Shown: piece after piece, positions 1 through 46,267 of the stretch
Position numbering within the stretch: the stretch's first letter is position 1
How the letters are laid out: every line of letters begins with the position of its first letter
Source: Bacteroidales bacterium
GTDB lineage: Bacteria > Bacteroidota > Bacteroidia > Bacteroidales > WCHB1-69
Assembly: GCA_017549765.1 (NCBI GenBank)
Contig: JAFYNM010000007.1
Span: 1-46,267, forward strand
Direction: 5' to 3'
DNA: 46,267 nucleotides
Notes under the pieces: generated by a model
The model's input: only the letters and a program-made list of their open reading frames with translations
Database searches by the model: none
What the model was told of the DNA's origin: nothing
Program-made: the position numbers and the translations under genes

Positions 1-1152
1 CACAATCTTGTCACGAAGCGTCTTCAGCGATTTTGCCCCGTCGTCAATCAAGTCGTCACCGCCAAGCTTAATCTCAATACCACCCCAACGTCCATCCTCC
101 AGATGTACTACAGCATCGCATTCCAACCCGGCATTGTCCCTATAGTGCTTCACAACACCGCCAAGACATTCCGCATACACCCTGAGGTCTCTCACCGCGA
201 AATCCTCGAAAAACAGCCCAAAGCTCTCCAAGTCATTTATCAAATCGTTAGGATTTACGCCCAAACACCGGCAAGCAATCGAAGTGTCCACAAAATGCCG
301 CGTTGGAGTGCTCCTTATCGAAGTCTTCGATCTTATGTTAGGATTCCAAGCTTCCATATCCTCAATGATATAAATGTCTTTCAGCGCCTCCATGTAATCA
401 TCGTAGGTCTTCGTGTCCATCGTACGCTCATTGCTCTGGCGTATATCCGATATGATGGTCGATACCGCGGCCTCGCTCGAAATATTGCGGGCATAGCTCC
501 TAAGAATCATCCTCATCACCTCGGGTTTCTTGTTGCGGAACCGCTCGTTCTCGCTATCCTCAAACACGAATAATCCGTTATAATAGTTTTTCGTGATTTC
601 CAGCGCAATCTCCTTGGGTGACAAAACCGCTATGGGCCATCCTCCCCTACAGAGCAAGAAAGCCACGTCTTCGAGCGTGAAGTCGGTATTCATGTCCCAC
701 GGGAAATTTTCCCCTCCGTCAAACAAGTCCTTAAGCGACACAGTCCCTTTCGACTCTTTCGACTCCCACAGAGTCAGCGGACGCATTCGTAGCGGAGCAA
801 TTCTTCCCGCACCACTATGGTGTATCTCAGTTTTGTCGGCAGGGGTCGAACTGCCTGTTAGGATATATTTGCCGAATTGGTAGTTGAAGTCCAGGTCGTC
901 TTTTACCTGATTCCAGATGTCGGGAGCCTTCTGCCACTCGTCAATCAGCCTTGGGTTCTCACCTTTCAGTACCGCTTTAGGATTCATCCGTGCCATAGCG
1001 ATGGCCTGTTTTGTATTCAGTTTCACAAAACTTTTCTGGTATAGCATGCATGTGGTAGTTTTGCCGCAGAACTTCGGACCTGCCACAACCACAGCCCCCG
1101 ATGACTTTAATTTGAGTGCAATTTCTTCTTCTATAAGCCTTTGATAATACAT
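1..1152 (-). CDS. ATP-binding protein, AAA_14/DUF4143 family (partial, C-terminus beyond left edge)
   Basis: Reading the minus strand from the ATG at 1152 gives 384 open codons running off the left edge; the family is usually about 400-430 residues, so only the last few dozen are missing. Seen: Walker A GPKFCGKT near residue 25, Walker B LIDEW near residue 67, the sensor-like ILTGSS near residue 98, and in the C-terminal half the DUF4143 nuclease-like motifs, with DAVV and GGIEIKLG near residues 346-364. These proteins are predicted P-loop ATPases fused to a PD-(D/E)XK-like domain; they are common in Bacteroidetes and often tied to toxin or mobile loci, but their role is unproven. A TATCTTTG box lies about 20 bases upstream of the start. 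The gene is divergent from the four-helix-bundle gene. Confidence 0.88.
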   Translation of the reverse strand, partial: MYYQRLIEEEIALKLKSSGAVVVAGPKFCGKTTTCMLYQKSFVKLNTKQAIAMARMNPKAVLKGENPRLIDEWQKAPDIWNQVKDDLDFNYQFGKYILTGSSTPADKTEIHHSGAGRIAPLRMRPLTLWESKESKGTVSLKDLFDGGENFPWDMNTDFTLEDVAFLLCRGGWPIAVLSPKEIALEITKNYYNGLFVFEDSENERFRNKKPEVMRMILRSYARNISSEAAVSTIISDIRQSNERTMDTKTYDDYMEALKDIYIIEDMEAWNPNIRSKTSIRSTPTRHFVDTSIACRCLGVNPNDLINDLESFGLFFEDFAVRDLRVYAECLGGVVKHYRDNAGLECDAVVHLEDGRWGGIEIKLGGDDLIDDGAKSLKTLRDKIV

Positions 1153-1172
1153 AACAATAAATATTTCGTCGG

Positions 1173-1180
1173 CAAAGATA
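1173..1180 (-). promoter_or_regulatory. -7 promoter element of the DUF4143 ATPase gene
   Basis: On the minus strand this reads TATCTTTG, a perfect match to the Bacteroidetes -7 consensus TAnnTTTG, 20 bases before the ATG. A TTTG lies upstream, but at only 13 bases spacing, so the -33 element is uncertain. Confidence 0.6.
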
Positions 1181-1272
1181 CACTTTTTTATTTCAAACTC
1201 CCGAGATTTTCAATCAAAAATTCCCAACATTTTCAATTTATATCACATCTACACCCTGATCTTCAGGAAGCC

Positions 1273-1842
1273 ATGTCCAAGTCTGAAGTGCACTTATTCC
1301 CTGTACCAGCTCCAAAAAGTGGACACGAAAAATATTATTGGTACAAGAAATCGCTTATCGTCTATTCCGGCACGGTGCTTTTCTGCAACCGCTTCTTGAA
1401 CAAGCGCGACCGAACCGTTGACCAGATGGTGCAGGCGGCGCGTTCCGGCAAACAGAACATCATTGAAGGCTCAATGGCCTCGGCCACATCCAAAGAAACC
1501 GAAATCAAACTGACCAACGTGGCAAGGGCCAGCCAGGAAGAGCTGCTGGAAGATTACAAGGACTATATCCGCAACCACGGGGGTGTTACTTGGGAAAAAG
1601 ACAGCAAAGAGGCCTTGTTCGTCAGGCGGTTGGCCTACCGGAAGAATGAGTCGTTTGAAACCTACCGCGAGTTCTTGGAAACGCGGAATGGCATCGTCTG
1701 CGCCAACATTATGATTTGTCTGGTGAACCAATGCAACTACCTATTGGATAGGCAAATCAAGCGGTTGGAGCAGGATTTCGTCAAATTCGGCGGTCTGCGC
1801 GAGAGGATGAGCCAGGCAAGGAGGAACAATCGGAAGTATTAG
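1273..1842 (+). CDS. Four-helix-bundle 'suffix' domain protein (23S rRNA intervening-sequence-protein-like)
   Basis: A 189-residue protein. The core (residues about 20-125) is the S23/IVP-like four-helix bundle with the hallmark strings RTVDQMVQAARSGKQNIIEG and KLTNVARASQEELLEDY; the remaining 65 residues are the basic C-terminal extension typical of the 'four helix bundle suffix' family in Bacteroidetes. Function is unknown. The frame is open upstream to 1141, but the ATG at 1273 is preferred: it is preceded by AGGAAG and starts just before the conserved SGxEKxxxYxKS segment, and the upstream stretch overlaps the divergent promoter. A truncated, nearly identical copy sits at 3542-3763 on the far side of fic. 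Short TATAGG-type repeats follow the stop codon. Confidence 0.8.
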   Translation: MSKSEVHLFPVPAPKSGHEKYYWYKKSLIVYSGTVLFCNRFLNKRDRTVDQMVQAARSGKQNIIEGSMASATSKETEIKLTNVARASQEELLEDYKDYIRNHGGVTWEKDSKEALFVRRLAYRKNESFETYREFLETRNGIVCANIMICLVNQCNYLLDRQIKRLEQDFVKFGGLRERMSQARRNNRKY

Positions 1843-1859
1843 GCTGTGGGGGAGGGTGG

Positions 1860-1904
1860 CCTATAGGTCTTATAGGAAGTATAAGTCTTATGAGACTTTA
1901 TAGG
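1860..1904 (+). repeat. Short degenerate CTTATAGG/CTATAGG/TATAAG repeat cluster
   Basis: Units such as CCTATAGG, CTTATAGG, TATAAGTC and TTTATAGG follow each other with about 10-base periodicity just after the four-helix-bundle stop codon. CCTATAGG is self-complementary. I associate such runs with intergenic regions of Bacteroidales. No function is evident. Confidence 0.5.
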
Positions 1905-2065
1905 AAAACTCCCGAAAGAGTTACTTGCTTGCACTCTGGTGCCTTCCGGCCTGCTGCAACCAAAGACTGATGACAATGTTTTCCGCACCCGTAAAAATTG
2001 CAAGATGCGCTCATATTTGTTTTTGGGAAAGGGCGTGCCATAAGATATATCCAATAATTCAAAGA

Positions 2066-2096
2066 GGCAACAGGTGAAACTCCCGTTGCCCCTTTT
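2066..2096 (+). terminator. Hairpin terminator between convergent genes
   Basis: GGCAAC at 2066-2071 pairs with GTTGCC at 2085-2090 and is followed by CC and six T's on the plus strand. It lies 27 bases beyond the fic stop codon on the other strand, and may also work weakly in that direction, since the minus strand after the stem is only moderately T-rich. Confidence 0.55.
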
Positions 2097-2117
2097 TTAT
2101 GATTTGTATTGTTTTCT

Positions 2118-3185
2118 TTATTGTGTCACAAACACCCGCCATCCGCCGTCTTTGTCGGCACGCTCCACGTATTTCTTTGCTGTCAGTTGGTCAAGAAGCT
2201 TCTGGATGGCGGCTATACTGATGCCCGTCACTGCCTTTATGTCGGCCAGGGTCAGCGTGGGCTGAGTAAGCATAGCATTCAGAATCTTCGTGTAGTTGGG
2301 TGTGCGAAACTGTATTCGCTCACCGTCATACCACCACACGTTCTCGTCCCGTTCGCTCACAAACAGCACATCGTTGTAAACCTCCGTGGCAACCAATCCA
2401 TTGAAGTACTTCATGAAAGGCCTGATGTCTTTCAGTTGGGCATGGGCGCCATCGCCAGGTACGGGTCCCACCTCTATGTCGGCCTGGTGCAGCGCTTCCA
2501 GATATTCGTTCTTTTTGCGGCTGCGCACTACAATCATCGGATAGTTATGGCGGTACAGTATGAAGTTCATCATCAGACGGGCGATACGTCCGTTGCCGTC
2601 CTCGAAGGGGTGGATGCGGATGTAGCGGTAGTGGAACAGCGCGGCCAGCTCCACAGGCGACAGCCGGCCCTTCTTCTCAGCAGCGTTGTACCAATCCACT
2701 AAATCGGCCATCAGAGCGGGTGTCTCCTCGGGCGAAGCATACTCAAAACGGTCGCCATAGCGGGTTATCACGCTGTTGGGTCGGGTCTTGTAGGTTCCTG
2801 CATGCACCGTGTAGCCTGTCTGTATGCCTCCGGGCAGGTCTCTGTACACTGTGTAGTCTTCCCTCAGCAGCGTCTTGTGCAACATACGGATGAAATTCTG
2901 CGTCAGCGGCATCTCCTTCACAGCAGCCTCCTCTGTCATCATACGCAAACCCACGTTGCTGGCCGTCATCTCCTGCACGTCCTTCACGTTGGCCTCGCCA
3001 ATCACCTTGCCGAACAGCAGCAGAATCTCTGTCTGTCCGTAGGTCAGTGTGTTGCCCTCGATGTGGTTGCTGTTATAGTTGAAATCAACAGTAAACCTGC
3101 GGCTCAACCTGTCCCTGTCCTTTTCCGATAGCGGTTGCAGCGCCTGCCAAGCCTCCAATGCCTTCTTGATATTGAGATACTTCAT
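2118..3185 (-). CDS. Fic-family protein (predicted AMP transferase), class II, with C-terminal winged helix
   Basis: A 355-residue protein. The catalytic Fic loop HPFEDGNGR is intact at residues 192-200, with His192 as general base and the DGNGR phosphate-binding part. An inhibitory helix motif (S/T)xxxE(G/N) occurs as S39-x3-E43-G44 near the N-terminus, which defines a self-inhibited class II Fic; family knowledge says the Glu blocks ATP binding until relieved. The last 70 residues (NYTKILNAMLTQPTLTLADI onward) look like a winged-helix DNA-binding domain, so the protein could regulate its own promoter. It is monocistronic. The target protein cannot be inferred. It sits between a full and a truncated copy of the four-helix-bundle gene. 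Confidence 0.93.
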   Translation of the reverse strand: MKYLNIKKALEAWQALQPLSEKDRDRLSRRFTVDFNYNSNHIEGNTLTYGQTEILLLFGKVIGEANVKDVQEMTASNVGLRMMTEEAAVKEMPLTQNFIRMLHKTLLREDYTVYRDLPGGIQTGYTVHAGTYKTRPNSVITRYGDRFEYASPEETPALMADLVDWYNAAEKKGRLSPVELAALFHYRYIRIHPFEDGNGRIARLMMNFILYRHNYPMIVVRSRKKNEYLEALHQADIEVGPVPGDGAHAQLKDIRPFMKYFNGLVATEVYNDVLFVSERDENVWWYDGERIQFRTPNYTKILNAMLTQPTLTLADIKAVTGISIAAIQKLLDQLTAKKYVERADKDGGWRVFVTQ

Positions 3186-3541
3186 ACGTTCATTTTATTA
3201 CTGATGCCGCTGCAAAGATACAAATTTTTATTAAAATGGTTGTAACACTACAACCATTTTTAAATATTTTACCCCAACCATAAAAATTTGAACCATGACT
3301 CATGATCCACAAAACATAAGTTAACACCTCCTTGCCCCCCTCCGCAAACGCACCATCAGGCAAATAACTGTATGGACTTCGTAAGCCAGAATTCCATCAG
3401 GATGATGATTTTCGGGTTGTTCTTTGGAGAGGAGGTAATGTAGGAGTACAAGAAAAGGTGTGTATGCACTGTCTCTGTGCTTGCTGAAGGGTGGGGACAA
3501 ATTGTCACCCACCTTTTGCTGTGGATGCACAATGCATAATA
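3186..3541. other. Intergenic region, no gene recognised
   Basis: Apart from the fic promoter and palindrome, this stretch holds only an imperfect inverted repeat at 3487-3515 (AAGGGTGGGGACAA against GTCACCCACCTT) and a weak relative of the CATCAGG motif near 3351-3370. A 75-codon minus-strand frame here has no recognisable features and is not called. Confidence 0.5.
3213..3260 (-). promoter_or_regulatory. fic promoter with a 12-bp inverted-repeat operator candidate
   Basis: On the minus strand TATCTTTG (3213-3220) is the -7 box, 28 bases before the fic ATG. Directly upstream is a perfect inverted repeat, AAAATGGTTGTA at 3233-3244 and TACAACCATTTT at 3249-3260, separated by ACAC. It covers the place where the -33 element should be, as expected for a repressor site. 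Autoregulation through the winged helix of Fic is an inference. Confidence 0.6.
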
Positions 3542-3763
3542 GAATCACTCATCGTCTATTCCGGCACGGTGCTTTTCTGCGAGCGCTTCCTGAACAAGCG
3601 CGACCGCACCGTTGACCAGATGGTGCAGGCGGCGCGTTCCGGCAAACAGAACATTATTGAAGGCTCAATGGCCTCGGCCACTTCCAAAGAAACCGAAATC
3701 AAACTGACCAACGTGGCAAGGGCCAGCCAAGAGGAGTTGCTGGAAGATTACAAAGATTTCTTT
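3542..3763 (+). pseudogene. Truncated copy of the four-helix-bundle gene
   Basis: About 210 bases match 1347-1560 with roughly eleven differences by eye, most of them silent. The copy begins at the LIVYSG segment (after the start codon and the first 20 or so residues) and breaks off right after LLEDYKD, so the last helix and suffix domain are gone. A frame open from 3491 runs through it to 3835, so a fusion peptide could be made, but the flanking residues do not resemble the family. The break point coincides with the 3' end of the convergent gene at 3762, as if insertion or recombination replaced the tail. Confidence 0.75.
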
Positions 3764-4193
3764 AAATACAAACCCTTTCAACAACAACTTTTCCTAAATT
3801 CCCTGATGGCAGTGGCGGGGAAGAATAAACATTGAGCTTATGGTGTTCCAACGCCAATTTGTGCAGTATTGTTCTGTAAATCTGATAGGCATTCCCTATG
3901 GTGTTGTCGGCATTGTAATTATAGGACCCATTGGGGTACAATTCTGGAAACAGTAGAAAGTAAATCACTTTCAGATGTTTTTGAACCTCATCTCTTATGT
4001 TACAGTAGGTTTGAATATCTCCACCTGACCTTACCTGAAGTCTCTTTTGCAAAGCAGTGTCGTAGGTTAAATCCAACTGTCCGGCATATCGTCGCGACCA
4101 GGCTTCAACACATCTGGCGATAATAAGAAGCTGTTGCTCATTGCAATACAAGCAATAGGTGGGGTTATCAATATTACTGTTCATCTTCTTCAT
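3762..4193 (-). CDS. Hypothetical protein, second gene of an unrecognised pair
   Basis: A 143-residue protein not recognised. It is predicted to be mainly helical, with no signal peptide or membrane segment; CLYC near residue 14 is a lone CxxC, too little for a zinc site. Its start overlaps the end of the 390-residue gene by 20 bases, so the two are translated as a unit. The tail (SSPPLPSGNLGKVVVERVCI) overlaps the break point of the truncated four-helix-bundle copy on the other strand, so the last residues may not be native. I recall similar small proteins in Bacteroidales accessory regions, but cannot assign a role. Confidence 0.6.
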   Translation of the reverse strand: MKKMNSNIDNPTYCLYCNEQQLLIIARCVEAWSRRYAGQLDLTYDTALQKRLQVRSGGDIQTYCNIRDEVQKHLKVIYFLLFPELYPNGSYNYNADNTIGNAYQIYRTILHKLALEHHKLNVYSSPPLPSGNLGKVVVERVCI

Positions 4194-5346
4194 GGATTTT
4201 TGACATTAATTCAATTGTTTTAACCTCCTTTATTGGCTCCCATTCAGCATTCTCTATGATTTTTTGCTTTATCTCCCTTGTCCACAGAATTCCCTCATCA
4301 TCGCATTGTTCATCATACGGCAGACGTATTACCGTACCCTCTTCGTGGTGGTTGAGGTAGTCGTGGAAAACGTATGTTCGGATGGCCACATAGTCTTTTT
4401 CCTCCAAAATGTTCAATATTTTTTGTGCATCGCCTATGCGGAGAGGAGCCCCCGCGTTGTCAAGAGCCACTGCAATGTCCAGCAGTTCTTCTATATATAC
4501 AGAATAGCTTGTGGAAGCATAGATAGCCCAGCCCTCTTCTTCTGGCAAATAATGCCCATGAATATTAACTCTTGACAAACCCAGTTCTCCGTAGTGGTCG
4601 TAAGCAAACTTCTTGAAAGTATCATCGTCATCCACATCCATGTCGTCTTCGAGATAACCATATTTATGATCTTTATAATAATCAATATCTGATATGCTAT
4701 CATCATGCTCGTCATTGAAAAACAATTCGTGTGCAACACGGAAATAATGACAAAATGTTCTGATATTCATGCTTTTTATCAAAGGGATGCTTTTCGCAAT
4801 GGATTTTTGCAACACCTCGATGGATGCTTTCTTGACGTGCGGTTCCACTCTGAAAATCGGCGAGATGTCGTAGAGCGTTTTCCGTTTGATGCGACCTCTT
4901 CTGTAAATATAAGGAAGGTTTTCAGCCACATAACGATTGTATCTGTCGGTGTTCTTAACAATACTGTCTATCAGTTTGTTAACCGCAAAATAAAACGGCT
5001 TCAAAAACCATGTAATGTCGTATCTGTGACAACAACCTCTGTCCTCATTCAATATTTCACAGTAATATCCACGACCGTCTATGATACGAAGAGCATGAAA
5101 ACTCTTATAGGTGGCGGTACACACCTCATACCATCTCGGAGATTTTCGTTTTCCACATGGTACCTCAATCCAGAAATAGCGGACTTCATCCTCGCCCATG
5201 GCTTGAAGCCTGTTGAATTCATTTTGGATTTTCAGTAGCCATTCCAATGATTCACCATCGACAAGTATGGCGTCATGTCCACTAAGTTCCATTGCGTCAA
5301 AGTGTTTGTTTTTCAGATTACCGAACCTTTTCATTTCTTTTTTCAA
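4174..5346 (-). CDS. Hypothetical protein with acidic central segment, first gene of an unrecognised pair
   Basis: A 390-residue protein not recognised. It appears cytoplasmic, with no signal peptide or membrane helix. Residues about 215-250 are very acidic (DISD, YLEDDMDVDDDDTF). The N-terminal third contains several Cys and aromatic residues (WIEVPCGKRK, YYCEILNEDRGCCHRYD) but no regular metal motif. It is followed by, and overlaps, the 143-residue gene. The start is preceded closely by the minus-strand box TATTTTTG at 5362-5369. Base composition is slightly AT-rich compared with the middle of the window, which fits a recently acquired pair. Confidence 0.65.
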   Translation of the reverse strand: MKKEMKRFGNLKNKHFDAMELSGHDAILVDGESLEWLLKIQNEFNRLQAMGEDEVRYFWIEVPCGKRKSPRWYEVCTATYKSFHALRIIDGRGYYCEILNEDRGCCHRYDITWFLKPFYFAVNKLIDSIVKNTDRYNRYVAENLPYIYRRGRIKRKTLYDISPIFRVEPHVKKASIEVLQKSIAKSIPLIKSMNIRTFCHYFRVAHELFFNDEHDDSISDIDYYKDHKYGYLEDDMDVDDDDTFKKFAYDHYGELGLSRVNIHGHYLPEEEGWAIYASTSYSVYIEELLDIAVALDNAGAPLRIGDAQKILNILEEKDYVAIRTYVFHDYLNHHEEGTVIRLPYDEQCDDEGILWTREIKQKIIENAEWEPIKEVKTIELMSKIHEEDEQ

Positions 5347-5415
5347 TTAAATAATACACGGCAAAAATACCACGGCAATCTGGTGTTGAAAAATTTCGGA
5401 AAGGCTTTCCTTTTT

Positions 5416-5447
5416 TTTGGACAACATAGATTATTATTGTATTTTTG
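5416..5447 (+). promoter_or_regulatory. Promoter of the 230-residue hypothetical gene
   Basis: TTTG at 5416-5419, 20 bases, then TATTTTTG at 5440-5447: an excellent match to the Bacteroidetes sigma-A pattern. It predicts a transcript starting near 5455 with a leader of about 75 bases before the ATG. Confidence 0.7.
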
Positions 5448-5528
5448 CGGTATGATAACAAAGTTGTACTGAAGAGAATATTTCCTCTTCCGTATAATCA
5501 TTACAAACAAAAATATTGATTCTGAAAA

Positions 5529-6221
5529 ATGAAAACAACAGTAATCTTAGATCCCTTTGAAGCCTTCTCGGACGACAAAACTTGTTTGTTGGGAATAGAA
5601 GCTTTAATTGCAACAGAAGCCATAATTTGCAAGCTGTTTCATATGCATGGGTGTGTGGCGGAACCAATGGCGGAATACGGCAGTGAGGAACTCAAGGAGC
5701 GGAGAGAAGCAGAGGATTTGCTGGAAATTGTACGGCAGGCGTCGGTCCGGCTCCATGAGCTTGGGATCTCTGAAAAAATAATCAAAGAATATTGTTGCAC
5801 GGGAGGTGACAAACCACCAGAACGTATCCGCATCACAAAGTGGTACAGGATCTTGCTGCCGGACAGGGGCAATATGGAAATAAAGATGCGCCCGCTGGCC
5901 AAGACACTCTTCATTCTTTTCTTGCGACACCCGGAAGGGATTGCGTTCAAAGCATTGTCGGATTACAGAAAGGAAATCTATGAGATATATGGTCGCGTGT
6001 CTGGGCGCTCCGATTTGCAGGCCATGTCAAGGAGTCTGGAGAAGCTGATGGATCCTTGCGACAATGCAATCAATATCAGTCGGTCCAGAGTGTCTTCCGC
6101 ACTTGGCAAATATTTCGAAGGCAGTCGCCTCGGACAATACCTGATTTCTGGTAGCGCGGGCACGCCCAAGGCCATAGCACTGGACCGTTCATACGTCACT
6201 TGGGATGCACCGACCTTATAA
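5529..6221 (+). CDS. Conserved hypothetical protein, possible winged helix
   Basis: A 230-residue protein whose function I do not recognise. It appears soluble and has no signal peptide. The segment at residues about 118-185 (EIKMRPLAKTLFILFLRHPEGIAF...) has the pattern of a winged helix: a helix ending in 'LFxxHPEGIxFxxLxxYRxE', followed by a helix with INISRSRVSSAL. I recall similar proteins recurring in Bacteroides genomes without assigned function. It is monocistronic and has its own strong promoter. The first 80 residues are variable-looking, with several Cys. DNA binding is an inference from the pattern only. Confidence 0.65.
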   Translation: MKTTVILDPFEAFSDDKTCLLGIEALIATEAIICKLFHMHGCVAEPMAEYGSEELKERREAEDLLEIVRQASVRLHELGISEKIIKEYCCTGGDKPPERIRITKWYRILLPDRGNMEIKMRPLAKTLFILFLRHPEGIAFKALSDYRKEIYEIYGRVSGRSDLQAMSRSLEKLMDPCDNAINISRSRVSSALGKYFEGSRLGQYLISGSAGTPKAIALDRSYVTWDAPTL

Positions 6222-6287
6222 TTTCATTAAACCATAAAATTGCATTCAATAAAAACCAACATCAATTCTTGTATGTCATCACAAAAC

Positions 6288-6370
6288 GGCATCTTAATGA
6301 AGTCTGAACCAAAGAGGCCGATAGGCTCAAAATACCGTCAGAGTGAAAAACGACAAGTGTTTTCGTGTTT
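6288..6370 (+). repeat. 83-bp dispersed repeat, copy 1
   Basis: Begins GGCATCTTAATGAAGT and ends near ACAAGTGTTTTCGTGT. It matches 8355-8437 in the same orientation, with about a dozen substitutions and one single-base indel by eye. It lies wholly between genes, upstream of the GNAT gene, and its end touches the promoter region. Confidence 0.75.
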
Positions 6371-6380
6371 GAAAATCTTG

Positions 6381-6388
6381 TATTTTTG
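6381..6388 (+). promoter_or_regulatory. -7 element of the GNAT gene
   Basis: TATTTTTG, 39 bases before the start codon. The -33 position falls inside the end of the 83-bp repeat (around GTGTTTTCG) and is not a good TTTG. Confidence 0.5.
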
Positions 6389-6427
6389 CGCCTGAACAAG
6401 TAGTTTTAAGAATAAAACCGAACCCCT

Positions 6428-6907
6428 ATGCCCACATTCACCATTCGTCCTGCACAGCCCAACGAGGCCGCCACTGTTTTGGAATTTATTAAGAAACTGG
6501 CTGAGTATGAAAAACTTGCCCATGAGGTGGAAGCCACCGAGGAGGGGCTGCACGAAGCACTCTTTGTGCGCCACGAAGCAGAAGTGGTGTTTGGGGAGGA
6601 AGATGGTGAAATCGTTGGATTCGCCCTCTTCTTCCACAACTTCTCCACTTTCGTTGGACGCAAAGGCCTTTATCTGGAGGATCTCTTCGTGCTGCCGGAG
6701 AAGCGCGGTCTCGGCTACGGAAAGGCACTGCTGCAGCATCTGGCCAAACTGGCGCTAGAGCGACACTGCGGCCGCATGGAGTGGGTCTGCCTCGACTGGA
6801 ACCAGCCCTCCATCGACTTCTACAAGAGCATCGGCGCCGTCCCGATGGAGGATTGGACGATTTACCGGCTGACGGAGGAGAAATTGAGGGCTTTTACCAA
6901 ACAATAG
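6428..6907 (+). CDS. GNAT family N-acetyltransferase (diamine/thialysine acetyltransferase-like)
   Basis: A 159-residue single-domain GNAT. The acetyl-CoA binding motif is R93-G-L-G-Y-G98 followed by KALL, preceded by the strand LYLEDLFVLPE. The N-terminal TIRPAQPNEAATVLEFIKKL and the C-terminal CLDWNQPSIDFYKSIGA are characteristic of the spermidine/spermine and thialysine acetyltransferase (SSAT2-like) branch, so the substrate is probably a small amine. It has its own promoter, and is followed after 41 bases by an unrecognised gene on the same strand. Confidence 0.88.
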   Translation: MPTFTIRPAQPNEAATVLEFIKKLAEYEKLAHEVEATEEGLHEALFVRHEAEVVFGEEDGEIVGFALFFHNFSTFVGRKGLYLEDLFVLPEKRGLGYGKALLQHLAKLALERHCGRMEWVCLDWNQPSIDFYKSIGAVPMEDWTIYRLTEEKLRAFTKQ

Positions 6908-6948
6908 CAATAATTATGGTATAACTTTGCCAAAGAAAAAAAAAGCCC

Positions 6949-7569
6949 ATGCTTATTATCGATGATAATCGCGACTATTACGACTACGCTTGTCCGCACC
7001 TGATAGACAAGAAAATCGTCTTTCATCGGAACAGTCAGGTCACGCTGGGGCACGAACTTTACTTCAATCCGGAACCTTTTCACATCGACCGCGACAAATG
7101 GTGGAGCAAGTACCGTCATCAGTGGGAATGCGAGCAGTGGCATTTCGGTTTGTATGTCGGTTATGAATACTACAAATTCATCGTGGGACGCTATTTTGAG
7201 AAACGGCAGCTCGTTTTGGAATATATGCAGGCTACGGAGACAGACAAGGAGCGGCGGGAGCGCGAATCGCTAAAGCGGCCTTCCAACGCGGCCATCCTTT
7301 TGGTGTCGCCCTACGGGATGTATGACGACGCATTAGCAGGAAGAGAACTCTGCTATACCCGCGAAAGAATTGAATATCAGTTGATTGAAAACCCTATTTT
7401 AAAGAAGACCTGGCTTACCAAAGAACTATCGCCCGAGAGTGTTTGGACCAACGTCTATAACTATCTGGTAGCCACCAAGGACGAACCAGTTCAAGACAGT
7501 CGCACCAACGATGAAAAAGTTCTTTCTGCCGGATTCGACTTGCGGTCAAGCTTCCGGAATGTGAAATGA
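6949..7569 (+). CDS. Hypothetical protein
   Basis: A 206-residue protein not recognised. It is rich in aromatic residues (YYDYACPH, WWSKYRHQWECEQWHFGLYVGYEYYKF), with no signal peptide or membrane segment. Residues 110-125 (PSNAAILLVSPYGMYDD) look like a buried strand and loop. It follows the GNAT gene by 41 bases and may share its transcript. Its last 24 bases overlap the 3' end of the convergent amidotransferase gene. Confidence 0.6.
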   Translation: MLIIDDNRDYYDYACPHLIDKKIVFHRNSQVTLGHELYFNPEPFHIDRDKWWSKYRHQWECEQWHFGLYVGYEYYKFIVGRYFEKRQLVLEYMQATETDKERRERESLKRPSNAAILLVSPYGMYDDALAGRELCYTRERIEYQLIENPILKKTWLTKELSPESVWTNVYNYLVATKDEPVQDSRTNDEKVLSAGFDLRSSFRNVK

Positions 7570-8283
7570 CATACATAAAAACCTCGCCACCGCCTCCCCC
7601 TGCGGATCCATCTCCTCCAACGATTTCAACGCTTGCTGCTTTACCCCATCATCCTCGTTTTCAGAATGGTTGAGGATGAGGTGGCGTTCGTAGTCCACGG
7701 GGAATTCGGGGTGCCCTTGGAAGGTGAGGATATGGTGGCCGATGCGGAAGCCCTCGTAACGGCAGAAGTTACTGGTGGCGAGGGGCGACGCGCCTTCCGG
7801 CAGCTGCATTACCTGGTCGTGGTGGTTGACGATGAGGCGCAAACGGCCGTCGGGGAAGAAGGTGCGCAGCTCCTCGTCCAGTATTTGCGACTCGCGGATG
7901 CCCACGCCCCAACCGCCTGCGTAGCGTTCCACCCTTCCGCCCAACGCCTGCGCAATAATCTGGTGCCCGAAGCAGATGCCTACAAGGGGGACTCGTATTA
8001 TTGCAGCCTTCCGAACCCAATCCTGCAAGTTCAAAATCCACATCAGCGTGTCGTCGTAAGCAGCATTGTTGGAACCTGTGATAAGGTGGATCTCGTTCGC
8101 GGCGGGATAATCAGGCAGCTCGCCGTCTAACACGCGGAAAACCTCAAAAGTAATGTCGTAATTCACAGCATGAAACAGGTTGACAAACATTGATTCGTAG
8201 CTCGGAATGTACTCCGGCAACAGACCGGGGAACGTGTCGCAGAGCAGGATGTTGACTTTTCGAATTGGCGTTTGGATCAGCAT
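7546..8283 (-). CDS. Type 1 glutamine amidotransferase (GMP-synthase-like class I GATase)
   Basis: A stand-alone class I glutamine amidotransferase, 245 residues from the chosen start. The nucleophile elbow GICFGHQ carries the catalytic Cys (residue 104), and GHPEFPVDY provides the His and Glu of the triad (residues 191 and 193). Stand-alone members include enzymes acting on gamma-glutamyl compounds and unassigned ones; no synthetase partner is nearby. The frame is open to an ATG at 8307, but the promoter box TATCTTTG at 8305-8312 overlaps that codon, so the ATG at 8283 (MLIQTP) is the likely start. The tail overlaps the convergent hypothetical gene by 24 bases. Confidence 0.85.
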   Translation of the reverse strand: MLIQTPIRKVNILLCDTFPGLLPEYIPSYESMFVNLFHAVNYDITFEVFRVLDGELPDYPAANEIHLITGSNNAAYDDTLMWILNLQDWVRKAAIIRVPLVGICFGHQIIAQALGGRVERYAGGWGVGIRESQILDEELRTFFPDGRLRLIVNHHDQVMQLPEGASPLATSNFCRYEGFRIGHHILTFQGHPEFPVDYERHLILNHSENEDDGVKQQALKSLEEMDPQGEAVARFLCMSFHIPEA

Positions 8284-8304
8284 AAGGTTTTTTGAATTTG
8301 GCGG

Positions 8305-8312
8305 CAAAGATA
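8305..8312 (-). promoter_or_regulatory. -7 element of the glutamine amidotransferase gene
   Basis: TATCTTTG on the minus strand, 21 bases before the ATG at 8283. It decides the start codon, because the alternative ATG at 8307 lies inside it. Confidence 0.6.
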
Positions 8313-8341
8313 CGATGTTTTTCCGATGAATAATTCGCTTT

Positions 8342-8362
8342 AAGATGCCAAAATGGCATCTT
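8342..8362. repeat. Perfect 9-bp inverted repeat at the edge of the 83-bp repeat
   Basis: AAGATGCCA, AAA, TGGCATCTT. The right arm is the beginning of copy 2 of the 83-bp repeat; copy 1 at 6288 lacks the left arm. No T-run follows on either strand, so it is not an obvious terminator. Confidence 0.6.
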
Positions 8363-8437
8363 AATGAAGTCCGAACCGTGCAGGCCGATAGGGTTCAAGA
8401 TACCTTCAGAATAAAAAACAACAAGTGTTTTCGTGTT
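8355..8437 (+). repeat. 83-bp dispersed repeat, copy 2
   Basis: Same orientation as copy 1 at 6288-6370. Both begin GGCATCTTAATGAAGT and share GGCCGATAGG and ACAAGTGTTTTCGTGT. It lies between the amidotransferase promoter and the end of the GH20 gene. Confidence 0.75.
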
Positions 8438-8441
8438 CTTG

Positions 8442-8463
8442 GAGACGCAATGCGTTGTGTCTC
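8442..8463. repeat. REP-like palindrome of the GTAGAGAC...GTCTCTAC family
   Basis: GAGACGCAA (8442-8450) and TTGTGTCTC (8455-8463) pair with one G-T wobble around TGCG. It lies three bases beyond the stop codon of the GH20 gene. It shares its outer arms (GAGAC/GTCTC) with the perfect palindrome at 23678-23705. Confidence 0.6.
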
Positions 8464-8466
8464 TAC

Positions 8467-10293
8467 CTATTTCAGCGCACTCTTATACCCCTTCCCCTTC
8501 CATCTTGCCGACTCTATGGCAAAGACAATACCGTAAAAGCGCTCGAAATCGGCGTTGAAATCGGCTTCGGTGGGCCAGTTGGGATAGGCGTTCCAGGCAC
8601 GCTCGGCGGTGCCGAGACCTTTCGGCAACATCTGGTAGGTGGCGTCGGAAAAGCTGCGGAGCTGCGACGACCACAGTGCCGCCTCCACCCCGATGAGGTC
8701 GCCGAGATACTGTTTGGGCTGCAGGGCGAAGGTTTTGCGCTCATCGACATAGCCCGCCCAGTTGAGACCGATCTCGAAAGGACTGTCGTTGTAGGCTAAG
8801 TCCAAATAGGTGTATTCGGCGGGGGAAACCACCACAGGGAATCCTTCTATCCCGTTGGTGTTCCATACGTTGAGGAAGTAGAGCGACTTTCGGAGCCGCT
8901 CCTGCGTCTCGGGCTCCAAGTTGCGGGCGATGTCTTCCCAGCCGGCCAAAAGGATGCCCCGTTCTTCCGCCAAATCCAGCATACGGTTGGTGAACAGCTC
9001 TTTCATTTCCTTGCGGTCGCGGCCCGCCCACGCTCCGTCGGGCACCTCGTCGCCGCCGATGTGGATGGCGGGCAACGGCACCCCAGCCTCGCGATGCAGC
9101 CGGATGACCTCATCGAAGACCATTCCGTAGAACTTGTAAACACTTGGCAGATAGACACTCAGCACGTTGTCGGTGAAATCCTGCGCCGACCAATAGTGTG
9201 AGGTGTCGGCAGGGTCTTGCAATCGGTAAGAGGCATCTCCTGTGCGTCGCTCGTAGGCTTGCATCGCCTTGATGGAGGCCCGCGAATGTCCGGGCGTGTC
9301 GAGCTCCGGAATCACCCGGATGCGCCGCTCCCATGCGTAACGGAGAATCTGCATGTACTCCTCAGCCGTGTAATAGGTACTATAACCGATGCGTCCGTTG
9401 CAGGTGGGCTTCAGCGCGGCGGTCTCCTGCAGGTTCCAGTCGGGGAGTTCGTGATGCGCCCCATACTCCGTAAGTTCGGGCAACCCTTTGATTTCCAAGC
9501 ACCACGACTCGTCATCCGCGATGTGAAAGTGCAGTGTGTTGAGCTTCCACTCCGCCATCAGATCGAGGATGGCGAGCACCTCGTCCACCGTGCGGAAGTC
9601 GCGGGCCACATCCAACATAAAACCCCGGTACGGCAGGTCAGGCCAATCCTCAATAATCATGGGTTGCAGTGGCTGCCACAATTTTTCAAGTGTCATCTGC
9701 GCGTAAAAAGCGCCGTCCTCGTCTTCGGATTCCACCAGCACACTGTCTAAATCAACAATCGTGATGCGATACCAACCGGCGGGTCGTGTTTCGCTTTTCT
9801 CCAATGGCTCCGTTCCAAACTGTTTGCGTTTCACCCGTGGGATCATATCGCCAAACCATACGTCGGAAGAGCCAGCTAAATACCTGTTGGTTGAATTGTT
9901 TGCTGGAGTTTGGCTCAAAAAGTGATACTGCACCTCCATCGGTTGGTCGGGTTTTCCCTTTTGCTGGAGGACAAATCCCTCCGGCGCCCAACCGTGCCGT
10001 GGGAGCGGGCGGCCGTAGTACTTCAGTGTTACGGTACCGCTTTGGGGAATGTCGATATACCAGGAAGTGCCCTGATAATGGTGCATGGCAGGACCCTCCA
10101 CATACGTTTTCCCATCGAAAAGCTCCTGAAACCACACGCGTGAGCCTTTCAGTACATTGTGAAGTACCAAAGTGTGCAGCGCATGTCCTGAAGTGTCCGC
10201 CGCCCCTTCCGTCCATTCGGCTTTGGGTACTTGCGCGAAACCCGCTGTACAGAGCAGGAACAACAGGGTGATATTGGTGAGGATTTGTCGCAT
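8467..10293 (-). CDS. Beta-N-acetylhexosaminidase, glycoside hydrolase family 20
   Basis: A 608-residue exported enzyme that should remove terminal beta-linked GlcNAc/GalNAc from glycans. Signal peptide at residues 1-20 (LLFLLCTAGFA, then QVPKAE). The GH20b-like N-terminal domain is followed by the TIM barrel from PYRGFMLDVARDF (about 221). LNTLHFHIADDESW, VIPELDTPGHSRA and the catalytic pair Asp415-Glu416 in HIGGDEVPDGAW are all intact; family knowledge says the Asp orients the substrate acetamido group for catalysis and the Glu is the acid/base. It lies 38 bases after bcp on the same strand and probably shares its transcript. Together with the GH29 and GH114-like genes it suggests host or microbial glycan foraging. 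Confidence 0.93.
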   Translation of the reverse strand: MRQILTNITLLFLLCTAGFAQVPKAEWTEGAADTSGHALHTLVLHNVLKGSRVWFQELFDGKTYVEGPAMHHYQGTSWYIDIPQSGTVTLKYYGRPLPRHGWAPEGFVLQQKGKPDQPMEVQYHFLSQTPANNSTNRYLAGSSDVWFGDMIPRVKRKQFGTEPLEKSETRPAGWYRITIVDLDSVLVESEDEDGAFYAQMTLEKLWQPLQPMIIEDWPDLPYRGFMLDVARDFRTVDEVLAILDLMAEWKLNTLHFHIADDESWCLEIKGLPELTEYGAHHELPDWNLQETAALKPTCNGRIGYSTYYTAEEYMQILRYAWERRIRVIPELDTPGHSRASIKAMQAYERRTGDASYRLQDPADTSHYWSAQDFTDNVLSVYLPSVYKFYGMVFDEVIRLHREAGVPLPAIHIGGDEVPDGAWAGRDRKEMKELFTNRMLDLAEERGILLAGWEDIARNLEPETQERLRKSLYFLNVWNTNGIEGFPVVVSPAEYTYLDLAYNDSPFEIGLNWAGYVDERKTFALQPKQYLGDLIGVEAALWSSQLRSFSDATYQMLPKGLGTAERAWNAYPNWPTEADFNADFERFYGIVFAIESARWKGKGYKSALK

Positions 10294-10331
10294 GGGTCCG
10301 CTTATTTTTCCGCAAAGAAGCAGGGACTCTT

Positions 10332-10778
10332 CTATTTCAGTAACTGCGCCGTATGGTTCTTGGTATCGACCTTGCCGATGGCGTCGATGATAACACCTTG
10401 CTCGTCAATGACGTAGGTGGTGCGGAGGGTACCTTCGGTCACCTTGCCGTACATCTTCTTTTCGCCCCAGGCTTCGTAGGCCTTCAGGATGGTGAGGTCG
10501 GTGTCGGCGATGAGGTGGAAGGGTAGCTCGTACTTGGCGATGAACCGCTGGTGCGAGGCGGCGGAGTCGCGGCTCACCCCAAGCACCTCGTAGCCCAGTG
10601 CGAGAAAGCGCTGGTAGTTGTCGCGCAGGTCGCAGGCTTCAGCAGTGCAGCCTGGCGTGCTGTCCTTCGGGTAGAAGTAGAGCACTAACTTCTTCCCTGC
10701 AAAATCTTTCAAAGAAACGGCTTTTCCGTTTTCGTCAACGCCCTCAAAATAAGGGGCTTTTGTTCCTATTTGTAACAT
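10332..10778 (-). CDS. bcp: Thioredoxin-dependent peroxiredoxin (Bcp/PrxQ)
   Basis: A 148-residue atypical 2-Cys peroxiredoxin that reduces hydrogen and organic peroxides using thioredoxin. The active site KDSTPGCTAEACDLRD places the peroxidatic Cys at 44 and the resolving Cys at 49, the PrxQ arrangement. KLVLYFYPKD and VLGVSRDS are standard fold strings. Length is normal for the family. It is the first gene of a pair with the GH20 enzyme. Its leader, about 97 bases from the predicted start of transcription, consists largely of a foldable repeat element. Confidence 0.95.
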   Translation of the reverse strand: MLQIGTKAPYFEGVDENGKAVSLKDFAGKKLVLYFYPKDSTPGCTAEACDLRDNYQRFLALGYEVLGVSRDSAASHQRFIAKYELPFHLIADTDLTILKAYEAWGEKKMYGKVTEGTLRTTYVIDEQGVIIDAIGKVDTKNHTAQLLK

Positions 10779-10817
10779 TTTTCTTCTATATTATAACCGT
10801 AATCTGTCTGTTCGTAG

Positions 10818-10873
10818 TAGGAGCATCGTCATCCTTGACGATGTTTTCCGCGGCAAGGATGCCGCGACTCCTA
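10818..10873 (-). repeat. Three-way-junction palindromic element in the bcp leader
   Basis: Outer arms TAGGAG (10818-10823) and CTCCTA (10868-10873) enclose two perfect hairpins: CATCGTC/GACGATG (10824-10843) and CGCGGCA/TGCCGCG (10849-10866). The two loops are complementary, ATCCTT against the AGGAT region, so the whole reads almost symmetrically. The predicted bcp transcript starts right at its edge, so it would be the first structure in the RNA. Confidence 0.65.
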
Positions 10874-10881
10874 GACTGCCG

Positions 10882-10912
10882 CAAAAATAGAAAAATCACG
10901 AACACCCTGCAA
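10882..10912 (-). promoter_or_regulatory. bcp promoter
   Basis: Minus strand: TTG at 10910-10912, 20 bases, then TATTTTTG at 10882-10889. Transcription would begin near 10876, leaving a leader of about 97 bases. Confidence 0.6.
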
Positions 10913-10952
10913 CCTTTTGCGTTTTTTGTATCCTATTAATTGACAAAGATGC

Positions 10953-10960
10953 TATCTTTG
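10953..10960 (+). promoter_or_regulatory. -7 element of the membrane-protein gene
   Basis: TATCTTTG, 32 bases before the ATG. The nearest TTTG (10925-10928) is 24 bases upstream, longer than usual. Confidence 0.5.
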
Positions 10961-10992
10961 CAGCGTCATTTTGGTTTCAAAAAAGCATTATC

Positions 10993-11859
10993 ATGAACCT
11001 TTTAACCGAAAAACCTCTGGATTACCGATGCTTTCTGCTCGGAATTGTTCTCTATTGGATGTTTGAAGCCGTTTGGGCGTCGTTTGCCACATTCTTCTTA
11101 GCTTTGGAATGTGTGCTGAACCCAATTGCAGTGGTCGTTGGGAAATCTGTGTTGTTTCTCTTGGTCTTTTACTTTCTGTTCCGAAAACCGAAAATGCTCG
11201 ATATCAAATGGGGACATATTGCGACAGTAATCGGTTTTATTGTCTTGATGAATGTCCTGGATTATTTTCTGACGGATCGCTTCTTTGACCTCCGTTCTCT
11301 TGCTGACAATCAAATGGATAGAGATATCCCAAACTATTTGATGAAAAATGTACGTCAATGGGCGAATTTGATTACATCATTTCTCACCATTGGATTCTTG
11401 TGGTGGCGTTTCAATTCGGAGGCGACTGCTTCTGACGCGGAGACATCAGCCGCCGAATCACGAAGCTATTACGGAGGGATGCTATTCTCCGTCACTTTTG
11501 GGTATCTCCTCTCTTTGATCAACATCGTAGGTGGCTTTAGTTGGCAATTTGTCCCCCATCCAATTCTGGAGGAGGTGATCACCTGTTTGCTGCTTGTTCT
11601 CTTTACGGTTGGGACCATCTATCTGCTTGTAAAAAAACAGCTTGTGGTTCTTCCCATAGTAGCGATTTTAACTATCGTGCTCGTACACTTTTTTTCCACC
11701 AATTATTTGTACAACATCCTAAGAGATAATTTCGAGGTAAATTTTAGCACGTTCGAGCAAATGTCGTTTTTCTACCCTGTCTGCATGATTTGCGACTGGG
11801 CGCTTCCCATCGCTGCTTTTGTCCTTTACCGCAGGGAGATGAAACAACCAACCCTATAG
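10993..11859 (+). CDS. Polytopic membrane protein of unknown function
   Basis: A 288-residue protein with about seven hydrophobic segments (near residues 15-35, 40-60, 75-92, 120-138, 165-185, 195-215, 220-235 and a C-terminal one at 260-280) and a short hydrophilic loop around 140-160 rich in Ala, Ser and Glu. I do not recognise a family and see no catalytic motif. It has its own promoter and is followed after seven bases by the GH114-like lipoprotein gene, so the two are likely co-transcribed and may act together at the envelope. Confidence 0.75.
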   Translation: MNLLTEKPLDYRCFLLGIVLYWMFEAVWASFATFFLALECVLNPIAVVVGKSVLFLLVFYFLFRKPKMLDIKWGHIATVIGFIVLMNVLDYFLTDRFFDLRSLADNQMDRDIPNYLMKNVRQWANLITSFLTIGFLWWRFNSEATASDAETSAAESRSYYGGMLFSVTFGYLLSLINIVGGFSWQFVPHPILEEVITCLLLVLFTVGTIYLLVKKQLVVLPIVAILTIVLVHFFSTNYLYNILRDNFEVNFSTFEQMSFFYPVCMICDWALPIAAFVLYRREMKQPTL

Positions 11860-11866
11860 AGACGCC

Positions 11867-12841
11867 ATGAATCATAGCAAGCACCCGTATCTCTTTTTTC
11901 TCTTCTGTCTGCTGGCAATGGCCTGCACAAGAACTGAACTTGAGCCTTGCGACGATTACCGTCAGGCGATGCGCGACTTTGTCATCCGCATCAGCGAGAC
12001 GGCCCGCACCCAAGATCCCGACTTCATCGTCATCCCGCAGAACGGCATCGAGTTGGTGACTTTGGGCGATGATGCCGAAGCAGCCCTAGCCACCGCCTAT
12101 CTGTCTGCCATAGACGGGCACGGGCAGGAGGATCTCTTCTATGGTTATCGGAGAGATGACACACCCTCCCCGGCAGAGGCCACCGATTATCTGCTCTCCT
12201 ACCTCCGGCGCTCCAAGAAGGCGGGCAAGACCATCCTGGTGACGGACTACTGCTCCCGGCCTGACTATGTGACCAACGCCCACGCCCTGTGCGATGCAGA
12301 AGGCTTTGTCTCCTTCGCCGCTCCCGAGCGCGAGTTGAACGTCATCCCCGCCAGCACACCACCGCATGAAAACGCCCAAGACATTACTAGACTGAGCGAT
12401 GCGCAGAACTTTCTGTATCTCCTCAATCCAGAATATTTTGACAACAGGGCCGACTTCATCCACGCGGTGGCCGCCACAAACTATGATGTGATCATCATGG
12501 ATCTGTTTTTTAACGATGGAACCTCGTTCACCGCTGACGAGATTGAGCATCTTAAGCAAAAGGAAAACGGAGGCAGACGACTGGTTATCTGCTACCTGTC
12601 TATCGGAGAGGCTGAAGACTATCGCTATTATTGGCAGGCATCCTGGAAACAGCATAAGCCCGCCTGGCTGGCCCGAGAAAACCATTCATGGCCTGGCAAC
12701 TACAAGGTGCGCTATTGGTATTCTGGATGGCAGGAGCTCATCTGCGGTCCTGGCGACAGCTATCTGAACCGCATCCTCCAGGCTGGTTTTGACGGAGTTT
12801 ATCTGGACATCATTGACGCTTTTGAATACTTTGAAAAATAG
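11867..12841 (+). CDS. Lipoprotein, GH114/TM1410-like (endo-alpha-1,4-polygalactosaminidase-like)
   Basis: A 324-residue protein with a lipoprotein signal (FFLFCLLAMAC, Cys20), so probably anchored in an outer or periplasmic membrane leaflet. The barrel strings fit the GH114 / TM1410 family: YDVIIMDLFF, LVICYLSIGEAEDYRYYW, PAWLARENHSWPGNYKVRYW and the final DGVYLDIIDAFEYF. In the founding enzyme this fold cleaves alpha-1,4-linked galactosamine polymers; the Asp residues at IIMDLF and VYLDIID are the candidate catalytic acids. Older annotations call relatives 'cysteinyl-tRNA synthetase-related', which is misleading. Substrate is uncertain. The gene follows the membrane-protein gene by seven bases. 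Confidence 0.8.
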   Translation: MNHSKHPYLFFLFCLLAMACTRTELEPCDDYRQAMRDFVIRISETARTQDPDFIVIPQNGIELVTLGDDAEAALATAYLSAIDGHGQEDLFYGYRRDDTPSPAEATDYLLSYLRRSKKAGKTILVTDYCSRPDYVTNAHALCDAEGFVSFAAPERELNVIPASTPPHENAQDITRLSDAQNFLYLLNPEYFDNRADFIHAVAATNYDVIIMDLFFNDGTSFTADEIEHLKQKENGGRRLVICYLSIGEAEDYRYYWQASWKQHKPAWLARENHSWPGNYKVRYWYSGWQELICGPGDSYLNRILQAGFDGVYLDIIDAFEYFEK

Positions 12842-12898
12842 TAGCAGATTTTTTTTCTTCTCAGATGTCACCTTTGACACCTCTCTCTCGTTTAATGG

Positions 12899-12912
12899 TT
12901 GAATCGATTCAA
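12899..12912. promoter_or_regulatory. Perfect 14-bp palindrome upstream of the DUF6249/sigma operon
   Basis: TTGAATCGATTCAA lies 46 bases before the DUF6249 start codon, in the only intergenic space of the operon. It could be a dimeric regulator site; no promoter of the usual type is evident nearby. Confidence 0.4.
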
Positions 12913-12957
12913 GAAAATCAACAAACGGAATTGTAAAACTTTAATAATTACAGCATT

Positions 12958-13413
12958 ATGGAAGAATCATTGGAAATCATCATGGTTATGATCATCGTTC
13001 TCGGTGTTTGTGTTGCACTACCTGTTCTGATTGTTTGGCTGACCAACAAACGGAAACAACACGAGATGGACAAAAAAACGGAGATGATGATGTCGCTGCT
13101 TGAGAAGCATCCCGACCTCGACCCTGCCGAGGTAATGCGAAAACTGAATGTCTCGAGCAAGTCGAATAAATCCATCAAAGAGAAACTATTGGGGAACCTA
13201 TTCAGTGGCAGTCTGATGACACTGATGGGACTTGTCATCCTTATTCCGCATCTTTGCGGGATGGTATTCTTCGGCAACCGTGAAAACGGGATATACTGCG
13301 GTGGAATCATGGTAGCCATGGGTGCAGCATTCCTCATCTACTATTTAGTGTCAAAAAAACAGCTGCGCAACGAAATCGAGGCTGAGGAGAGAGAGTTGAA
13401 CGAACAGCAATAA
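12958..13413 (+). CDS. DUF6249-like membrane protein
   Basis: A 151-residue protein with an N-terminal membrane helix (residues about 7-28), a cytoplasmic helical stretch (KRKQHEMDKKTEMMMSLLEKHPDLDPAEVMRKL) and two more membrane helices (about 84-100 and 108-125), ending in a charged tail. This layout matches the DUF6249 family, commonly found next to small ECF sigma factors in Bacteroidetes. Seven bases separate it from the sigma gene. A sensory or accessory role for the sigma factor is inferred only from position. Confidence 0.75.
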   Translation: MEESLEIIMVMIIVLGVCVALPVLIVWLTNKRKQHEMDKKTEMMMSLLEKHPDLDPAEVMRKLNVSSKSNKSIKEKLLGNLFSGSLMTLMGLVILIPHLCGMVFFGNRENGIYCGGIMVAMGAAFLIYYLVSKKQLRNEIEAEERELNEQQ

Positions 13414-13420
13414 TCGTTTG

Positions 13421-13900
13421 ATGAAGCGAGAAGAGTTCATAGCCAACATTTCATCCGAGCAGGAGCCCTTGCGAAGGTTCCTGCTTGCCCTTTGTGAGGG
13501 TGACCGGATGGAGGCGGAGGACATCGCGCAGGAGGCGATGATCAAGGCCTATCTCGCCTCCGACCGTTTCGTGGAGCGTTTCAAGTTCTCTACGTGGCTG
13601 TTCAAGATCGCCTACAACACCTTCCTCGACCATAAGCGGTCGGGGAGAAACCGCGAGACAGACCTGGAGGCAGCGGGTTTCCTGGCCGCCACGCAAAGCG
13701 CAGACGATGCCTTCACCTACCAGGAGTTATACGAGGCCATCGGCACGTTGCCGCTCAAGGAGAAGTCGGCCATCCTCCTGTTCTACGTCAGCGGATACAC
13801 CATAAAAGAGATTTCCAAGATCACCAGTTGCTCTCAACTTGCTGTCAAGCAACAGCTTTCAAGAGGGCGTGATAAACTAAGACAAATATTGAAACAATGA
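13421..13900 (+). CDS. ECF-type RNA polymerase sigma factor
   Basis: A 159-residue sigma-70 family protein containing only regions 2 and 4. Region 2 is at about 10-75 (DRMEAEDIAQEAMIKAYL, FKFSTWLFKIAYNTFLDHKR) and region 4 at about 100-155 (LPLKEKSAILLFYVSGYTIKEISKI, then the recognition helix around SQLAVKQQLSRGRDKLR). A TTG three bases upstream is possible, but ATG 13421 is the natural start. The stop codon overlaps the next start as ATGA, so the sigma factor and the small membrane protein after it are translationally coupled, the usual arrangement for a sigma and its membrane-bound antagonist. Confidence 0.92.
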   Translation: MKREEFIANISSEQEPLRRFLLALCEGDRMEAEDIAQEAMIKAYLASDRFVERFKFSTWLFKIAYNTFLDHKRSGRNRETDLEAAGFLAATQSADDAFTYQELYEAIGTLPLKEKSAILLFYVSGYTIKEISKITSCSQLAVKQQLSRGRDKLRQILKQ

Positions 13901-14268
13901 AAGAGACCACGATAGAAGAGATGTTCGCCCGTTATCAGCCGGACTTGGGCGACGAAGACAAATACATGGAGGCACTCTCCAAGAAGTTGGAGGCGGTGGA
14001 GTATGTTAAGAAATACAATGAGGAGCAGGCGCGCCATCACCGGAAGATGCTGTTAGTGGTCTTCGCGGGTGGTGTCATCACAGGTGCCATCGGCATCCTA
14101 TTGGCCCTATTGCACCCTTTCTGGACACTGCCGCCCGTCACTATTCCCACTCCGGTCACGCAGAGTGCTGTTCATCTACCCAATCTGGGCTTCCTGCTAT
14201 GCCTATGCATCACCGGTCTCTGCATCACGGGACTGGTGGCGCAGAGAATGGCGCTGCAGGAGAAATAA
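13897..14268 (+). CDS. Small membrane protein, candidate anti-sigma factor
   Basis: A 123-residue protein. A soluble N-terminal half (ETTIEEMFARYQPDLGDEDKYMEAL...) is followed by two membrane helices at about 50-68 and 96-112. Its start overlaps the sigma stop codon (ATGA). Position, size and topology (cytoplasmic domain plus membrane helices) fit an antagonist of the ECF sigma factor, but no known anti-sigma domain such as a zinc-binding HxxxCxxC is visible, so this is an inference. Confidence 0.7.
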   Translation: MKETTIEEMFARYQPDLGDEDKYMEALSKKLEAVEYVKKYNEEQARHHRKMLLVVFAGGVITGAIGILLALLHPFWTLPPVTIPTPVTQSAVHLPNLGFLLCLCITGLCITGLVAQRMALQEK

Positions 14269-14358
14269 GAAAAAATCCTATTTTCGCGCACTCCTTGACA
14301 TGGCAGGATGATGTTCCCTGCAATTGTTTTAATACACTGACAATAAAACCATTATACT

Positions 14359-16059
14359 ATGGCATGGATCAAAACCGACAATCTGAAAGGTGATCTTTTT
14401 GGCGGCATCACCGCCGGCATTGTGGCATTACCGTTGGCGTTGGCCTTCGGCATACAGGCCTTCGGGGGCATTGACGACCCCACCGCCAGTTCCATGGGTG
14501 CCTTAGCCGGCCTCATCGGCGCCACCTTCTTGGGCTTCTTCGCCTCCCTCTTCGGGGGCACACACTCCCAGATCAGCGGACCCACGGGGCCCATGACCGT
14601 CATCACGGCCTCCCTCCTCAGCGGTGTCTGGGCCGCCCAGCACTCCATGAGCGCCGTGCTCATCAGCATGTCGCTGGCCGGACTTTTCTGCGGTATCTTC
14701 CAGATCCTCTTCGGCATCCTGAAGATCGGCAAATATGTGCGCTATATCCCCTACCCTGTCCTGTCGGGCTTCATGAGCGGCATCGGTGTCATCATCATCA
14801 TCCAGCAATTGTATCCGCTCATCGGCTGTAAATCGCCTGTTTTGGTGGTAGATATGATCAAAGAGCTTCCCATGCGTCTGGCGGGCGGCACCTCCATGAC
14901 CGCTTTACTGTTGGGCTTGGGCACCATCGCCATCATCTATCTCTTCCCGTTGATTACCAAGAAGATACCATCCACATTAGTCGCCCTGTTGGTGATGACC
15001 GTCATCTCCTTGTTCCTGAATATGGACGAGAAGCTGCTCATCGGACAGATTCCCGCAGGCTTCCCGATGCCGGTATTCGCCAAAGAGGGTCTTTCTTTGA
15101 CGGGTCTCGACTGGGGCGCCATCTTGAAAGCCTCTGTCATCCCGGGCCTCACGCTGGCAGGTCTGGGCAGCATAGACACGTTGCTCACCTCCGTGGTAGC
15201 CGACAACATCACCAAGACGCAGCATAACAGCAACCGCGAGCTCATCGGACAGGGCATCGGCAATATGATCAGCGGCCTCTTCTGCGGCATCAGCGGCGCC
15301 GGCGCCACCATGCGTACCGTGGTGAACGTCAAGAGCGGCGGCCGTTCCCAGATCAGCGGCATGGTGCACTCCCTGCTGCTGCTCGCCGTCTTGCTGGGAC
15401 TGGGCAGTCTGGTGCGCTACGTGCCCCTGTCTGTGCTGGCCGGCATCCTGATCACCGTCGGCTGGGGCATCATCGACTTCAAAGGCTTCAAGGACCTCCT
15501 CAAGATCCCGCGCGCCGACGCCGTGGTGCTCATCATCGTCTTCCTGCTCACCGTCTTCGTGGACCTGCTCACCGCTGTCGGCATCGGCATGGTGATTGCC
15601 TGCGTCCTCTTCATGAAACGGGCCAGCGACCTGGTGGAGGGCGGCTACAGCTCCTCCGAGATGACCAACTTCGACAAGGAGAGTCCCTGGCAGGATGAGG
15701 GCGGCATGCCCGACAAGGTGCAACACAAGATCTACATCCAGCGTCTCAACGGTCCTATCTTCTTCGGTACCATCACCAAATTCCAGCATGTGATGAACGA
15801 CGTGCCCAAAGACGCCAAGATCGTCATCATCCGTATGCGTCTGGTCAGCTTCATGGACCAGTCGGGCTTGTACGCTATGGAGACGGCCATCAAAGAGCTG
15901 CAAGAGCGCGGCATCCTGGTGCTCATGACCATCATCCAGCCGCAGCCGATGTACATGCTCAAGACGATGAATGTCATCCCGGCACTGGTACCCGAGGAGC
16001 ACACCTTCCCCACCTTTGAAGACTGTACCGCCTATCTGAAGAAAGAGGTTGAGAAGTAG
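14359..16059 (+). CDS. SulP/SLC26 family inorganic anion transporter with STAS domain
   Basis: A 566-residue transporter. The N-terminal membrane domain (about residues 10-425) contains the SulP signatures DNLKGDLFGGITAGIVALPLALAFG and GGTHSQISGPTGPMTVI, with a dozen or more hydrophobic segments. The C-terminal STAS domain (about 450-560) includes RLNGPIFFGTITKFQ and MRLVSFMDQSGLYAME, where the Ser of the DQSG loop matches the regulatory Ser/Thr of STAS folds. Members carry sulfate, bicarbonate or related anions; the substrate cannot be read from sequence. It is probably monocistronic. Its GC-rich codon use differs from the defence island. Confidence 0.93.
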   Translation: MAWIKTDNLKGDLFGGITAGIVALPLALAFGIQAFGGIDDPTASSMGALAGLIGATFLGFFASLFGGTHSQISGPTGPMTVITASLLSGVWAAQHSMSAVLISMSLAGLFCGIFQILFGILKIGKYVRYIPYPVLSGFMSGIGVIIIIQQLYPLIGCKSPVLVVDMIKELPMRLAGGTSMTALLLGLGTIAIIYLFPLITKKIPSTLVALLVMTVISLFLNMDEKLLIGQIPAGFPMPVFAKEGLSLTGLDWGAILKASVIPGLTLAGLGSIDTLLTSVVADNITKTQHNSNRELIGQGIGNMISGLFCGISGAGATMRTVVNVKSGGRSQISGMVHSLLLLAVLLGLGSLVRYVPLSVLAGILITVGWGIIDFKGFKDLLKIPRADAVVLIIVFLLTVFVDLLTAVGIGMVIACVLFMKRASDLVEGGYSSSEMTNFDKESPWQDEGGMPDKVQHKIYIQRLNGPIFFGTITKFQHVMNDVPKDAKIVIIRMRLVSFMDQSGLYAMETAIKELQERGILVLMTIIQPQPMYMLKTMNVIPALVPEEHTFPTFEDCTAYLKKEVEK

Positions 16060-16125
16060 AAAGGCTACGGTCCGGCGATGGGCACCAGGTTTTTCACCTG
16101 CACCCTGACATTTCCATTTTTTTGT

Positions 16126-16133
16126 TACCTTTG
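16126..16133 (+). promoter_or_regulatory. -7 element of the S46 peptidase gene
   Basis: TACCTTTG, 20 bases before the ATG; no clear TTTG at the -33 position. Confidence 0.5.
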
Positions 16134-16153
16134 CGCTTTCAATTAACACCCTT

Positions 16154-18298
16154 ATGAATAAAAAAATCCATCTCTTATGCATCGCGTTGATGATGCTCGT
16201 ATTAGGTGCCCGCGCCGATGAGGGCATGTGGCTCCCCTATTCCATCAATGGTCAGAGTCTGGCCGAGATGCAGCGTCTGGGCTGCAAGCTCACCGCCGAC
16301 CAGATCTTCAGTTTCAACCAGCCCAGCCTCAAGGACGCCATTGTGCAGTTCGGCGGCGGCTGCACCGGCGAGTTGATCTCTCCCGAAGGACTGATACTCA
16401 CCAACCACCACTGCGGTCTCTCCCAGGTGCAGGCTCACTCCTCTATTGAGCACGACTACCTGCAAGACGGCTTCTGGGCCCGCAGCAAAGAAGAAGAACT
16501 CCCCAACGAAGATCTCACCGTCCTCTTTCTCAACTACATCGAAGATGTGTCGAGCATCGTCCTTAAGGATGTCACCGACAACATGTCTGAAACGGAACGC
16601 GCCAAGATCATCGACAATGCCTGCAAGAAGCTCAAAGAAGAACGCAAAGGCAAACGCGACGTGGTGGTGGAGATCGTCCCCTTCTATCATGGCAACCAGT
16701 ATATTTTGTTCATCTACGACGAGTACAGAGATGTCCGCCTGGTGGCTTGTCCGCCTTGGGGCATCGGCAAGTTCGGTGCCGACACTGACAACTGGACGTG
16801 GCCGCGCCACAAGGGCGACTTCTGCATCTTCCGTGTCTATACCGCCCCCGACGGCTCCCCCGCCAGATATAGCAAAGACAACGTGCCGATGAAGTCGAAG
16901 CACTACCTGCCCATCTCGTTAAAGGGTGTACAGCCGGGCGACTACACCATGATCCTGGGTTACCCGGGCTCCACCGACCGCTACTCCTACTCCGGCGCGG
17001 TGAAGAACATCATCGAGCTGGAAGGCCCCGCCATCGTCGATTGCCGCACTACCAAGCTCAACCAGTACCGCAAGCACATGGACGCCGACCCCGCCGTCTT
17101 CATCCAGTACGCTTCCAAACAGGCCAGCGTCAGCAACTACTGGAAGTACTACATCGGCCAGGTGAAACAATTGCAACGCAACAAGGTAGTGGAGAAACGC
17201 CTCGCCCAGGAACAGGACTTCCGCAACTGGATGAATGCCGATAAAGACCGCAAAGCCAAATACGATGGCATCTTTGAGGAGTTCGACCAGTACTGGAACC
17301 ATCAGAACCAATACACCAAAGCGTTGATCTATCACCGCGAGGCCGGATGGTACGGCAGCGAGGCCGTCTATTTTGCCTTACGCTTCAGGCAGCTGAACAA
17401 CATGATCGAGTCCAAGAGCGCCGCACAAGACATGATCAAGACCCGCGCCAACGGCATGAAAAAGTCTGTGGAAGCCTTCTTCAAGGACTACAACCAAGCG
17501 CTGGACCGCGACGTGACCATCGCCCTGCTGAACCTCTTCTATCAGGATGTGAACCCCGACCAGCTGCCCTCCCTTATCAAGAAGGTGGGCGACAAGTCCC
17601 ATGGCGACTTCACCGCCTTCGTCAACAACGCCTTCGCCAAGTCCATTTTCGTGGATCAGGACAGGATGAACGCCTGGCTCGAGAACCCCAAATCCCTGTC
17701 CAAAGACCCCATTTATGCTTTGATGTACAACATATTAAGCTCCTATTGGGATTTAGGCGAAAAATCTGAAGAGATGAACTGCAAACGTGCCGACCGTCTC
17801 TATATGCAGGGCTTGATGGAGATGCAGAAAGACCGCAACTTCTATCCGGACGCCAACTTCACCATGCGTCTCACCTACGGCAGTGTGCAGGACTGCAAGC
17901 CCGCCAACGCCGTGACCTACGACTACATCACCACCTTAGACGGTGTGATGGAGAAGTATGTGCCTGGCAACTGGGAGTTTGACGTACCCAAAGATCTTAT
18001 CAAGCTGTGGGAGAACCACGACTATGGCCGCTATGCAGATAAAAACGGCGATCTGGTGGTCAACTTCATCACCACCAATGACATCACGGGCGGCAACTCC
18101 GGCAGTCCAGTCTTGGACGGCGAGGGCAACCTCATCGGTCTGGCCTTTGACGGCAACTGGGAAGCTATGAGCGGCGACATCTCCTTTGAGCAGGAGGTAC
18201 AGCGCACCATCTGCATGGATGTGCGTTACCTGCTCTTCATCATCGACAAGATGGCTAACGCCCAGAATCTGATGCAGGAACTGAAGATCGTGCAGTAA
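16154..18298 (+). CDS. dpp7: S46 family dipeptidyl peptidase, DPP7-type
   Basis: A 714-residue exported serine peptidase that releases dipeptides from the N-terminus of oligopeptides in the periplasm. Signal peptide at about 1-21 (ALMMLVLGARA). The chymotrypsin-like triad is visible: His86 in LTNHHCG, Asp222 in RHKGDF, Ser649 in TGGNSGSP. Between residues about 250 and 550 lies the helical cap. Family knowledge: a residue 18 positions after the Ser separates DPP11 (Arg, acidic P1) from DPP7 (Gly, hydrophobic P1); here it is Gly667 in FDGNWE, which favours DPP7. This enzyme class suits an amino-acid-fermenting member of Bacteroidetes. Its stop lies one base from that of the convergent acyltransferase gene. 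Confidence 0.92.
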   Translation: MNKKIHLLCIALMMLVLGARADEGMWLPYSINGQSLAEMQRLGCKLTADQIFSFNQPSLKDAIVQFGGGCTGELISPEGLILTNHHCGLSQVQAHSSIEHDYLQDGFWARSKEEELPNEDLTVLFLNYIEDVSSIVLKDVTDNMSETERAKIIDNACKKLKEERKGKRDVVVEIVPFYHGNQYILFIYDEYRDVRLVACPPWGIGKFGADTDNWTWPRHKGDFCIFRVYTAPDGSPARYSKDNVPMKSKHYLPISLKGVQPGDYTMILGYPGSTDRYSYSGAVKNIIELEGPAIVDCRTTKLNQYRKHMDADPAVFIQYASKQASVSNYWKYYIGQVKQLQRNKVVEKRLAQEQDFRNWMNADKDRKAKYDGIFEEFDQYWNHQNQYTKALIYHREAGWYGSEAVYFALRFRQLNNMIESKSAAQDMIKTRANGMKKSVEAFFKDYNQALDRDVTIALLNLFYQDVNPDQLPSLIKKVGDKSHGDFTAFVNNAFAKSIFVDQDRMNAWLENPKSLSKDPIYALMYNILSSYWDLGEKSEEMNCKRADRLYMQGLMEMQKDRNFYPDANFTMRLTYGSVQDCKPANAVTYDYITTLDGVMEKYVPGNWEFDVPKDLIKLWENHDYGRYADKNGDLVVNFITTNDITGGNSGSPVLDGEGNLIGLAFDGNWEAMSGDISFEQEVQRTICMDVRYLLFIIDKMANAQNLMQELKIVQ

Positions 18299-18299
18299 C

Positions 18300-19388
18300 C
18301 TATTTAGGTTCCCCAAAAAGCCATCGACCGGCTTTGGGAATCAGACGCTTCAAAAGGTGGTACACCAGGAGGCTACCCAAGATCACCAGGGCGGCATTGA
18401 CGAGGTGTGCCACCACATAGCCCGCACTTCCAACCCCATGGCTCATCAACCATTGGGCGGTTAGTTTGGTCAACACTCGGGCTAGGATACTATGGAAGGC
18501 AAAAACAAAAAAGACGGGTTGGGCCAAGGAGCGCCAATCCAGCGTTGAATTTGCCGAGACAACTCTGGCACACAACCGTGCGACCAACAACATCCCTGAC
18601 AGATTGCGAATGAATGTGAGCAGAGGCACACACCATTCCGGCTTCGGTATGGAGGTGACCGTAAGCACGACAGCGGCAATCAGATAGATGGGCAACGGCC
18701 GCCAGACAGGTTTTTTCAGCAACACATCCAAGGAGGGCATCCAGACATTCAGCCAACAACCGATCATGAAGCAGGCAATCTCCGCCTCAAAGCCGAGTTG
18801 ATGCGGCAGACACCCTATAAGCAACGGCACTATCAAGGTGGCCTTATGCCATCTGACGATGGTAACATACAAAGGTGTCAGCAGTGCTATCACCATCAAG
18901 TCGCGCAGAAACCAGAGCGGACCATCGATAGGTCCCGAGTTAAACCCTTCTCCTCGGATGCAGCAATAGGACTTCAGCACATCCAGCAGCGTCATGTCCT
19001 GCAAAGCGGGTATTTCCCCCAGTGCGGCGGGGAGCACCAGCCCGATGATGCCATAAAACACCAGGAATATGGTGTTCCACAACAGATACGGCACAAGCCA
19101 TGTATCCAAACGGCGACGGCACTTCTCCGTGAAAGTGCTCCATGAAAAGCCATGGTCGGATGCCACAAAAAGATAACCGGAGATCAGGAAGAAGAGCGGA
19201 CTGGCCAGCCACACCACATTGCCTGCCCAGCGATAAAGGATACCATAGGTCGTATCCGTACAAGCCGTATCTGCCACCAGGTTGGTGTGAATCAACACTA
19301 TCAAGGCCATCAACACCCATCTAAGCAGACCTATGGTCTGACTGGAGAGGCTGTCGGGATATTTCGTCTGTACGCTATGTTGACTCAT
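18300..19388 (-). CDS. Acyltransferase 3 family membrane protein
   Basis: A 362-residue protein with about ten membrane helices. The start has the family pattern: a first helix WVLMALIVLIHTNLV with the conserved His, and SPLFFLISGYLF, the 'FFxxSGY' motif, near residue 63. The middle GPLWFLRDLMVI is the family's 'WFL' segment. Members transfer acetyl or other acyl groups to sugars, peptidoglycan or lipids at the membrane. It is the last gene of the minus-strand operon, 33 bases after the permease, so modification of a surface glycan handled by the same operon is possible but not shown. Confidence 0.88.
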   Translation of the reverse strand: MSQHSVQTKYPDSLSSQTIGLLRWVLMALIVLIHTNLVADTACTDTTYGILYRWAGNVVWLASPLFFLISGYLFVASDHGFSWSTFTEKCRRRLDTWLVPYLLWNTIFLVFYGIIGLVLPAALGEIPALQDMTLLDVLKSYCCIRGEGFNSGPIDGPLWFLRDLMVIALLTPLYVTIVRWHKATLIVPLLIGCLPHQLGFEAEIACFMIGCWLNVWMPSLDVLLKKPVWRPLPIYLIAAVVLTVTSIPKPEWCVPLLTFIRNLSGMLLVARLCARVVSANSTLDWRSLAQPVFFVFAFHSILARVLTKLTAQWLMSHGVGSAGYVVAHLVNAALVILGSLLVYHLLKRLIPKAGRWLFGEPK

Positions 19389-19421
19389 GAACTTGAAATG
19401 AAGTCGTGACTAAAAAAATCC

Positions 19422-20498
19422 TCAGTTGAGGCTCACCCTGGGATCGAGCCAGCCATAGAGGATGTCGCAAACAATGTTGATGATGATCAAGACGATAGAC
19501 ACATACAACAGTGATCCCATCACCACCGGGAAATCATATTTGTCGAGTGCATCCACGATGACCACACCCATGCCTTTCCAGTCGAAGATATACTCCACGA
19601 AGACGGCACCGGCCAGCAAGCCTGCCAGCCAGCCCGAGATGGCGGTGATGACTGGGTTGAGGGCATTTTTCAAAGAATGTTTGATGATGATGGTCTTCTT
19701 GGAAAGACCTTTGGCTTTTGCCGTGCGGATATAGTCTTGCGACAATACATCCAGCAATGAGTTTTTGGTCAGCTCCACCACCACCGCCAAGGGACGGATG
19801 CCGAGCGTGATGGCGGGCAGGATGAGGTTCTTGAGATCCAGGAACTGCCCCGTGCCGTAGTCATCGACCGTGTAGAGGCTGCCGAACATGCTCAGTCCCG
19901 TGAAGTCGGCGAGCAGGTAGGCGAAGATCCAGGCGAAGAGGATGGCGGCGAAGAAGGAGGGCACGGACATGCCCAGCACGGAGAAGACCAGGGCCACATG
20001 GTCGAACCAGGTGTCTTTGAAGAGCGCACACAGGATGCCGATGACGATGCCCACCACCATGGCGAAGAAGATGGAGACCAGCGCCAGGAGCACCGTCTTG
20101 GGGAAAGCCTCCCCGATGATAGTCGCCACGGGCCGCTTGCTCTGATAGGACCTCCGCAGATAGGGGGCCTTCAGCACCACCGCCGACTTGCCCAACGGCA
20201 GGATCTTGACATAGTGGTAATCGTTGTCATCCAGATAGAAAAAGGATTCCTTGTCTCGCGTTTTGTACCACGACAAAGGCGACACATCGTTCAGGTAGGC
20301 GAGATACTGTACGCCGACGGGCAGGTCGAGGCCCATTTCCTTGCGGATGGCCTCTTCCGTCTGCAGGTCGCTGCGCTGACCCATCATCATGCGGGCGGGG
20401 TCGGAGGGCAGCACGGTGAACAGGAAGAACACCAGCGTCACCACACCCAATATCAACAGTAGGCCATATAATATCTTCTTGACGATGTATCTCAGCAT
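19422..20498 (-). CDS. ABC transporter permease, DppB/OppB type
   Basis: A 358-residue binding-protein-dependent permease. The N-terminus (IVKKILYGLLLILGVVTLVFF, TVLPSDPARMMMGQR) and the transmembrane region from about 135 on are those of dipeptide/oligopeptide permeases. The coupling loop reads SQDYIRTAKAKGLSKKTIIIKHSLKNAL, which contacts the ATPase. A periplasmic insertion of about 75 residues follows the first helix. Oddly, no DppC partner, ATPase or binding protein lies in the window. It starts six bases after the alpha-L-fucosidase gene. Confidence 0.9.
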   Translation of the reverse strand: MLRYIVKKILYGLLLILGVVTLVFFLFTVLPSDPARMMMGQRSDLQTEEAIRKEMGLDLPVGVQYLAYLNDVSPLSWYKTRDKESFFYLDDNDYHYVKILPLGKSAVVLKAPYLRRSYQSKRPVATIIGEAFPKTVLLALVSIFFAMVVGIVIGILCALFKDTWFDHVALVFSVLGMSVPSFFAAILFAWIFAYLLADFTGLSMFGSLYTVDDYGTGQFLDLKNLILPAITLGIRPLAVVVELTKNSLLDVLSQDYIRTAKAKGLSKKTIIIKHSLKNALNPVITAISGWLAGLLAGAVFVEYIFDWKGMGVVIVDALDKYDFPVVMGSLLYVSIVLIIINIVCDILYGWLDPRVSLN

Positions 20499-20504
20499 AA
20501 GGGT

Positions 20505-21926
20505 TTACAATTCTACCACAATGGCGTGTTTGGCTTTTTTACACAAACTCTTAGGCAAAACGATTTTATAGGTATTGTCTCCCGTTTTGGAGATGGTTGC
20601 TTTTTCGGAGAATCCTTTCACGATGGCCTTGCCGGTCCGTGCCGTAAAGGGCTTGTCACTGGTGAGGATATAGGTGGAGGCCATCATTCCCGTTTCCGGA
20701 CAGAGGATGATGGCAAACTTCTTGCCCTGCTTGGTCTGGGTCAGCCGGATGTCCTGACAGGTGTAGGGATAGAGAGGGCGGGTGGCATAGATGGCGTCGC
20801 CGTTGACGCGCATCCAGGCACCGATCTCCTTCATGCGGGCCAGTGCCGTGTCGGGCAGCGTGCCGTCAGGGCCAGGACCCACGTTGAGCAGAAAGTTGCC
20901 GCCTTTGGCCACGATGTCCACCAGCAGATGGATCAGTTTGTTGGTGCTCTTGTATTTGTCGGTGGCCACATACGACCACGAGTCGCCCATCGACATACAG
21001 GTCTCCCACGGGTATGGGAGCAGCGTGTCGGGCACGGTCTGCTCGGGCGTCCGGTAATTCTCGTATCTGCCGTGCACGGTGCGGTCCACCACAATCAGGT
21101 CGGGGTTGTGGCTTCGGGCCTTGGTGATGATCTTGTCCATGTTGATGTCCTGGATCCAGCCTTGGCAGCCGAGCCAGTCGCGCACCTCCTCGTCCACGCT
21201 CCATGCCGGGCGCACCCAGCCGCCGTCGAGCCACAACAGGTCGATGTCGCCGTAGTTGCTCATCAACTCCTGGATCTGGCGGTCAGTGAAATCGCAGAAC
21301 TTCTGCCACCGCTCCGGGTGCTTCTCCGGGTCGTAGTTGACATTCCTGTCGGGGGTGGCCCATTCCGGAGCCCAGTAGTCTTCGTTATGCCAGTCGGCCT
21401 TGGAGAAATAGAGCCCTGTCCACAGTCCTTTGGCGCGGAAAGCATCCACCACCGCCTTGGTGATGTCCGCCTTGGGGTTGGCAGAGAACGGGCAACTGGG
21501 GTCCGTAGTTGAATAGGTGGTCTCCTTGGTGTCGAAGAGACAGAACCCATCATGATGCTTGGTGGTGAAGACGAAGTACTTCATGCCAGCGTCTTTGGCC
21601 GCCTGCGCCCACGCGTCAGGATTGAAGTTTGTGGGGTTGAAAGTCTTGTTCAGCGCCTGATAGCGGGCTTTATAGTCTGTATAGGGCTCCCCATTCCGGT
21701 CTATCCAGGGTTCATTGCAGATGGACCAGGACTCCACGATGCCCCACTGGGCGTAGATGCCCCAGTGCATCATAAAACCGAATTTGAGGTCCTGCCATTC
21801 GCTGATACGGTTCAGAATGACGGGGTCGGTCTCAAACTGCTGCTCTTTGGTTTGCGCGTGGCTGGTCTGAAGAACCAGCAGACATAACAGGGTGAATAAG
21901 AAGGTAATAGATCTATTCATGGGCAT
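20505..21926 (-). CDS. Alpha-L-fucosidase, glycoside hydrolase family 29
   Basis: A 473-residue exported enzyme releasing alpha-linked L-fucose from glycans. Signal peptide at about 1-24 (FLFTLLCLLVLQTSHAQ). The TIM barrel shows KFGFMMHWGIYAQWG, KYFVFTTKHHDGFCLFD, GLYFSKADWHNEDYW and the nucleophile Asp234 in LLWLDGGW. GNFLLNVGPGPDGTLPD is the conserved end of the barrel, followed by a small beta-sandwich. ATG 21926 or the ATG two codons later are both possible. It lies six bases after the beta-helix lipoprotein gene and six before the permease, so all are probably one transcript. With the GH20 enzyme it could trim mucin-type or N-glycans. Confidence 0.94.
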   Translation of the reverse strand: MPMNRSITFLFTLLCLLVLQTSHAQTKEQQFETDPVILNRISEWQDLKFGFMMHWGIYAQWGIVESWSICNEPWIDRNGEPYTDYKARYQALNKTFNPTNFNPDAWAQAAKDAGMKYFVFTTKHHDGFCLFDTKETTYSTTDPSCPFSANPKADITKAVVDAFRAKGLWTGLYFSKADWHNEDYWAPEWATPDRNVNYDPEKHPERWQKFCDFTDRQIQELMSNYGDIDLLWLDGGWVRPAWSVDEEVRDWLGCQGWIQDINMDKIITKARSHNPDLIVVDRTVHGRYENYRTPEQTVPDTLLPYPWETCMSMGDSWSYVATDKYKSTNKLIHLLVDIVAKGGNFLLNVGPGPDGTLPDTALARMKEIGAWMRVNGDAIYATRPLYPYTCQDIRLTQTKQGKKFAIILCPETGMMASTYILTSDKPFTARTGKAIVKGFSEKATISKTGDNTYKIVLPKSLCKKAKHAIVVEL

Positions 21927-21932
21927 ATAGGG

Positions 21933-23414
21933 TTAACGGATGGAAAAACGTCTGGTCATATCTTCAGGGGCTGGATAGTACTCAAAAGCTCCGATGTCGG
22001 GCAGGCCGTTGCGCAGACGACCCAGCAGGTCGGTGGTGATACCCAGGCCCGTCATGCCGGCATCGATGGCTGGGGAGGTCTCCTGCAAGTTATAGTCCTG
22101 CTGATAGTTATTGACAAATTGAGGATCCTTGTTCAGACAGCTGATGAAATGCTCGTCAAATTCGTCTTTGCGGACGATGCAGTTCTGGAAAGTGTAGTTG
22201 ACATGGGCCCCTTCCAACGTAGAGGTGCCAAACTCGCCCTCCTTGCGGTTGCCGTAGATGATACTATTGCGACAGTTCAGGTTGGCATCCCCAACCATAT
22301 ACACGGTTTCATATTCTCCATTGGCGTTGAGGGTGACCACATCGAAGAAGTTACCAACCACAGCAGAAGGATTCGTATGGCCGGAGTAGTTGGCCACGGT
22401 GACATGATTCAAGTTGAAATCACCCACCTGCATCACGATGCTGTAGTTCTGGTTGTTGCTGATCTGGCAGTTGTTCATCTCCAGGTTGGCGGCACGGGCC
22501 AGCACCCCCACATCAGCGTTGTTATGGATGATACTGTTGTTGACGATCGTCTTGTTGTGATGTGACACATTGTAGTCGGTGATGGAAGAGCACTGAAGCC
22601 CAATGGCGGCATTGGTGATGATGACATTGTTGAGGACGTTGTCTTGATGACTGCTCTCGTTAATCCAAATCCGGCTCCATTGGGCATAATCTGATGCAAA
22701 GAAGGGTTCCAAACGGTCGCCGGCGAACAGGACAGGCTCTTCAGTAGTGCCGTTGACCTGAAGGTTACCATCGCGATAAATCCAGAGACCGCCAGCCTTG
22801 TGGACATAGACACGTGTGCCGGGGTCTATAATCAACTGTCCCAGAGAGTCCACCACCGCCCAGTCGTAGATGACCCACGGCTTGTCGTTGGTCCAACGAG
22901 TCACCTCGTGTTCGTGGGCGACGATGCTGTAACGCATACTGCCGGAGGTGTGGTCGGGAAGGATGAAGTGCGCGTCCTGCCCAAAAGCGACCAACTGCAC
23001 CTGCTGACATATCTCATCGTTGGAGAAGAGGATGGAGTCCGTCACCAGATAAGGTGTGTTCTGGTCGGTAGGATTGATGAGGGCGCGGACGAAGACAAAG
23101 ATGCTGTCACGCGCCGGAATCTCCACACCGCGGAATTCATAGCCCGACCGTCCGTCCACATTGATATTGTAGTACGACTGGTTTCCACCCGCCAACCGAA
23201 TGTCGATGGTCAAGGGCTCGTTCGTTGGGTTGATGACCCTGAAATTGCGGGTGATGGTGGAGACAGAGGTGAAGACGGTATCAAACAACACCGTGTCAGA
23301 AGAGAAAACCAGCTTGTCCTCATAGGTGTTGTGACGGTCGCATTGGGTACACATCATCAACAAGAGAACAGGAAGGCATAAGCAATAACCGATATGTTTT
23401 AACAATTGCATCAT
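21933..23414 (-). CDS. Lipoprotein-like protein with right-handed beta-helix and choice-of-anchor-like tail
   Basis: About 493 residues from the chosen start. The N-terminal hydrophobic stretch (GYCLCLPVLLLMMCTQCDRHN) ends in Cys residues followed by Asp, like Bacteroidetes lipoproteins, although the lipobox is not canonical. Residues about 250-430 carry parallel beta-helix repeats rich in N (VLNNVIITNAAIGLQ, TIVNNSIIHNNADVGV, ANLEMNNCQISNNQNYSI). The end SPAIDAGMTGLG...GLPDIGAFEYY is the common closing motif of such proteins. The frame is open to 23483, but the promoter box at 23457-23464 lies inside that part, so M at 23414 or 23411 is preferred. First gene of the operon with the fucosidase; probably a cell-surface glycan-binding or structural protein. 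Confidence 0.82.
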   Translation of the reverse strand: MMQLLKHIGYCLCLPVLLLMMCTQCDRHNTYEDKLVFSSDTVLFDTVFTSVSTITRNFRVINPTNEPLTIDIRLAGGNQSYYNINVDGRSGYEFRGVEIPARDSIFVFVRALINPTDQNTPYLVTDSILFSNDEICQQVQLVAFGQDAHFILPDHTSGSMRYSIVAHEHEVTRWTNDKPWVIYDWAVVDSLGQLIIDPGTRVYVHKAGGLWIYRDGNLQVNGTTEEPVLFAGDRLEPFFASDYAQWSRIWINESSHQDNVLNNVIITNAAIGLQCSSITDYNVSHHNKTIVNNSIIHNNADVGVLARAANLEMNNCQISNNQNYSIVMQVGDFNLNHVTVANYSGHTNPSAVVGNFFDVVTLNANGEYETVYMVGDANLNCRNSIIYGNRKEGEFGTSTLEGAHVNYTFQNCIVRKDEFDEHFISCLNKDPQFVNNYQQDYNLQETSPAIDAGMTGLGITTDLLGRLRNGLPDIGAFEYYPAPEDMTRRFSIR

Positions 23415-23456
23415 CTGGGTAAAACAGAAAAAAAAGCGCATTAGTATTTGCAGCGG

Positions 23457-23486
23457 CAAAAATAGCGAATTTTTACTGAACACAAA
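23457..23486 (-). promoter_or_regulatory. Promoter of the lipoprotein/fucosidase operon
   Basis: Minus strand: TTTG at 23483-23486, 18 bases, TATTTTTG at 23457-23464. Transcription would begin near 23450, which excludes the upstream ATG at 23483. The TTTG directly follows the T-run of the preceding terminator. Confidence 0.7.
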
Positions 23487-23527
23487 GAAAAAAGGACGCC
23501 AGTTGCCAAACCGGAGCCAGCGTCCTT
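23487..23527 (-). terminator. Rho-independent terminator of the FN3/T9SS gene
   Basis: On the minus strand AAGGACGC (23520-23527) pairs with GCGTCCTT (23492-23499) across a 20-base loop that can pair further, followed by a run of T's ending about 23487. It lies 46 bases beyond the stop codon. Confidence 0.7.
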
Positions 23528-23573
23528 ACAGCTAACAGCCTACAGCTAATGGCTAATGGCCAATAGCCTCTGT

Positions 23574-26500
23574 CTATCTTTTCACAAAGCTCTTCGTCAC
23601 CACGCCACCGTCTGTCGTGACACGCACATAGTACATGCCGTCGGCGAGACTGCTGACGTTGATAGTGGCACGGTTCTGTAGAGACGTTCCATGGAACGTC
23701 TCTACGACCTGACCATAGACGTTGTACACCTCCACACCCGTGATCAGGATATTGGCATCGCTGACCTCCACTGAAATCATCTCCGTGGCAGGGTTCGGAT
23801 AGAGATTGACAGACTTCTCCAGATAACCCACGATACCCACATCGTCCGTGTGCCAGGTCACCGTGTTGGACTCGTCACTCGTCAGACCGTTGGTGCAGTG
23901 TGCCACCACGTTGGCCACATAGTCCACATTTGGCGTTAGATCGGTCAGCGTGTAGGTGGTGCTGGAGGCCGTGGCCGTGCTCCACGTGCTCTCCGTAGTC
24001 TGGCGATAGTTGACTTGCCATTCGGTAGCCGTGTTCGGTTCTTGCTGCCAGGTCAGCGTCACAGTGGTATGGTCCACACTGGCCGCCAGGTTGGTGGGCG
24101 TTTCGCATGTGGTTGTCAAGCCGCAATCAGGCGTGAAAGTGTAATTGGTGAAATAGCTCAGGTCTGTCTGCTGTTGTAACACTGTCCCGTCAGGACCCGA
24201 GAGGGTGAAACCGCACTCATCGTCAAAGTAGCCGCCATTGAAGACCAACGAGGTGGAGACCCCGTCGCAGAGCGAGAGCTGCACGGTAGCATAATACCCA
24301 ACACCTTCAATCGTGGCCACGGTGACACCACCTTGCACGACACTCATGCTACAATAGTCCCAGCTGTCATCATATTCGCCGGTGACATACAAGGTATAGA
24401 CACACTGCTCGTTCGTCTCGCACGCACTGGTGTTGAAAGAGGTCTCGCGCCAGTCGGAGACATCACCGCCACCGCAGTCGGCCTGCACCCTCAAATCGTA
24501 TGCGGTCGTGGTCGTCAGACCTGTGAGGTTGTAGGGATTGGTGGTCACAGGCACGGATGTCCAAGTGGCGCTGTTGGCGGGCTTGTATTCGATGTTCCAG
24601 TTTGTTTCCGTGCCAGCAGACACCCAACTCACTGTGGCGCTGGTAGTGCCGATATTGGAGACCGTGACAGATGTCGGGGCCGGACAGGTGGGCGGCACGC
24701 AATGGGCCGTGAACGTGGTGAGTGTTCCGCCATTCGGATTACTGGCCGTGAAGATCGTCTCGCCGAAGGGGTTGACAACCACAAAGCTGCATTCATCATC
24801 GAAGTCTCCGGATGTCCACATTAAGGTAATGGAAAGGTTGTCGCACAACGGAACTTGGAATAACGAGCCATATTCATCATCCGGAACAGTCAGGGTGGCG
24901 ATCGTCATGCCACCTTGCTGGACAATCAGGTAAGCGTCATTCCAGCCGTCACCAAAATCATCGGTGAGGTTGAACGTGTAAGCACACTGGTCTGTCAGAG
25001 GACAGCCGGCCGTCATAAAGGAGGTCTCGCGCCAGTCGGAGACATCCCCGCCGCAGTCGGCCTGCACGCGCACGTCGTAGTTGGTCAGGGACGTCAGACC
25101 CGTCAGCGTGTAGGGGTTGGTAGTCACCGGCTCCGTCATCCATGTGGAGCTGTTGGCAGGCTTGTACTCGATGTTCCAGGCCGTTTCAGAGCCCGTGGAT
25201 ACCCAGCTGATGGTTGCGGAGACATCCTCGATATTCGTGACAGTGACGCTGGAGGGTCTCGGACAACTCGGGGGCGTACAGGAGGGCGTGAACGTGGTGA
25301 GCGTGCCCGCAGACGGATCCGATGCGGTGAAGATGACCTCGCCGAAAGGATTCACCACCACAAAGCTGCATTCGTCATCAAAGTTACCAGAGACCCAGAC
25401 CAATGTGACAGGAATACTGTCGCACAAAGGAACTTGATAGGTGGCACTGGCACTGGAGCTGTTGGAAATCGTCAGCGTGCTCACCGTTTGTCCTCCCTGC
25501 TGCACACGCAACGAAGCACTGTTCCAGCCGTCTCCGTAATCATCGGTAAGGTTGAAAGTATAGAGGCACTGATCGGCAGTGTCGCAGGTGACCGTGGCGA
25601 AAGAGACATTGGAGGTGTAGTTGCTTATCTCCGAACCGCAATCTGCCGCCACACGCACCTGATAGGAAGTCGCCGCGTTCAAAGAGGTAAGCAGGTGGGG
25701 ATTGGTGTTGGCATATTCTGTCTGCCAGACGTTGCTGCCATTTTCGCGATACTCTACCACCCAGGCGGTCTCGGTGCCTTGCGACTGCCAAGAGACGGAA
25801 GCGCTGGTGGTAGTGATATTGCTGACAGTCACATTGGAAACCATCTGGCAATTGGTGAGATAGTTAAGCACAACATCATCCACAAGACCCCGGTTGTTGC
25901 CGGAAGACGGCTTCGGAGCCTTGAACGCGATACGGTTGCCCGTACCTGAATAGTTGCTGAACGAAACTTCGTGATAGGCGTATGTAGTACTGGTAGTCGT
26001 GAATGTGTCAATGGGGGTGAACGTGGCGGGATTCATATTCTCCATTACTCCCACAATCAAGGTGAAGGTGACGTTGGTACCTTGGCGGCGCATGTAGAAC
26101 CCTAACGACAAATCCTGTATGCTGACCGCATTGACATCCACAATGGGCAACAGCGCATACTGGTCCGCATAACCACTTCCGGAGCCCAGGTAGAAACGCA
26201 TGCTGTAATCCCCACTGTTTGCCAAGGAGGTACCGTAATGGACGTATGGACAAGCTGAATAGGAGGTTCCTGTATTCAAAGCATCCCAGCAGTTGGGCAG
26301 ATTGCTGGCACCCGCCCCGTTGCTGGGATTGGTGGTGTGGGTGTAACCGTCAAAGTCCTCTATGATGGGCAACACCGTCACCGGTGCGCATTGGGTGCTG
26401 AACGACGCTGACGTATAGTTACTCGTGTCATCCACACAGTCGTTGGCCACCCGCACCGTGTAGGTGGTCGAATGGTCCAGACCCAATATCGTGTAGAAGG

Positions 26501-27269
26501 TGTCCGTAGTGGTATAGGTCAGCACATAGGGGCTGTCCCAACTCTCCGCCGCCTCTTTCACCTCCACGATATAGGTGTGGGGATTGAAAGGCGTGTTCCA
26601 GGAGACGGTGGCCTCATCGGTAGTGATGCCCGTTACCTGGATGTTGCTCACCGCACCGCAGTAAGTGGAATCCGGCGTGATGGTCAGCTTCATGTTCGGA
26701 CGATAGTATTTTCTGGAGCCCGTGATGGTGGAGGAGTATTGCGCGTAAGACGGATCATCATCCATATACCGGCACAACGAGCTGTAGTTGCTGGTGGAGT
26801 GATAATAGTAGGTGGCATCATCGCTGTAGTCAGACGCATGCTTGGCGAATACGACCACCAGGTTGCTGCTTCCGTCATACATGAACGGGGTCTGCAGCGT
26901 GTAGTTCTCCCAGCCATTGCTACCGCCAAGCGGCACATTGGTGCCCGAATAGACGAGTGTGAGGTTGCTCAACGGTGTCCAGTCGGTGGTGGAACTGTAG
27001 GCGTTGGTGCTCCGCGTACCCAAGTATATATAGACATTGTCGGCCATCAAGGCAGGACCGCTACCCGACTGCAATGCAACCGAAGAGATGAGTCCCTGCA
27101 TGCCGATTTCGGTAGGCAGACAGATGCTCTCCCACCAAGAATCCTCGTAATAAGGATAAAAAGCGTACTCTTCACTCGACGAGGTGCCCGTGCCGATGAT
27201 GACCTCCTGGGCCCTCATCCCCATTAACGCACATGCGATGAACAGCATAAAAAACAGTGTCTTTTTCAT
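23574..27269 (-). CDS. Large fibronectin type III protein with type IX secretion (type A) sorting domain
   Basis: A 1231-residue secreted surface protein. Signal peptide at about 1-20 (FFMLFIACALMGMRAQ). An N-terminal beta domain is followed by alternating modules: fibronectin type III units (SATVSWVSxGTETxWNIEYKPANSxTW, LTGLTxxTxYDxRVQADCGG) and three copies of a Cys-bounded domain (DQCxYTFNLTDDxGDGWN ... FDDECSFVVVNPFGExIFTA). A jelly-roll-like unit with LVDDVVLNYL near 455-470 is adhesin- or MAM-like. The last 80 residues (NLYPNPATEMISVEV ... MYYVRVTTDGGVVTKSFVKR) are the T9SS type A sorting signal. A perfect 28-bp palindrome inside the gene encodes part of this sorting domain. Likely an adhesin; no protease or glycosidase motif is seen. 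Own promoter and terminator. Confidence 0.9.
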   Translation of the reverse strand: MKKTLFFMLFIACALMGMRAQEVIIGTGTSSSEEYAFYPYYEDSWWESICLPTEIGMQGLISSVALQSGSGPALMADNVYIYLGTRSTNAYSSTTDWTPLSNLTLVYSGTNVPLGGSNGWENYTLQTPFMYDGSSNLVVVFAKHASDYSDDATYYYHSTSNYSSLCRYMDDDPSYAQYSSTITGSRKYYRPNMKLTITPDSTYCGAVSNIQVTGITTDEATVSWNTPFNPHTYIVEVKEAAESWDSPYVLTYTTTDTFYTILGLDHSTTYTVRVANDCVDDTSNYTSASFSTQCAPVTVLPIIEDFDGYTHTTNPSNGAGASNLPNCWDALNTGTSYSACPYVHYGTSLANSGDYSMRFYLGSGSGYADQYALLPIVDVNAVSIQDLSLGFYMRRQGTNVTFTLIVGVMENMNPATFTPIDTFTTTSTTYAYHEVSFSNYSGTGNRIAFKAPKPSSGNNRGLVDDVVLNYLTNCQMVSNVTVSNITTTSASVSWQSQGTETAWVVEYRENGSNVWQTEYANTNPHLLTSLNAATSYQVRVAADCGSEISNYTSNVSFATVTCDTADQCLYTFNLTDDYGDGWNSASLRVQQGGQTVSTLTISNSSSASATYQVPLCDSIPVTLVWVSGNFDDECSFVVVNPFGEVIFTASDPSAGTLTTFTPSCTPPSCPRPSSVTVTNIEDVSATISWVSTGSETAWNIEYKPANSSTWMTEPVTTNPYTLTGLTSLTNYDVRVQADCGGDVSDWRETSFMTAGCPLTDQCAYTFNLTDDFGDGWNDAYLIVQQGGMTIATLTVPDDEYGSLFQVPLCDNLSITLMWTSGDFDDECSFVVVNPFGETIFTASNPNGGTLTTFTAHCVPPTCPAPTSVTVSNIGTTSATVSWVSAGTETNWNIEYKPANSATWTSVPVTTNPYNLTGLTTTTAYDLRVQADCGGGDVSDWRETSFNTSACETNEQCVYTLYVTGEYDDSWDYCSMSVVQGGVTVATIEGVGYYATVQLSLCDGVSTSLVFNGGYFDDECGFTLSGPDGTVLQQQTDLSYFTNYTFTPDCGLTTTCETPTNLAASVDHTTVTLTWQQEPNTATEWQVNYRQTTESTWSTATASSTTYTLTDLTPNVDYVANVVAHCTNGLTSDESNTVTWHTDDVGIVGYLEKSVNLYPNPATEMISVEVSDANILITGVEVYNVYGQVVETFHGTSLQNRATINVSSLADGMYYVRVTTDGGVVTKSFVKR
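23678..23705. repeat. Perfect 28-bp palindrome inside the coding sequence
   Basis: The half-site is GTAGAGACGTTCCA, followed exactly by its reverse complement. It starts on a codon boundary at residue 1189 and encodes VETFHGTSL plus one base of the next codon. It is the GTAGAGAC...GTCTCTAC family also present at 8442-8463. Confidence 0.85.
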
Positions 27270-27319
27270 AATTTTATTGTTTTGAATGGTGATACATTTA
27301 ATCCAATATTAACAAACCA

Positions 27320-27350
27320 CAAAAATAACTTTTTTTTGATATTTTGCAAA
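27320..27350 (-). promoter_or_regulatory. Promoter of the FN3/T9SS gene
   Basis: Minus strand: TTTG at 27347-27350, 19 bases, TATTTTTG at 27320-27327; both boxes perfect. Predicted leader about 45 bases. The TTTG overlaps the T-run of the gcvP terminator. Confidence 0.75.
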
Positions 27351-27388
27351 AAAAAGGTCTCCCAAAACACATCGCTTCGGGAGACCTT
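27347..27388 (-). terminator. Rho-independent terminator of gcvP
   Basis: Minus strand: AAGGTCTCCC (27379-27388) pairs perfectly with GGGAGACCTT (27354-27363), followed by a run of eight or nine T's. It begins 21 bases beyond the gcvP stop codon. Confidence 0.85.
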
Positions 27389-27409
27389 ATTCTGATTCTC
27401 TGATCTGTT

Positions 27410-30265
27410 CTACTTGTCGAGCACGCAGACCAGATTTCTGTCGCCGTAGGCATCGTCGATCTTGCCCACGGTAGGCCAGTACTTCTCGGTATGAGGCATC
27501 GGGAAGGCAGCCTGCTGACGGGTGTAGGGTCTGTCCCAAGTGTCGGCGCAGACCACGTTCATGGTGTGCGGGGCGTTCTTGATGACGTTGTTGACTCTGT
27601 CGGCCTTACCCTCTTCGATGTCGCGGATCTCCTGACGGATGGCGATCATGGCGTCGCAGAAGCGATCCAGCTCGCTCAGCGGCTCGCTCTCGGTGGGCTC
27701 CACCATCAAGGTGCCGTGCACCGGGAAGGCCACGGTGGGAGCGTGGAAGCCATAGTCCATGAGACGTTTGGCGATGTCGCCCACCTGCACGCCGGCGTTC
27801 TTGTCGAACTCGTTGCAGTCGAGGATCATCTCGTGGGCGCACATGCCGTTGGTGCCGGTGTAGAGGATCTTATAGTGCTTCTCCAGACGGGCGCGCATGT
27901 AGTTGGCATTCAAGATGGCGCAGCGGGTCACGTCGGCGAGACCTTCGCCGCCCAGCATCTGCAGATAGCCGTAGGTGATGGGGATCAGATAGGCGCTGCC
28001 GTAAGGTGCGGAAGCCACCTGACTGCCGTGCTCGCCACCCACCTTCACCATTACATGGTTCGGCAGGAAATCTACCAAGTGCTCAGCCACTCCGATCGGG
28101 CCCACGCCAGGACCGCCACCGCCGTGAGGCATGGCAAAGGTCTTGTGCAGGTTGAGGTGGCATACATCGGCGCCCATGGTGCCCGGGGAGGTCAAGCCGA
28201 CCTGGGCGTTCATGTTGGCACCGTCCATATAGACGAGGCCGCCGTTGTCGTGGACGATCTTGATGATGTCCAGGATGGCCTCCTCAAAGACACCGTGCGT
28301 GGACGGATAGGTGATCATGAGGCAGGACAAGTTGTCCTTGTACTGCTCGGCCTTGGCGCGGAGGTCCTCCACATCCACCTCGCCGTGCTCCGTGGACTTC
28401 ACGACCACGATCTTGTTGCCGGCCTTGGCGGAAGAGGCGGGGTTGGTGCCGTGCGCGGAGGCAGGGATCAAGCATACGTTGCGGTGACCCTCGCCACGGC
28501 TGATATGGTAGTTGCGGATGACGGTCATGCCGGCATACTCGCCCGCAGCACCGGAGTTGGGCTGCAACGAGATGGCCTTGAAGCCCGTGATCTTGCAGAG
28601 CCACTCGCAGACAGACTTGAGCATCTCCTGGAAGCCCTCGGCCTGGTCGGCGGGAGCGTATGGATGGATGTTGCAGGTCTCGGCCCAGCTCAGCGGCAGC
28701 ATCTCGGCGGCGGCGTTGAGCTTCATGGTGCAGGAGCCCAGCGGGATCATGGCACGGTTCAGGGAGAGGTCTTTCACCTCCAACAGCTTCATATAGCGCA
28801 TCATCTCCGTCTCGGAATGATATTTGTGGAAGATGCCCTGCTGCAAGAAGGCAGACTGACGGGTCAGGTTCTTCGGGATGTTTAGGGAAGGAGTGCCGTT
28901 GCACTGGCACACATACGGGGTGAACGGCTTGTTGGCTGCCGTCGCCAGAATCTCCAGCATCAGGTTGACATCCATCAGCGTGACGGTCTCGTCCAAGGCG
29001 ATGGTGAAGCACTCGTCGCACCAGTAGCGGAAGTTGACCTTCTTGGCCAGGGCCACCTTCTCCACATCCTTGGTGTTCATGCCATCGGGCACCTGGAAGC
29101 AGAGGGTGTCGAAGAAGTCTTTGTTATGTTGCTTGTAGCCATATTTCTGGGCTTCGTTGGCAAGCACGCCGGCCAGGGTGTTGATCTTGAGGGCCTTGTT
29201 GCGCAGTCCTTCGGGGCCGTGCCACATGGCATAGAAGCCGGCCATGATGGCGGTCAGGGCGCTGGCGGTGCAGATATTGGAGGTAGCACGATCGCGCTTG
29301 ATGTGCTGCTCGCGGGTCTGCAGGGCCATACGCACGGCGCGGTTGCCCTGTGCGTCCACGGTCACACCGATGATACGGCCCGGCGTCTGGCGCAGGTACT
29401 CCTCACGGCAGGCGAAGAAGCCGGCGGCAGGACTGCCGTAGCCCATCGGCAAGCCGAAGCGTTGCGTGGAGCCCGTGACACAGTCGGCACCCCACTCGCC
29501 CGGAGGCGTGAGCAACGTCAAAGCCAGGAGGTCGGTGGCTACACCCACGAAGATGCCGAGGGCGTGCGCCTTGTCCACAAAAGCACGGAAGTCATGGATG
29601 GCACCATGCTGGTTGGGATACTGGATCATCGCACCGAAGAAGGTGTTGTCGAGCTCTATCTGGTCGGCCTTGCCGATGACCAGCTCGATGCCCTGCGGGG
29701 CGGCGTTGGTCTTCATCACACCGATGCAGTGCTGGAACACATCCTCGGAGACGAAATACTTGCAGACGTTGTTCTTCTGCTGGTCGCGGCTGCGCAGACG
29801 GTAGAACATGAGCATCATCTCACCGGCGGCGGTGGCGTCGTCCAGCATGGAGGCGTTGGCCAACGGCATGGCGGTCAGACTGCTCACCATGGTCTGGTAG
29901 TTCAACAAAGCCTCGATACGGCCTTGGGAGATCTCTGCCTGGTACGGTGTGTAGGCGGTGTACCAGCCCGGGTTCTCGAAAATGTTGCGCAGGATCACAG
30001 CCGGCGTGAAGGTGTTGTAATGACCCATGCCGATGTAGGACTTATAGACCTTGTTCTTGGCCATCAGGCTGTGAATCTTCATCATGTATTCACCCTCGGT
30101 CAGACCCTCGGGAAGGTCCAACGGCTTCGGCAGACGGATGGCTGCCGGGATGGTTTTCTCAATCAGTTCATCCATGGTGCTCACACCGATGGTCTTCAGC
30201 ATCTGCTGTTGCTCGTCCTTGCTCGGTCCATTATGGCGAGTGACGAATTCATCTTTTATTATCAT
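27410..30265 (-). CDS. gcvP: Glycine dehydrogenase (aminomethyl-transferring), glycine cleavage P protein
   Basis: A 951-residue full-length, single-chain P protein that decarboxylates glycine with pyridoxal phosphate and passes the aminomethyl group to the lipoyl H protein. Start FVTRHNGPSKDEQQQMLKTIG is typical. Conserved strings include YTPYQAEISQGRIEALLNYQT, the SSAKAGNKIVVVKS region and HLNLHKTFAMPHGGGGPG, in which Lys708 is the PLP-binding lysine. Both halves of the tandem aminotransferase-like fold are present and uninterrupted. gcvT and gcvH are not in the window. No glycine riboswitch is possible: only about 65 bases separate it from rfbB. It ends at a strong terminator. Confidence 0.97.
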   Translation of the reverse strand: MIIKDEFVTRHNGPSKDEQQQMLKTIGVSTMDELIEKTIPAAIRLPKPLDLPEGLTEGEYMMKIHSLMAKNKVYKSYIGMGHYNTFTPAVILRNIFENPGWYTAYTPYQAEISQGRIEALLNYQTMVSSLTAMPLANASMLDDATAAGEMMLMFYRLRSRDQQKNNVCKYFVSEDVFQHCIGVMKTNAAPQGIELVIGKADQIELDNTFFGAMIQYPNQHGAIHDFRAFVDKAHALGIFVGVATDLLALTLLTPPGEWGADCVTGSTQRFGLPMGYGSPAAGFFACREEYLRQTPGRIIGVTVDAQGNRAVRMALQTREQHIKRDRATSNICTASALTAIMAGFYAMWHGPEGLRNKALKINTLAGVLANEAQKYGYKQHNKDFFDTLCFQVPDGMNTKDVEKVALAKKVNFRYWCDECFTIALDETVTLMDVNLMLEILATAANKPFTPYVCQCNGTPSLNIPKNLTRQSAFLQQGIFHKYHSETEMMRYMKLLEVKDLSLNRAMIPLGSCTMKLNAAAEMLPLSWAETCNIHPYAPADQAEGFQEMLKSVCEWLCKITGFKAISLQPNSGAAGEYAGMTVIRNYHISRGEGHRNVCLIPASAHGTNPASSAKAGNKIVVVKSTEHGEVDVEDLRAKAEQYKDNLSCLMITYPSTHGVFEEAILDIIKIVHDNGGLVYMDGANMNAQVGLTSPGTMGADVCHLNLHKTFAMPHGGGGPGVGPIGVAEHLVDFLPNHVMVKVGGEHGSQVASAPYGSAYLIPITYGYLQMLGGEGLADVTRCAILNANYMRARLEKHYKILYTGTNGMCAHEMILDCNEFDKNAGVQVGDIAKRLMDYGFHAPTVAFPVHGTLMVEPTESEPLSELDRFCDAMIAIRQEIRDIEEGKADRVNNVIKNAPHTMNVVCADTWDRPYTRQQAAFPMPHTEKYWPTVGKIDDAYGDRNLVCVLDK

Positions 30266-30316
30266 CTTGATTATGAGTTTATTAATTGTTAATATCTATT
30301 TCTCAAATAGGAGGGG

Positions 30317-30324
30317 CAAATATA
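30317..30324 (-). promoter_or_regulatory. -7 element of gcvP
   Basis: Minus strand TATATTTG, 51 bases before the gcvP ATG and only six bases from the rfbB stop codon. No clear -33 box, since the region lies within the rfbB coding end. Confidence 0.45.
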
Positions 30325-30330
30325 AAAAAT

Positions 30331-31383
30331 CTATCGGTTCCCGTACATCTTCTGGTAATACTCCTCGTACTCGCCGGAGGTGACGTGGTTGAACCACTCC
30401 TCATTGTGGAGATACCAGTCCACGGTCTTCTCGAAGCCCTCGTCGAAGCGCACCTTGGGTTCCCAGCCCAGTTCCTCGCGGATCTTGGAGGCGTCGATGG
30501 CGTAGCGCAGGTCGTGGCCCGCGCGGTCGGTGACGTAGGTAATCAGGCTGAGGGACGTGCCCGCGGGGCGGCCCAGCTTGCGGTCCATGATCTCGATCAG
30601 CTTCTTGATGAGGTCGATGTTGCGCCACTCGTTGTTGCCGCCGATGTTGTAGGTGCTGCCCGGCTGTGCCTGGTGGAAGATCAGGTCGATGGCCTCCACG
30701 TGGTCCTCCACATAGAGCCAGTCGCGCACATTGAGGCCCTGGCCATAGACCGGCAGGGGCTTGTTGTGCTTGATATTGTTGATGAACAGGGGGATCAGCT
30801 TCTCGGGGAACTGGTTGGGACCGTAGTTGTTGGAGCAGTTGGAGATGACCGTCGGCATGCCGTAGGTGTCGTGGTAGGCGCGCACGAAGTGGTCGGCGGA
30901 CGCCTTGGCGGCGGAGTACGGGCTATGGGGGTTGTAGGGGGTCGTCTCGCTGAAGAGGCCCGTGTCGCCCAGGGCACCATAGACCTCATCGGTGGAGATC
31001 TGGTAGAACTTCTTGCCCTCGTAGTGGCCGTGCCATATCGTCTTGGCGGCGTGCAGCAGGTGCACCGTGCCCAGGACGTTGGTATGGATGAACTGCAGCG
31101 GGTTGGTGATAGAGCGGTCCACATGCGACTCGGCGGCGAGGTGGATGACGCCGTCGAACTGTTCGCGCTGGAACAGATCCATGATAAAATCGGCGTCCTC
31201 GATGTCGGCCTTGATGAAGTGGTAGTTGGGTTTCTGATCCACGTCCGTCAGGTTCTCGAGGTTGCCGGCGTAGGTCAGCTTGTCGAGGTTATAGATTTCG
31301 TATTGGGGATACTTGTTGACAAAATGTCTGACCACATGGGATCCGATGAATCCGGCACCGCCGGTGATGAGTATTTTTTTCAT
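30331..31383 (-). CDS. rfbB: dTDP-glucose 4,6-dehydratase
   Basis: A 350-residue short-chain dehydrogenase of the extended type that converts dTDP-glucose to dTDP-4-keto-6-deoxyglucose, the second step toward dTDP-rhamnose and related surface sugars. The NAD site GGAGFIG is at residues 8-14; the active-site triad TDE is at 131-133; the YxxxK pair is Tyr156 and Lys160 in YSAAKAS. HLAAESHVDRSI and NNYGPNQFPEKLIPL are diagnostic of RmlB/RfbB rather than of UDP-glucose epimerases. rmlA, rmlC and rmlD are absent here, so it is an isolated pathway gene. A TATCTTTG box lies 36 bases upstream. Confidence 0.96.
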   Translation of the reverse strand: MKKILITGGAGFIGSHVVRHFVNKYPQYEIYNLDKLTYAGNLENLTDVDQKPNYHFIKADIEDADFIMDLFQREQFDGVIHLAAESHVDRSITNPLQFIHTNVLGTVHLLHAAKTIWHGHYEGKKFYQISTDEVYGALGDTGLFSETTPYNPHSPYSAAKASADHFVRAYHDTYGMPTVISNCSNNYGPNQFPEKLIPLFINNIKHNKPLPVYGQGLNVRDWLYVEDHVEAIDLIFHQAQPGSTYNIGGNNEWRNIDLIKKLIEIMDRKLGRPAGTSLSLITYVTDRAGHDLRYAIDASKIREELGWEPKVRFDEGFEKTVDWYLHNEEWFNHVTSGEYEEYYQKMYGNR

Positions 31384-31419
31384 AGGGGCTATATCATTTA
31401 ATCATTCCGATACGAGCGG

Positions 31420-31427
31420 CAAAGATA
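31420..31427 (-). promoter_or_regulatory. -7 element of rfbB
   Basis: Minus strand TATCTTTG, 36 bases before the ATG. No good TTTG at -33. Confidence 0.5.
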
Positions 31428-31457
31428 CGTTTTTTTTGATTGTGATGGAAAGGAGGA

Positions 31458-31511
31458 TTTCGCGGCGCGGGTGACACCTGCCATGATGCACGAACCGCGC
31501 CCGCCGCGAAA
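31458..31511 (+). repeat. GC-rich palindromic repeat, copy A
   Basis: TTTCGCGGCG (31458-31467) and CGCCGCGAAA (31502-31511) form perfect 10-bp arms around a core containing CCTGCCATGATGCACG. Related to copies B (31731-31780) and C (41963-42012, inverted). Confidence 0.75.
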
Positions 31512-31571
31512 GGGGAACAAGAGATAATAGATGATAGATAATAGTTAGAGGTGCCTCCTCATTTGTTCTTC

Positions 31572-31602
31572 ATTTTCAATTTTCAATTTATAATTTTCAA
31601 TT
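31572..31602 (+). repeat. ATTTTCAATTTTCAATT low-complexity tract
   Basis: Repeats of TTTTCAA/TTTATAA. A close relative lies at 42214-42245, so both ends of the defence island carry the tract together with the GC-rich palindrome. Confidence 0.6.
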
Positions 31603-31667
31603 GCCACCGGGCGGTGGGCGACGAAATGCGGAGGAGCTGCAGGCCGCAGGTCTGCGGGCGTTGGTAG

Positions 31668-31707
31668 CCCGGGGTGAAGGCGTGAGGTACGAGCACCTCA
31701 CCCCGGG
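31668..31707. repeat. Large GC-rich hairpin
   Basis: CCCGGGGTGA (31668-31677) is complementary to TCACCCCGGG (31698-31707). A competing inner stem GTGAGGT (31682-31688) / ACCTCAC (31695-31701) shares bases with it, so two alternative folds exist. It lies between palindrome copies A and B. Confidence 0.6.
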
Positions 31708-31730
31708 GATGGGCGTGTACGCGGGACAGG

Positions 31731-31780
31731 TCGCGGCGCGGGAGTCGCCTGCCACGATGCACGAGATGTGACGCCGCGAA
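31731..31780 (+). repeat. GC-rich palindromic repeat, copy B
   Basis: TCGCGGCG (31731-31738) and CGCCGCGA (31772-31779), with the core GCCTGCCACGATGCACGA. Same orientation as copy A. Confidence 0.7.
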
Positions 31781-31856
31781 AAGGGAGTGTGTGCCATCAT
31801 AAATATAATCATGAATGAAAAAGCTGCTCATGTGGTAGTTTTTTAAATAAAAAACG

Positions 31857-31864
31857 TATTTTTG
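31857..31864 (+). promoter_or_regulatory. -7 element of the HEPN-like gene
   Basis: TATTTTTG, 35 bases before the ATG at 31900; the -33 region is T-rich but lacks an exact TTTG. Confidence 0.5.
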
Positions 31865-31899
31865 TAGATTTTTTTGCGCAGTAATTGCAAGTGTGAATA

Positions 31900-32634
31900 A
31901 TGACCAACGAATTTGATCGTATACAATATGCTCCAATACAGAACCACCGATATGAGCGGTGGTTCCGAGAGGTGCAATATAACGGCAAAGAGCTCAATGA
32001 GGATGGAAAAAAAGAGTTTTTACAGATGGTTGATGAAATAATTTCCATTCATTTGGAAGGTTTACCAGTACTGAAAGAAGCTCTTGATAGCATCAAAGAT
32101 TTGCACGATGAATTCCACGAAGCCTATAGGGTTGTAATTTCTGTTTTGCAGTTTACCATAATAACCATGATCGACAGTATGGTTATCAGCAAATATTTTA
32201 TTTTGGCCGACAAAGACTATGACCGACGGTTTATGCGTGGAAAAATGAAAGTAATTCTTAACGAGGGGTTCAAGAAACTTTATGGCTTTGAGGAAAAGAC
32301 ACACCAGAAGTCTGAGTGGAATAGACTTGTCCCTATTCTGAAAATATTTCCAGAGGACATCAAAGTCCAGTATAAACAATTATCGTCTTTACTCGAAGAA
32401 CATTCCAAATCTTCCTCTTGGTGGAGAAACGAACGTAATGTGGAAACTCATCTTAATGCTGAAAAACTCTACGAATCAAGAAGCGAGGATGTCGTGGAAA
32501 GCAAGGTAATGATGGAATCTTTAAAGTTATTCGACACTCTTTATGCAGTAAATCGTTTTCTAACAAACATGTACGCATGTTTTCTTAATAGTCTTATACA
32601 TAAGTATCGGCGTGGAGAATTGTTAGAGGACTAG
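31900..32634 (+). CDS. Helical protein with HEPN-like RxxxxH motif, upstream of the type I restriction operon
   Basis: A 244-residue protein not confidently recognised. It is almost entirely helical, with no signal peptide. A hydrophobic helix at about 77-100 (YRVVISVLQFTIITMIDSMV) is long enough for one membrane pass but could be a buried helix. Near residue 179 the string RNVETH, in the context WWRNERNVETHLNAEKLYES, fits the R-x4-H motif of HEPN ribonucleases, which sits between two helices as here. If it is a HEPN protein it could be an RNase effector. It has its own promoter and lies 123 bases before hsdM; base composition is AT-rich like the OLD gene. The assignment is a motif-level inference. 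Confidence 0.55.
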   Translation: MTNEFDRIQYAPIQNHRYERWFREVQYNGKELNEDGKKEFLQMVDEIISIHLEGLPVLKEALDSIKDLHDEFHEAYRVVISVLQFTIITMIDSMVISKYFILADKDYDRRFMRGKMKVILNEGFKKLYGFEEKTHQKSEWNRLVPILKIFPEDIKVQYKQLSSLLEEHSKSSSWWRNERNVETHLNAEKLYESRSEDVVESKVMMESLKLFDTLYAVNRFLTNMYACFLNSLIHKYRRGELLED

Positions 32635-32701
32635 AGTTGGACAAAAGAACACTCCACAAAATCGTTTCTTTCTTCATTTTCAATCTGTTTATTGCCATTT
32701 A

Positions 32702-32733
32702 TTTGTGCTTTTTTGCTATTTTTGCTATTTTTG
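32702..32733 (+). promoter_or_regulatory. Promoter of the hsd operon with tandem -7 boxes
   Basis: TTTG at 32702-32705, 20 bases, TATTTTTG at 32726-32733: a perfect Bacteroidetes promoter. A second identical TATTTTTG stands directly before it at 32717-32724, nine bases out of step. The leader is about 18-20 bases. Confidence 0.75.
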
Positions 32734-32757
32734 CGGGTTGATTGTTATTAATACTAT

Positions 32758-34269
32758 ATGGCAAAGAAAACCAATACGGCAGACCTCGGTTTTGAGGATA
32801 AAATATGGAAAGCGGCGGACCTGCTGCGCGGTTCCATCGATGCAGCCGAATATAAGAATGTGGTATTAGGGCTCATTTTCTTGAAGTATATCTCTGATTG
32901 CTTTGATGTGAAACACCAACAATTAGTGGATGAGGGCGATGGCTTTGAAGAGGATAAGGATGAATACACATCCGAGAATATCTTCTATGTGCCGGCTGAT
33001 GCCCGCTGGAGTGTGATTTCTGAGGCGGCGCACACACCCGAGATTGGCAAGGTGATTGACAATGCCATGATGGAGATTGAAAAAGAAAATGCACGCCTTA
33101 AAGGTATCTTGCCAAAGAACTTTGCGCGTCCCGAACTCGACAAACGCCGTCTAGGTGATGTCGTGGACCTTTTTACCAATACTATTGAGCTGGGCAAACG
33201 AGAAGAAAACAAAGACCTTTTGGGTCGTACATACGAATATTGCCTCTCCAAGTTTGCTTCGCTTGAAGGCAAAAATGCTGGCGAATTCTATACACCCAGC
33301 TGCATCGTTCGTACCATTGTGGGCGTGCTTGAGCCTTTTAAAGGTCGATGTTACGACCCAGCAATGGGCAGTGGCGGTATGTTTGTGCAAAGTGCCGACT
33401 TTGTGAAACACCATCAAGGGGATATCAAGAACCTCAGCATTTTTGGACAGGAGATTAACGCTAACACGCGCAAAATGGCCATGATGAACTTGGCTATTCG
33501 TGGAATTGAAGCTAATCTGGGCGACAAGAACGCTGATACTTTTTTCGACGACCAACATCCTACTTTAAAAGCTGATTTTGTGATGGCCAATCCGCCTTTT
33601 AACATGAGCGATTGGGGTGCCGACAAATTGCAAGATGATGTTCGTTGGAAATATGGCATACCACCTGCTGGAAATGCCAACTTTGCATGGATGGAGCACA
33701 TGATCAGCCATCTCTCTCCCACAGGTCGAATAGGTTTAGTGTTGGCCAATGGATCTTTGAGCAGCCAGACGGGAGGCGAGGGCGAGATTCGTAAAAATAT
33801 CTTACAGGCAGACTTGGTGGAGGGCATTGTTGCACTTCCCAGCCAGTTGTTCTACAGTACGGGCATTCCCGTTTGTCTTTGGTTCTTAAGCAGGCAAAAA
33901 GCGCAACCTGGAAAGGTGCTTTTTGTTGATGCCCGCAATATGGGCACGATGGTGACGCGCAAGCTACGCGAGATGACCGAAACCGACATTGAGCGTATTG
34001 CCCAGACTTTTACCGATTATCGCAACGGAAATCTCGCTGATGAAAAAGGCTATTGTGCCGTGAAGACCCTTGATGATGTGGCTGCGCAAGACCATATTCT
34101 AACTCCAGGCCGTTATGTGGGTATTGCCGAACAGGAGGATGATGGGGAACCTTTTGAGGAGAAGATGAACCGCCTTACCACCGAATTGAGCGGACTTTTC
34201 CAAGAGAGCCACCGGTTGGAGGAGGAAATAAAGAAGCAATTGGGAAACATAGGATTTAAGATAGAATAA
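32758..34269 (+). CDS. hsdM: Type I restriction-modification system, DNA methyltransferase subunit
   Basis: A 503-residue N6-adenine methyltransferase that with HsdS methylates the recognition sequence and with HsdR forms the restriction complex. The N-terminal helical HsdM_N domain starts FEDKIWKAADLLRGSIDAAEYKNVVLGLIFLKYIS split over residues 12-46. The catalytic domain has the AdoMet motif DPAMGSGGMF (200-209) preceded by GEFYTP, and the catalytic NPPF at 278-281. Length is normal. Two bases separate its stop from the next start. GC content looks higher than that of hsdS and the OLD gene. Confidence 0.96.
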   Translation: MAKKTNTADLGFEDKIWKAADLLRGSIDAAEYKNVVLGLIFLKYISDCFDVKHQQLVDEGDGFEEDKDEYTSENIFYVPADARWSVISEAAHTPEIGKVIDNAMMEIEKENARLKGILPKNFARPELDKRRLGDVVDLFTNTIELGKREENKDLLGRTYEYCLSKFASLEGKNAGEFYTPSCIVRTIVGVLEPFKGRCYDPAMGSGGMFVQSADFVKHHQGDIKNLSIFGQEINANTRKMAMMNLAIRGIEANLGDKNADTFFDDQHPTLKADFVMANPPFNMSDWGADKLQDDVRWKYGIPPAGNANFAWMEHMISHLSPTGRIGLVLANGSLSSQTGGEGEIRKNILQADLVEGIVALPSQLFYSTGIPVCLWFLSRQKAQPGKVLFVDARNMGTMVTRKLREMTETDIERIAQTFTDYRNGNLADEKGYCAVKTLDDVAAQDHILTPGRYVGIAEQEDDGEPFEEKMNRLTTELSGLFQESHRLEEEIKKQLGNIGFKIE

Positions 34270-34271
34270 TT

Positions 34272-34700
34272 ATGGATACGATAGTTCAATGGACAACAAT
34301 CTTTAGCCCAATTATTGCTGTGCTATTGGCAATATGGATGGTTTGGAGTAGCAATAGAGATACAGCTAAACAGATTGATAGCATTAAGGAAAGTACCTCT
34401 CGTCAGATTGAGAGAATCAAGGATTTGTCTCGCCAAATGATAGAAGCATCCATTAAACAGGTGGAATTGGAAATAGAAAAGACGCTTCTATTAGCTCGAC
34501 AGGCCCAACAAGAATGGGAGGGTGTAAAAGAGATAAATAAGTCAGAGATGAATTTATACGAATATTGGCATAAGGGGCAAATGAGAGATTATCAAGAACA
34601 AAAGCCTCAAAGGGACTATCAATTATATTCCTCTTTTGTTAAAAAATTAGAGGTCATCAAGAAAAACTTAGAAGCTAACAAAAAAGGACTGAATGCATAG
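34272..34700 (+). CDS. Small membrane-anchored coiled-coil protein inside the hsd operon
   Basis: A 142-residue protein. One N-terminal membrane helix (residues about 8-26, TIFSPIIAVLLAIWMVW) is followed by a long charged helix with heptad character (about 30-80: AKQIDSIKESTSRQIERIKD, MIEASIKQVELEIEKTLLLA) and a second helix at the C-terminus. No enzyme motif. It starts two bases after hsdM and ends 16 before hsdS, so it is certainly part of the operon. Core type I systems do not need such a subunit. Membrane anchoring of the complex, or sensing of DNA entry, is an inference from topology and position only. Confidence 0.72.
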   Translation: MDTIVQWTTIFSPIIAVLLAIWMVWSSNRDTAKQIDSIKESTSRQIERIKDLSRQMIEASIKQVELEIEKTLLLARQAQQEWEGVKEINKSEMNLYEYWHKGQMRDYQEQKPQRDYQLYSSFVKKLEVIKKNLEANKKGLNA

Positions 34701-34716
34701 CATAGAAGATTGAAGA

Positions 34717-35889
34717 ATGGCAAAATTAGGAGATTATATATTAGATATTGCTGCGGGTCCTTTTGGCTCTAACCTTAAGGTGGATTGCTTTGTGACAAAG
34801 GGCTTTCCTATTATAGATGGTGCTAATTTGAAAGGTTTCAAGGTTACGGATAATGTGACAAAATTCGTAACCGAAGATAAAGCTAGAAGTCTTCATCGTT
34901 CAATCGCAAAAAGGAATGATGTTGTTGTCACTATCAGTGGAAATGTTGGTCAAATATCGTATATTCCTAATGATTCAAAATATGTAGAATATCTTGTCTC
35001 TCAAAGACAATTCCGTGTGACATTTAATACGGAAAAAGTTTTTGTCCCTTATTTGGTGTACTATTTCCACACGAAAGAAGGACAGCATAAGATATTGTCT
35101 TTTGCCAATCAAACAGGGGTCCCAGCTTTGGCTCAACCACTCAAGAATTTTAGGAATATAGATGTAGACTTACCTTCGATAGAAGAACAGTGCAAAATTG
35201 TAGCTATATTAACTTCCATTGACAACAAAATCGAAGTAAATCAGTGTATAAATGATAATTTAGAGCAGCAAGCGCAAGCCTTATTCAAGTCGTGGTTTGT
35301 GGATTTTGAGCCTTTCAAGGATGGAGAATTTGTGGAAAGTAAGTTGGGGATGATTCCGAAGGGATGGAGAGTAGGAACGCTTGGCGAGCTTTGTAATTTC
35401 AAGAGAGGAAAGAACTTGCTGACAAAAGATGCATTACCTGGTGAGGTGCCAGTGGTGGCTGGAGGTCTTGAGCCATCCTGTTATCACCGTGTTTCCAACA
35501 CAAAAGCACCTGTGGTAACGGTAAGTGGTTCCGGAGCTAATGCTGGTTTTATGCGTATGTACTATCAGGAAGTATGGGCATCAGATTGCTCATTTATCGA
35601 CTCCACCTGCGACAGTTTATTCTTTGTGTATTGTTTCCTTTCGGCAAATAGAAGATTGCTGAAACACGCACAAACAGGAGCTGTTCAGCCTCATGTGAAA
35701 CCTGCCGATATTCATGGTTTTGAATTAGTAATACCTCCCAAAAAGGTCATTGATCAATTCCAAAGAATTGTGGCCGATACATTCACAATGAGAGGCAATA
35801 ATGAGAAAGAATCCCGTCGTCTAGCAACTCTTCGCGACACCTTGCTGCCAAAATTAATGTCGGGACAAATAAAAGTAAACGAATTATGA
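34717..35889 (+). CDS. hsdS: Type I restriction-modification system, specificity subunit
   Basis: A 390-residue HsdS with two target-recognition domains. TRD1 spans about 1-155; the central conserved helix begins LPSIEEQCKIVAILTSIDNK and continues to LFKSWFVDFEPF (about 155-205); TRD2 runs to about 340 (LGMIPKGWRVGTLGELCNF ... VVTVSGSGANAGFM); the second conserved helix ends LRDTLLPKLMSGQIKVNEL. This gives a bipartite target, whose sequence cannot be predicted. Its stop overlaps the next start (ATGA), which couples it to the OLD nuclease. It is AT-rich relative to hsdM, as expected for exchangeable specificity genes. No inverted hsdS fragments are seen nearby, so no phase-variable shuffling is evident. 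Confidence 0.95.
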   Translation: MAKLGDYILDIAAGPFGSNLKVDCFVTKGFPIIDGANLKGFKVTDNVTKFVTEDKARSLHRSIAKRNDVVVTISGNVGQISYIPNDSKYVEYLVSQRQFRVTFNTEKVFVPYLVYYFHTKEGQHKILSFANQTGVPALAQPLKNFRNIDVDLPSIEEQCKIVAILTSIDNKIEVNQCINDNLEQQAQALFKSWFVDFEPFKDGEFVESKLGMIPKGWRVGTLGELCNFKRGKNLLTKDALPGEVPVVAGGLEPSCYHRVSNTKAPVVTVSGSGANAGFMRMYYQEVWASDCSFIDSTCDSLFFVYCFLSANRRLLKHAQTGAVQPHVKPADIHGFELVIPPKKVIDQFQRIVADTFTMRGNNEKESRRLATLRDTLLPKLMSGQIKVNEL

Positions 35890-37733
35890 GCACTAATATG
35901 AGAATTAAGAAAGCAATTATTGACAATTTTAAATCCATTGACCATATTGAATTAGATTTTGACAAGGTCGGGGATAGTTATACTAAAATATTTGTGGGTG
36001 TTAACGAGTCTGGCAAAAGTAATATCCTAGAAGCTTTGTCGTATTTCAAGGTGCCAGACAACAATGTCTCTTCCGATAGTTTTTGTAACCAAAAGATTGA
36101 AGATAGAGATTCATGTAGCATTCTTTTCGAATTAGAGCATGACCCTGAAACGTTTTTGGTTCTCAATGAAAAAAACAGGAAGGAACCTGAAATCAACATT
36201 TCACTTTCTAATATTACCAAGAAAGTTTATCTTCCCATGGGAGCAAATAGATTCGCTTATTGCTATGATTATGATTTAGAATTATTGGATAACAATCTCT
36301 ATGTTAAAGACGTTCCTATGCCAAGTCAATTTGGAACTGGACATGCGATTAAAAAAAGTATTGTTGGAGAAGCAAAAAAGGATGAGAAATGTATTCAACT
36401 TACAAAAGAATTTATTCTACAGAATTATAAAAATTTAATTGACGATTATGTTCAGAAGCAGGAACCTGTGGTTTCTGTATGGAAAGCTTCTTCAGAATAC
36501 TTATTGTCAAATGTCAATCTTAATGTTTTCTCTCAAAATATCGACTCAAATAAACCTTTACGGAATATATTTTATTTGAGTGGGTATAAAGATCAAAAAT
36601 CTATTACTAATGCAATAATTAAAATTACTGTTCCGACCAAAAAAAGTATTCTTTCAAGCAAACTGAATAAAGCCATTAATGACTATATCAACAAGGTCTG
36701 GAGCAATAAGATAAACATCGTGATTGAAATAACCGAAACTGGATTTCTGACTTTTCTTATTAAAGATCAGGGTGCTGAAAATGAGCATAATAGATTTTTA
36801 ATAACTGAAAGAAGTCAGGGCGCCCAGCAGTTTTTATCCTTAATATTGTCTTTGTCCTTGGAGGCGGAGAGTCATGAGAGGAAGAATGAGTTGATATTAA
36901 TCGATGAACCAGAAACGCATTTACATCCTTCCGGAATTAGAGATTTGGGCAGAGAATTGCTGAAAATCGGACACGAAAATTATGTCTTTTTGGCGACCCA
37001 TTCTCCTTTTATCATTGATAAAAAACATAAGGAACGGCATTATATTGTAAAAAAGAATACAAAGGCTATCTCAGAGGTGGTAAGAATTAAAGAGTCTGAC
37101 AATCTCATTGACGACGAAGTCTTAAATGAAGCTTTTGGTATTAATGTCTATCAGGATTTGTTGAATCCTCATAGCATTTTGGTAGAAGGAACATCAGATA
37201 AAGTTATTTTGCAAAAAGTATTTTCTCTATTAGGTCGGAAAGATATTGGAATCACCAATGGACATGGAACAAATATTGACACAGTAGCTTCTAAAATGAA
37301 CTTTGATAATATTTCCGTACTAGTTTTAACTGACGATGACAAGGATGGGAAAAAATATAAAGCAGACATCATCAGAATAGGCGGCGTGTTTAATGAGAAT
37401 AATGTTTTCACTATTCGTGATTTGGAAGGTGGGATTATTAATCAAGGAACTATTGAGGATGCGTTGGGGATTGATTATATTCAATCCCAGTTCAGAGATT
37501 TCTGTATCAATCAATTTGGCCAAGAACTTTCTGGATTCGAACTAGTTTACGACCAACCTGTGATGTCACAAATAATTGTATTCTTGAAACGTAAGAAGAA
37601 ATATAACAGTTTGATTATCGATGCTTTAAAAAAGCAGGTTTCTGATAATTTCAACCCTAGTAAAACTGCTTTAAACAAGCAATTTGGAATTTTAAAGGGT
37701 TTGGCGGGAAAAATAATTGAAAAGTTGAATTAA
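35886..37733 (+). CDS. OLD-family endonuclease: ABC-type ATPase fused to TOPRIM domain
   Basis: A 615-residue protein. The split ATPase has Walker A GVNESGKS at 38-45, a signature-like RSQGAQQFLSL at 309-319, Walker B LILIDEPETHLHPSG (Asp340-Glu341) and the switch His372 in ATHSPF. The C-terminal TOPRIM domain has Glu434 in ILVEGTSDK and the DxD triplet at 483-485 in LTDDDKDG, the metal-binding residues of OLD nucleases. The start overlaps the hsdS stop (ATGA), and hsdR follows after 14 bases, so it is embedded between S and R. R-linked ATPase genes (rlo) are known from Campylobacter type I loci; whether this is the same family needs a comparison. No UvrD helicase (GajB) accompanies it, so it is not a Gabija pair. 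Notably AT-rich. Confidence 0.88.
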   Translation: MSTNMRIKKAIIDNFKSIDHIELDFDKVGDSYTKIFVGVNESGKSNILEALSYFKVPDNNVSSDSFCNQKIEDRDSCSILFELEHDPETFLVLNEKNRKEPEINISLSNITKKVYLPMGANRFAYCYDYDLELLDNNLYVKDVPMPSQFGTGHAIKKSIVGEAKKDEKCIQLTKEFILQNYKNLIDDYVQKQEPVVSVWKASSEYLLSNVNLNVFSQNIDSNKPLRNIFYLSGYKDQKSITNAIIKITVPTKKSILSSKLNKAINDYINKVWSNKINIVIEITETGFLTFLIKDQGAENEHNRFLITERSQGAQQFLSLILSLSLEAESHERKNELILIDEPETHLHPSGIRDLGRELLKIGHENYVFLATHSPFIIDKKHKERHYIVKKNTKAISEVVRIKESDNLIDDEVLNEAFGINVYQDLLNPHSILVEGTSDKVILQKVFSLLGRKDIGITNGHGTNIDTVASKMNFDNISVLVLTDDDKDGKKYKADIIRIGGVFNENNVFTIRDLEGGIINQGTIEDALGIDYIQSQFRDFCINQFGQELSGFELVYDQPVMSQIIVFLKRKKKYNSLIIDALKKQVSDNFNPSKTALNKQFGILKGLAGKIIEKLN

Positions 37734-37747
37734 TTTACCTCAGCAAT

Positions 37748-40700
37748 ATGTCGGATTACAACGAAGACCATTACGAGCAGACGCTGATTGAGCTGTTTAC
37801 CGAGCGGCTGGATTACGACTACCTTAACGGTTACGAGGCACAAGAGGCTTTTGATGACAAGGACTACTATTGTCCTGTCTATCTCGAACGGCTGCAGATG
37901 AAACTGCGCGATCTCAATCCCAAACTGCCGCAATCGGCCCTTGATGAAGCCGAGCGCAAGCTTCTTCACATCGAGGCGGGCAACATGGTTCAGAACAACG
38001 AACTCTTTATGGACTACCTGCAACATGGCATAGAGGTGACTTTCCACGACGGACATGAGCTGAAAAATGACATTGTGTATTTGGTTGACTATCAAAGCAT
38101 CACCAACAACGACTTTTTATTGATCAACCAATGGACCTATGTTGAGAAATCGAAGAAGCGGGCCGATCTGATTGTTTTCTTAAATGGTCTTCCGGTGGTG
38201 CTAATGGAACTGAAATCGCCCTCGCGAGAGGAAACGGATGCCAGTGCGGCCTATCGCCAATTGAAGAACTATATGAAGGAGATTCCTACTATGTTCACTT
38301 ACAATGTATTCTGTGTAATGAGCGATATGGCGGAATCGAAAGCAGGCACCATCACCTCCAACGAGGATCGTTTTATGCAATGGAAATCGAAAGACGGCGT
38401 GTATGAAAGCACCGAAGTGGTGGATTACGATGTCTTTTTCGAAGGAATGTTCCGTAAAGAACGGCTCCTTGACATCATCAAGAACTTTGTTTGTTATAGC
38501 AAAGAAGAGGGAAAAGACAATAAGATTTTAGCGGGTTATCATCAGTATTTCGCTGTCAACAAAGCCATCCAGCGCACTCGTAGCGCGGTGACGGGCGATG
38601 GTAAAATTGGTGTTTTCTGGCATACACAGGGCAGTGGCAAATCATTGTCAATGGTGTTCTACGCTCATCTGTTGCAAAGTGCCGTCTCGCAACCCACCAT
38701 CGTGGTAATTACGGACCGCAACGATCTTGACAACCAGCTTTACGGACAGTTTGCCAAATGCAAAGACTTTCTGCGTCAGGTGCCTATCCAAGCCACTTCG
38801 CGAGAGCATCTGCAAGAACTGTTGGATGGCAGAACGGCCAACGGCATCATTTTCACGACAATGCAGAAGTTTGAGGAATACGATGCTCCTCTTTCCACCC
38901 GCCGCAACATCATCGTGATGAGCGACGAGGCTCACCGCGGACAATATGGATTCGAGGAAAAGATTGATCCTGTTACGGGAAAAGTAAGCGTGGGCACCGC
39001 CCGACTCATTCACGATTCTTTGCCACACGCATCGTTCATCGGTTTCACAGGCACACCGGTGGCCTTGAAAGACCGTAACACCATCGAAGTCTTCGGCGAT
39101 TGCATTGATGTGTATGATATGACACAGAGTGTGTTGGACCACGCCACCGTGCCAGTTTATTACGAGAGTCGTGTAATCAATCTGAAACTTGACGAAGAAA
39201 CCTTGCAGCTTATTGATAAGGAATATGAGCTGTTAGAGGCTGAAGGAGCCGATGCCCAGCAAATTGAAAAGAGTAAACACGACCTCTCTCATTTGGAGGA
39301 ACTTCTGGGCGCAGATTCAACCATCGATTCGTTGGTTCGAGATATTCTCAACCATTACGAAAATTACCGAGAGCAGGAGCTCACCGGCAAAGCGATGATT
39401 GTAGCATATAGTCGTCCTATTGCCATAAAGATTTACAAACGTATTCTTGAACTTCGCCCGACGTGGACCGAGAAGGTGAAGTGCGTGATGACCAGCGGCA
39501 ACAACGATCCCGAAGAGTGGCGTGACATTATTGGCAACAGACAATATAAGCAGGAACTCGCGAAGAAGTTCAAGGACGACAACGACCCGATGAAGATTGC
39601 CATTGTGGTGGATATGTGGCTTACTGGCTTCGATGTGCCTAGTCTGGCCACCATGTATGTTTTCAAACCAATGAGCGGTCACAACCTGATGCAGGCCATT
39701 GCCCGCGTGAATCGTGTTTTCAAGGATAAAGAAGGTGGTTTGGTGGTCGATTACATTGGCATTGCCCAAGCCTTAAAGCAGGCAATGAAGTTCTACACCG
39801 AAGGCGACCGAAGGAAATTCGGTGATCCCGACATCAAGACCACAGCTCTGAAGAAATTCCAGGAAGAATTGGAAATATGCCGTGACTTAATGCATGGCTT
39901 TGATTATTCAAAATTCAAGGATTCGTCAGACTTAAAGCGTGCAGAAATCATCAAAGGCGGCACCAACTTCATGCTTTCCGTTAATATGCAGGAAAAGAGG
40001 AGCGATTATATGAAACACGCTACCTTGCTGCATCAGGCTATCACCCTCTGTCGTAGTTTGCTAAATGAAAACCAACGTTGGGAAAGTGCATTTTTCGAGA
40101 CAGTTCGTGTGATGCTCATCCGACTTAACGGCAAAGGCAAATTCTCCAAGAAAGACATCGACGAGCGCATCCGTGAATTGATGAAGCAGAGTGTGAAGAG
40201 CGAAGGAGTCATTAATCTTTTTCAAGACAACCAAAAGGATTTCTCCCTCAGCGATCCGGCATTCCTTGAGGAACTTGCCAAAATGAAGGAAAAGAACATC
40301 TCTATCCAAATTTTGGAAAATCTTTTGAAGGAGAAAGTGAGATCATTTCAGCATAAGAACCTAGTACAGAGTGAGAAATTCTCTGAGATGCTAAACTACG
40401 CGCTTAGCTGCTATTTGAAAGGAATGCTCTCTAACGAAGAGGTGATTCAGGAATTACTGAAGTTAGCCTCGCAAATTAAGGAGACTGAACAGCAAGGCAA
40501 TGACCTCGGGTTGACCGATGAGGAAAAAGCCTTTTACGATGCGCTTACCCGACCGCAAGCCGTGAAAGATCTCTATGAAAATGATGAATTGGTGGCAATG
40601 ACCAAAGAACTTACCGAAACACTTCGCAAGAACCGCACCATTGACTGGCAACATAAAGAGTCTGCCCGTGCCGGTATGCGTAAGATGGTGAAACGCTTGC

Positions 40701-40891
40701 TAAAGAAATACAAATATCCACCCGAGGAGGCAGAACACGCCCTAGACATAGTATTGAAGCAATGTGAGGAGTGGAGTGATGAAGAGGAATATGAGGTGGC
40801 AGAACCAACTATCGTCAAAATGTATCCGAAGACAGAGGAAAAGACATTGGGCATGGCGGCGGAAGATGAAGCGCCATACGGTAATGCATAA
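37748..40891 (+). CDS. hsdR: Type I restriction enzyme, endonuclease/translocase subunit
   Basis: A 1047-residue motor and nuclease. The N-terminal PD-(D/E)XK site is Asp140 (KRADLIVF), Glu154 and Lys156 (MELKSPSREE) with the QxxxY motif at 171-175. The SF2 translocase has Walker A TQGSGKS (293-299), DEAH at 393-396, FTGTP and the later LTGFDVP and IARVNR motifs. The C-terminal helical domain (about 850-1040) contacts the methyltransferase core. All catalytic residues look intact, so the system should restrict. It cuts unmethylated DNA after translocation. Its codon use resembles hsdM more than the genes between them. Confidence 0.96.
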   Translation: MSDYNEDHYEQTLIELFTERLDYDYLNGYEAQEAFDDKDYYCPVYLERLQMKLRDLNPKLPQSALDEAERKLLHIEAGNMVQNNELFMDYLQHGIEVTFHDGHELKNDIVYLVDYQSITNNDFLLINQWTYVEKSKKRADLIVFLNGLPVVLMELKSPSREETDASAAYRQLKNYMKEIPTMFTYNVFCVMSDMAESKAGTITSNEDRFMQWKSKDGVYESTEVVDYDVFFEGMFRKERLLDIIKNFVCYSKEEGKDNKILAGYHQYFAVNKAIQRTRSAVTGDGKIGVFWHTQGSGKSLSMVFYAHLLQSAVSQPTIVVITDRNDLDNQLYGQFAKCKDFLRQVPIQATSREHLQELLDGRTANGIIFTTMQKFEEYDAPLSTRRNIIVMSDEAHRGQYGFEEKIDPVTGKVSVGTARLIHDSLPHASFIGFTGTPVALKDRNTIEVFGDCIDVYDMTQSVLDHATVPVYYESRVINLKLDEETLQLIDKEYELLEAEGADAQQIEKSKHDLSHLEELLGADSTIDSLVRDILNHYENYREQELTGKAMIVAYSRPIAIKIYKRILELRPTWTEKVKCVMTSGNNDPEEWRDIIGNRQYKQELAKKFKDDNDPMKIAIVVDMWLTGFDVPSLATMYVFKPMSGHNLMQAIARVNRVFKDKEGGLVVDYIGIAQALKQAMKFYTEGDRRKFGDPDIKTTALKKFQEELEICRDLMHGFDYSKFKDSSDLKRAEIIKGGTNFMLSVNMQEKRSDYMKHATLLHQAITLCRSLLNENQRWESAFFETVRVMLIRLNGKGKFSKKDIDERIRELMKQSVKSEGVINLFQDNQKDFSLSDPAFLEELAKMKEKNISIQILENLLKEKVRSFQHKNLVQSEKFSEMLNYALSCYLKGMLSNEEVIQELLKLASQIKETEQQGNDLGLTDEEKAFYDALTRPQAVKDLYENDELVAMTKELTETLRKNRTIDWQHKESARAGMRKMVKRLLKKYKYPPEEAEHALDIVLKQCEEWSDEEEYEVAEPTIVKMYPKTEEKTLGMAAEDEAPYGNA

Positions 40892-40937
40892 CTATATTTT
40901 GGATTTAATCAAAAAGTTCTTTTTTATAAGCAAAACC

Positions 40938-41261
40938 ATGGAACAAAGAACAAAAACATATAGGTCTTTAGTGGCAAGAATTAATCGTCACATAAAAGAA
41001 AACTCGTGGGCTAATACGCCTATGGATAAGTGGTGTGTGGGTGTATCCGACAAACCTTTGCATAGTATGTCGGAATACCAGCGGGAATTGGGAATGGATG
41101 TCAGGTGCTTTGCCGTATATTATGCTTATTCAATAAAAATAGCACTCCTAGTAAAAGACCATTTCTTGAGTAAAGGATTGACTAAAGCGACAGATTTATG
41201 TGGTAATTCAGAGAACTGTCGCTGGGTGTACCTATATATGTCTCCTTTCCTCACACTTTGA
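40938..41261 (+). CDS. Small hypothetical protein after hsdR, weak GIY-YIG-like pattern
   Basis: A 107-residue protein. The string KWCVGVSDKP at 31-40 resembles the core strand of GIY-YIG-like proteins (xWYxGITxxP), and the C-terminal HFLSKGLTKATDLCGN ... WVYLYM matches the rest of a small Bacteroidetes family I recall with that start. The catalytic Arg and Glu of true GIY-YIG nucleases are not obvious, so activity is doubtful. ATG 40938 is chosen; an in-frame ATG at 40884 overlapping the hsdR stop would add 18 residues. It may be the last gene of the hsd transcript. Its end overlaps the convergent PIN gene by 11 bases. Confidence 0.6.
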   Translation: MEQRTKTYRSLVARINRHIKENSWANTPMDKWCVGVSDKPLHSMSEYQRELGMDVRCFAVYYAYSIKIALLVKDHFLSKGLTKATDLCGNSENCRWVYLYMSPFLTL

Positions 41262-41646
41262 CGAGTTGGAGTTCCGGATAATTATCAAATTTTAAGTCGC
41301 CTGTAATAAGTATACGCTTACCAGCTATCGCCTGTGCTATAATGACACGGTCGGATGGGTCAGGGTGGCTTCTGAAGAAGGGAAGTTCAAAAAGCGTCTT
41401 CAAGGTGTATTTATCGTACCCATAAATGGATATTTGTTTTTTGTTCAATGCATTTACTAATTCATCGAAGGTAATATCGGTGTTAATCTTGCCACTTTGA
41501 ACTAAATAGATGAATTCCTTGATAGATTCAACCGAAATGGCATAATCACCTTGGTAATAGTTGATGTCCTCGGCCAAACTTTTCACACGTTCATCTTCAT
41601 TCAGAAGCCAGATGAGCACGCATGTGTCTAACAAATACCTTCGCAT
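41251..41646 (-). CDS. PIN-domain toxin (VapC-like ribonuclease)
   Basis: A 131-residue PIN protein. Acidic metal-binding residues are at Asp7 (YLLDTCVLIWLL), Glu44 (SVESIKE), Asp99 (PDPSDRVIIAQA) and Asp117/Asp121 (ITGDLKFDNY), the standard PIN set, so RNase activity is likely. Its start overlaps the upstream 52-residue antitoxin gene by 19 bases, the classical order of antitoxin then toxin. It converges with the end of the restriction operon. Confidence 0.88.
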   Translation of the reverse strand: MRRYLLDTCVLIWLLNEDERVKSLAEDINYYQGDYAISVESIKEFIYLVQSGKINTDITFDELVNALNKKQISIYGYDKYTLKTLFELPFFRSHPDPSDRVIIAQAIAGKRILITGDLKFDNYPELQLVKV

Positions 41647-41786
41647 AAACCCAAATTGAATATCGAGTCATCTTCATAGTGAATCCGGCCTTTGAAAATG
41701 CCATATAGGCCGGCGATGCCGGTTTTGTTTTTGTTCTTTTTGCCCGTGGTTTTCTTGGGTGCCTTGGTTGTCTTTTTCGGAGTCAT
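41628..41786 (-). CDS. Antitoxin of the PIN toxin (DUF2281/VapB-like)
   Basis: A 52-residue protein. The N-terminal half is lysine- and threonine-rich (PKKTTKAPKKTTGKKNKNK), and the C-terminal GLYGIFKGRIHYEDDSIFNLGL resembles the tail of DUF2281-type antitoxins (FGxxKGxxxMxDDFDxPL), the part that binds the toxin. A frame eight codons longer starts at 41810, but that ATG lies within the promoter box, so ATG 41786 is chosen. Overlaps the toxin gene. Confidence 0.7.
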   Translation of the reverse strand: MTPKKTTKAPKKTTGKKNKNKTGIAGLYGIFKGRIHYEDDSIFNLGLCEGIC

Positions 41787-41807
41787 AGGAGCATTGTTTT
41801 GAGGGCG

Positions 41808-41815
41808 CAAATATA
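41808..41815 (-). promoter_or_regulatory. -7 element of the toxin-antitoxin pair
   Basis: Minus strand TATATTTG, 21 bases before the ATG at 41786. It overlaps the alternative ATG at 41810 and so decides the start. Confidence 0.55.
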
Positions 41816-41962
41816 TAATTAATTTTAATCCGAGGGTGGGTTGTTAATAATTATTTTTACATTATTAGTAATTCGTTTGGTTTTTTATTTTGCAGAAAAA
41901 ATTGCGATAGTCGTTAACGATGATGACAGGTTTTTGCTTCGGTATTATCCCTCATCCTCCCC

Positions 41963-42012
41963 TTTCGCGGCGGCACGGCCCGTCATCATGGCACGGGCTC
42001 CCCGCGCCGCGA
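41963..42012 (-). repeat. GC-rich palindromic repeat, copy C (inverted relative to A and B)
   Basis: TTTCGCGGCG (41963-41972) and CGCCGCGA (42005-42012). Read on the minus strand it aligns with copies A and B: TCGCGGCGCGGG, then TGCCATGATG, then CGCCGCGAAAGGGG. It lies beyond the right end of the defence island. Confidence 0.7.
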
Positions 42013-42150
42013 GTTTTCCCCGCACACATGCCATCCCCCACACTACGCTCCTTCGTCGCTCGTATGGGGTTAATTGCACTTCGTGCATGTTGCCGCTCCA
42101 CACAAAAAAACTATCAATAATTGAGAAATAAATGCCAACAACCTCAATAG

Positions 42151-42170
42151 TGCCATCAGGTATATAACCA
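42151..42170 (+). repeat. 20-bp CATCAGG motif, copy 1
   Basis: TGCCATCAGGTATATAACCA, identical to 43060-43079. A weaker relative lies near 3351. Confidence 0.6.
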
Positions 42171-42213
42171 CCATTATTAATTGAAAATGAAGAACTAGTG
42201 ACGAGACACTCCT

Positions 42214-42245
42214 CATTTTCAATTTTCAATTTTTAATTTTCAATT
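42214..42245 (+). repeat. ATTTTCAATTTTCAATT low-complexity tract, second copy
   Basis: Nearly the same order of TTTTCAATTTTCAATTT units as at 31572-31602, in the same orientation, again preceded by CCTC. Confidence 0.6.
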
Positions 42246-42293
42246 CTATCTCCCTTCCCCATAGGGCACGCGGGTGGGAAGACAGACTAGCGG

Positions 42294-42905
42294 CTAAAAC
42301 AGCGTGGGCTCCCAGCTGATGTGCCCCTTGTTTTTGGCAGTGCCCTGCGCCTCCTGATTCAACAACTTGATCTTCCGGGAGACATCCCATCGGTAACCGC
42401 CGAGGGTGCCATTAGTGCGAACCACCCGATGACAAGGCACCAGACACATCACCGGATTGGCGCCGACCGCCTGTCCCACCGGACGGGCCGACTTGGGACG
42501 GCCAATGCGGTTGGCGATGTTCTGATAGGTGGTCACCATGCCGACCGGCACCGTCAGCAGGTCGCGCCACACCTCAAGTTGAAAAGGGGTGCCGTAAAGA
42601 TGGAGACAGAGACTGGGCACCTTGTCGTACCGATGGCGCAACAACAACACTGCTTTGCGATGCAGGGCGACGGCACGGCAACGAATACGGGCTTTCGGAA
42701 AATGCCTTTTGAGCGTCAGCACCGGCTCCCACTTCATCGCGGCAGGCATCAAGAAACAAATGCCCTTGGGGGTCGAAGCCACCAAAACATGCCCAAAGGG
42801 CGCGGCCAGGATGCTGTAATTGATGGTCAGCGGCTTCCCCTTACCCATAAACTCCTCGCGAGTCATAGGCTCGATGTAAACCTTACAGGGGTCCATTTCA
42901 TTCAT
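42294..42905 (-). CDS. Methylated-DNA-[protein]-cysteine S-methyltransferase (O6-alkylguanine repair)
   Basis: A suicide DNA-repair protein of about 203 residues that moves alkyl groups from O6-alkylguanine to its active Cys. The C-terminal domain shows FQLEVWRDLLTVPVGMVTTYQNIA, RPVGQAVGANP and the active-site LVPCHRVV, followed by GTLGGYRWDVSRKIKLL. The N-terminal part is the usual less conserved domain. The frame is open to 43007, but the box TATGTTTG at 42923-42930 lies inside that extension, so the ATG at 42905 (or 42896) is the likely start. It resembles the C-terminal half of Ada, without the Ada regulatory domain. Confidence 0.92.
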   Translation of the reverse strand: MNEMDPCKVYIEPMTREEFMGKGKPLTINYSILAAPFGHVLVASTPKGICFLMPAAMKWEPVLTLKRHFPKARIRCRAVALHRKAVLLLRHRYDKVPSLCLHLYGTPFQLEVWRDLLTVPVGMVTTYQNIANRIGRPKSARPVGQAVGANPVMCLVPCHRVVRTNGTLGGYRWDVSRKIKLLNQEAQGTAKNKGHISWEPTLF

Positions 42906-42922
42906 TCCAAGTAATTTTTCGG

Positions 42923-42930
42923 CAAACATA
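42923..42930 (-). promoter_or_regulatory. -7 element of the methyltransferase gene
   Basis: Minus strand TATGTTTG, 17 bases before the ATG at 42905. It rules out the longer frame. Confidence 0.5.
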
Positions 42931-42952
42931 CAAAAAAAATGAAAGCCGCCCA

Positions 42953-42966
42953 CCGCGAAAGGGAGT
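42953..42966 (+). repeat. Half copy of the GC-rich palindromic repeat (D)
   Basis: ACCGCGAAAGGGAG equals the right end of copies A and B. The left arm is missing. Confidence 0.45.
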
Positions 42967-43059
42967 GATGGTAATAGACCTGATCGGAGAACGAGCACTC
43001 TCGACAAACGGTCAAATGCAGTCTGTCTAAAATGCAGGTTGCCGCTTTCAGGATTCTTG

Positions 43060-43079
43060 TGCCATCAGGTATATAACCA
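43060..43079 (+). repeat. 20-bp CATCAGG motif, copy 2
   Basis: Identical to 42151-42170, same orientation, on the other side of the alkyltransferase gene. Confidence 0.6.
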
Positions 43080-43150
43080 AAAATAATGGAAGAAAGAAAT
43101 TTGAACTGATTACTGTTCTCTGATCACTATTCACTGATCACTAAAAATCG

Positions 43151-43158
43151 TATCTTTG
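43151..43158 (+). promoter_or_regulatory. -7 element of the dCMP deaminase operon
   Basis: TATCTTTG, 20 bases before the ATG. A short direct repeat, TGATCACT twice, lies at the -33 region. Confidence 0.55.
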
Positions 43159-43178
43159 CGGCCTCAAAAACATTTGTC

Positions 43179-43676
43179 ATGGAAGATCAACATTCTAAAT
43201 ATGTGCGTCCCTCTTGGGATGAATACTTCATGGAGATTGCGGACACCGTCAGCAAGCGTGCCACCTGTGACCGTGGGCGCAGCGGGTGCGTCATCGTGCG
43301 CGACCGCCAGATCCTGGTCACCGGCTACGTGGGCTCCCCCAAGGGACTGCCCCACTGCGACGAAGTGGGCCATCAGCTCAAGCAGACCATCCATGAGGAC
43401 GGCACCGTGACGCAGCACTGCGTGCGCACGGTCCACGCCGAGCAGAACGCCATCTGCCAGGCCGCCAAGCTGGGCATCTCCTTGGACGGCGCCACCCTCT
43501 ACTGCCGCATGACGCCCTGTCGCGTCTGCGCCATGCTCATCATCAACTGCGGCATCAAGCGCGTGGTGTGCGCCAACAAGTACCACGCCGGCGCCGAGTC
43601 GGAAGAGATGTTCAAACAGGCCGGCGTCCAGCTGGAGTTCTTCTCCGAGGAGATTGTCCAATACAAAAACCAATAA
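43179..43676 (+). CDS. dCMP deaminase (ComEB-like cytidine/deoxycytidylate deaminase)
   Basis: A 165-residue zinc enzyme that deaminates dCMP to dUMP, feeding dTMP synthesis. The zinc site is His86 and the catalytic Glu88 in HAEQN with Cys114 and Cys117 in TPCRVC. The start RPSWDEYFMEIADTVSKRATCDRGRSGCVIV is typical for the family (positions 10-40). HCVRTVHAEQNAI distinguishes it from tRNA adenosine deaminases. First gene of a three-gene operon: 14 bases to the radical SAM gene. Confidence 0.93.
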   Translation: MEDQHSKYVRPSWDEYFMEIADTVSKRATCDRGRSGCVIVRDRQILVTGYVGSPKGLPHCDEVGHQLKQTIHEDGTVTQHCVRTVHAEQNAICQAAKLGISLDGATLYCRMTPCRVCAMLIINCGIKRVVCANKYHAGAESEEMFKQAGVQLEFFSEEIVQYKNQ

Positions 43677-43690
43677 AAACCCGTACCGCC

Positions 43691-44467
43691 ATGTCCACCT
43701 TCCTCTGGGAATCCATCGCCTTCGGGCCCATCCACAGCCGTCGGCTAGGCAGCTCCTTAGGTATCAACCTGCTGCCCACGGATGTCAAGATATGCTCCTT
43801 CAACTGCATCTACTGCGAGTGCGGATGGACCTTGGAGAAGTCGCTCACCGCGCGTGAGTACTACCCCGTGGAGACCGTGATGCAGGCCATCGAGCACAAG
43901 CTGCAGGAGACGCTGGCCGCGGGCAAGGCCGTGGACAGCATCACTTTCTCCGGCAACGGCGAGCCGACCCTGCACCCCCATTTCGACGAGATCATCGACC
44001 GTCTGTTGGTGCTGCGCGACACCTACTTCCCGAAGGCCGTCATCACCTGTCTCTCCAACGCCACCCAGCTGATGCGTCCGGAGGTCTGCGCCGCCCTCAA
44101 GAGGATCGAGAACCCCCTCCTCAAGCTGGACGCCGGCACCCAGGAGATGCTCAACATCATCAACGGCCCCATCGTGCCCGTCAACATCGACGAGGTGGTG
44201 CGCGAGCTCTGCTCCTTCGAGGGCAAGGTGGTCATCCAGTCGATGTTCCTCAGCGGCGAGAAGGACGGCATCCCCTTCGACAACAGCGCGGAGCCGAACC
44301 TGTCGGAATGGCTGGAAAAGATCCGACTCATCCATCCCCGCAAGGTGATGATCTACTCCCTGGACCGCGAGGCCCCGGCCGCCAAGCTGCACAAATTCGA
44401 GAAGGAGAAGCTGGAGGAGATCGCCGACCGGGTGCGCGCCCTGAACATTAACGTGGAAACTTACTAA
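43691..44467 (+). CDS. Radical SAM protein
   Basis: A 258-residue radical S-adenosylmethionine enzyme. The iron-sulfur cluster triad is Cys35, Cys39 and Cys42 in KICSFNCIYCECG; the GNGEPTLHPHFDE glycine-rich region follows near residue 98. The short form and the start FGPIHSRRLGSSLGINLLP match the Elp3-like / 'wybutosine-biosynthesis-like' radical SAM branch with no assigned substrate. A longer frame begins at 43568 inside the deaminase gene, but the ATG at 43691 directly precedes the conserved start. One base separates it from the PAP2 gene. Confidence 0.9.
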   Translation: MSTFLWESIAFGPIHSRRLGSSLGINLLPTDVKICSFNCIYCECGWTLEKSLTAREYYPVETVMQAIEHKLQETLAAGKAVDSITFSGNGEPTLHPHFDEIIDRLLVLRDTYFPKAVITCLSNATQLMRPEVCAALKRIENPLLKLDAGTQEMLNIINGPIVPVNIDEVVRELCSFEGKVVIQSMFLSGEKDGIPFDNSAEPNLSEWLEKIRLIHPRKVMIYSLDREAPAAKLHKFEKEKLEEIADRVRALNINVETY

Positions 44468-44468
44468 A

Positions 44469-45131
44469 ATGTCCTTGCTGGAGCACATCAACGACTTCGA
44501 CCGTTGGGCCGTGATGGCCCTCAACCAGCACTACACCCCCTTCATGGACCGGCTGATGTGGGAGGTCTCCACCCTATATCTCTGGATCCCGCTCTACCTG
44601 ACCGTCGCCCTGCTCCTCTATCTTAGCTACCGCCGCCGCGCCTTCCGCATCTTCGTCATCTTCGTCGCCATCATCATGTGCGTCAACATTCTCGGGGATG
44701 AAATCCTCAAACCGCTCATAGGCCGACCCCGTCCCGCCTACGTCTCCGACATGGCCTCCAAACTGCATCTGGTGACCAAGCCCAACGGCCATCGCTACTT
44801 TGGCGCTCACGACAGCCATCCCTCGGGACACGCCGCCACCACCTTCGCTTTCATCATGCTTTCCCTCTACTACCTCTGGACCACACTCCGCCGCCGCCAC
44901 TTCTTCCTCGTGTTCGGCATCGCCTATGTGCTCCTCGTCTCCTTCTCCCGCATTTATCTCTGTGTCCACTACCCCACCGACATCCTCGGCGGCTATCTCC
45001 TGGGCGGCCTCATCGTCACCTCGTGGATACTCTTCCTGCGGAAATGGGACGCGCCTCTGCTGGATGCATATCGTATGGAAGATATTGACAAAACCTACAA
45101 CCATTCACCCCTTGTCATCACGGATTGCTGA
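44469..45131 (+). CDS. PAP2-superfamily membrane phosphatase
   Basis: A 220-residue integral membrane phosphatase with about five or six membrane helices. All three PAP2 signatures are present: K81-x6-R88-P89 (KPLIGRPRP), PSGH at 118-121, and S160-R161 with His167 and Asp171 (SRIYLCVHYPTD). Substrates in this family are undecaprenyl pyrophosphate, phosphatidic acid and similar lipids; which one applies here cannot be read. Third gene of the operon, immediately after the radical SAM gene. It converges with the T9SS protein at the right edge. Confidence 0.92.
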   Translation: MSLLEHINDFDRWAVMALNQHYTPFMDRLMWEVSTLYLWIPLYLTVALLLYLSYRRRAFRIFVIFVAIIMCVNILGDEILKPLIGRPRPAYVSDMASKLHLVTKPNGHRYFGAHDSHPSGHAATTFAFIMLSLYYLWTTLRRRHFFLVFGIAYVLLVSFSRIYLCVHYPTDILGGYLLGGLIVTSWILFLRKWDAPLLDAYRMEDIDKTYNHSPLVITDC

Positions 45132-45181
45132 TCACATCTATCCTTCCATGACGATCAAAGGGATATGTTGTAATTTATCTC

Positions 45182-46267
45182 CTATTTTCTCATCAACACC
45201 ACACTCTTCGTCACATCCTGAGGCGCCTGACGTTTAGTTTTGTAGCGGATATGCACCACATACACCCCGTCAGGCACCCCTGCGCCATCCCATCCCCGGT
45301 CCTTCTCCTGGGTCATGAAGAGTACGGAGCCCCAACGATCATAAATGGCCATCTCAAATTCCTCCACCTCGTCCGGGTAGCTGAACACCGGCAGGAAGAG
45401 GTCGTTGAGACCGTCCCCGTCCGGCGTGAAGCTGTTGGGCATCCACAGCTCCTGCTCGCACGGCTCGTACTCCACCACGATATCGTCCCCGTGCTCGAAG
45501 CACTGGTTGCTGGCGGTGACGCTGTAGATGCCGGGGTGCCGCACGATGTAGGAGGACTGCGTTGAGCCGTCCTGCCACTCGTAGTCGCAGAAGGGGACAT
45601 TGGCAGACAGGGTCAGCGTTCTGCCCTCGCAGAGGGTCGTGTCGGGGCCGAGATCCACGGCGAAGTCGGAGAGGTAGCCTATGTTGATGGTGTCGCTGGC
45701 ACCGAGGCAGTGGTCGGTGACGACCACCCAGTACTGGCCGTCCTCATAGACCGTGTAGGTCGTGTTGGTGGACTGGTCCTGCCACAAATATCCGGCCGGG
45801 TGCGGCTGGGTGGCGTCCAACAGCAAGGTGGCCAGCTCGCAGAGGGTGCTGTCGTCGCCGAACTCCACGGACGACTGCGGGTAGAGGTCTATGGTGAAGA
45901 GGTCGCTCTCGGCCCGGCAGCCCAGGTTGGTGACGGTGACGGAGTAGGTGCCAGCGCTGTCGAGGGTGATGGCGGGACCTGAGGAGCCGTCGCTCCACTG
46001 GTAGCTCAGCACGTTGGGCTGCTCCACGGAGAGCTGCACCCCGTGGCAGAGGGTGTCGTCGTGGCAGTAGGTGAACACCGGTGGGGGCACCACCACAATG
46101 AAGGTGGTGATGGTATCGGGACAGTAGTCGTAGTGCAACACAAGTTGCGCGGTAAGGGTATCCACCTGGGGAAGGAGGAATAAGAGCTCTGAAGCCATGT
46201 AGGAATCGCCTTCAAAGATCCACTCCACAGGCACGGAGTCGGGGTTGCGCTCCACTCGCAGGTGCAG
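45182..46267 (-). CDS. Gliding-motility-associated C-terminal domain protein, type IX secretion type B (partial)
   Basis: At least 361 codons, open through the right edge; the N-terminus is outside the window. Tandem Ig/PKD-like repeats with the pattern DSTLCEL/DTTLCEG ... YLWQDQSTNTTYTV ... GQYWVVVTDHCLGASDTI recur about every 75-80 residues. The C-terminus is the gliding-motility (CHU_C-type) sorting domain: WMPNSFTPDGDGLNDLFLP, then MAIYDRWGSVLF and WDGAGVPDGVYVVHIRY. It shows that the organism has a T9SS that handles both type A and type B cargo. A GTG near 46255 lies within the frame but is not taken as a start. Confidence 0.9.
   Translation of the reverse strand: MHLRVERNPDSVPVEWIFEGDSYMASELLFLLPQVDTLTAQLVLHYDYCPDTITTFIVVVPPPVFTYCHDDTLCHGVQLSVEQPNVLSYQWSDGSSGPAITLDSAGTYSVTVTNLGCRAESDLFTIDLYPQSSVEFGDDSTLCELATLLLDATQPHPAGYLWQDQSTNTTYTVYEDGQYWVVVTDHCLGASDTINIGYLSDFAVDLGPDTTLCEGRTLTLSANVPFCDYEWQDGSTQSSYIVRHPGIYSVTASNQCFEHGDDIVVEYEPCEQELWMPNSFTPDGDGLNDLFLPVFSYPDEVEEFEMAIYDRWGSVLFMTQEKDRGWDGAGVPDGVYVVHIRYKTKRQAPQDVTKSVVLMRK

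Follow-up and report, generated by a model that had tools for sequence, protein, structure and literature searches.

In this study, we analysed a stretch of 46,267 nucleotides from a Bacteroidales bacterium (hereafter the window), in which a gene between hsdS and hsdR of a type I restriction operon is real and encodes an OLD-type ABC ATPase and TOPRIM nuclease with catalytic residues. Our findings favour, if only just, a model where this solitary OLD-type nuclease is interchangeable cargo of the hsdS-hsdR slot and an autonomous backup co-expressed with restriction. Comparison with relatives indicates that its position is not a matter of chance and that the association is with the slot, not with particular Hsd partners. 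Guest genes have been described in hsd operons before; no OLD turned up among them in the literature searched, which excluded Krishnan et al. 2020 (ABC ATPases in conflict systems), and PMC8713573, in excerpts, offered nothing on OLD guests in type I operons. The operon comprises the following features:

32702..32733, + strand: promoter-like match of the Bacteroidota type, TTTG-N19-23-TANNTTTG, with 24 bases between it and hsdM
32758..34269, + strand: hsdM, methyltransferase subunit (Pfam N6_Mtase 9.5e-105, HsdM_N)
34272..34700, + strand: cargo ORF of 142 aa between hsdM and hsdS, no Pfam family over cut-off
34717..35889, + strand: hsdS, specificity subunit (Pfam Methylase_S 2e-21)
35886..37733, + strand: OLD-family ATPase/TOPRIM nuclease gene, 615-aa ORF, probable true start 35898
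37748..40891, + strand: hsdR, restriction/translocase subunit (Pfam HSDR_N, SWI2_SNF2, T1RH-like_C 1.5e-87)

All three Hsd subunits look complete in Pfam, which gives a complete type I operon and, together with the ORF coordinates, bears out the sequence-only reading of an OLD gene lodged between hsdS and hsdR. By eye, the 142-aa ORF starts with a hydrophobic N-terminus, and the charged stretch after it may be a coiled coil; a 71% identical copy occurs in one sister operon (L009) and none in the other (L008). The OLD gene lies on the strand of the hsd genes and ends at 37733, 14 bases before the ATG of hsdR at 37748, as had been counted. The same reading took a shared ATGA for coupling to hsdS. 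The overlap exists (35886-35889 is common to the OLD ORF start and the hsdS stop) but is probably not a conserved coupling device, since the start of OLD in the relatives corresponds to the second ATG of the window gene, at 35898, and in L009 ATGA reads ATAA, so that no ATG is present there and the ORF begins at the second one. In L008 a 21-base gap separates hsdS and OLD. The probable true start is thus 35898, leaving 8 bases after hsdS. No terminator-like site was found on the + strand from 35889 to 37748. Bacteroidota-type promoters follow the consensus TTTG-N19-23-TANNTTTG; this two-box pattern has five matches in the window against 0.61 expected by chance, and the match before hsdM is the only one between 31900 and 40891. 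The TATTTTTG box recurs upstream of hsdM in L009, and a copy with a single change does so in L008, while the full pattern was not found before hsdM in L008, L009 or L010. A scan for sigma-70-type promoters told little, with 30 matches against 21.2 expected. Spacing, strand and the one promoter-like match suggest that OLD is transcribed together with the hsd genes.

The protein matches Pfam AAA_15 (2.2e-22, residues 5-377) and OLD-like_TOPRIM (26.5 bits, cut-off 23.2, residues 431-485). The full set of OLD-family ABC elements can be read in it, namely Walker A (GVNESGKS), a signature-like RSQGAQ, Walker B (LILIDEP) and the switch His in THS, as can a C-terminal TOPRIM with its Glu and DxD (E434, D483/D485, with E524/D525). 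The earlier claim that these residues are present is borne out by an alignment of 38 sequences: E434, D438, D483, D485, E524, D525 and K582 are invariant (38/38), R309, S310, D340, E341, H372 and S373 likewise, and Walker A G38, N40, E41, G43 and K44 occur in 36 rows, the other two being gapped there. Profile searches retrieved the Thermus scotoductus OLD structure 6p74 (2.4e-20) and GajA (4.5e-17). The predicted structure (pLDDT 86.4) has 6p74 as its top Foldseek match in the PDB (E 8.2e-17, probability 1.00), yet the TM-scores (0.30/0.36) and rmsd (19.6 over 624 columns) imply that the whole chains are not superposable as one rigid body. With its N-terminal ABC ATPase, C-terminal TOPRIM carrying E and DxD, best profile match to 6p74 and no helicase or reverse-transcriptase partner, the protein resembles class 1 OLDs (T. 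scotoductus OLD, P2 Old, Escherichia coli YbjD); these are, however, described as single genes away from other defence genes (PMC10568477, excerpt), unlike the window gene. The sequence-only reading placed Gabija in class 1, but Gabija proteins belong to class 2, and retron effectors to class 3 (PMC10568477, excerpt). GajA shares the DxD and has E379 opposite E434 (hand-counted on the alignment; phmmer about 1e-7), yet a GajB/UvrD-type (UvrD/PcrA/Rep-like) helicase is missing and the flanking genes are hsdS and hsdR. Unlike in class 3, no reverse transcriptase was found among the six neighbouring proteins scanned. PARIS pairs its ATPase with a separate AriB, whereas here the TOPRIM is on the same chain and the six neighbours include no AriB. 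The ATPase part also matches NCBIfam TIGR04435 (restriction system-associated AAA family ATPase) and MADS MAD3, but weakly (45.9 and 35.9 bits), far below the curated cut-offs (300 and 420 bits), and both matches stop short of the TOPRIM.

The slot itself is nearly always filled in Bacteroidales operons with related HsdR: when operons were gathered by HsdR alone, 28 of 30 had other ORFs between hsdS and hsdR, 63 of the 67 slot ORFs being on the hsd strand. Known and unknown genes occur, many of defence families, including pAgo, DRT4, SIR2-HerA, AbiL, GmrSD and ApeA. Since related operons hold many interchangeable defence genes at this site, OLD is most likely swappable rather than a new part of the restriction enzyme. 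The site thus becomes a practical place to seek defence systems not yet known and to examine whether a guest is merely co-expressed with restriction or wired to it. Positional precedents exist. The Campylobacter jejuni Rlo genes, invoked by the sequence-only reading, are indeed inserts in type I loci, RloF lying between hsdR and hsdS (PMC2610378; PMC11411939, excerpts), although RloC is an anticodon nuclease and RloF a DUF262 protein. DarTG2 of EPEC and TgvAB of Vibrio cholerae are guest defence genes between hsdS and hsdR, a site termed a potential recombination hotspot (PMC12255303; PMC11411939, excerpts); they represent other protein families, a toxin-antitoxin pair and a two-gene type IV system, respectively. 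OLD-ABC/TOPRIM genes have also been recruited as backup effectors into BREX, another methylation-based defence operon (PMC12839542, excerpt), and an OLD relative in a BREX-like operon (L020) looks like such a case, whereas the host operon in the window is of the type I restriction kind. OLD nucleases join these known guests of the hsdS-hsdR slot.

How closely, then, is OLD bound to its Hsd neighbours? The sister operons L008 and L009 keep OLD in the slot (82% and 76% identity to the window), and L010/L021 carries it there too (55%), yet with HsdM at 35%, HsdR at 29% and no detectable HsdS similarity. Conversely, four operons (L149-L152), the next closest found after the sisters, have HsdM 69-74% and HsdR 57-68% identical to the window and hold other cargo, none of them OLD. 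OLD and its Hsd partners thus appear doubly dissociated. With no more than three closely linked operons to draw on, OLD and HsdR were compared through identities instead of phylogenies. A specific OLD-Hsd partnership is not supported, and homologues are scattered: relatives at 62-64% identity are found within a BREX operon or next to a PHP-domain ATPase, where no Hsd genes were recognised nearby, and the nine-row clade of the window includes four hsd rows, one BREX, two PHP-ATPase neighbourhoods and two other contexts. Both the scatter and the loss from related hsd operons were named beforehand as signs of chance insertion, and each is seen in part. Targeting by HsdS/HsdM, raised by the sequence-only reading, is likewise not supported. 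We consider it very improbable that OLD is directed to particular sites by the methylase complex and replaces the usual endonuclease subunit there: OLD adjoins hsdS in a shared operon, but across L008, L009 and L010 HsdS has changed far more (54%, 33% and no match), OLD relatives occur without recognised HsdS, and hsdR is already complete.

Somewhat more credible, though still doubtful, is gating by restriction failure, as the sequence-only reading suggested, with OLD as a guard of HsdMSR akin to PrrC or PARIS, held inactive or monitoring until a phage anti-restriction protein unleashes it and the cell is killed or arrested. PrrC is an ABC-ATPase toxin embedded in the EcoprrI hsd operon and released on inhibition (PMC3874165; PMC12707154, excerpts; ABC motifs, PMC2610378), the slot repeatedly holds ABC-ATPase genes (AAA_21 with RloB, PtuA-like, AAA_15), PARIS AriA models match the ATPase part of OLD (PADLOC), and Dojkabacteria locus L051 has the order hsdM..hsdS-OLD-hsdR. 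PrrC, however, bears an anticodon-nuclease domain instead of a TOPRIM, and no such family was detected in OLD in Pfam or NCBIfam at E 0.1. A contact surface specific to Hsd is not evident either, because OLD relatives keep divergent Hsd proteins (29-35% identical or unrecognisable beside the 55% relative) or, at 62-64%, no recognised ones. Hsd-specific residues were not in excess in OLD, with 12 such columns against 15 in a matched control split (seven sequences only). Less probable again is that the slot serves as a permanent docking site for interchangeable second-line effectors whose activity depends on how the restriction complex is faring, where OLD in unrelated type I operons would fire when restriction is blocked, whatever the Hsd family. 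We also find it improbable that OLD acts on the ends or nicked DNA left by HsdR translocation and cleavage, degrading cut phage DNA further. Nonspecific 5'-3' exonuclease activity is described for P2 Old and T. scotoductus OLD (PMC10568477, excerpt), and wherever OLD occupies the slot, in five cases (window, L008, L009, L010, L051), hsdR is the next gene, but relatives accompany BREX or no recognised restriction system, and no sequence feature indicates DNA ends as substrate.

A neutral passenger inserted by chance would account for why OLD turned up in no more than three operons within this HsdM/HsdR lineage while other lineages carry other genes; such a reading has very little to commend it. 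Among the window and its sisters, dN/dS is 0.08-0.11 at synonymous divergence of 1.0-1.9, indicating purifying selection, none of the listed copies has a premature stop, and the slot was apparently entered separately in L021 and L051. We found no similarity in the flanks of the three OLD-bearing operons. In view of the dN/dS values, and because the slot was used more than once, we rejected a chance passenger, as the sequence-only reading had anticipated.

The autonomous-cargo model draws on the motifs, same-strand placement, purifying selection, variable slot content and relatives without recognised Hsd genes nearby. OLD would share a transcript with the hsd genes, and its TOPRIM active site would be gated by ATP bound to the ABC domain. 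When the infecting phage evades or blocks type I restriction, OLD, on its own trigger, might nick or degrade DNA, as an additive second defence line that needs neither HsdS nor HsdM for targeting. The guest TgvAB functions in the absence of its host operon (PMC11411939, excerpt), and YbjD, a lone class 1 OLD, gives anti-phage phenotypes on induction, with its TOPRIM domain dispensable (PMC13261556, excerpt). According to the available part of the 2023 OLD review (PMC10568477), no class 1 OLD from bacteria was known to confer broad defence by itself; as the YbjD TOPRIM is dispensable too, the DNA cleavage step may be wrong. Broad defence by a lone OLD, called open in that review, begins to be answered by YbjD, and the window OLD, lacking a helicase or retron partner, offers a test case.

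At a larger scale, a survey of 149 genomes of the order found OLD-like TOPRIM matches in 24 of them (29 matches in total) and matches of the HsdR type in 80; only in the window did the two lie within 10 kb on one contig (two lists compared by eye), one other contig (G234) having both about 2 Mb apart. The true number is higher, as the Pfam model missed a G224 protein (L011) whose gene is close to an hsdR, and as the majority of the genomes are split into many contigs. A specific tie of the OLD family at large to type I systems was rejected on this count. A phage origin was also considered, but relatives in viral, phage and plasmid sequence are nearly all partial: a single-sequence query found none in viral contigs, an alignment query found 171 (80 kept, L190 alone full length at 35%, residues 1-612, the other 79 partial), and phage and plasmid matches were partial only, in one and nine records, respectively. 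OLD relatives outside hsd operons may rely on other partners, which would speak against autonomy, and several adjoin methylation genes, among them BREX in L020 and, by eye, the adenine-methyltransferase-like genes of L026 and L027. The block formed by the hsdS 3' end, OLD and hsdR is held together in three genomes, which also fits a coupled function.

Inside the hsd operon of the window lies an intact ORF of 615 codons (35886-37733, +), which has 4 bases in common with the end of hsdS and ends 14 bases before hsdR, and the genes around it are HsdM, HsdS and HsdR by Pfam. Its product matches AAA_15 (2.2e-22), AAA_21 (6.4e-19) and OLD-like_TOPRIM (9.7e-6, above its cut-off), and its top PADLOC models are AriA, Old and AriAB; in NCBIfam nothing came near cut-off, TIGR04435 (restriction system-associated ATPase) scoring 45.9 bits against 300. 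A profile of 41 relatives, compared with PDB chains, recovered the Thermus scotoductus OLD 6p74 (2.4e-20) and then GajA (4.5e-17). The predicted structure (mean pLDDT 86.4, pTM 0.66) also has 6p74 as top PDB match (E 8.2e-17), with TM-scores of just 0.30/0.36; thus, no rigid-body superposition holds over the whole chains. The residues presumed to be catalytic (E434, D438, D483, D485, E524, D525, and K582) are invariant in 38/38 aligned sequences, E434 being aligned opposite GajA E379 (position counted by hand), where the E379A replacement is reported to abolish cleavage (PMC8136825). The sequence-only reading of an intact OLD-type ATPase/TOPRIM gene between hsdS and hsdR is borne out by these domains and residues. 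The ATGA overlap by which it had coupled the gene to hsdS is indeed present in the window, but it is probably not a conserved coupling device: relatives start at the position corresponding to residue 5 in the OLD protein of the window; L009, a sister operon otherwise collinear here, has ATAA in place of ATGA, so that the first ATG is absent and hsdS just ends; and in L008, the other sister operon, hsdS and OLD lie 21 bases apart. The overlap is thus likely to be incidental, with 35898, 8 bases past hsdS, as the probable start.

This type of OLD protein is rare. At E 1e-20 it occurs in 4/104 genomes of the family, 4/393 of the order and 2/395 of the phylum (own genome included; at most three candidates scored per genome in the latter two). 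A one-genome-per-species scan of 84,980 species gave 88 relatives, 80 of which, representing 78 loci, were kept. OLD stands between hsdS and hsdR in the window and in 4/78 of these loci (L016, L017, L021, and L051), a lower bound given the small number of seeds behind the hsd profiles and the many loci truncated where a contig ends. Relatives at 62-64% identity have no recognised Hsd genes nearby. Looser hsd cases are as follows.

Loci with looser hsd association
L011: DUF262 protein (by eye), then OLD, two AbiE-like genes, hsdR
L039: OLD after hsdR
L076: OLD after hsdM
L079: OLD convergent with hsdR

Of 149 genomes of the order, 24 carry OLD-like TOPRIM matches, 29 in all, and 80 carry HsdR-type SWI2_SNF2 matches; when the lists were compared the window's OLD alone was near an HsdR, the TOPRIM model having missed the G224 protein (locus L011), which also stands near one. 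A family-wide association of OLD with type I systems was rejected: linkage to hsd characterises a few lineages and not the OLD family.

Among the window and its sisters (L008 = L016, L009 = L017), HsdM is 94-95%, HsdR 90.5-91.7% (in L008 over the 445 residues before the contig ends) and OLD 76-82% identical. A block from the 3' end of hsdS through OLD into hsdR matches the window at 79% over 5.0 kb of L009 and at 80% over 3.3 kb of L008, and the sequence flanking it in the window (10.8 kb on the left; 5.4 kb on the right, comparable in L009/L017 alone) gave no blastn match to the sister loci at 1e-10. OLD dN/dS is 0.08-0.11 (dS 1.0-1.9, three comparisons within the group), and that of HsdM and HsdR ~0.03 (one comparison each with defined dS). 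The low OLD dN/dS and the shared block without flank matches indicate that OLD is maintained in this group, and it appears to have travelled together with hsdR. Outside the group, OLD and its Hsd partners vary separately. The four operons found to be next in similarity (L149-L152; HsdM 69-74%, HsdR 57-68%) have no OLD gene, each having another gene or genes in the slot; absence from closely related hsd operons, which the sequence-only reading took as a mark of chance insertion, is thus partly observed, but a chance passenger is rejected on the low dN/dS and the repeated use of the slot. Conversely, Odoribacter lunatus (L010 = L021) carries a 55% identical OLD in the slot with dissimilar partners (HsdM 35%, HsdR 29%, HsdS similarity undetectable), and the Dojkabacteria contig L051 has a distant OLD (33% over 368 residues) between hsdS and hsdR (HsdR 42%, HsdM 52%, both partial). 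In a maximum-likelihood tree of 44 proteins (rows >150 bits and >450 residues, duplicates removed), the window sits in a starred clade of nine.

Genomic contexts in the nine-member OLD clade
window, L016, L017: hsd
L018, L019: PHP-domain ATPase upstream, the L018 one matching PADLOC PDC-M49A
L020: directly after BrxC, PglZ, BrxL
L021: hsd
L022: near a toxin-antitoxin-like pair (by eye)
L023: ~0.5 kb past a DpnI-type and 5 kb past a Vsr-type gene

Within this clade the hsd rows do not cluster together, implying hsd entry at least twice, or once with losses; because HsdR and HsdM are unlike, we favour two entries. In a broader sister group (L024-L033, L035), few of the neighbours could be recognised by eye as defence genes; L025 and L028 have a Fic-like neighbour (by eye), and in the distant Gastranaerophilales relatives L026 and L027 adenine-methyltransferase-like genes lie just upstream, divergent on the other strand (by eye). 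Affinity for methylation-type or defence neighbours is thus not confined to hsd.

The best-supported reading is that OLD would be an autonomous, ATP-gated nuclease, riding in the hsdS-hsdR slot and sharing the operon's expression. A Bacteroidota-type promoter-like match lies upstream of hsdM in the window, with none from hsdM to the end of hsdR; the sister operons keep the second promoter box, not the full pattern. Targeting through HsdS/HsdM, raised by the sequence-only reading, is disfavoured: the swapped partners, relatives placed in BREX and other contexts, and the count of hsd-specific residue columns (12 vs 15 in a matched control, no excess) argue against dedicated contact with HsdM, HsdS or HsdR. 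OLD may still be a guard that senses a feature shared by type I complexes, or the infection itself; a guard encoded in an hsd operon is already described in PrrC (PMC3874165, PMC12707154). Action without partners, as an autonomous nuclease requires, is supported by YbjD, a lone class 1 OLD whose induced expression is reported to give anti-phage phenotypes that need the ATPase and not the TOPRIM domain (PMC13261556), a caution that the step that matters may be something other than cleavage of DNA. The listing of TOPRIM/OLD genes as BREX backup effectors in a 2026 survey (PMC12839542) fits L020. Among other guests, TgvAB reportedly works without its host operon, with stronger protection from the whole cluster (PMC11411939), and DarTG2 is described in the hsdS-hsdR slot, like the window's OLD, a site called a potential recombination hotspot (PMC12255303). 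Embedded genes there are an already known kind, to which OLD adds a member; in the accessible portion of the open-licence literature we found no description of an OLD ATPase/TOPRIM gene at this site (Krishnan et al. 2020, the likeliest place for an earlier mention, falls outside that scope), and the OLD classes of a review (PMC10568477) do not cover the hsd-operon context.

In this operon set the slot is almost always occupied, and by very varied genes, a result more interesting than the OLD guest. Apart from the genomes of the window and its sister operons, selection by HsdR similarity alone gave 58 places; 40 were fetched, mostly in list order, and hsdS was recognised upstream of hsdR in 30, the ten dropped being nine with a contig end within ~5.4 kb upstream of hsdR and L156, with 9 kb upstream and no recognised hsdS. 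At least one slot ORF of >=80 aa is present in 28 of the 30 and of >=180 aa in 26, the empty slots being L153 (232 bases) and L180; 63/67 ORFs of >=80 aa, called mechanically so that a few may not be genes, lie on the hsd strand. OLD of the window's family is in 0/30. With 14/67 set aside, 11 for similarity to another ORF and three for lying on the opposite strand, 53 were left; 40 of these were scanned, and 30 matched Pfam at 1e-4, one under Pfam's cut-off (L182, SMC_N). Families include KAP NTPase, GmrSD, SIR2-like, HerA, ApeA with HEPN, reverse transcriptase, AAA_21, RloB, AAA_15, YhcG, Fic, RhuM, AbiH, Schlafen-AlbA, Swt1-HEPN, Abi_C, DUF4062, DUF3644, and others; PADLOC named Drt4 (L184), HerA (L160), AbiL (L159), and short pAgo (L168). 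The hsdM-hsdS gap holds ORFs in 20/27 operons.

Individual slot cargoes
L168:6395-10330: DUF3644 protein, DUF4062 protein, then short pAgo behind the latter
L184:5055-6599: DRT4-type reverse transcriptase, other Bacteroidales operon
L160:4275-7326: SIR2-like/HerA pair, other Bacteroidales operon
L159, L175, L186, L187: AAA_21-type ATPase and second gene immediately upstream of hsdR
L150:4046-4921 (292 aa), L181:4222-5205 (328 aa), L167:7131-8036 (302 aa): no Pfam match at 1e-4, no PADLOC match at 1e-5; candidates for new defence families

For L159 and L175, Pfam identifies the second gene as RloB-like, and those of L186 and L187 cluster with them; such pairs may be a two-gene equivalent of the single-chain OLD ATPase/TOPRIM. 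Within L008:7161-10612 and in L149, a phage-integrase-family recombinase (by Pfam for L008, by clustering with it for L149) adjoins two or three hsdS genes or pieces, which suggests hsdS shuffling. Other genes of the window and its genome are listed last.

Further features of the window and its genome
31900-32634: 244-aa ORF upstream of hsdM; no family above cut-off
34272-34700: 142-aa ORF in the hsdM-hsdS gap with hydrophobic N-terminus and no assigned family; conserved at 71% in L009
41251-41646 (-): PIN-domain (VapC-like) gene downstream of hsdR, opposite strand
L189 (G000:C23:72000-88000): second type I operon of the genome, another HsdR lineage; hsdM, Schlafen-AlbA gene, hsdS, protein kinase, TPR protein, hsdR, YgjP-like metallopeptidase
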